Virus record (IMG/VR): IMGVR_UViG_3300031840_000616
Coordinates: 1-24,459 of that record
Direction: 5' to 3' (one strand)
DNA length: 24,459 bases
From: a virus
The position numbers were made by a program, and so were the translations under genes. A model generated the notes under the pieces. The model saw only the letters and a program-made list of their open reading frames with translations. It was not told the DNA's origin and did not search any database. This document shows positions 1 through 24,459 of the stretch, one piece after another (the stretch's first letter is position 1; each line of letters begins with the position of its first letter).

Positions 1-1476
1 GAAAAGCTTGAGATGTTGAATGAAGCAAGATCACGAGGTCTTGTGGAAAAGCCTATGTCTCAATACTCAGGTGGAAAGTTTTATACTCAGCCTGTAGAGG
101 CAACGCCAGACGATTTAGAATATTACAAGTCACTCCCTAGAACACAACCATCAAAAGGCCCAAGGGCTGATATTCCTAGTGAAAACTTACAACGTCTAAG
201 CATGTTGCAAAAAGGTATGACCTTCGGTTTTGGTGAAGAAATGGCTGGCATGATGGGTGCTGACAAGGACTATCTAAGGCGTGGTATGGAAGTAGCACGT
301 GAGGAAAGACCTGGTGAAAGTATGGCCTTAGAGATTGCGGGCGGTATTATGACTGGTCTAGGCCCAGGTAAGAAAGCCATGGAACTTACGGCAAGGGGTT
401 TACCTAAGACTGTCGCTACTATGACTCCTAAACAGAAGCTTATGGCAGTTGGTGGGGCAACAGGTGGTTTGTACGGTGCAGGTGAAGCTGTAGAAGGCGA
501 AAGAATTGAGGGTGCTGTTAAAGGTGGCCTATTTGGATTAGGTACAGGCTTTGCTTTAGGAACTATTAACGGCAGAGTTGCCAAGATGTTTGGTAAGAAA
601 GAAATACCATTTACATCTGATGATGTTAAACAATTATCTTCACAAGCGTATAAGCGTGCAGAGGAACAGGGTGGTGTATTGTTGCCACGTGTTACAAACA
701 GATTCCTAGACTCTGCTAGAAAGCGTGTGATGCCACGTACTGAGGCAGGGCGTTTAGTTGGTGGTAAAGGCAAAGTTGCTGAGGTTATGGAAAACCTAGA
801 ACAGCTTAGAGGTAAAAATCTAACACTGAGGGAAGCTCAAGAGATTGATGAGTTTCTAAGTGATATGATTGACGGTGCAACTGACATGGGTAAGCTTACT
901 AAAGAAGGTAAGAAACTGTTTGATGTTCAGAATGCCTTTAGAGCAACTATTGACAATGCACCAGCTATTGACGTTGCGGGTGGTAAAGCAGGGTTTAGCT
1001 CTCTAAAAGAGGGTAGACGTTTGTGGTCACAATCTGCAAAACTGAGAGATATTGAGCGTATTATCACAAGGGCTGAGATGACTGATAACCCAGCTACATC
1101 TCTCAAATCTGGTTTTAGAACACTTTATAACAATCCTAAGCGTATGAGGGGTTACAACACAGCGGAAAGGGCGGCTATTAAGAAGGCTGCTGAATCTGGT
1201 GTTGTTACTGATCTTCTAAAGACGGCTGGTAGTAGGTTAGTTCCTATTATTACAGCGTCAGTAGGGGGTGGCCTTGGACCATCTGCTGTTGCGGCAGCAG
1301 GTTCTATGGCATCAAGGGGAGCGGCAACTAAGGTACAACTTGCAAAAGCCAGAAAAATAGCTGATGTTATTTTAAGGAATAAAGGTGAACCTACACCATC
1401 AGTTCGCAAGGCTCTTGCTGAGGATGTTGGACTAAGTGAGCTTGTTAAAAGAATATTAGGAGAGTCGAACAAATGA
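1..1476 (+). CDS. Ejection-type internal virion protein, 5' partial
   Basis: The frame is open from base 1, and the first ATG at 13 lacks a properly spaced ribosome site, so the gene probably begins before the window. The visible part (about 490 residues) has a motif near residues 67-77 (KGMTFGFGEEM), a Tyr/Arg/Pro pattern after it, and then long Gly/Ala-rich stretches around residues 105-185 and near 415-435 that could insert in membranes. This layout is common in internal virion or DNA-ejection proteins, mostly of podoviruses. It lies directly before the tail appendage genes, which supports a structural role. No catalytic motif is visible. The family is inferred from pattern, so the exact role (ejection protein versus other tail or capsid component) is uncertain. 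Confidence 0.6.
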   Translation, partial: EKLEMLNEARSRGLVEKPMSQYSGGKFYTQPVEATPDDLEYYKSLPRTQPSKGPRADIPSENLQRLSMLQKGMTFGFGEEMAGMMGADKDYLRRGMEVAREERPGESMALEIAGGIMTGLGPGKKAMELTARGLPKTVATMTPKQKLMAVGGATGGLYGAGEAVEGERIEGAVKGGLFGLGTGFALGTINGRVAKMFGKKEIPFTSDDVKQLSSQAYKRAEEQGGVLLPRVTNRFLDSARKRVMPRTEAGRLVGGKGKVAEVMENLEQLRGKNLTLREAQEIDEFLSDMIDGATDMGKLTKEGKKLFDVQNAFRATIDNAPAIDVAGGKAGFSSLKEGRRLWSQSAKLRDIERIITRAEMTDNPATSLKSGFRTLYNNPKRMRGYNTAERAAIKKAAESGVVTDLLKTAGSRLVPIITASVGGGLGPSAVAAAGSMASRGAATKVQLAKARKIADVILRNKGEPTPSVRKALAEDVGLSELVKRILGESNK

Positions 1477-1604
1477 TCGTATTTAGTAAATATACATGTA
1501 AGTCTGGTGGTAAGAAGCCTAGTAAGACCACATCATCTTACAAAACAACTAAGTCAGGTTCTAAGTATAAGAAAATGACACCATCTAAATCACGCAAGAG
1601 ATAG
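1473..1604 (+). CDS. 43-residue highly basic protein
   Basis: A short gene starting in an ATGA overlap with the upstream virion gene, so it is probably translationally coupled to it. It is followed seven bases later by the first tail appendage gene. The product begins MIVFSKYTCKSGGKKP and is dominated by Lys, Ser and Thr, with about 14 Lys/Arg and no Asp or Glu. It ends KSRKR. Composition suggests a nucleic-acid-binding or virion-packaged peptide. I do not recognise a family. The coupled start, the ordered spacing and the strongly biased composition support it as a real gene. Confidence 0.6.
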   Translation: MIVFSKYTCKSGGKKPSKTTSSYKTTKSGSKYKKMTPSKSRKR

Positions 1605-1611
1605 GTGATAA

Positions 1612-2541
1612 ATGACTGCACGAGTAAAAGCGAGTGTTAAGGCTTTCTTTGAAACAGGAGACAAGCCCACTCAGGCACAGTTTGCGGATTTGATTGACTC
1701 TTATCAGGATGCTTCTGATGAGTTGACTGATTATGTTACACAGGTTACGGCGGCTGTGACTGCCACTGTGCCACAACGTGCAGGTACAGGAATCAAATTT
1801 GCGCTTGTTAGCGCATCAAATCTAGCTGATTCATCTATAACCTCATCAAAGATAGTTGACGGTGCTGTCAGCACTGTAAAAATAGCAAGTGCGGCTGTAA
1901 CAACTGCTAAGATTGAGGGTAACAATGTAACTCTTGCAAAATTGCAACAGATTAGCAACCAACGTGTACTAGGCAATATGTCTGGCGGTTCTTCTGATGT
2001 AGATCAAGTGATTGTTAAGGATGAGGATGATATGGCCTCAGACAGTGCCACAGCATTGGCAACACAGCAAAGCATTAAAGCGTATATTGACACACAAATC
2101 AGTGCAATTACGGGTAATTCACCTTATTTTTCTGCCTACCTTGGGGCGAATCAGTCTATTTCTGACTCTACTACAACAATATTGAATATTAATAACGAGA
2201 CTGTAGATACAAATGGTGACTTTGACACCAGTAATTATAGATTTACACCATCTGTAGCAGGTTATTATAAGTTTAATGTGAATGTTGCAATGGGTAGTAT
2301 TGCTGACCAAGGCAGATTCCAGATTGATATATATAAGAATGGCTCTGCTGCATCATCTTCTGTTGTATTGCACGCATCAACTGCATCACCTATAACATTG
2401 TCAGGCTCTTTGTCTAAGATATTACAGGCAAATGGTACTACAGATTATTTTGATGCACGTGTAACACAGGTTACAGGTGGTTCTAAGGACGCTTTGGCTG
2501 GCGATGCATTTACATGTTTTGAGGCATTTAAAATATATTAA
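1612..2541 (+). CDS. Tail fibre/appendage protein with C1q-like C-terminal head
   Basis: Residues 8-32 hold a docking-type motif (FFETGDKPTQAQFADLIDS) that recurs in the next gene. The middle (about 70-115) has short repeats built on 'aKIvdgaVttaKI', typical of the shaft of phage fibres. The last about 140 residues, from NSPYFSAYLG onward, form a beta-rich domain with the spacing of C1q/TNF-like jelly rolls (T.GDFDTSNYRFTPSVAGYYKF), a fold used in trimeric fibre tips. The start follows an AGGTGA ribosome site. It is likely a trimeric host-recognition fibre on the virion. Receptor specificity cannot be read from the sequence. Confidence 0.8.
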   Translation: MTARVKASVKAFFETGDKPTQAQFADLIDSYQDASDELTDYVTQVTAAVTATVPQRAGTGIKFALVSASNLADSSITSSKIVDGAVSTVKIASAAVTTAKIEGNNVTLAKLQQISNQRVLGNMSGGSSDVDQVIVKDEDDMASDSATALATQQSIKAYIDTQISAITGNSPYFSAYLGANQSISDSTTTILNINNETVDTNGDFDTSNYRFTPSVAGYYKFNVNVAMGSIADQGRFQIDIYKNGSAASSSVVLHASTASPITLSGSLSKILQANGTTDYFDARVTQVTGGSKDALAGDAFTCFEAFKIY

Positions 2542-2551
2542 GGCATAGTTA

Positions 2552-4321
2552 ATGAGTTACGTATCACCTACAACAGCTAAATCATACTTTGAGCAAGGGG
2601 ATAAACCTACTCAGGCTCAATTTACTGATCTTATTGATAGTACTCATCTAGAAATAGTAAACATTGCAGAAATATACGGTATTGTTGAGGGTGATAGTAG
2701 CGCAGCAACGGCTACGGCTAACGTAACGGCATTCCAGAACGCTTTTAACAGCGTTACCGAAGCTGTACAATACCAACAGACAAAAGCACTTTATTTGCCT
2801 TCTGGTGATTATTATATTGATGCACCCGTACTACCTAAATCAAGCACATTATTGTTTGGTCCTGGTGTGATGCACGGTACAACCCCAACAGAAGAGATTA
2901 TTAAGCTCTCTGGTGTTAATGACATTGTAATTGATGGTCTAGGGTTTACACATGATGTGACCCCAGGTGATTACGTAAGTGGTTGGGAACCAGCGGTGGC
3001 TAGAAATGATGGTGATGTTGATTGTAACCGTATCACCGTTAGAAACTGTATGTTCTATAAGACAGCTAACCAAGGTGTAAGAAGCCAAGGTGGTACGTTC
3101 TGGCATGTATATAACAACCGTTTCTTTGAGATTACCACAGTAGGTATTTATATCGCTGACACAGAACACATCAAGATTAATGATAATGTAATTTATCAGA
3201 CTGGTGATGATGGTATGCAGATGGCCGTAGGTGCTGACAACTACATTATCTCTGGTAACTTGGTTATTGAAGCTGGTGTTGTTCTAGGCCAATCAGGTGT
3301 GAGTGGCTCTGGTATTCGTGTAACTGGTATTAACGGTGCTGTCACAGGTAATACCATTATCAAGGCAACACTTACCGCAATTGCGGTGACAAATAACTTT
3401 AACCGCCCTAATGATCCAGTGCCTTCTAACATCACTATCTCAGGAAATAGTATCTTTGAGGTAACAGATATTGAAGGTGATACGGCCGTGGGTGGTATTA
3501 CGTTACATAACGTTGGTGATATTCTAATTGCTAACAATGTTATTGATGTTAACAAAGACCCTACCGTAGCAGGAAATTCTAAGTATGCAGGTGTTAGGAT
3601 TTACACCACTGCTCAGAATCCAGCTAACCTTAACAAGCGTATATTGATTAAAAACAACATTATCAAGAATTGCTTTGATGGTGTTCTAGTATTGAATGAC
3701 GATGTTACTCATATTGAGGTAGACGGTAATACGTTTGATACATATAAGATTGGCTTTGATATTGAGTCAACTTTGACAATTGCTAACCTTGCAATTCGCA
3801 ATAATTACTATTACAACGGTGACAGCACGCCTATACTAAATATAGGTACTGGTACATCTGCTGAGATTACAGCACTTGTGGTAGAAAATAACAAGATTGT
3901 GAGCGGTAACGGTACTTCTTCAGCTATTAACTTCCAAAGCAAGACAGTTTCTAAGTGTCGTATGCGTGGTAATGATTTCGGTGGTCAACCTCCTTACGCT
4001 AATGATTCTAATGTAGCCAATTTTGTTTTTGATGGCGATGAACAGCAAAAGCTTACAAACGAGGGAACAGCAACAGTAAGCGCGGGAAACACTAATGTAA
4101 GTGTGAGCCATGGGCTTATTAATAGAGGTGGCGGCGGTTTGACACCTAATGTTCAAGACATAACAATCACGCCTATGACTGCTGTAGGTTCTGCCAACAC
4201 ATGGTGGGTTGATACGATAGGAAGTAGCACATTTAACTTCAATATTACATCTTCAGCAGCTACTAATGTTTCTTTCGGGTGGAAGGTTCAGGCGTTGACA
4301 AATCAGAGGATCGCAGATTGA
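2552..4321 (+). CDS. Tailspike with right-handed beta-helix
   Basis: The N-terminus repeats the fibre docking motif (SYFEQGDKPTQAQFTDLIDS). From about residue 75 to 475 the protein is a series of 'I.N.I....G..I' parallel beta-helix turns, as in pectate-lyase-like tailspikes. The C-terminal about 85 residues are a small beta domain (VSVSHGL...WWVDTIGSSTFNFNI) often found at the end of such spikes. Tailspikes of this fold commonly bind or cleave surface polysaccharide. Catalytic residues cannot be assigned from sequence alone. It lies 10 bases after the fibre gene. The shared N-terminus implies both attach to the same place on the tail. Confidence 0.85.
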   Translation: MSYVSPTTAKSYFEQGDKPTQAQFTDLIDSTHLEIVNIAEIYGIVEGDSSAATATANVTAFQNAFNSVTEAVQYQQTKALYLPSGDYYIDAPVLPKSSTLLFGPGVMHGTTPTEEIIKLSGVNDIVIDGLGFTHDVTPGDYVSGWEPAVARNDGDVDCNRITVRNCMFYKTANQGVRSQGGTFWHVYNNRFFEITTVGIYIADTEHIKINDNVIYQTGDDGMQMAVGADNYIISGNLVIEAGVVLGQSGVSGSGIRVTGINGAVTGNTIIKATLTAIAVTNNFNRPNDPVPSNITISGNSIFEVTDIEGDTAVGGITLHNVGDILIANNVIDVNKDPTVAGNSKYAGVRIYTTAQNPANLNKRILIKNNIIKNCFDGVLVLNDDVTHIEVDGNTFDTYKIGFDIESTLTIANLAIRNNYYYNGDSTPILNIGTGTSAEITALVVENNKIVSGNGTSSAINFQSKTVSKCRMRGNDFGGQPPYANDSNVANFVFDGDEQQKLTNEGTATVSAGNTNVSVSHGLINRGGGGLTPNVQDITITPMTAVGSANTWWVDTIGSSTFNFNITSSAATNVSFGWKVQALTNQRIAD

Positions 4322-4641
4322 TGAAATTAAACATGGCAGGTTTTTTAGAGGATTTTGTACATTCTATGATGTACATGCCTGTCGGAATGGTATGCTACGC
4401 ATCATATAAGTTTATGTTTTCTGAGGCCGTGATATGGAGAAAGGTGCTAGGTGCAGGCGTTTGGTCTGTTCCTATAGGTTACGCTGTATCGCAAACAGGC
4501 TTTCATGCTCTGTCTTACTTTATAGCTGGCATATCAGGTGCATTTATCGTCCTATTTCTTGTAGGAATTAGAAAGATTATGGATAAATGGGCTGATGACC
4601 CTTTAAAGGTTATTAGAGAAATAAAAGGCACAAAGAAATGA
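4321..4641 (+). CDS. Holin-like membrane protein
   Basis: The ATG overlaps the tailspike stop by one base (TGATG). An earlier in-frame ATG at 4279 lies inside the tailspike gene and is less likely. The 106-residue product has about three hydrophobic segments (about residues 15-33, 40-58, 65-85) and a charged, Lys-rich C-terminus ending IKGTKK. This is the usual holin layout, in which it would permeabilise the inner membrane to release the lysin. The next gene, overlapping by ATGA, is a peptidoglycan endopeptidase. Position and topology make holin the best call, without family-level recognition. Confidence 0.65.
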   Translation: MKLNMAGFLEDFVHSMMYMPVGMVCYASYKFMFSEAVIWRKVLGAGVWSVPIGYAVSQTGFHALSYFIAGISGAFIVLFLVGIRKIMDKWADDPLKVIREIKGTKK

Positions 4642-5006
4642 TTAAATACTTTACCGAGAAAGAGATTAACTCTGTATCTTTTGGAGTAAAGAATGGTTAT
4701 GACTTTTGTGATAAAGATGTTCTAAGCAAGCTTGATAATGCAAGGGATGACGCTGGCTTCCCTTTTATTGTTGTATGTGCATATCGTTCTGTTGCTTGGG
4801 ACTTGTCTAAAAACCGTTCTGGAGACTCCGACCACTGCAAAGGCCGTGGATATGACATTAAGATCAGATCACTTGCTCAAGCTATGAAAATACAGTGGTA
4901 TTGCACTAAACATGGGTTTAATGCGTTTGGTATAAATATGGAAAAAATGTTTATACACGTTGGCTTTAGAGATATTGAAGGTGTTGTTACTTGGGATTAC
5001 CTGTAA
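4638..5006 (+). CDS. M15-family endolysin (peptidoglycan peptidase)
   Basis: A 122-residue single-domain lysin with the peptidase M15 zinc-binding pattern S-x-H-x6-D (SDHCKGRGYD, His66 and Asp73) and the late His in FIHVG (His107). Peptidases of this fold cut peptide cross-links or stems (D-Ala-D-Ala or L-Ala-D-Glu) in peptidoglycan. It has no signal peptide, so export depends on the upstream holin-like gene. The length matches minimal phage M15_3-type enzymes. The acidic general base expected before the last His is probably Glu102, which is less certain. Confidence 0.85.
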   Translation: MIKYFTEKEINSVSFGVKNGYDFCDKDVLSKLDNARDDAGFPFIVVCAYRSVAWDLSKNRSGDSDHCKGRGYDIKIRSLAQAMKIQWYCTKHGFNAFGINMEKMFIHVGFRDIEGVVTWDYL

Positions 5007-5019
5007 GAGTTTACAGGTA
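4998..5019 (+). terminator. Hairpin at the end of the endolysin gene
   Basis: A perfect 9-bp stem (TACCTGTAA with TTACAGGTA) and a 4-base loop lie over the endolysin stop codon. The following bases are only moderately T-rich (GTCAGTTTT). It could be a weak or partial terminator, or an mRNA-stabilising hairpin, separating the late transcript from the promoter just downstream. Confidence 0.4.
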
Positions 5020-5026
5020 GTCAGTT

Positions 5027-5054
5027 TTGTTAATGACTAGTAACATAGTATACT
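5027..5054 (+). promoter_or_regulatory. Sigma70-type promoter before the late lysis genes
   Basis: Candidate -35 TTGTTA and -10 TATACT with a 16-base spacer, upstream of the 60-residue gene whose GGAGA ribosome site is at 5074-5078. It would give the small membrane protein and spanin genes their own transcript in addition to readthrough. Confidence 0.5.
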
Positions 5055-5085
5055 GTATATACGGAAACCATATGGAGAAAACATA

Positions 5086-5268
5086 ATGGATATTAAAGGT
5101 TTATTAAAAAGCAAAAAATTTATTGCAGCTATTATCGCTGTGATTGTTGCTGTTCTTAGCTTTGCTTTCCCACAGTTTGGGGATGTCTTTGTATCAATTG
5201 GCTCAACCGTTAGTGATGTACTTTCATCTGATGCATCACAAGCTGTAAGCCAGACTATTGTGGAATAA
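5086..5268 (+). CDS. Small membrane protein of the lysis region
   Basis: A 60-residue product with a Lys-rich N-terminus (MDIKGLLKSKKF), one strong hydrophobic segment (about residues 12-30) and a Ser/Asp-rich tail. It has a good ribosome site (GGAGA) and ends in TAATG, overlapping the next start. Its place between the endolysin and the spanin-like pair suggests a second holin, an antiholin or another lysis-timing factor. No family is recognised. Confidence 0.6.
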   Translation: MDIKGLLKSKKFIAAIIAVIVAVLSFAFPQFGDVFVSIGSTVSDVLSSDASQAVSQTIVE

Positions 5269-5489
5269 TGGAATTAATTGCTTCACTGTTAAAAGCACTA
5301 ATAAAGCCTCTTAGTGAGGCTTTTAAAACGTGGTTTATATACAGAGCAGGAAGAGATTCAGAGCGTTTAAAGAATGCTGAGGCTATCAACGATAGGGTTA
5401 AGAGTAAAAATGAAATTAAAAGCGTTTTGCGTACTCGTGACGCTAAATCTATTAACAGGGTGCTCAACAAGTGGTTACGTGATAAGTGA
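5268..5489 (+). CDS. Putative inner spanin-like (Rz-like) protein
   Basis: A 73-residue product that starts on the last base of the preceding stop codon. The first about 28 residues are hydrophobic to amphipathic. The rest is charged and helical (AGRDSERLKNAEAINDRV, ending NKWLRDK). Small proteins of this form usually sit beside or around Rz1-like genes. The o-spanin-like gene starts out of frame within it, the classical Rz/Rz1 architecture. It is shorter than lambda Rz and its membrane segment is weak, so the i-spanin role is inferred mainly from the nested arrangement. Confidence 0.55.
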   Translation: MELIASLLKALIKPLSEAFKTWFIYRAGRDSERLKNAEAINDRVKSKNEIKSVLRTRDAKSINRVLNKWLRDK

Positions 5490-5616
5490 TTACTGTATTT
5501 TATACGAGCCTATACACCCAAGCTTAGATGACACAGAAGAAACATTACGGCAGATTGCTGTAAATAACTGTGTGTGGGCTGAAAACTGTTCTACTGATAA
5601 ATGTGAGATAGAATAA
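5410..5616 (+). CDS. Outer spanin-like lipoprotein (Rz1-like)
   Basis: The ATG at 5410 opens a 68-residue protein in a different frame from the gene it overlaps. It has a lipoprotein signal peptide (MKLKAFCVLVTLNLLTGCS) with lipobox LTGC. The mature part keeps the pattern seen in many phage Rz1-like lipoproteins: YC, then EPI..S..DT.ET...I..NN..W...C. It would sit in the outer membrane and join the inner spanin to fuse the membranes in the last lysis step. A longer reading from 5374 would put 12 residues before the signal peptide and is rejected. Confidence 0.8.
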   Translation: MKLKAFCVLVTLNLLTGCSTSGYVISDYCILYEPIHPSLDDTEETLRQIAVNNCVWAENCSTDKCEIE

Positions 5617-5817
5617 AAAAGGGGCAGGGGGTACAACAACAACATGAAAAAGACTGGAACACCGAGAGAGATGGTGTTATTCAGAATTTTACCTGCCCTG
5701 ATAGAAACCTATCACATATATTATATATTGCAAATAAATTTATTTGCCTTACAATTGATTCAGCGACGCAGGTTTTTTTATCATTGCTTTTTCTCCTGTG
5801 TTGCAGTCCCATAGCCC
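5617..5817 (+). other. Structured 3' region after the lysis genes
   Basis: About 200 bases between the o-spanin stop and the terminator hold no convincing gene but several inverted repeats: GGGCAGG (5622-5628) with CCTGCCC (5692-5698), enclosing AACACC/GGTGTT (5658-5678); TGATAG/CTATCA with a 4-base loop (5699-5714); and a perfect 18-bp palindrome (5730-5747). A CAACAACAAC stretch starts at 5634. It may be a folded 3' UTR or a small RNA. No promoter is evident at the expected distance from the CAACAAC stretch. Confidence 0.45.
5730..5747. repeat. Perfect 18-bp palindrome
   Basis: GCAAATAAATTTATTTGC reads the same on both strands. It lies in untranslated sequence between the lysis genes and the terminator. 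It could be a protein-binding operator or a cruciform/hairpin. No partner protein can be named. Confidence 0.7.
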
Positions 5818-5847
5818 AACCCCCTAAGACTATCTAGGGGGTTTTTT
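5818..5847 (+). terminator. Strong rho-independent terminator of the late operon
   Basis: The stem CCCCCTA/TAGGGGG has an 8-base loop and is followed by six T on the plus strand. It ends transcription of the tail and lysis genes just before the convergent YadA-like gene. On the minus strand no T run follows, so it is mainly unidirectional. Confidence 0.88.
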
Positions 5848-5852
5848 ACTGC

Positions 5853-6194
5853 TTAGAATTTAAAAGCAGCTCCAACACCGAATCCAGCATTGTTTTGGCT
5901 ATCGTAAGTCATACCACCTTTAACGCGAATATCTTCGCGAAGGTCTTTTGTGTAACCTACAGACATAGCATTCTCACCAGAATAATGTCCTAGACCCACA
6001 GCAATAGCACCGTCTAGCTCTGGAAGCATACCAAGAGCATTTGACCCTGCAATACCTGCTGACAATAGATCGTTCTGGTTATCCAAAGCACTAGCCATTT
6101 CGTCTTTAGTTACTTTGTTGTGGAACCAGTAAGGTCCTGCATGTGCAGCCGTTGAAGTTAGAACAAGTGCAAATGCCAATAGTAAATGTTTCAT
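5853..6194 (-). CDS. Signal-peptide protein with YadA-type membrane anchor
   Basis: The 113-residue product has a clear Sec signal peptide (MKHLLLAFALVLTSTAAHA, cleavage after AHA). A short helix follows (residues 30-58), then alternating strands: GAIAVGLGHYSGENAMSVGY, then VKGGMTY and GFGVGAAFKF, ending in Phe. This matches the C-terminal translocator of trimeric autotransporters (YadA anchor), which trimerises to a 12-strand outer-membrane barrel. No passenger domain is present, so the protein is little more than the anchor. It is alone on the minus strand against the late operon. The role is unknown. Alteration of the infected cell surface (superinfection exclusion) is an inference. A weak GAAAG ribosome site precedes the ATG. 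Confidence 0.8.
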   Translation of the reverse strand: MKHLLLAFALVLTSTAAHAGPYWFHNKVTKDEMASALDNQNDLLSAGIAGSNALGMLPELDGAIAVGLGHYSGENAMSVGYTKDLREDIRVKGGMTYDSQNNAGFGVGAAFKF

Positions 6195-6248
6195 AACACA
6201 AACTTTCTTTAGTTAAGTTGGCGATATTGTATAACACTTTAGGGTAAT

Positions 6249-6284
6249 AAAAAAGCCATGAGCTATTAACGGTAGCATCATGGC
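6249..6284 (-). terminator. Minus-strand terminator
   Basis: On the minus strand the stem GCCATGA..GCTA/TAGC.TCATGGC, with one bulged base and a 7-base loop, is followed by six T. It lies downstream of the terminator at 6375-6403 and upstream of the YadA-like gene, insulating that gene from minus-strand readthrough. Confidence 0.75.
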
Positions 6285-6374
6285 AAATATCTTTAGAATC
6301 TTACGAAACAATAGCTTCTTGGAACTCTCAGTAGACAAAGTAATTCTATAAGCTATCAGTATAACAATCAACAT

Positions 6375-6403
6375 AAAAAGCCCCCGAGTAGACAGTGGGG
6401 GCT
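6375..6403 (-). terminator. Minus-strand terminator after the 87-residue gene
   Basis: On the minus strand the stem AGCCCCC/GGGGGCT has an 11-base loop and is followed by five T. It is about 45 bases past the stop of the gene at 6447-6710. Confidence 0.8.
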
Positions 6404-6446
6404 TATCAACTTAGCAGGGGAAAAACTAAAACCTGCCAGTCAATCT

Positions 6447-6710
6447 TTAATCTAAACGACCTGACTGCATCATGCTGTTGTAGAAAGTCTCTAGTTGCTG
6501 TTGCTTAAATGCGTAATCTTCAAATGTTGAAGGTTCTGCACCTACGATTCTTACTTTACCTTCTGGAAACGATTCTAAAACCTCTTCTGTTGCTTTTTGT
6601 ACTGCTACACCATCAGAGTAAGCATCAATTTCTTTAAGTGAATCGACTCTACTCCAGTCACCTGTGTAAGAATCTTTAGTTTCGTATTTAACTTTAATGT
6701 AATGCTTCAT
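6447..6710 (-). CDS. Unknown 87-residue early protein
   Basis: The chosen ATG at 6710 follows a GAGAGAG ribosome site. An in-frame ATG at 6728 lies at the very 5' end of the predicted mRNA with no room for a ribosome site. The product (MKHYIKVKYETKDSYTGDW...) looks like a small alpha/beta domain with an acidic middle and a helical Gln-rich end (FKQQQLETFYNSMMQSGRLD). It is unrecognised. It is monocistronic, with its own strong promoter and terminator, which is typical of an early phage host-takeover gene. That role is inference. Confidence 0.75.
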   Translation of the reverse strand: MKHYIKVKYETKDSYTGDWSRVDSLKEIDAYSDGVAVQKATEEVLESFPEGKVRIVGAEPSTFEDYAFKQQQLETFYNSMMQSGRLD

Positions 6711-6736
6711 GATTACTCTCTCTTTCATGTTGTTGT

Positions 6737-6771
6737 AACTTAGTTATATAACTTAGGTTGTATAAAGTCAA
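6737..6771 (-). promoter_or_regulatory. Early promoter with CAACAAC leader and operator-like palindrome
   Basis: On the minus strand: -35 TTGACT (6771-6766), 17-base spacer, -10 TATAAC (6748-6743), six bases, then a predicted start at 6736 reading ACAACAACATG. A perfect 12-bp palindrome AGTTATATAACT (6742-6753) covers the -10 element and could be a repressor site. Confidence 0.75.
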
Positions 6772-6816
6772 GTGTATTTTTTAATAAGATCAAAAATTGT
6801 TCACGTACATTATGAC

Positions 6817-6847
6817 ACAAAAAAACCGCCTCTGGCAAAGACGGTTT
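6817..6847 (-). terminator. Minus-strand terminator after the 248-residue gene
   Basis: A long stem (AAACCG/CGGTTT, continuing with wobble pairs to a 3-base loop) is followed by seven T on the minus strand. It lies about 60 bases past the stop at 6908 and closes the operon that begins upstream of 8358. Confidence 0.85.
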
Positions 6848-6907
6848 AATGGGCTTCGTTCGTATTTTATTGTCAATAAGAAAAAATAACATGCTTGTTA
6901 TATCACA

Positions 6908-7654
6908 TTAAACCAAACCACGCATCACATTATTCTCGGCACGTTCCCACATATTGGAAAGCTCTTCTTGTGTTACAGAATCAGCAGAGCGTGTTACATA
7001 ACCTTTATCCGCCGTTATGATTAACTGTATAGCCTCTTGTCTGATGTGATGGTCTTTGTATTTCTCTTTCACAAAGTCACGGAACTCATCAAACTTATTA
7101 CCATGCACGATAGATTCTGCTTTCTCTTTCCATCTTTCTAGCCACCCGTGCTTTATGCTTTGTGCCCAATAGCAATAAGCATAGCCAAACATAGCTGACT
7201 CTTTTACCTTAACCCAATTAGGAACGGTGCCACTGTTTATCATATGATAATACACACCAACCATTAGAGCTTTCTTCTTGTCCTCATCACTTTTGAATTG
7301 GACAATCCACTCTTTAAAGTCAATCTTGCACTTGTTTAACAGTTTATTGTTTTCCTCTTTCATCACCTTTGCCTCACTTGAGAATGAACTACGCCTCATA
7401 GCTCTATGTGTTCCAAGTAGGTTGTCAACACTAGGAAACTGCCTGTCAAAGTTAGCCAAAGAGATTTGACAGTGTTTTGTTGCTAGGTAAGACAGTTCTT
7501 TGTCGTTTAAATCATGAAAGTATTTGTGAAGCCCCTCAAGATATTCCATGTGTGCGTTATCATCACCTATAAATGGAGGGTTTGTGTTCAAAGACCTTCT
7601 TAATGGAATGCATACCTTATTCTGGTAGCGTTCTAAATGTTGTGGAATGTTCAT
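6908..7654 (-). CDS. Unknown 248-residue phage protein
   Basis: The largest minus-strand gene in the window. The product is mixed charged and helical with many aromatics (EWIVQFKSDEDKKKALMVGV, YYHMINSGTVPNWVKVK). It shows no signal peptide, membrane segment or catalytic motif that I can name. Last gene of a four-gene minus-strand operon (Lar-like, 69-residue, 57-residue membrane protein, this gene), ending at a good terminator. The ribosome site is a modest AAGAAAG about 8 bases before the ATG. The operon context suggests an early cytoplasmic function. A replication or host-shutoff role cannot be separated from the sequence. Confidence 0.7.
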   Translation of the reverse strand: MNIPQHLERYQNKVCIPLRRSLNTNPPFIGDDNAHMEYLEGLHKYFHDLNDKELSYLATKHCQISLANFDRQFPSVDNLLGTHRAMRRSSFSSEAKVMKEENNKLLNKCKIDFKEWIVQFKSDEDKKKALMVGVYYHMINSGTVPNWVKVKESAMFGYAYCYWAQSIKHGWLERWKEKAESIVHGNKFDEFRDFVKEKYKDHHIRQEAIQLIITADKGYVTRSADSVTQEELSNMWERAENNVMRGLV

Positions 7655-7672
7655 TGTTTTTCTTTCTTTTTA

Positions 7673-7846
7673 TCAAATAGTTTTTGGAAAAACTGCGGTT
7701 ACAAGACCTATCATGAAAGAGATTGCCCAACCAAAACCAGAATTTACGCTGATTTCAAAAAATGCAACACCGCCGAAATGCCAACATGTTCTTGCAAGTG
7801 ATGTTCCTATAACAAACAAAATTAACGTCTCAAGATAATTTTTCAT
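7673..7846 (-). CDS. 57-residue two-helix membrane protein
   Basis: The ATG at 7846 has a good GGAG ribosome site and overlaps the end of the preceding gene by 17 bases. The product begins MKNYLETLILFVIGTSLART and has two hydrophobic segments (about 7-20 and 38-53), separated by a loop with Cys-Trp-His. No family is recognised. It is one of several tiny membrane proteins in this genome. Confidence 0.65.
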   Translation of the reverse strand: MKNYLETLILFVIGTSLARTCWHFGGVAFFEISVNSGFGWAISFMIGLVTAVFPKTI

Positions 7847-8039
7847 CACCCAACTCCTTTAACATCTCATCACTAGGCTCTTGCATAAGCTTGTCCATAC
7901 CACGTAGAGACAATTCCAGTGTTTTAATAATCTTTTCTGGAAGGCCATCTACCTCTTTACCAGTTCGTCTATCGTAATATGTAATATCGCATGATTGGAG
8001 AAACTCCAATGCCTCTGCAAATTCTGTTTTATTGGTCAT
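7830..8039 (-). CDS. Unknown 69-residue protein
   Basis: It starts inside the end of the Lar-like gene with a GGAGAG ribosome site. The product is acidic and mostly helical (MTNKTEFAEALEFLQSCDIT, ending PSDEMLKELGDEKLS), with a short 'YDRRTGKEVDGLP' segment of beta-hairpin character. It is conserved in position within the operon. The function is unknown. Confidence 0.65.
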   Translation of the reverse strand: MTNKTEFAEALEFLQSCDITYYDRRTGKEVDGLPEKIIKTLELSLRGMDKLMQEPSDEMLKELGDEKLS

Positions 8040-8358
8040 TGTTTATCTCTCCAATTTTTCTTAAAGCATCTTTTGATGTTTGCGTTGCCGTCCAAATACC
8101 CTCCTCCATGCTTACAGAGGGAACGTCTAGGTCTTTTTGCACCTGTTCCAGTGCCTGTGATAGTAACTCGACTATTTTAATAAGCTTTTGCTCTTGAGGC
8201 CTGTTGTTCCATTGCGTGCCACACAAATCACCTTCCTCACCTGTTTCAAGTTCACAAGAGCATTCAGTGCACCTAATAACACAAGAGTTTCTTTTATCTC
8301 CAAAGCGCATGTATTCAGCATCACCTCCACAGAACGGGCACGGTTTTAAATTATCCAC
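8029..8358 (-). CDS. Lar-like zinc-ribbon protein (restriction alleviation family)
   Basis: The N-terminal half matches the Lar/restriction-alleviation zinc ribbon: LKPCPFCGGDAEY, then a second Cys pair in IRCTECSC and a WNNRP motif at about residue 50. The second half is helical and unassigned. The prototype Lar modulates type I restriction of unmodified DNA, but most small phage members are untested. The start is GTG (8358) with a GGAG site 10-13 bases upstream. An ATG further upstream opens only an 8-codon frame. First gene of its operon, with a CAACAAC leader just before it. Confidence 0.75.
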   Translation of the reverse strand: MDNLKPCPFCGGDAEYMRFGDKRNSCVIRCTECSCELETGEEGDLCGTQWNNRPQEQKLIKIVELLSQALEQVQKDLDVPSVSMEEGIWTATQTSKDALRKIGEINNDQ

Positions 8359-8816
8359 TGATTTTTCTCCATGTTGTTGTTAAGTATCAGGAGGGCAGGT
8401 CGTTACTCCTGCTATGTATTTACCCACTCCGCGTGGATAAAAGTATCTTTATTTTGGCATCACCCTACTTTAAAAATACTGCAACCCTGACCTAGAACTA
8501 ATATCCAGCAGTAAGTTTTCTTGTTGCTACAGTGTAAGTTGCATTTACATTTCGAGTTGATAGCTCTAATCTGCTTTTTGGCTTACTACTAATGCTTCTA
8601 CGTTTTTCAGCACCGCATCCTGATGTGCTTACTGTGGCACATAGTTATTTTATGTGTCAACTATAAATTGATAAATAATTTAACAAGGCGACATTCATGT
8701 CGGTCTGTGTAAAGTCTAATTGACACAAATATATTTATGTAAAGACAATTCGCAAACTCTTGACACAAAAAACCCCCGTCCGAGAACGAGGGGAGGATAG
8801 ATGTTACGCCGAACTT
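8359..8816. other. 458-bp intergenic region with leader elements
   Basis: No convincing coding region is seen on either strand. On the minus strand from right to left it holds: a terminator (8767-8793), promoter-like pairs such as TTGCGA/TATATT, a short hairpin CGACA/TGTCG (8687-8700), an AGCAC/GTGCT hairpin (8614-8634), and near 8390-8413 two mutually exclusive stems (GCAGG/CCTGC or CAGGAG/CTCCTG), just before an ACAACAACATG leader. TTGACACA occurs three times (8651-8658 reversed, 8720, 8760). It is probably the regulated leader of the Lar-like operon, possibly with a small RNA. Confidence 0.5.
8767..8793 (-). terminator. Minus-strand terminator after the Gp49-like gene
   Basis: A CCCC/GGGG-based hairpin with inner pairs is followed by six T on the minus strand, about 25 bases beyond the stop codon at 8817. 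Confidence 0.8.
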
Positions 8817-9116
8817 CTATCGTGAAAGCTCAGAACGTAGCCTATAACCTTCTAAAGCCCATATTTTGTTACGTGCATTGTCTCGTGCAATCTTACGCCC
8901 GATTTCTTCGTTAAAATTCTCAGGGCTTGCACAGGCACTTTCACCAACAACCTGAAAACCGTTTTTTAGAGTCAATGCGCATACGGTTAGAGTTGTATCA
9001 GGAAAAATATAGTATTGTTCATGTTTTATACATTCATCAATCATATCAGGTGTGATACGTGGTGCTGTCAAACCTTTTTCAACAATTTCTTTTTCAATCT
9101 GCTTTTCATCTTTCAT
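8817..9116 (-). CDS. Gp49-family phage protein (PF13876-type)
   Basis: The 99-residue product carries the family pattern: KGLTAPRITPDMIDECI, then TTLTVCALTLKNGF, VVGESACASPENF and IARDNARNKIWALEGYRLR. Proteins of this family occur in many tailed phages, usually among early genes. The biochemical function is not established. The ATG at 9116 is preferred to a TTG one codon upstream. It is monocistronic, between its own terminator and the regulatory region at 9120-9730. Confidence 0.85.
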   Translation of the reverse strand: MKDEKQIEKEIVEKGLTAPRITPDMIDECIKHEQYYIFPDTTLTVCALTLKNGFQVVGESACASPENFNEEIGRKIARDNARNKIWALEGYRLRSELSR

Positions 9117-9171
9117 CAATCTATCTTTCTATTAGTTTCAATCTAAAAGGCCAGAGCCTATATACTGTTTA

Positions 9172-9192
9172 GTGGTAGATCAATAATACCAC
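9172..9192. promoter_or_regulatory. Inverted repeat upstream of the Gp49-like gene
   Basis: GTGGTA (9172-9177) and TACCAC (9187-9192) form a 6-bp inverted repeat with a 9-base spacer, where the promoter of the minus-strand gene should lie. It is a candidate operator. No clean sigma70 promoter was found beside it. Confidence 0.4.
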
Positions 9193-9197
9193 ACATT

Positions 9198-9231
9198 AAA
9201 AAAAGAAAAAGCCCCTTGACAAGAAGAGGCT
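9198..9231 (-). terminator. Minus-strand terminator in the 9.2-kb regulatory region
   Basis: On the minus strand AGCCTCTT pairs with AAGGGGCT (one wobble) around a 6-base loop, followed by a T-rich tract (TTTTTCTTTTTTT). No minus-strand gene lies just upstream. It therefore implies a short minus-strand transcript from the 9240-9370 region, or insulation of the Gp49-like gene. Confidence 0.75.
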
Positions 9232-9263
9232 CTACATGATGTATTAGAAGTGCTTAAATTTTA

Positions 9264-9316
9264 ATACTTTTGAAAAGCTATCATATTTCTAGATATAAAA
9301 CAATCATCAAAAGTAT
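9264..9316 (+). promoter_or_regulatory. Promoter enclosed by a perfect 10-bp inverted repeat
   Basis: -35 TTGAAA (9270-9275), 18-base spacer and -10 TATAAA (9294-9299) predict a start near 9306. The inverted repeat ATACTTTTGA (9264-9273) / TCAAAAGTAT (9307-9316) flanks it, with half-sites 43 bp apart, about four helical turns. The layout fits a regulator that binds both sites and controls the structured RNA and the HTH gene downstream. Confidence 0.65.
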
Positions 9317-9619
9317 CCGCATCAGGTTTGGCGGTAATAAATTAAACATACATATATGACGGTCAACGGTTGGTATATGTTGGAACTGGTACAACGGGAA
9401 TCTATGGATGAACCAGAAGGGCAGTGCGAAATCAGGAAGCCCATGCCATAGCGTAAGTATGCATAGCTTGCGAGAAGTAGCCTGAAACTCTATACAGTGC
9501 GTTAGTGATATAGAGAGTGTGTAAATGCTCATCGGCTCCGAAAAGAAGACAGAACATTACACCATAGTACAGCAATCTCATTAGTGGGAATTGTTCGTGC
9601 TATAGTGAAGCTATCTCAC
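9306..9619 (+). ncRNA. Candidate structured RNA, reminiscent of omega RNA/HEARO
   Basis: This stretch holds no convincing gene but has nested complementary segments: CTGGT/ACCAG (9386-9416), GGGC/GCCC (9419-9442), a bulged hairpin with a GUAA tetraloop (9443-9464), a GCGA-capped hairpin (9467-9477), a 7-bp CTCTATA/TATAGAG stem (9488-9515), and AGCC/GGCT (9479-9537) enclosing it. GNRA loops occur only in the plus-strand reading, fixing the strand. The ordered motifs GGATGAA and AATCAGGAAGCCC resemble, from memory, guide RNAs of IscB/TnpB-type elements. No such nuclease is present in the window. Assignment to a known class is tentative; being a folded RNA or structured leader is more secure. 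Confidence 0.5.
9339..9366 (-). promoter_or_regulatory. Possible minus-strand promoter
   Basis: On the minus strand: -35 TTGACC (9366-9361), 16-base spacer, -10 TAATTT (9344-9339). A transcript from about 9332 would run to the terminator at 9198-9231, giving an RNA of about 130 bases antisense to the plus-strand promoter region. Confidence 0.35.
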
Positions 9620-9727
9620 CAAAAAGAATACTAGAGAAGAGAGAAAAAAGAGGTTTGAGAAAAACAAAAAAAAAGAGTTAAGCTAGATAAGAGAAATAAG
9701 TGAAGAAACAAAAAAAGGAAAGAGACA
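9620..9727 (+). other. Purine-rich leader before the HTH_37 gene
   Basis: About 108 bases that are roughly 85 percent A or G on the plus strand, with several AGAGAAGAGAG-like runs and a final AAGGAAAGAGAC ribosome site next to the ATG at 9728. It would be unstructured in the mRNA. It may act as a linker, a ribosome standby site, or an RNA-protein binding tract. Confidence 0.5.
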
Positions 9728-10099
9728 ATGACAGAACAGAATATATTTGCAGAGCTAGGATTAGAGAATGCACAAGAGTTGAAGCTCAAGTCAAAGTTAG
9801 CTGGAACCATTCTTAAAAAGAAAGAGAAGTGTCAGTTATACGATCATGAGTTAGCAGATATGTGCAACCTTCCAGATGAGATTATTAATTCTATAACTGA
9901 GGGTAAGTGGGATGATGTTGATTTAGATTGCCTTGATAATATTTACACCGTCCTTTTAAAAGAAGAGTTTGCACAAGATGCCATTGCTATTGTTTATGAA
10001 CACTACAACAAAGAGAAATGGTTTAACACTGATGTTGTAAAGTCCTCAGATGTTCTAGATACACTTATGAAGATTCAAGAAGAGATAGGAGAGCTGTGA
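9728..10099 (+). CDS. HTH_37-type (XRE-like) regulator
   Basis: The 123-residue product matches the HTH_37 pattern: NIFAELGLENAQELKLKSKL, a helix-turn-helix around residues 30-58 (LYDHELADMCNLPDEIINSI) and the 'EGKWDDVDLDCLDNI' segment where relatives have 'GK...fs.drL..l'. Members are DNA-binding regulators, often antitoxin-like. The C-terminal half is acidic and helical and is not assigned. No toxin-like partner lies next to it; the next gene encodes a small membrane protein. Its long leader and the flanked promoter upstream make autoregulation plausible. Confidence 0.7.
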   Translation: MTEQNIFAELGLENAQELKLKSKLAGTILKKKEKCQLYDHELADMCNLPDEIINSITEGKWDDVDLDCLDNIYTVLLKEEFAQDAIAIVYEHYNKEKWFNTDVVKSSDVLDTLMKIQEEIGEL

Positions 10100-10269
10100 T
10101 GTTAGCTATATATTTTTTGGGCGTTCTGTGTTGTTTCTTGAAGATTATCTATCAGGCTTCTGGAAGGTATGATGTTTGTGTTGCGTCATATATAACAGCA
10201 GCTTTTCTGTGGCCGTTTGTGGCGTATTACATACTTTTTCTAAAGTCCAATAACATCAACGTTACTTAA
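10099..10269 (+). CDS. 56-residue two-helix membrane protein
   Basis: The ATG overlaps the regulator stop by one base (TGATG), with GGAGA as ribosome site. The product (MLAIYFLGVLCCFLKIIYQA...) has two hydrophobic helices (about 2-17 and 27-48) around a short polar loop, and a polar tail. The strict coupling to the HTH_37 gene suggests a shared pathway, possibly a membrane effector paired with the regulator. No family is recognised. Confidence 0.65.
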   Translation: MLAIYFLGVLCCFLKIIYQASGRYDVCVASYITAAFLWPFVAYYILFLKSNNINVT

Positions 10270-10329
10270 CCATCTATAACTAAAGATTTACCCATTTTAT
10301 GTTAGTTAGTCTATTTGGTGGTAGATGGT
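10269..10329 (+). repeat. Two-level hairpin after the regulator operon
   Basis: ACCATCTA (10269-10276) pairs with TAGATGGT (10322-10329), and inside it AACTAA (10278-10283) pairs with TTAGTT (10302-10307). ATTTTATTG follows. It may be a weak terminator for the regulator operon or an operator region for the promoter just downstream. Confidence 0.5.
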
Positions 10330-10338
10330 ATTTTATTG

Positions 10339-10367
10339 TTGCCATAAACATAAAGCGGGGATAAAAA
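10339..10367 (+). promoter_or_regulatory. Sigma70-type promoter for the 10.4-12.1 kb operon
   Basis: -35 TTGCCA, 17-base spacer and -10 TAAAAA, predicted start near 10374, about 40 bases before the next ATG with its AAAGG ribosome site. Confidence 0.55.
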
Positions 10368-10414
10368 GGGATAAACGGTAAAAAACGCCGTAAAGCAAAA
10401 AGAAAGGTATAAAA

Positions 10415-10579
10415 ATGATTCTTGGGATTATACGAGTAATAGCAATTGGGCAGTCGTTAGGGTTTATTATCACTGCATCTATGAGGAATTACATCAACCT
10501 TAAAAAAGGTGCTGATTATCAAGTAAAGGCAAATGATGATGGCTCTATTCTTCTAACGCCTGTGAGAAAGGGTGAGTGA
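10415..10579 (+). CDS. 54-residue membrane-anchored small protein
   Basis: Begins MILGIIRVIAIGQSLGFIIT, one hydrophobic segment, followed by a polar C-terminal half (GADYQVKANDDGSILLTPV) that looks like a small beta hairpin. An AAAGG ribosome site precedes it, and it ends one base before the next gene. Not recognised. Confidence 0.6.
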   Translation: MILGIIRVIAIGQSLGFIITASMRNYINLKKGADYQVKANDDGSILLTPVRKGE

Positions 10580-10580
10580 G

Positions 10581-11024
10581 ATGAAAGTAATATTTTTAGA
10601 TATTGATGGAGTTCTAATTCCTTCGACATCTTACTTTTCAGGTAAAAAACCTACAGCAAGTCCAATCATGGTTGATATTGTAAACGCTATATCAGATCGT
10701 TGTGGTGCAAAGGTGGTTATGAATACATGCCATAATACGTACCTGAAAGATGAGGGTGAATTGGAATCGTTCATTGAAAAAACAAAAATTAAGAATGTTG
10801 TAGGTTTAACTGAATATCCTAATTTCATGGACGGTGGCAGACTTTTAGCTATTGATAAATGGTGCAAAGATAATGATGTTAAATCATGGGTAGCTTTAGA
10901 TGATTGTCCAATAGATCACGAAAATGCAATACGCGTTAATTCTGATTACGGTTTAACTGCCCAAAATTACCGTGATGCAACTGGCATTTTAGGTGATTAT
11001 GATAATTTTTTGGTTTTTATTTAA
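10581..11024 (+). CDS. HAD-like phosphatase-fold protein
   Basis: The chosen ATG at 10581 is one base after the previous stop and has a GGTGAG ribosome site. A GTG at 10572 would add three residues. Motif I is FLDIDGVL (Asp7, Asp9), and the probable motif IV is WVALDDCPI with its Asp pair. The pattern fits the HAD domain family associated with 'Swiss-army-knife' RNA repair proteins, here stand-alone (147 residues). HAD enzymes of this size usually remove phosphate from nucleotides, sugars or nucleic-acid ends. The substrate is not deducible. Motif II appears as NTCHNT rather than the usual SS(W). Confidence 0.75.
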   Translation: MKVIFLDIDGVLIPSTSYFSGKKPTASPIMVDIVNAISDRCGAKVVMNTCHNTYLKDEGELESFIEKTKIKNVVGLTEYPNFMDGGRLLAIDKWCKDNDVKSWVALDDCPIDHENAIRVNSDYGLTAQNYRDATGILGDYDNFLVFI

Positions 11025-11040
11025 ATAAAGGAAAAGAGCA

Positions 11041-11463
11041 ATGAAAAATAAACAATGGCCTCAAGTTGGGGATGAATATTGGACTATGGATGAAGATATT
11101 GGGCATTGGAACCAACCTTGGTGTGATGATGGTGAAGATCATGCTCTTTTATTGTCTGGGAATGTATTTAAAACACAGGAAGAGGCTGAGGCTTTTGACT
11201 TTGACAAGTTAAAGCGCATGGCACGATTTGCGCAGGTGTGCAGGAAGTTGGATGAGGGGCATGGACTTGAACGTGATAACGTAGTGGAATGCTATCATGA
11301 TATAGACGATAACACTTTTGAAATAAGACATGTAGTTCTTTGGGGAAGTTTGAGACCAATTTATAATAACCTTCCAAGGTTCTCTAAAAAAGAAGACTGC
11401 AAACAATTTATCAAAGACTATCACCAAGAGCTTCTTTGGTACTTCGGCGTGGAGGATGAGTAG
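11041..11463 (+). CDS. Conserved small phage protein with GNVFKT motif
   Basis: A 140-residue soluble protein. Its N-terminal half, 'QVGDEYWTMD' then 'SGNVFKTQEEAEAF', is a pattern often seen in small hypothetical proteins of phages and prophages. The second half has charged helices. No catalytic residues can be assigned. A GGAAAAG ribosome site precedes it, and its stop directly abuts the next ATG. Confidence 0.7.
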   Translation: MKNKQWPQVGDEYWTMDEDIGHWNQPWCDDGEDHALLLSGNVFKTQEEAEAFDFDKLKRMARFAQVCRKLDEGHGLERDNVVECYHDIDDNTFEIRHVVLWGSLRPIYNNLPRFSKKEDCKQFIKDYHQELLWYFGVEDE

Positions 11464-11871
11464 ATGAGTATAATTGAGATTGAGGCGGTTAAAAATTCTA
11501 TTGGCAAAACAATTTCTAATGTAGTTCTTGATAAAGAAAACGATAGAGCAATTTTAACTTTTGAAGATAAATCAAGGCTTGTTCTGTGGGATGATGGTCA
11601 GGATTGCTGTGAGCGCAGGTATATGGTTTGTGATGCAGACTTGCCATATTTTCCAGGAGCAAAACTTTTAGATGTGTGTATACGTTCTGCTGAAAACATT
11701 AAGGTTGAAGAAGACGAGTGGTATGGTGGTGAACATGAGGTTCAATTTTTAATCGTTAAGACAGATAAGGGTGATATTGATTTTGTAAACCATAATGAAC
11801 ATAACGGATATTACGGAGGCTTCAATCTTCAGGCAAAATTAGAAATAGAGCAAATGAGAAAGGGTGAGTGA
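11464..11871 (+). CDS. DUF7448-like phage protein
   Basis: The 135-residue product matches the small phage family with 'GKTISNVVLDKEND', a beta-rich first half and the diagnostic double-cysteine segment 'LWDDGQDCCERRYMVCDADL'. The function is unknown. Its start immediately follows the upstream stop and its end overlaps the next start (TGATG), so it is part of a tightly coupled early operon. Confidence 0.7.
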   Translation: MSIIEIEAVKNSIGKTISNVVLDKENDRAILTFEDKSRLVLWDDGQDCCERRYMVCDADLPYFPGAKLLDVCIRSAENIKVEEDEWYGGEHEVQFLIVKTDKGDIDFVNHNEHNGYYGGFNLQAKLEIEQMRKGE

Positions 11872-11963
11872 TGAATACAATTGAGGTTATTGCAGTAATA
11901 GGAATTTTGGCAGTTGCTTTGATGTTCTGGGTTTTAATCATGCTATTGATTATCAAGTCATGA
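11871..11963 (+). CDS. 30-residue single-pass membrane microprotein
   Basis: A 30-codon gene with a TGATG overlap at its start and an ATGA overlap at its end. The product is one long hydrophobic helix after MNTIEV, ending LIIKS. The double coupling supports translation. Possible roles (membrane regulator, small accessory subunit) are speculative. Confidence 0.55.
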   Translation: MNTIEVIAVIGILAVALMFWVLIMLLIIKS

Positions 11964-12154
11964 ACAACAGACACATAAACAAGACGCTTAGAAACGCCCT
12001 TGATCTACCTCTTGAGGATAGTACACAGCTTGTAGCTATGCTTTTAATGAGGCATTGTTTAGACAAGGGTGTGGAAGAGGAGGAAGTGACTGTTACTCTT
12101 GATAACGGTTTGAGTATGGAAATTAAGTTTAAAGTAAATGGATTGGAGGATTAA
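11960..12154 (+). CDS. Unknown 64-residue protein
   Basis: Starts in an ATGA overlap with the microprotein. Helical N-terminal half (INKTLRNALDLPLEDSTQLV), then an acidic stretch and a beta hairpin (VTVTLDNGLSMEIKFKV). Last gene before the next promoter. Not recognised. Confidence 0.6.
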   Translation: MNNRHINKTLRNALDLPLEDSTQLVAMLLMRHCLDKGVEEEEVTVTLDNGLSMEIKFKVNGLED

Positions 12155-12202
12155 ACTATTTAATAGTTGCATTATATTACTTTAGGTGGTATATTGTAGG
12201 TA
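12154..12202 (+). promoter_or_regulatory. Promoter of the recombination operon with operator palindrome
   Basis: -35 TTGCAT (12167-12172), 17-base spacer, -10 TATATT (12190-12195), six bases, then a predicted start at 12202 reading ACAACAACAA, as at the minus-strand promoter 6737-6771. A perfect 15-base palindrome with odd centre (AACTATTTAATAGTT, 12154-12168) abuts the -35 box and is a good repressor or activator site candidate. Confidence 0.78.
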
Positions 12203-12226
12203 CAACAACAAATTAGAGAGGGTGAT

Positions 12227-12406
12227 ATGCAAGAGTATCAAGACGTGCCTGACAAGGTTACAAGGATAATTGAAGCCTGTACATCTAAGGCAGATTCAAA
12301 GCCAATTACAGAACAGACAGATTATGAGCGTGGCATGTGCGCTGTGCGTGATGCTGTGTTTACATACCTTTTGGACGTAGAAACAAACGAAAAGAAAGTT
12401 AGTTAA
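12227..12406 (+). CDS. Unknown 59-residue protein
   Basis: First gene of the recombination operon, ribosome site GAGAGGGTGAT. Product helical and charged (MQEYQDVPDKVTRIIEACTS ... YERGMCAVRDAVFTYLLDVE). Its stop directly abuts the GTG of the Sak4-type gene. Not recognised. The position suggests an accessory role in recombination. Confidence 0.65.
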   Translation: MQEYQDVPDKVTRIIEACTSKADSKPITEQTDYERGMCAVRDAVFTYLLDVETNEKKVS

Positions 12407-13339
12407 GTGGGATTTAAAAAAGCAGAAAGAAAAAAATCTAAGTTGCGCCTAGCTCTGAGCGGGCCATCTGGAAGTGGCAAAACATACGGTGCATTGGCAA
12501 TCGCTAAAGGTTTAGGCGGACGAACAGCCTTTATTGACACTGAGAATGGAAGTGCAAGCCTTTATTCTGACAACTTCGACTTTGATGTTATTGAGTTGCA
12601 GCCTCCTTATACACCCGAGAGGTTTATTGAGCTAATTAATGAGGCTGAGAAAGAAGGTTACGATAATCTTATTATCGACAGTATTACTCATGAGTGGGGT
12701 GGTTCTGGTGGCTGTTTGGATATTAACGAAAAGTTGGCTCAAGCAAGCTTTAAGGGTAATACATGGTCCGCATGGTCTAAGACAAATGAAAGGCACAGAG
12801 CTTTTGTTGATCGTATCGTTCAAAGCCCTTTGCACATCATTTCAACAATGCGCTCTAAAACAGAAACATCTCAGATTGAGCAAAACGGCAGAAAGAAAGT
12901 TGTCAAGCTGGGTATGAAGTCAGAGCAACGTGACGGTATGGAATATGAGTTTACGGTTGTGTTTGACATTGTACATGATGGGAATATGGCTACGGTTTCT
13001 AAAGACCGTACACAGATGTTTTTAGGTGATCCTTTTGTAATTTCTGAAGAGACAGGTAAGCAGTTAAAAGGATGGCTTGATACTGGTAAAGACGTAAAAG
13101 ATCAACAGCAAGAAGAAAAGCTTAAAAAGACTGTTCAGATGTTACAGCGAAAGCTTGACTCTCTTGAGTCAGAAGAAGCGATTAACGAATACACCGAATC
13201 TCCTGAGTATTTAGAGCGTGCTGAAAAGTACACTCCTGATATTCAACAGGCTATGCAACAGGCTATTGATGATCGTATTGAGTATGTGAATAACATGAAT
13301 GGCCACGCAACACAGTTTAATGATTCGGTAGGAGGTTAG
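12407..13339 (+). CDS. Sak4-type ATPase, phage recombination protein
   Basis: The 310-residue product is an AAA_24/RecA-like ATPase with Walker A GPSGSGKT (residues 19-26) and Walker B NLIID (87-91). A basic patch (ERKKSKLRL) precedes the P-loop, and a long helical C-terminus ends the protein. Sak4 proteins promote single-strand annealing together with their own phage SSB. A Gp157-like gene and ssb follow in the same operon, as expected. The start is GTG, directly after the previous stop; no better ATG fits because the P-loop is close to the N-terminus. Confidence 0.85.
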   Translation: MGFKKAERKKSKLRLALSGPSGSGKTYGALAIAKGLGGRTAFIDTENGSASLYSDNFDFDVIELQPPYTPERFIELINEAEKEGYDNLIIDSITHEWGGSGGCLDINEKLAQASFKGNTWSAWSKTNERHRAFVDRIVQSPLHIISTMRSKTETSQIEQNGRKKVVKLGMKSEQRDGMEYEFTVVFDIVHDGNMATVSKDRTQMFLGDPFVISEETGKQLKGWLDTGKDVKDQQQEEKLKKTVQMLQRKLDSLESEEAINEYTESPEYLERAEKYTPDIQQAMQQAIDDRIEYVNNMNGHATQFNDSVGG

Positions 13340-13341
13340 AT

Positions 13342-13734
13342 ATGGATTACGATGTAGAAATTAAGCGTTTGTTTCATTCTATAGAGGCAGACAAAAAGTA
13401 TATAGAGTATGTAGATGCTGAAATTAAGAAATATTCTGAGCAGAAGGGACTTGCTGTTCAAGGCATCAGTGAGAATAAGGCTAAGATTATTGAGCTTATG
13501 AAAGAAAACGGTGTTGTATCTGATAAAACAGACTTTGCCACTTTCACTATTAAATCATCACCACCTTCTGTGGTAGTGCCTGATGTTGATAAAGTGCCTG
13601 ATGAGTTTGTTAAGGTTAAGCGTGAGCCTGACAAGAACAAGATTAAGCAGTTCCTAGCTGATAACGGTTCATGTGATTGGGCTGAGTGGGGTGAATATAA
13701 AGAGACTTTAATGATTAAGGATAATGTGAAATGA
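13342..13734 (+). CDS. Gp157-like phage protein
   Basis: Preceded by a strong TAGGAGG site. The 130-residue protein starts with a coiled coil (about 1-60), then 'TDFATFTIKSSPPSVVVPD', 'VPDEFVKVKREPDKNKIKQFL', matching the siphovirus Gp157 family (…iP.e....PDK..Ik..L). This family commonly lies beside SSAP and SSB genes. One member was reported to confer phage resistance when overexpressed. The molecular role is not established. Confidence 0.85.
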   Translation: MDYDVEIKRLFHSIEADKKYIEYVDAEIKKYSEQKGLAVQGISENKAKIIELMKENGVVSDKTDFATFTIKSSPPSVVVPDVDKVPDEFVKVKREPDKNKIKQFLADNGSCDWAEWGEYKETLMIKDNVK

Positions 13735-14018
13735 GTTTTATTAGTGAGAAAGACGGTGTTATTGATTTGACTAAGTTGGCAGACTTAAAAGAAGAAAATA
13801 AAGAGTTGTTTGATTATATTCAAAATATGCACTTTTTGTTGCGCAAAAGTGAGGTGATGATGAAAGCGTTTTTTGATGCTTGCGTCTATTGTAATAATCA
13901 CCTTGCAGATTATAGTGAAGATGATGTTATTTTCTCGTGTTTTAGTCACACATCAAATGCTATCGCTGAATATACTAAAGTTATGGATGAGGTTGAAGAA
14001 AGGTTAGGAAATGAGTAG
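13731..14018 (+). CDS. Unknown 95-residue helical protein
   Basis: Starts in an ATGA overlap with the Gp157-like gene and overlaps ssb by 8 bases. The product is mainly helical with Cys and His residues in the middle ([20 protein letters not shown]), possibly a metal-binding cluster, and an acidic C-terminus. Operon position suggests a DNA-metabolism accessory role. No family is recognised. Confidence 0.7.
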
Positions 14019-14424
14019 TTTGAATAAAGTACAGATTATCGGGAACCTTGGACGTGATCCAGAAACTCGGTACACAAATGATAACCGTGCTATTACGAAC
14101 CTAAACCTTGCTACGAGCGAGAACTGGAAAGGTCAGGACGGTTCTAAGCAAGAGCGTACTGAATGGCATCGTGTTGTGTTGTTTGGCCCTTTGGCTGAGG
14201 TTGCAGATAAATGGCTTAAAAAAGGCTCTCAAGTTTATATTGAGGGTAAGTTACAAACACGTAAGTGGACTGATAAAGATGGTAACGAAAGATACACGAC
14301 TGAAATTGTTGTAGATCGTGGTGGTCAAATGGTGATGTTAGGTGGTGGGGGTGAGTCGAGTACATCGCACCAGGTGCAACATAATGACTCACATGATGAT
14401 GAATTAGAAGATTGCCCATTCTAA
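14011..14424 (+). CDS. ssb: Single-stranded DNA-binding protein
   Basis: A 137-residue OB-fold [22 protein letters not shown], then [33 protein letters not shown] and YTTEIVV, followed by a flexible linker and the acidic tip DDELEDCPF that recruits partner proteins. It coats single-stranded DNA in replication and recombination and is the natural partner of the Sak4-type ATPase upstream. The tip ends CPF rather than the bacterial IPF, a minor variation. A terminator follows directly. Confidence 0.95.
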
Positions 14425-14431
14425 ACACAAC

Positions 14432-14457
14432 GCCACTCTTAACGGGTGGCTTTTTTT
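14432..14457 (+). terminator. Terminator of the recombination operon
   Basis: A 7-bp stem GCCACTC/GGGTGGC (one wobble) with a 5-base loop, followed by seven T. It overlaps the last codons of the convergent VRR-NUC gene. Confidence 0.88.
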
Positions 14458-14777
14458 ATAACCTCAATAAACTCGTATATGTCACGTACAACATAATATG
14501 TATGACCAAGGTTGGTTACATTCTTTTCAAAGTCTTTTTGTGATTGTTGCTGTTTACCCTTAGGTGTTTTTATCTCTATGAACTGAACACCGCCATCATA
14601 TACATGTATTAGGTCTGAAACACCTGCTAATACTCCCTCAGCCTTTAATTTAACAGCTTCTAGCTTGTGCCTGCTACCACCATTGGGGCAAGCAAAGAGA
14701 ACTGAATCAAAACGCTGTAGGTTAAACCACTGAACACACCCCTTTTGAATTAGATGCTCTTCTTTTGATCTTGCCAA
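14439..14777 (-). CDS. VRR-NUC domain nuclease
   Basis: The 112-residue protein is a stand-alone VRR-NUC domain: EEHLIQKGCVQWFN, CPNGGSRH (31-34 PNGG), GVLAGVSDLI with Asp55, and the E-x-K pair FIEIK (Glu68, Lys70), then Gln80. These form the PD-(D/E)xK-like active site. Stand-alone phage members cut branched DNA and probably act as Holliday-junction-type resolvases. It is convergent with the ssb operon, sharing the terminator region. The start is TTG at 14777; no in-frame ATG lies close upstream, and the usual N-terminus begins here. Confidence 0.88.
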   Translation of the reverse strand: MARSKEEHLIQKGCVQWFNLQRFDSVLFACPNGGSRHKLEAVKLKAEGVLAGVSDLIHVYDGGVQFIEIKTPKGKQQQSQKDFEKNVTNLGHTYYVVRDIYEFIEVIKKATR

Positions 14778-14861
14778 TGTGTTTATTCTTTCGCTCGTTA
14801 TGCATACAGGTTAATGTAATAAAGATTAATACACACACATCCCGTTTAAAAGGTAAATACT

Positions 14862-15074
14862 ATGATTGAGCTAATTGAAAGAGCAATTAAGCAAAGAAAG
14901 CAAGAAGTTGAAGATATAAAAAACGAGCTTATGGAACAGTTAAAAGAGCATACAACGGCTGATCCAGTTATTGTATCTCTTTACACTAAGCTTGAAATGG
15001 TTAATGAGTTTGTAAGTGAACTGAGCCATTTAAAAAAGATTGAAGACTTAGTAAATGACCCATCCCAAAAATAA
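14862..15074 (+). CDS. Unknown 70-residue coiled-coil protein
   Basis: An isolated plus-strand gene inside a minus-strand region. The product is charged and helical throughout (MIELIERAIKQRKQEVEDIK ... KKIEDLVNDPSQK), probably a dimeric coiled coil. The 84 bases upstream (14778-14861) separate it from the divergent VRR-NUC start and hold only weak promoter-like sequence. A good terminator follows. The function is unknown. Confidence 0.65.
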   Translation: MIELIERAIKQRKQEVEDIKNELMEQLKEHTTADPVIVSLYTKLEMVNEFVSELSHLKKIEDLVNDPSQK

Positions 15075-15086
15075 TCGCCGACCTTT

Positions 15087-15115
15087 CCCTCTACTCTGTA
15101 GGGGGTTTTTGTTTT
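15087..15115 (+). terminator. Plus-strand terminator after the coiled-coil gene
   Basis: An 8-bp stem CCCTCTAC/GTAGGGGG with loop TCT is followed by TTTTTGTTTT. It overlaps the 3' end of the convergent gene 15091-15285. Confidence 0.85.
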
Positions 15116-15285
15116 ATCATTGCTTGATTGTAATAATGGTCAGTATATCTTTGATGTCTTCTGTCAACTATAAACGGTGAACCATAAAGCTTCCATCCTT
15201 GTTCAAGTTCCCACTCTACACATTTCTCGAGTTGGTCTGCTGTATATGCGCCGACAATTTTATACTCAATATCGCATTCACTCAT
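15091..15285 (-). CDS. DUF1737-like small protein
   Basis: The 64-residue product has the DUF1737-type layout: 'YKIVGAYTADQLEKCVEWEL', then 'EQGWKLYGSPF' and near the end 'YYNQAMIKQ', corresponding to the family pattern of Val, Gly-Trp, Gly and (Y)QAM. Function unknown; such genes are frequent in phages. It is the last gene of the long minus-strand operon, with a GAGAGGA ribosome site. Confidence 0.7.
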   Translation of the reverse strand: MSECDIEYKIVGAYTADQLEKCVEWELEQGWKLYGSPFIVDRRHQRYTDHYYNQAMIKQKPPTE

Positions 15286-15287
15286 AC

Positions 15288-15506
15288 TTAATCCTCTCTT
15301 ATTTCGATTTCATTAAATGTAAGTTTTAAGTCTGTCGTTTTAATAGCTTTCTCTGCATCCTCTCTAGTCCTGTACCTCTTACATAAACAAGTCCAGTCTG
15401 AGTATTTATCTAACAACCAATTGTCATAAGGGTAAGAACCTTTTTTCACTTCCTTCCTTGTTCTATTGGTTACTCTACCCCAAAGAGAAAACCTTTTACG
15501 ACTCAC
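15288..15506 (-). CDS. Unknown 72-residue protein
   Basis: The GTG start forms a GTGA overlap with the upstream stop. Product basic at the N-terminus (SRKRFSLWGRVTNRTRKEVK), with a Trp/Cys segment (DWTCLCKRYRT) and an acidic end. Possibly a small nucleic-acid-binding fold; no family is recognised. Confidence 0.65.
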   Translation of the reverse strand: MSRKRFSLWGRVTNRTRKEVKKGSYPYDNWLLDKYSDWTCLCKRYRTREDAEKAIKTTDLKLTFNEIEIRED

Positions 15507-15733
15507 TTAACTTTCCCCTCACTTGTAAACGCCATGCCACCAGTGCCGTCTAGATCGTCTCTATCTGATAATGGCTCTTTATGAAGTGTTTTAAGTATTC
15601 TTACTTCTGCTTCTAGCTCTCTAATTCTTATGTTAGTAACTTTAAGGCGTCTTTCTAGCTCTTCTTTTTCAAGGTCAAGCTTTGCAACTGTACCTCTAAG
15701 CTTCTTATTCTGTTCTATGTATTCACGTGTCAT
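15503..15733 (-). CDS. Small coiled-coil protein
   Basis: The ATG at 15733 overlaps the upstream stop (TGATG). The GTG one codon earlier is less likely. The first 50 residues are a regular coiled coil (EQNKKLRGTVAKLDLEKEEL, then RIRELEAEVRILKTL), followed by a Gly/Asp-rich tail. It probably oligomerises; the partner is unknown. Confidence 0.65.
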   Translation of the reverse strand: MTREYIEQNKKLRGTVAKLDLEKEELERRLKVTNIRIRELEAEVRILKTLHKEPLSDRDDLDGTGGMAFTSEGKVK

Positions 15734-16056
15734 CACTTCACCATCTTAGCCCATTTAAGTTCATATTCTTCTCTTAGGTCGTAGGGTATGAAATAGTCTT
15801 TGTATCTAAACAACTCACCCTTAGAGTTAACACCTTCTCGTTTAAGAGTCCTAATATCAAAGCCCATATCAATTAGCTCGTAGATTCTTGACTGAAACTT
15901 ACTAGCTAGGCGCTGACAGGTCATAAAGTTAACTGTTTCACCGTCTAAAAGCTTTCTCATTAGCCTGGCTTTTTGTGTACCAGCTCTTACCTTTATCTCT
16001 TTATATTCTTCTGGTGATTCTGCGCCAATTGTTAGAAGTTCTTTTAAGTTAATCAT
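15733..16056 (-). CDS. HTH_39-like winged-helix protein
   Basis: The 107-residue product has the HTH_39 pattern: TQKARLMRKLLDGETVNFMT, then ASKFQSRIYELIDMGFDIRT, a recognition helix followed by a wing. Such small proteins are common in phages and probably bind DNA. It has an ATGA overlap with the upstream gene and a GGAG ribosome site. It is the second putative DNA-binding protein in the operon after the XRE repressor. Confidence 0.7.
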   Translation of the reverse strand: MINLKELLTIGAESPEEYKEIKVRAGTQKARLMRKLLDGETVNFMTCQRLASKFQSRIYELIDMGFDIRTLKREGVNSKGELFRYKDYFIPYDLREEYELKWAKMVK

Positions 16057-16523
16057 CCCACTATCTCCTTAATCTTTGCCAGTTGCTCTTCTGTTACTTC
16101 ATACTCTTTGCCGTTGATGGTTAGTGTTTCATCCCAAGGCGAGATTATGTCATCATCAGACTCTGAGTCTGGATACTTATTACCTTCTTCATCAACCCTA
16201 AAAAGGGTAAGTGCGCTTGCGAATATAAATGAGTTAAAGTATTTATCTTTTTCTGACAGAGGATCGTAACCAATATAAACAACCTTAGAACCTTTACGTG
16301 TCCTGTAATACTTTCCCACCTCGAACGGTTGGTTTTGTTCTGGTTGAATTGGTTCCATGATTAGGTCTAAGCTACGATCACCACCGTAATAAACACCGTT
16401 TTCACTGAACATGCGCATATTGCCTTCTGACTCTGCATGAAAAGACCCGTCACTGCTAATGGCACGCACAGTTAGAATATGACCACCATTAGTTTTATAT
16501 TTCTGTCCTATTTTAGCTTTCAT
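16053..16523 (-). CDS. Unknown 156-residue protein with two beta modules
   Basis: Two similar small beta segments can be seen: 'IGQKYKTNGGHILTVRAISS' near the N-terminus and 'VGKYYRTRKGSKVVYIGYD' near residue 70, each followed by a polar stretch, so it may be an internal duplication of an SH3-like strand set. The C-terminus contains an acidic loop and a 'INGKEYEVTEEQLAKIKEI' hairpin-helix. The function is unknown. Confidence 0.65.
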   Translation of the reverse strand: MKAKIGQKYKTNGGHILTVRAISSDGSFHAESEGNMRMFSENGVYYGGDRSLDLIMEPIQPEQNQPFEVGKYYRTRKGSKVVYIGYDPLSEKDKYFNSFIFASALTLFRVDEEGNKYPDSESDDDIISPWDETLTINGKEYEVTEEQLAKIKEIVG

Positions 16524-16538
16524 TTTCTTTTTCCTTAT

Positions 16539-16691
16539 TTAACAATCAATTGATGTTACTGAACCGCATTTTTCGCACCTAAGGACATATCTCTTTCCAA
16601 CTGCATCACCTTTTCTTGTTAAGGTAATAACTTCATGTATTTCCCATTTATGTATATGTCCAAATATTAAGAACTGAATTAAACTCCACAT
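16539..16691 (-). CDS. 50-residue zinc-knuckle-like phage protein
   Basis: The ATG overlaps the stop of the upstream membrane protein (TGATG). The product begins MWSLIQFLIFGHIHKWEIHE and continues to KRYVLRCEKCGSVTSIDC. The 'HKWEI ... GKRYVLRCEKCG' pattern resembles small phage proteins with one His and two or three Cys that probably bind one zinc ion. Function unknown. Confidence 0.65.
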   Translation of the reverse strand: MWSLIQFLIFGHIHKWEIHEVITLTRKGDAVGKRYVLRCEKCGSVTSIDC

Positions 16692-16795
16692 CACCCAATC
16701 ACTCCATTTGCCATCAACACTGTTGCAAATCCAAGGCTAGGCACAATCAACCACCATGCATATACCAATAAATCTTTTATATCTGTCTTAGTCAT
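16691..16795 (-). CDS. 34-residue membrane microprotein
   Basis: ATG at 16795 with a strong GGAGAGAG site. The product starts MTKTDIKDLLVYAWWLIVPS and has one hydrophobic segment (about 10-29). Its stop overlaps the next start. No family is recognised. Confidence 0.55.
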   Translation of the reverse strand: MTKTDIKDLLVYAWWLIVPSLGFATVLMANGVIG

Positions 16796-16806
16796 AATCT
16801 CTCTCC

Positions 16807-16992
16807 TTACATCACAGGCGGTGGTAATAGTTCTAAATCACCCTGCATCGCCATTAATTCATTCTGCAAACCTTTATTTGCGCTCTCTAAAAACTCGTTC
16901 CTATTTGTCTCACCAGCTAGGCAGATAAACAAAACAATCGCCAAGCCTAGTACCAGTGAGATGCAAAACATCCATATAACTTCCTTACCCAT
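16807..16992 (-). CDS. 61-residue membrane-anchored coiled-coil protein
   Basis: ATG at 16992 chosen because a GAGGG ribosome site precedes it; a TTG at 17007 would overlap the repressor gene. One N-terminal membrane segment (VIWMFCISLVLGLAIVLFIC), then a helix (NEFLESANKGLQNELMAMQ) and a Pro-rich end. It resembles single-pass proteins with a cytoplasmic or periplasmic helix. Function unknown. Confidence 0.65.
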   Translation of the reverse strand: MGKEVIWMFCISLVLGLAIVLFICLAGETNRNEFLESANKGLQNELMAMQGDLELLPPPVM

Positions 16993-16993
16993 A

Positions 16994-17230
16994 TCAAATA
17001 CCCTCAAAGAAATAGTTAATGTTAACGTTCATGAGCAAAGATATATCGTGCAACCTACTTGCACACACACGGTTATATCCTGTCTCATATTTCTGTACTT
17101 GCTGATACGTTACATTTAATTTGTCAGACAATTGCTTCTGAGATAAACCACTCTCTTTTCGTATATCTCTAATACGATTACCAATGTGAATATCTTTAAG
17201 TGTTGGTCGTCTTGCTGTTACTCTTTTCAT
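16994..17230 (-). CDS. XRE-family Cro/C1-type repressor
   Basis: A 78-residue single-domain HTH_3 protein: IGNRIRDIRKESGLSQKQLS, recognition helix about residues 41-50 (TYQQVQKYET), and 'ISLLMNVNINYFF'. There is no dimerisation or cleavage domain, so it is Cro-like in size. Its start follows a GGAGT site lying at the end of the preceding small gene. It is transcribed from the minus-strand arm of the overlapping divergent promoters at 17419-17463 and is a good candidate to regulate them. Confidence 0.88.
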   Translation of the reverse strand: MKRVTARRPTLKDIHIGNRIRDIRKESGLSQKQLSDKLNVTYQQVQKYETGYNRVCASRLHDISLLMNVNINYFFEGI

Positions 17231-17233
17231 ATA

Positions 17234-17395
17234 CTAAACTCCTACATACATTACTGTTACAAATCCCCAAAACGCAGCATTCAATAATAACAAAAACATC
17301 TTTCCTAAATAACCGCCATCATCAATACCCCACACCATAGATGTAAGTACGTACACAGATGCAAATACAGTTAAAAACAATTCATAGTTATTCAT
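17234..17395 (-). CDS. 53-residue two-helix membrane protein, first gene of the operon
   Basis: The ATG at 17395 is preceded by AAAAAGG. The product (MNNYELFLTVFASVYVLTSM...) has two hydrophobic helices (about 5-23 and 33-52) around a Gly/Asp loop. It ends three bases before the repressor start and carries the repressor's ribosome site. Small two-helix membrane protein, not recognised. Confidence 0.65.
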   Translation of the reverse strand: MNNYELFLTVFASVYVLTSMVWGIDDGGYLGKMFLLLLNAAFWGFVTVMYVGV

Positions 17396-17418
17396 GTGAT
17401 TAAACCTTTTTCATTTTG

Positions 17419-17463
17419 TTGCGTTGTTATTAATGTTATAGTATATTCTAAATAAGGTTGCAA
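17419..17463. promoter_or_regulatory. Overlapping divergent promoters at the repressor switch
   Basis: Plus strand: -35 TTGCGT (17419-17424), 17-base spacer, -10 TATATT (17442-17447), start near 17454. Minus strand: -35 TTGCAA (17463-17458), 17-base spacer, -10 TATAAC (17440-17435), start near 17428 reading AACAACGCAACAA. The two promoters occupy the same 45 bp, so polymerase can use only one at a time. The near-palindrome TAGTATATTCTA (17439-17450, 10 of 12 symmetrical) between the -10 boxes is a candidate repressor site. Confidence 0.7.
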
Positions 17464-17483
17464 CAACAAAAAGTAGAAATAAT

Positions 17484-17711
17484 ATGAGAAAGAAACGACT
17501 ATCCCCTATGCAGTCCCATTTTTATAGTAATCTATTAGATGGGAGTGAGATTGATTGCTCTAGAAAAAATTACATGTTTATGGTTAGTTTTCATAAAGGC
17601 AAAGAATACTATTACAGAATAGATGGTCATGAACAAAAGGCTATAGAAGCACTGGAAAGAAAAGGTTTAATAGAGAAAGAGGGAGATCGATATGTTCTTA
17701 AAAAAGATTAG
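17484..17711 (+). CDS. Unknown 75-residue basic protein, possibly winged helix
   Basis: First plus-strand gene from the divergent promoters. The 'EQKAIEALERKGLIEKEGDRYVL' end is like the last helix and wing of small winged-helix proteins. The N-terminus is basic (MRKKRLSPMQSHFYSNLLD). The ribosome site is weak (AAGTAGAAAT). Function unknown; a DNA-binding regulator acting opposite the XRE repressor is possible. Confidence 0.6.
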   Translation: MRKKRLSPMQSHFYSNLLDGSEIDCSRKNYMFMVSFHKGKEYYYRIDGHEQKAIEALERKGLIEKEGDRYVLKKD

Positions 17712-17874
17712 AAAGTTTATTGCAGTACTTCTAGTTAATACAGCTAACTTCATTTATCCAGAGTTTCAACTCAGACATACAATAGAATACGGTGAAGCTA
17801 CTATGGAAGCTGATAACCTAGCTCTTATCAAAGGCACTACAGTTTCAGCAGTTGAAATACATATGATTAATTAA
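17692..17874 (+). CDS. Unknown 60-residue protein
   Basis: Overlaps the preceding gene by 20 bases and uses the GGGAG site within it. The N-terminus is amphipathic to hydrophobic (MFLKKIRKFIAVLLVNTANF), which may attach to the membrane; the rest is mixed. No family is recognised. Confidence 0.55.
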   Translation: MFLKKIRKFIAVLLVNTANFIYPEFQLRHTIEYGEATMEADNLALIKGTTVSAVEIHMIN

Positions 17875-17876
17875 AC

Positions 17877-17905
17877 TTGCATCACAATGCATTAATATTT
17901 AATAT
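17877..17905 (+). promoter_or_regulatory. Possible promoter before terS
   Basis: -35 TTGCAT, 17-base spacer, -10 TAATAT, about 30 bases before the terS start with its GAGGTGAG ribosome site. The -10 box is only a moderate match. Confidence 0.45.
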
Positions 17906-17937
17906 ACATTTGTTGAGATTATTTGAGGTGAGATACT

Positions 17938-18369
17938 ATGGCAAAAGGCTATACAAAAGAACAGCGCAAAGCTTTTCAAGACGAAATATGTGAGAAGATT
18001 TGTGAAGGCTGGTCAGTAAACCAAATTCTTAAACAAAAACACATGTGCAGTTATCCTACTTATCTTGATATGTTGAGGGATGACAAGGACTTCCTTGAGA
18101 ACTACACACGCGCGCGAGAAAGTTCGGCAGACTATTACTCCCATAGAATCATAGACATAGCAGATCAATTAACAAACGGAAACAATCCGACACTCGAGCC
18201 TTCAGCGGCTAGGGTTGCTATTGATGCCTACAAGTGGACAGCAGGTAAAATGAAGCCTAAGAAGTACGGCGACATTCATAAGTTTGAACACACTGGTAAA
18301 GATGGTAAGGACTTAAACACTGTTGCAGTCTTAAATATCAACGTTACCAAGGATGAAAAAGAAGAATAA
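17938..18369 (+). CDS. terS: Terminase small subunit
   Basis: The 143-residue product matches phage TerS: an N-terminal DNA-binding HTH (DEICEKICEGWSVNQILKQK), 'FLENYTRARESSADYYSHRI', and 'DAYKWTAGKMKPKKYGD'. It binds the packaging site and recruits the large subunit, encoded about 1 kb downstream. The start has a strong GAGGTGAG ribosome site and the end overlaps the Ntn hydrolase ATG by one base. Confidence 0.85.
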   Translation: MAKGYTKEQRKAFQDEICEKICEGWSVNQILKQKHMCSYPTYLDMLRDDKDFLENYTRARESSADYYSHRIIDIADQLTNGNNPTLEPSAARVAIDAYKWTAGKMKPKKYGDIHKFEHTGKDGKDLNTVAVLNINVTKDEKEE

Positions 18370-18794
18370 TGACAACAATAGCATATAGAGACGGCGTTTT
18401 ATCCGCAGATTCATTAGTAACAAACATGGCTTGCAAGGTTGGTACATTTGAGAAGTTGTTTGATGATAAAGAAGATAATCATTACGGATGTATTGGTGAG
18501 GTTCAAGACCTTATAGCCTTTAGGAAGTGGAAAAGGGGATGTTCTGAAAAGCCTAAGGTTAGTGAAGACTTTTGTGCTTTGATGGTTGATAAAAACAACA
18601 ATCTCTGGATTTATGAGGATAAGTTAATACCTAGAAAGATGGAATGCGAATACTATGCCATAGGTTCGGGGTATGAATTTGCATTAGGTGCTATGGCTAA
18701 TGGTGCTAGTGCATACGAAGCACTCGAGGCAGCAATTAAGCATGATTGTTACTCTGGTGGTGAGATTGTTAGTATGGTGAATATATCAAAGTAG
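18369..18794 (+). CDS. HslV/proteasome-like Ntn hydrolase
   Basis: The 141-residue product begins MTTIAYRDGVLSADSLVT, the start of HslV-like Ntn peptidases: removal of Met exposes the catalytic Thr. It also keeps the Asp in 'SADS', a candidate Lys29 (FEKLF) and the 'YYAIGSGYEFALGAMANGAS' turn and helix. It is shorter than HslV (about 175) and has no partner unfoldase in the window. Such genes are seen in some phages. The gene starts in the TerS stop (TAATG), suggesting a function in capsid assembly or maturation. The target is unknown. Confidence 0.8.
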   Translation: MTTIAYRDGVLSADSLVTNMACKVGTFEKLFDDKEDNHYGCIGEVQDLIAFRKWKRGCSEKPKVSEDFCALMVDKNNNLWIYEDKLIPRKMECEYYAIGSGYEFALGAMANGASAYEALEAAIKHDCYSGGEIVSMVNISK

Positions 18795-18856
18795 TGTGTC
18801 ATTAGTGCACTTTTATAGATGGTGAGTATTGCAATAAAGCAACAAAGAGGTGAGTT

Positions 18857-19159
18857 ATGGGATACGGTAAGGTTAAAAACATTCCTATTGATATGGATAT
18901 ATGTATGGTAGCTATATGCGATGGTATTGATAGACTTTTTAAGAGAGAAGATCTGCATCAGATTCGTAAAATAACCATCCACTTTTCTAGTTGTAATGCT
19001 TTCCATGTAGGTTGGATGACTCCAGATATTAGAGAAGAATATAAAGATATTGTTTTTGACTTTATAGAAGTTCATTTGCTTCCTGAAGATGCTTGGTATG
19101 TAACAATCAATACAGATGATGACAGTTACTTGTATTGTTTTGGAAGTAGGGGTGCTTAG
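18857..19159 (+). CDS. Unknown 100-residue protein
   Basis: A soluble alpha/beta product (MGYGKVKNIPIDMDICMVAI ... EDAWYVTINTDDDSYLYCFG) with a good AGAGGTGAG ribosome site. It lies between the Ntn hydrolase and the terminase large subunit, 62 bases after the former. It abuts the next gene directly. No family is recognised. Confidence 0.65.
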   Translation: MGYGKVKNIPIDMDICMVAICDGIDRLFKREDLHQIRKITIHFSSCNAFHVGWMTPDIREEYKDIVFDFIEVHLLPEDAWYVTINTDDDSYLYCFGSRGA

Positions 19160-19348
19160 ATGATGGATATTCAAAAGGCTGTTTCTGAACTTGACCAAGA
19201 GACTATAGATGGTTTGAGAGAAATAGGTGAACATTGGGCTAATGCTGATGTATGGAGCTTGATGTTTCCTGGTGTGATGATGGATCACGAAGGGTGGTCC
19301 TATATTGGTAAGCTAATACTAGCAATATTAAATAGTGCAGATGAGTAA
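19160..19348 (+). CDS. Unknown 62-residue protein
   Basis: ATG immediately follows the upstream stop. The product is acidic and helical with a Trp-rich centre (EHWANADVWSLMFPGVMMDH) and a weakly hydrophobic end. It overlaps the terL start by 8 bases. Function unknown. Confidence 0.6.
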   Translation: MMDIQKAVSELDQETIDGLREIGEHWANADVWSLMFPGVMMDHEGWSYIGKLILAILNSADE

Positions 19349-20813
19349 TTCAGAGGTCAATCTAACACTACACCCAAGGCAATATGATGCCTTTACATCT
19401 GAGGCAACGGAGATTCTATATGGTGGGGCAGCTGGTGGTGGTAAGTCGTTCCTTATGCGTTGTACTGCTATATCTCTATGTTCAACAATACCAAACCTCA
19501 AAGTATATTTATTCCGTAGGTTAAGTGATGATCTAGTTAAGAACCACATGGAAGGTTCAGGCTCTTTTCCTGAGTTATTATCTAAGTGGGTTGATGATGG
19601 TCTTGTTACTATCAACTGGTCTAAGCCTATTGAGATTAGATTTTGGAACGGTTCAAAGATATTCCTTAACCATTGTCAGCATGAGAAAGACATGTACAAG
19701 TATCAGGGTAGTGAAATACATGTACTCATGATTGATGAGCTTACACACTTTTCAGAGCCTATCTATCGTTTCTTGCGTAACCGTGTACGTTTAGGTGGGT
19801 TAGATGTGCCTGAACAATACAAAGGTAAATTGCCATTCATATTATGTGGGTCAAACCCAGGTAGTGTTGGCCACCAGTGGGTAAAAGAAACATTCATTGA
19901 TGATGCAATCCCTATGGAGCTTAGAAGAATGGGGAAAAGTGAGGGAGGTATGCTACGCCAATATATACCTGCACGCCTTGAGGATAACCCGACTCTAGTT
20001 GAAAATGATCCAGATTATGTTGACAGACTTCATGGTTTGGGTTCACCTGAACTTGTAAGAGCTATGGCAGAAGGTGATTGGGATGTTGTGGCTGGTGCAG
20101 CACTTGAGACTTTATCACGTGAGAAGCATTGTTTAAGACCATTTACACCACCTAAACATTGGACTCGCTTTATGTCTATTGATTGGGGTACAGCTAAACC
20201 TTTCTCGGTTGGTTGGTACTGTGTAGCTGAAGGCAATGCACTTATCAAAGGTAAAGACGGCTTTAAAGACAGGTTAATACCTGATGGTGCTGTAATTAGA
20301 TATAGAGAATGGTACGGGTGGAATGGTAATAGAGATGAAGGCTGTAGGCTTGAATCGTATGAGGTTGCACAAGGCTGTTTAGAGAGAGAAGCTGAGGCAG
20401 GTGATCGTATGGATTACAGAGTTGGTGACTCTGCTATGTGGGCACAAACAGATGGCCCATCACCACAAGAGAGAATGTACACGCACACTGATGGTAGATT
20501 TGCAATGCGTCAATCTAAGAAAGATAGAGAGATGAACTATCAAGAGCTAAGAGCTAGGCTTAAAGGTGATGATGATGGTCCTATGTTCTATGTTACGGAG
20601 AATTGTACCCATTTCTGGCGTACTGTTCCTAGTTTAATGCTAGATGAAACAAGACCTGAAAAGGGGCCAGATACAACGCAAGAAGATCATATATATGATG
20701 ATGTAGTCTATGCGTTAATGAGCAGGCCATTTACTATGACTAAGAAGCGTAGGATGGATATTGCTTACAACAGAGCAAAGAAAGAAGCAAGTAGAGGAGT
20801 AAAGAGAAGATGA
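19341..20813 (+). CDS. terL: Terminase large subunit
   Basis: The 490-residue protein has the packaging ATPase domain with Walker A GGAAGGGKS (residues 28-36), Walker B VLMIDELTHF (about 131-140) and the coupling segment LPFILCGSNPG. The RNase H-like nuclease domain follows: first acidic SIDWGTAKPF, second VGDSAMW, and third DHIYDDVVYAL. It cuts and translocates DNA into procapsids, directed by TerS. ATG 19341 is preferred to GTG 19335. The 'YGGAAGGGKS' type is common in phages of Gram-negative hosts. Confidence 0.95.
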   Translation: MSNSEVNLTLHPRQYDAFTSEATEILYGGAAGGGKSFLMRCTAISLCSTIPNLKVYLFRRLSDDLVKNHMEGSGSFPELLSKWVDDGLVTINWSKPIEIRFWNGSKIFLNHCQHEKDMYKYQGSEIHVLMIDELTHFSEPIYRFLRNRVRLGGLDVPEQYKGKLPFILCGSNPGSVGHQWVKETFIDDAIPMELRRMGKSEGGMLRQYIPARLEDNPTLVENDPDYVDRLHGLGSPELVRAMAEGDWDVVAGAALETLSREKHCLRPFTPPKHWTRFMSIDWGTAKPFSVGWYCVAEGNALIKGKDGFKDRLIPDGAVIRYREWYGWNGNRDEGCRLESYEVAQGCLEREAEAGDRMDYRVGDSAMWAQTDGPSPQERMYTHTDGRFAMRQSKKDREMNYQELRARLKGDDDGPMFYVTENCTHFWRTVPSLMLDETRPEKGPDTTQEDHIYDDVVYALMSRPFTMTKKRRMDIAYNRAKKEASRGVKRR

Positions 20814-20920
20814 GTTTAATAATTGCATATATTCTAATGTATGAGTTTAGTTACCCGTGGTGGGCATATGCCATAGTATTTGTTGTGTGGTTGTTTAGCC
20901 TTGGTATGACTGAACAGTAA
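20810..20920 (+). CDS. 36-residue membrane microprotein
   Basis: Starts in an ATGA overlap with terL, with a GAGGAG ribosome site in the terL 3' end. The product (MSLIIAYILMYEFSYPWWAY...) is almost wholly hydrophobic with a polar end MTEQ, about one or two membrane passes. Not recognised. Confidence 0.55.
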   Translation: MSLIIAYILMYEFSYPWWAYAIVFVVWLFSLGMTEQ

Positions 20921-20929
20921 GGTGATGAG

Positions 20930-21583
20930 ATGAAATACAAAAGAAAAGAAGTAATAGGTGATGCAACTTTATACTTGGCTGATTGTATGGATGTGATGCC
21001 ACATTTAGAAAAGGTTGATGCTGTTGTTACTGATCCGCCTTATGGGATTGGAATTGATGGTCAAAAGGAAGTTAAAAAAGGTAAAAAATCAGATAGAAAA
21101 GGTTATGATTTTAAGGGATGGGATAATAAAACACCTGAAAAAGTTATTTTTGATGAAATATTTGAAGTGTCACGAAATCAAATAATATGGGGTGCAAATT
21201 ACTTTCAGGATAAAATAAATCATTGTGGCAGAATGTGGCTTTTTTGGGATAAAGACCAGCATGGGTTAACTATGAGTGATGGAGAGTTGGCATATACAAA
21301 TATGAATAAGCCTATGAGGGTATTTAAAAAGAACAGAGCAGTTTTAAGTGCAGATGGTGCTGTTCACCCAACACAAAAGCCTGTAGAGCTTATGAAGTGG
21401 TGCATTTCACACCTCCCTGAAGATTCAAAAACTATCCTAGACCCATTCATGGGAAGCGGAACAACAGGTGTTGCGGCGTTATCAATGGGGCGCAAATTCA
21501 TAGGAATAGAACTTGATGAAGAATATTTTGACATTGCCTGTGAACGCATCAGAAATGAATATAATCAAATAAAGTTGTTTTAG
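20930..21583 (+). CDS. DNA methyltransferase (N6-adenine/N4-cytosine, beta-class order)
   Basis: The 217-residue enzyme has motif IV DPPYG (residues 35-39) before motif I DPFMGSGTTG (171-180), the beta-class order, plus 'HPTQKPVELMKWCIS' and 'FIGIELDEEYFDIACERI'. It transfers a methyl group from S-adenosylmethionine to A or C in DNA. No restriction enzyme partner is present, so it is a solitary phage methyltransferase, probably protecting the phage from host restriction. The recognition site is not predictable. Confidence 0.92.
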   Translation: MKYKRKEVIGDATLYLADCMDVMPHLEKVDAVVTDPPYGIGIDGQKEVKKGKKSDRKGYDFKGWDNKTPEKVIFDEIFEVSRNQIIWGANYFQDKINHCGRMWLFWDKDQHGLTMSDGELAYTNMNKPMRVFKKNRAVLSADGAVHPTQKPVELMKWCISHLPEDSKTILDPFMGSGTTGVAALSMGRKFIGIELDEEYFDIACERIRNEYNQIKLF

Positions 21584-21591
21584 GAGCTAAC

Positions 21592-22398
21592 ATGTTTCAC
21601 TTATGGTTTACACCCCACATGATTAACAGGCGAGTTATGCTTGCTGTTGAGGATGGTCTAAAAGAGATAGGACAACCTTTCAAAAGACACAACACAGATA
21701 CACCTGATGTTAAGGCTGGTGATCATATATCGTATGGAATCCTAAGAGGCAGTGGCGATGTATTCTATAAGGCACAATGTGAGGGATATGATTGGTACAA
21801 CATAGACAATGGATACTTTAAACCAGGTCACTTTGAGGGTTATTATCGTATCTCACGTGGTAATACACAGGCTAAGTTTAACCCTGCGCTTGCTACTGAC
21901 GATACGAGATGGAAAGAGTTGGGGTTAGAGATTAAGGAATGGAAAGACAATGAAGATGGTCCTATTATCATCTGCCCACCTACACCTGCTGTATGCCAAT
22001 TCTTCAGTATTGACCAAAATCTATGGATTATGCGAACCGTTGCAAAATTTAAACAAAATACTAATAGAGAAGTAATTGTAAGACATAAGGATGATCCACG
22101 TCCTCTGGATGATATGCTAGACAAGGCTTTTTGCGTATACACGTTTAATTCTAGTGTTGCGTGGCTGGCCTTATTAAATGGCGTTCCAGCCATAACAGAC
22201 AATTTTTGTGTTGTCAAATCATGGAATAACCTTACTATTGATGATGTTAATTCAGATTTAAAGAGATTCGACCGAAAAGAGTTGTTTAATTTCATGGCTA
22301 ACACACAGTTCACATTACAAGAATTTAGAGAAAGGTATGACCTATGGCTACCCGCAATCAAGTCAATGTCTACATGGGATGGGATTCTAGGGAAGTAG
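21592..22398 (+). CDS. Putative GT-B-like glycosyltransferase
   Basis: The 268-residue product contains 'ISYGILRGSGDVFYKAQ', 'DWYNIDNGYFKPGHF' and 'GYYRISRG', then a Rossmann-like half with 'IIICPPTP', 'NREVIVRHKDD' and 'YTFNSSVAWLALLNGVPAI'. This last 'nS..a..al..G.P' segment is characteristic of the donor-binding half of GT-B transferases and polysaccharide-processing enzymes. It begins a sugar cassette (GGAGC ribosome site). Donor and acceptor are unknown. A call of polysaccharide biosynthesis protein would be equally fair. Confidence 0.6.
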   Translation: MFHLWFTPHMINRRVMLAVEDGLKEIGQPFKRHNTDTPDVKAGDHISYGILRGSGDVFYKAQCEGYDWYNIDNGYFKPGHFEGYYRISRGNTQAKFNPALATDDTRWKELGLEIKEWKDNEDGPIIICPPTPAVCQFFSIDQNLWIMRTVAKFKQNTNREVIVRHKDDPRPLDDMLDKAFCVYTFNSSVAWLALLNGVPAITDNFCVVKSWNNLTIDDVNSDLKRFDRKELFNFMANTQFTLQEFRERYDLWLPAIKSMSTWDGILGK

Positions 22399-23123
22399 TT
22401 GCTTACAAAGTATGTGAGTATTCCATCAGACGTAAAACAAGAATGAACCCAAACATTCAACCTCTTGTTCATAGAGATTTAAGAAAATCAGGATATTTTA
22501 AACGCCCTTGGCTAGTTGAAGCTGGTTCAGGTGATTGGATTGATCTAATTGATGGTAAGCCATTCTCCACAGAGTTTAGTCATACACGTTTTCTAGTACC
22601 TGCATTGCAAAAGTACAAAGGTTGGGCACTGTTTATGGACTGTGACATGATCTTTACAGACGATATTAAGAAGCTATTTGATCTAGCTGATGATAAATAC
22701 GCTGTAATGGTTGTTAAGCATAAGCATGAGCCAAAAGAATCCATTAAGATGGATGATAGACTTCAAACCCGTTACCGCCGTAAAAACTGGTCTTCATTCA
22801 TCTTGTGGAACTGTAACCACCCTGCCAACAAAGCTTTAACACCTGAAGTGGTTAATAAGGCAGATGGTACGTGGTTACACCAGTTTTCTTGGTTAGAAGA
22901 TAACCAAATAGGAACACTGCCATTTGAGTATAACTGGATTGAGAATGTTAGCCCTGTGGTTAATAAGCCTCATGTTATTCATTACACTCTAGGTGGGCCA
23001 TGGTTCCAGAATGAGAAATGCCAGAACGTAAAGTATGCTCAGGAATGGGTACAAGAATACGAAAGATGGCAGAGAGAGGGCGATCATGAAGTTACAGACG
23101 TTCCAAGCACTAAGTGGGGATGA
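22344..23123 (+). CDS. GT-A-type glycosyltransferase (DxD)
   Basis: The 259-residue protein starts 'NVYMGWDSREVVAYKVCEYS', keeps 'FLVPALQKYKGWALFMDCDM' with the metal-binding DCD motif, and ends with 'VIHYTLGGPWF', the pattern of GT8-like transferases. It would use a nucleotide-sugar donor with Mn2+. It overlaps the previous gene by 55 bases, so the start is somewhat uncertain; an internal ATG at 22374 is too late for the first strand. Confidence 0.8.
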   Translation: MATRNQVNVYMGWDSREVVAYKVCEYSIRRKTRMNPNIQPLVHRDLRKSGYFKRPWLVEAGSGDWIDLIDGKPFSTEFSHTRFLVPALQKYKGWALFMDCDMIFTDDIKKLFDLADDKYAVMVVKHKHEPKESIKMDDRLQTRYRRKNWSSFILWNCNHPANKALTPEVVNKADGTWLHQFSWLEDNQIGTLPFEYNWIENVSPVVNKPHVIHYTLGGPWFQNEKCQNVKYAQEWVQEYERWQREGDHEVTDVPSTKWG

Positions 23124-23127
23124 TGAT

Positions 23128-23553
23128 ATGCCTACTGTATGTGTGTCTGGTGGGTTTGACCCACTACATGTTGGTCATCTCAGGATGTTTAAAGAAGCGG
23201 CTGAGTATGGCGATTTAATAGTAATTATCAATAGTGATGAGTGGCTTATCCGTAAGAAGGGTAAGCTGTTCATGCTGTTTGAAGAAAGAGCTGAGATTAT
23301 AGCTTCACTTGATTTTGTGTATAAGGTTGTACTGGCTAAGGATAGCGATGGCACTGTGTGCGATAGTTTGAAAGAGCTAGAACCTGATTACTTTGCAAAT
23401 GGTGGAGACAGAGGTGAGGAGAATACACCAGAGCTTGACGTATGTGAGGAGCTGGGTATAGAACCGCTATTTAATATAGGTGGCGGTAAGGTGAGAAGTA
23501 GTAGTGATATGTTGAGGCAATATAATGAAATTGGTGAGGAGAACGTGGGGTAG
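23128..23553 (+). CDS. HxGH-type nucleotidyltransferase (cytidylyl/adenylyltransferase)
   Basis: Motif 'VSGGFDPLHVGHLRMFKEA' holds the HxGH nucleotide-binding signature, followed by 'LIVIINSDEWLIRKKG', 'ANGGDR' and the late 'KVRSSSDML'. Enzymes of this type join a sugar or polyol phosphate to a nucleotide (as TagD or the HldE C-domain). The chosen ATG starts five residues before the first strand. An ATG at 23086 with a stronger GAGAGGG site would add 14 residues. It probably activates a sugar for the neighbouring glycosyltransferases. Confidence 0.82.
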   Translation: MPTVCVSGGFDPLHVGHLRMFKEAAEYGDLIVIINSDEWLIRKKGKLFMLFEERAEIIASLDFVYKVVLAKDSDGTVCDSLKELEPDYFANGGDRGEENTPELDVCEELGIEPLFNIGGGKVRSSSDMLRQYNEIGEENVG

Positions 23554-23812
23554 TTACTTTGAGATTATAAGATTACCTTTCTTATGTCTTAAAGTATTAA
23601 GCTTTCACCCTGAGAAGCGTTTGTCTGTCCAGCGTCATTTCCAAAGAAGTGAGCTGTGGATAGGTTTAAACACTTTATTGTGGAAGTATTACCCTAAAGG
23701 TGAGTGGCACACGTACTTAAATACGACTGTTAAAAATCATTATGTGTTTGAGATACAGTGGGGTGAGAAGGTTGTTGAAGAGGATATTGAGAGAAAGTTC
23801 GAGTATGAGTAA
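23525..23812 (+). CDS. Cupin of the mannose-6-phosphate isomerase type II family
   Basis: The 95-residue product has the family signature 'RTWGSYFEI' near the start, then 'HPEKRLSVQRHFQRSELWIG' with the metal-binding His/Glu set, 'GEWHTYLNTT' and 'FEIQWGEKVVEEDIER'. This is a single cupin domain, as in the C-terminal domain of ManC-type proteins, and slightly shorter than usual. It may isomerise a sugar phosphate to feed the cassette. Overlap with both neighbours indicates coupled translation. Confidence 0.8.
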   Translation: MKLVRRTWGSYFEIIRLPFLCLKVLSFHPEKRLSVQRHFQRSELWIGLNTLLWKYYPKGEWHTYLNTTVKNHYVFEIQWGEKVVEEDIERKFEYE

Positions 23813-24459
23813 AGGTATTTCAATTCTATGTCCATCAAGAGGCCGTCCTGGTATGGCTAACAAGATGGAACAAAGTGCAATCAATACGGCTAATGGTGAT
23901 GTAGAGGTATTGTTTTACCTCAATAATGATGATCCAGAGCTTGATAAGTACGATGTAAAGACACAGTACGTTGGTCATGATGCACCAACTGCATATAGTT
24001 GGAACTTATTAGCTAAGGAAGCTAAGTATGATGTTCTAGTTCTTATGGGTGATGATGCAGTTTTTAAAACACCTGGATGGGATGATGAGTTACATGCGCT
24101 TAATGAACAGTATGATGATGGCATATGGTGCGCAGGGTTCTATGATGGCCGTGAGAAGGGTAGTTACCCACACTTTGCTGTAAGTAAGGTATGGGCTGAC
24201 ACGCTAGGCTATTTCGTACCTCCTATATTCTTTCACTGGCATGTTGATACATGGACAACAACACTAGCTAAAAACATATATCGCTTTCATGGTTTAGATG
24301 ATATATTGATTGAGCATCAAACGCCTAAAGTAACAGGCAAAGTAGATGAAACATTTGCACGTATCAGAAACGCAGTATGGCCTCATAGAGACAGGTATGT
24401 TGCTGACATTGCAGGGCGTTACATGCAAGTTGATGAGATGTTGTTGAGAAAACAAATGG
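23805..24459 (+). CDS. Glycosyltransferase-like protein, 3' partial
   Basis: ATG at 23805 overlaps the end of the cupin gene. The frame stays open to the window edge (218 codons). The product begins MSKGISILCPSRGRPGMANK, then 'VEVLFYLNNDDPELDKY', and 'VLVLMGDDAVFKTPGWDDEL', where the DD pair sits at the place of the GT-A DxD. This layout is like GT2-type transferases in phages. 'YPHFAVSKVWADTLGYF' and 'HWHVDTW' follow. It is the fifth gene of the sugar cassette. Confidence 0.75.
   Translation, partial: MSKGISILCPSRGRPGMANKMEQSAINTANGDVEVLFYLNNDDPELDKYDVKTQYVGHDAPTAYSWNLLAKEAKYDVLVLMGDDAVFKTPGWDDELHALNEQYDDGIWCAGFYDGREKGSYPHFAVSKVWADTLGYFVPPIFFHWHVDTWTTTLAKNIYRFHGLDDILIEHQTPKVTGKVDETFARIRNAVWPHRDRYVADIAGRYMQVDEMLLRKQM

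Follow-up and report, generated by a model that had tools for sequence, protein, structure and literature searches.

The gene at positions 5853-6194 on the minus strand of a 24,459-base virus record (the window; linear and probably a fragment) codes for a passenger-less YadA-type anchor protein of 113 residues. Its anchor fold and its secretion are supported by the sequence; we infer that it forms a trimer located in the outer membrane. Adhesion is the accepted role of type Vc autotransporters, and this natural anchor lacks the adhesive passenger. Our preferred reading, held tentatively and with somewhat less than even confidence, is that a trimeric barrel would be inserted by BAM in the infected cell and would remodel the cell surface, most likely against secondary adsorption.

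In the window the tail genes (tail fibre and beta-helix spike) lie at the left end and the terminase genes in the right part. After the tail genes the plus strand carries an M15 peptidase endolysin gene (4638-5006) and then the final gene of the late operon, which encodes an Rz1-like outer-membrane spanin (5374-5616; phrog_1275, E 1.9e-12) and overlaps the ORF 5268-5489. The anchor ORF lies directly beyond it on the minus strand and faces this lysis cassette, in agreement with the preliminary description, which had placed it opposite the strand of the late operon. Neither Rfam nor tRNA scans gave a hit in the window, and no near DNA match to the whole window was found among phage records. The tail fibre (1612-2541, plus strand) and the spike (2552-4321, plus strand) are nearly identical over an N-terminal stretch (ETGDKPTQAQFADLIDS / EQGDKPTQAQFTDLIDS), which may be a shared adaptor for joining them to the tail. 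An HslV-family peptidase-like gene (18369-18794, plus strand; phrog_1040) separates the small terminase gene from the large one. Downstream of the terminase and a DNA methyltransferase there is a plus-strand cluster (21592-23553) of two genes with no named function, one of them matching phrog_28018, and a cytidylyltransferase-like gene; it perhaps serves sugar or surface-polysaccharide modification.

The anchor ORF starts with ATG and its product ends in FKF, the C-terminal residue thus being F. Residues 63-113 match positions 10-60 of the 60-position PF03895 profile (YadA_anchor), that is 51/60 positions including the last, with a score of 44.9 bits against a cut-off of 22.7, and for this reason we do not regard the ORF as one that arose by chance; the profile E-value of 1.2e-11 rules that explanation out. 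The signal peptide (residues 1-19; 6138-6194, minus strand) was called by a simple rule, not by SignalP, from a basic start, a hydrophobic core and a predicted AHA-GP cut after residue 19. According to the translation and the structural model it is followed by a short N-terminal stretch, residues 20-29 (GPYWFHNKVT; 6108-6137, minus strand), ahead of a predicted helix formed by residues 30-55 (mature 11-36; 6030-6107, minus strand). Four predicted beta strands occupy residues 64-111 (5862-6005, minus strand). Only about ten residues and one helix thus stand between signal peptide and strands, the mature protein has 94 residues in all, and the head and stalk that form a type Vc passenger are absent. 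The reading frame is open for just 119 codons in total and therefore contains no passenger upstream. By analogy with type Vc topology, surface exposure would be limited to residues 20-29 as the N-terminal part. Scans of viral_contigs and genome_contigs for close homologues with a peptide pattern gave 13 and 134 fitting stretches, respectively, and none of these encodes a relative.

Compared alone with PDB sequences, the protein gave weak matches to AtaA (E 0.014) and YadA (E 0.03). A profile built from it and six IMG/VR anchors recovered YadA 2lme at 1.1e-10, and Hia (2gr7, 3emo, 2gr8) and AtaA (9vnj) at 1.3e-8 to 5.3e-8. The same seven-row alignment served as input for AlphaFold2, with one chain modelled; besides the helix the model has strands at 45-52, 55-67, 70-79 and 84-92 (mature numbering), and its confidence is modest (mean pLDDT 60.8, pTM 0.43). 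When this model was compared with the PDB by Foldseek, the top five structures were 9vnj, 2gr7, 3emo, 2gr8 and 2lme, all of them YadA, Hia or AtaA anchors, with E from 4.1e-5 to 3.1e-3, the next row being at 0.038. Among predicted viral proteins 17 had E <= 1e-3; the phiEco32 adhesin was first, and proteins of phiR1-RT and TG1 were included. A second aligner, VIA-align, gave Z 7.1 over 61 residues for Hia 3emo, but scored pseudopilins and methyltransferases as high as anchors (Z about 7); because it failed to separate them, we rely on Foldseek and on the profiles.

In the solved type Vc anchors the helix fills the pore. In the window protein the side chains of the four strands alternate in volume and in hydropathy, more so than in shuffled strands (p 0.012 and 0.005, respectively), which is what a membrane barrel with small inward-facing residues would need. 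Gly80 in the second strand is paired with a Gly when the protein is aligned to 2lme, and in a seven-row alignment its column is Gly in 7/7 rows; we take it to correspond to the conserved second-strand Gly, G389 of YadA. The PF03895 match and the fold comparison bear out the passenger-less YadA-type anchor proposed in the preliminary description, whose observation is confirmed apart from its statement on terminators.

With the type Vc adhesins YadA, Hia and AtaA the window protein shares the Sec signal peptide and the C-terminal anchor of a helix and four strands, but bacterial frames of this type mostly have hundreds to thousands of residues, and the window protein is without their head or stalk. 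Nearly equal in size is the engineered YadA anchor YadAM (PDB 2lme, a 105-residue chain), which likewise has a short exposed part and the anchor. YadAM is a laboratory truncation, whereas the window protein is natural and phage-encoded. The engineered bare anchor is made in the E. coli outer membrane as a very stable trimer, of which no more than a short stretch is surface-exposed (PMC5681912). A natural bare anchor should therefore be able to fold. As expression strains and structures of the engineered anchor already exist, the question can be addressed directly in E. coli.

Phages encode other proteins with YadA anchors. A tblastn search among phage records gave 45 records for the window protein, all below 60% identity, 71 for the PM2 anchor and 98 for the phiR1-RT anchor. 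In Munch, phiEco32, Privateer, RF1, phiT5282EW and AAM22 a longer stretch precedes the anchor, the whole proteins having 441, 265, 194, 346, 445 and 387 residues, respectively. Ten Straboviridae records from at least five genera code for a signal peptide and an anchor only, in 122-140 residues: phiR1-RT (122), Kc304 (124), X20 (125), fHe-Yen9-01 (128), phiP4-3 (130), PM2 (131), Pm5461 (134), Mm5 (137), PEi26 (138) and CGG4-1 (140). These phages belong to Tegunavirus, Winklervirus, Kanagawavirus, Gelderlandvirus and Bragavirus, with Mm5 having no given genus. Their bare anchors, among them phiR1-RT g139 and PM2 gp088, follow the plan of the window protein, though they are just 21-30% identical to it in the multiple alignment, and are mostly labelled hypothetical. 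The genes lie among tRNA or small hypothetical genes, outside structural modules. Over six pairs dN/dS of the bare anchors was 0.13-0.43 (NG86; a rough estimate because dS is high). Since the bare anchor occurs in several phage genera with low dN/dS, the translocator alone is probably useful to a phage. The recurrence of bare anchors in several T4-like viruses appears to have been overlooked, and such proteins may let an infecting virus alter the host surface; several searches of the open-access literature, some of them narrow, found no paper on passenger-less phage anchors. It is possible, with somewhat less confidence than we give the surface-remodelling reading of the window protein itself, that phages have, on one or perhaps several occasions, cut a trimeric autotransporter to its bare translocator, which would make an unnamed class of outer-membrane proteins remodelling the surface, for example for exclusion or for occupation of BAM.

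Among the longer phage anchor proteins are phiEco32 gp119 and the "agglutinating adhesins" of Salmonella phages FSL SP-058 and SP-076. Like the window protein they are phage-encoded and have a YadA anchor, and the models of the phiEco32 and FSL SP-076 proteins match its model; unlike it, these proteins have their signal peptide separated from the anchor by a stretch that is collagen-like or coiled. In public records phiEco32 gp119 and Privateer gp126 are labelled "tail protein" though, in the part of each record that was examined, their genes are not near annotated tail genes, and this label may be spreading by similarity among phage YadA-anchor proteins.

Could the window protein belong to the virion, say as a trimeric piece of the tail that has retained an anchor-like domain? 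That several longer relatives carry the label "tail protein" would favour this, as would a YadA-domain protein, which may or may not carry this anchor, detected in a cyanophage structural proteome (PMC9146016). Against it stands the signal peptide of the window protein. The gene also lies outside the tail modules, as is likewise stated for the Salmonella phages (PMC3728262), and in 7/7 phage records with longer anchors or the PM2 anchor the gene is not annotated inside a tail-morphogenesis module, even if in RF1 and AAM22 tail-fibre-assembly or structural genes lie near it on the opposite strand. Among the 78 virion-associated proteins given by LC-MS/MS of purified phiR1-RT virions, the bare anchor Gp139 is not present, though low abundance could hide it (PMC6893735). 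The authors of that study then set Gp139 aside as resembling structural proteins in similarity searches, so that it did not enter their toxicity screen (PMC6893735). The role in the virion suggested in the preliminary description is thus disfavoured, and we consider it highly improbable. More generally, the labels "tail protein" and "virulence gene" given to longer relatives find no support in gene position or in the one virion proteome.

A change in host stickiness or aggregation by the bare anchor, as an adhesion or clumping moron in lysogenic conversion, is an alternative; for phage YadA-like genes in general, adhesion or virulence has been proposed in print. YadA-anchor genes in 19 N4-like genomes were speculated to raise host pathogenicity (PMC10654107), a Salmonella phage yadA homologue was listed as a putative virulence gene (PMC3728262), and a tendency to clump is seen in cells that produce the engineered bare anchor (PMC5681912). 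However, the adhesive head and stalk are missing from the window protein. Moreover, most phages found with a bare anchor are T4-like and would gain little from a lasting change of the host, because such phages are presumably virulent. We regard this alternative as unlikely.

Anchor frames of similar size occur in bacteria too. In Gammaproteobacteria we found 22 anchor matches in 10 of 274 genomes, all in frames of at least 304 residues. In one bacterial order, 71 of 394 genomes had anchor matches, with one frame below 150 residues among the matches listed; among those listed for the window protein itself in the same 394 genomes there were three, one of which (86 residues) matched only residues 2-35 and not the anchor. 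The short anchor frames that were read have 62, 83, 97 and 123 residues, with one more of 181 residues; a signal peptide is absent from the start of all five, one has its beginning at the end of a contig, and one is preceded by a head-like stretch and then a stop. They looked like fragments. Our samples, which are not exhaustive, thus contained the complete passenger-less form in phages only.

The occurrence of such fragments, together with the lack of a close relative of the window protein in the peptide-pattern scans, would be compatible with a gene that was captured as a trimeric autotransporter, lost its passenger and now persists as a remnant without function. The ORF is intact, however, and its signal peptide directly precedes the anchor, unlike in the bacterial frames of 62-123 and 181 residues; the same architecture also recurs in phages under the dN/dS values given above. 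A decayed autotransporter was accordingly rejected as the leading reading in view of this intact fusion and of the dissimilar short bacterial frames, and we hold a remnant to be quite unlikely.

The surroundings of the gene fit an accessory function. The preliminary description had set it behind its own terminators; hairpins are indeed present around the gene, but they are mostly not its own. Upstream on the minus strand there are two terminator-like hairpins, each followed by a T-run, at 6249-6284 (-14.8 kcal/mol, z -4.1, 0/200 shuffles as stable) and 6373-6404 (-15.6 kcal/mol, z -2.0), which would halt the neighbouring leftward genes before the anchor gene. A third hairpin with a T-run, located by scan and folding at 5818-5848 on the plus strand, would halt the rightward lysis operon, at the end of which it lies, convergent with the anchor gene. 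The terminator pattern scan listed this site as 5818-5843 and missed both upstream hairpins, whose loops are over its limit. No clear terminator was seen for the 3' end of the anchor gene itself, and in the approximately 55 bases between 6249 and 6194 the scan found no sigma-70 promoter. The stretch TATACAAT is present in these bases; we claim nothing from it.

The anchor gene behaves like an accessory "moron" gene, since it lies on the opposite strand, is set off by terminator-like hairpins and is absent from related loci. As regards an own transcription unit, T-run hairpins flank it on both sides, yet neither promoter nor clear own terminator was found. As regards absence from related phages, the anchor HMM detected 0 anchors in 155 loci retrieved with three further genes of the window (terminase 72, tail-region protein 3, Sak4-like protein 80), and PF03895 was above cut-off in 0/46 whole records, covering 46 of the 72 terminase relatives, with one weak match below cut-off; the relationship is a distant one, and many of these relatives are fragments.

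The neighbouring endolysin and spanin genes might suggest a helper of lysis or an agent of outer-membrane stress, a small barrel acting by loading or jamming BAM or by weakening the outer membrane, and thereby aiding lysis or stopping the assembly of new host porins used as receptors; the window protein, a BAM-type substrate ending in F, would suit such an action. But the gene lies on the opposite strand, apart from the spanin genes and with a T-run hairpin between, and the T4-like homologues have tRNA genes around them and RNA ligase nearby and are not part of lysis modules, although PM2 has an endolysin gene about 1.8 kb away. This weakens the change of permeability at lysis which the preliminary description had listed, and we consider a stress or lysis helper very unlikely.

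Of the three roles named there, receptor blocking is our best guess. Lambda Bor and Lom, T5 Llp and phi80/N15 Cor are phage-encoded outer-membrane proteins, of which Llp and Cor block receptors. Lambda bor lies on the opposite strand just downstream of the lysis gene Rz, a position that matches that of the window anchor gene. Of these four proteins, Lom is a monomeric barrel and the others are lipoproteins. Type Vc chains are exported by Sec and inserted by BAM as trimers. In our surface-remodelling reading the window protein would be little more than a type Vc translocator exported by Sec; BAM would insert three copies as a 12-stranded barrel with the three helices filling its pore, and about ten residues of each chain, rich in aromatics, would be left on the cell surface. 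As an accessory, moron-type gene forming its own transcription unit, it would act in the host cell during infection or lysogeny rather than as part of the virion, and the altered host surface would make adsorption of secondary phages or of the phage's own progeny poorer. Its own promoter, its time of expression and its exclusion function are presumed here.

Did the bare anchors arise once? A tree of 39 anchors has two supported bare groups, one of Tevenvirinae (100/99) and one of Bragavirus plus a Morganella phage (99/97), while the window protein is unplaced on a long branch. When all eleven bare anchors were constrained together the tree was not rejected (p-AU 0.377), and a single origin is thus compatible with these sequences. 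In BLAST comparisons nothing comes closer to the window protein than passenger-bearing anchors of phages (30%) and bacteria (39%). Because these nearest relatives, at 30-39% identity, carry passengers, whatever is drawn from the T4-like bare anchors applies to the window protein by analogy. A common N-terminal motif, FH in the window protein and [FWY]H.GTV in Bragavirus, was dismissed as coincidence, the distances to the anchor being different. In the same tree a small mobilizable plasmid of Enterobacter pairs with Enterobacter phage phiT5282EW (support 100/93), the two having nearly the same YadA-type anchor, hinting at exchange between phage and plasmid.
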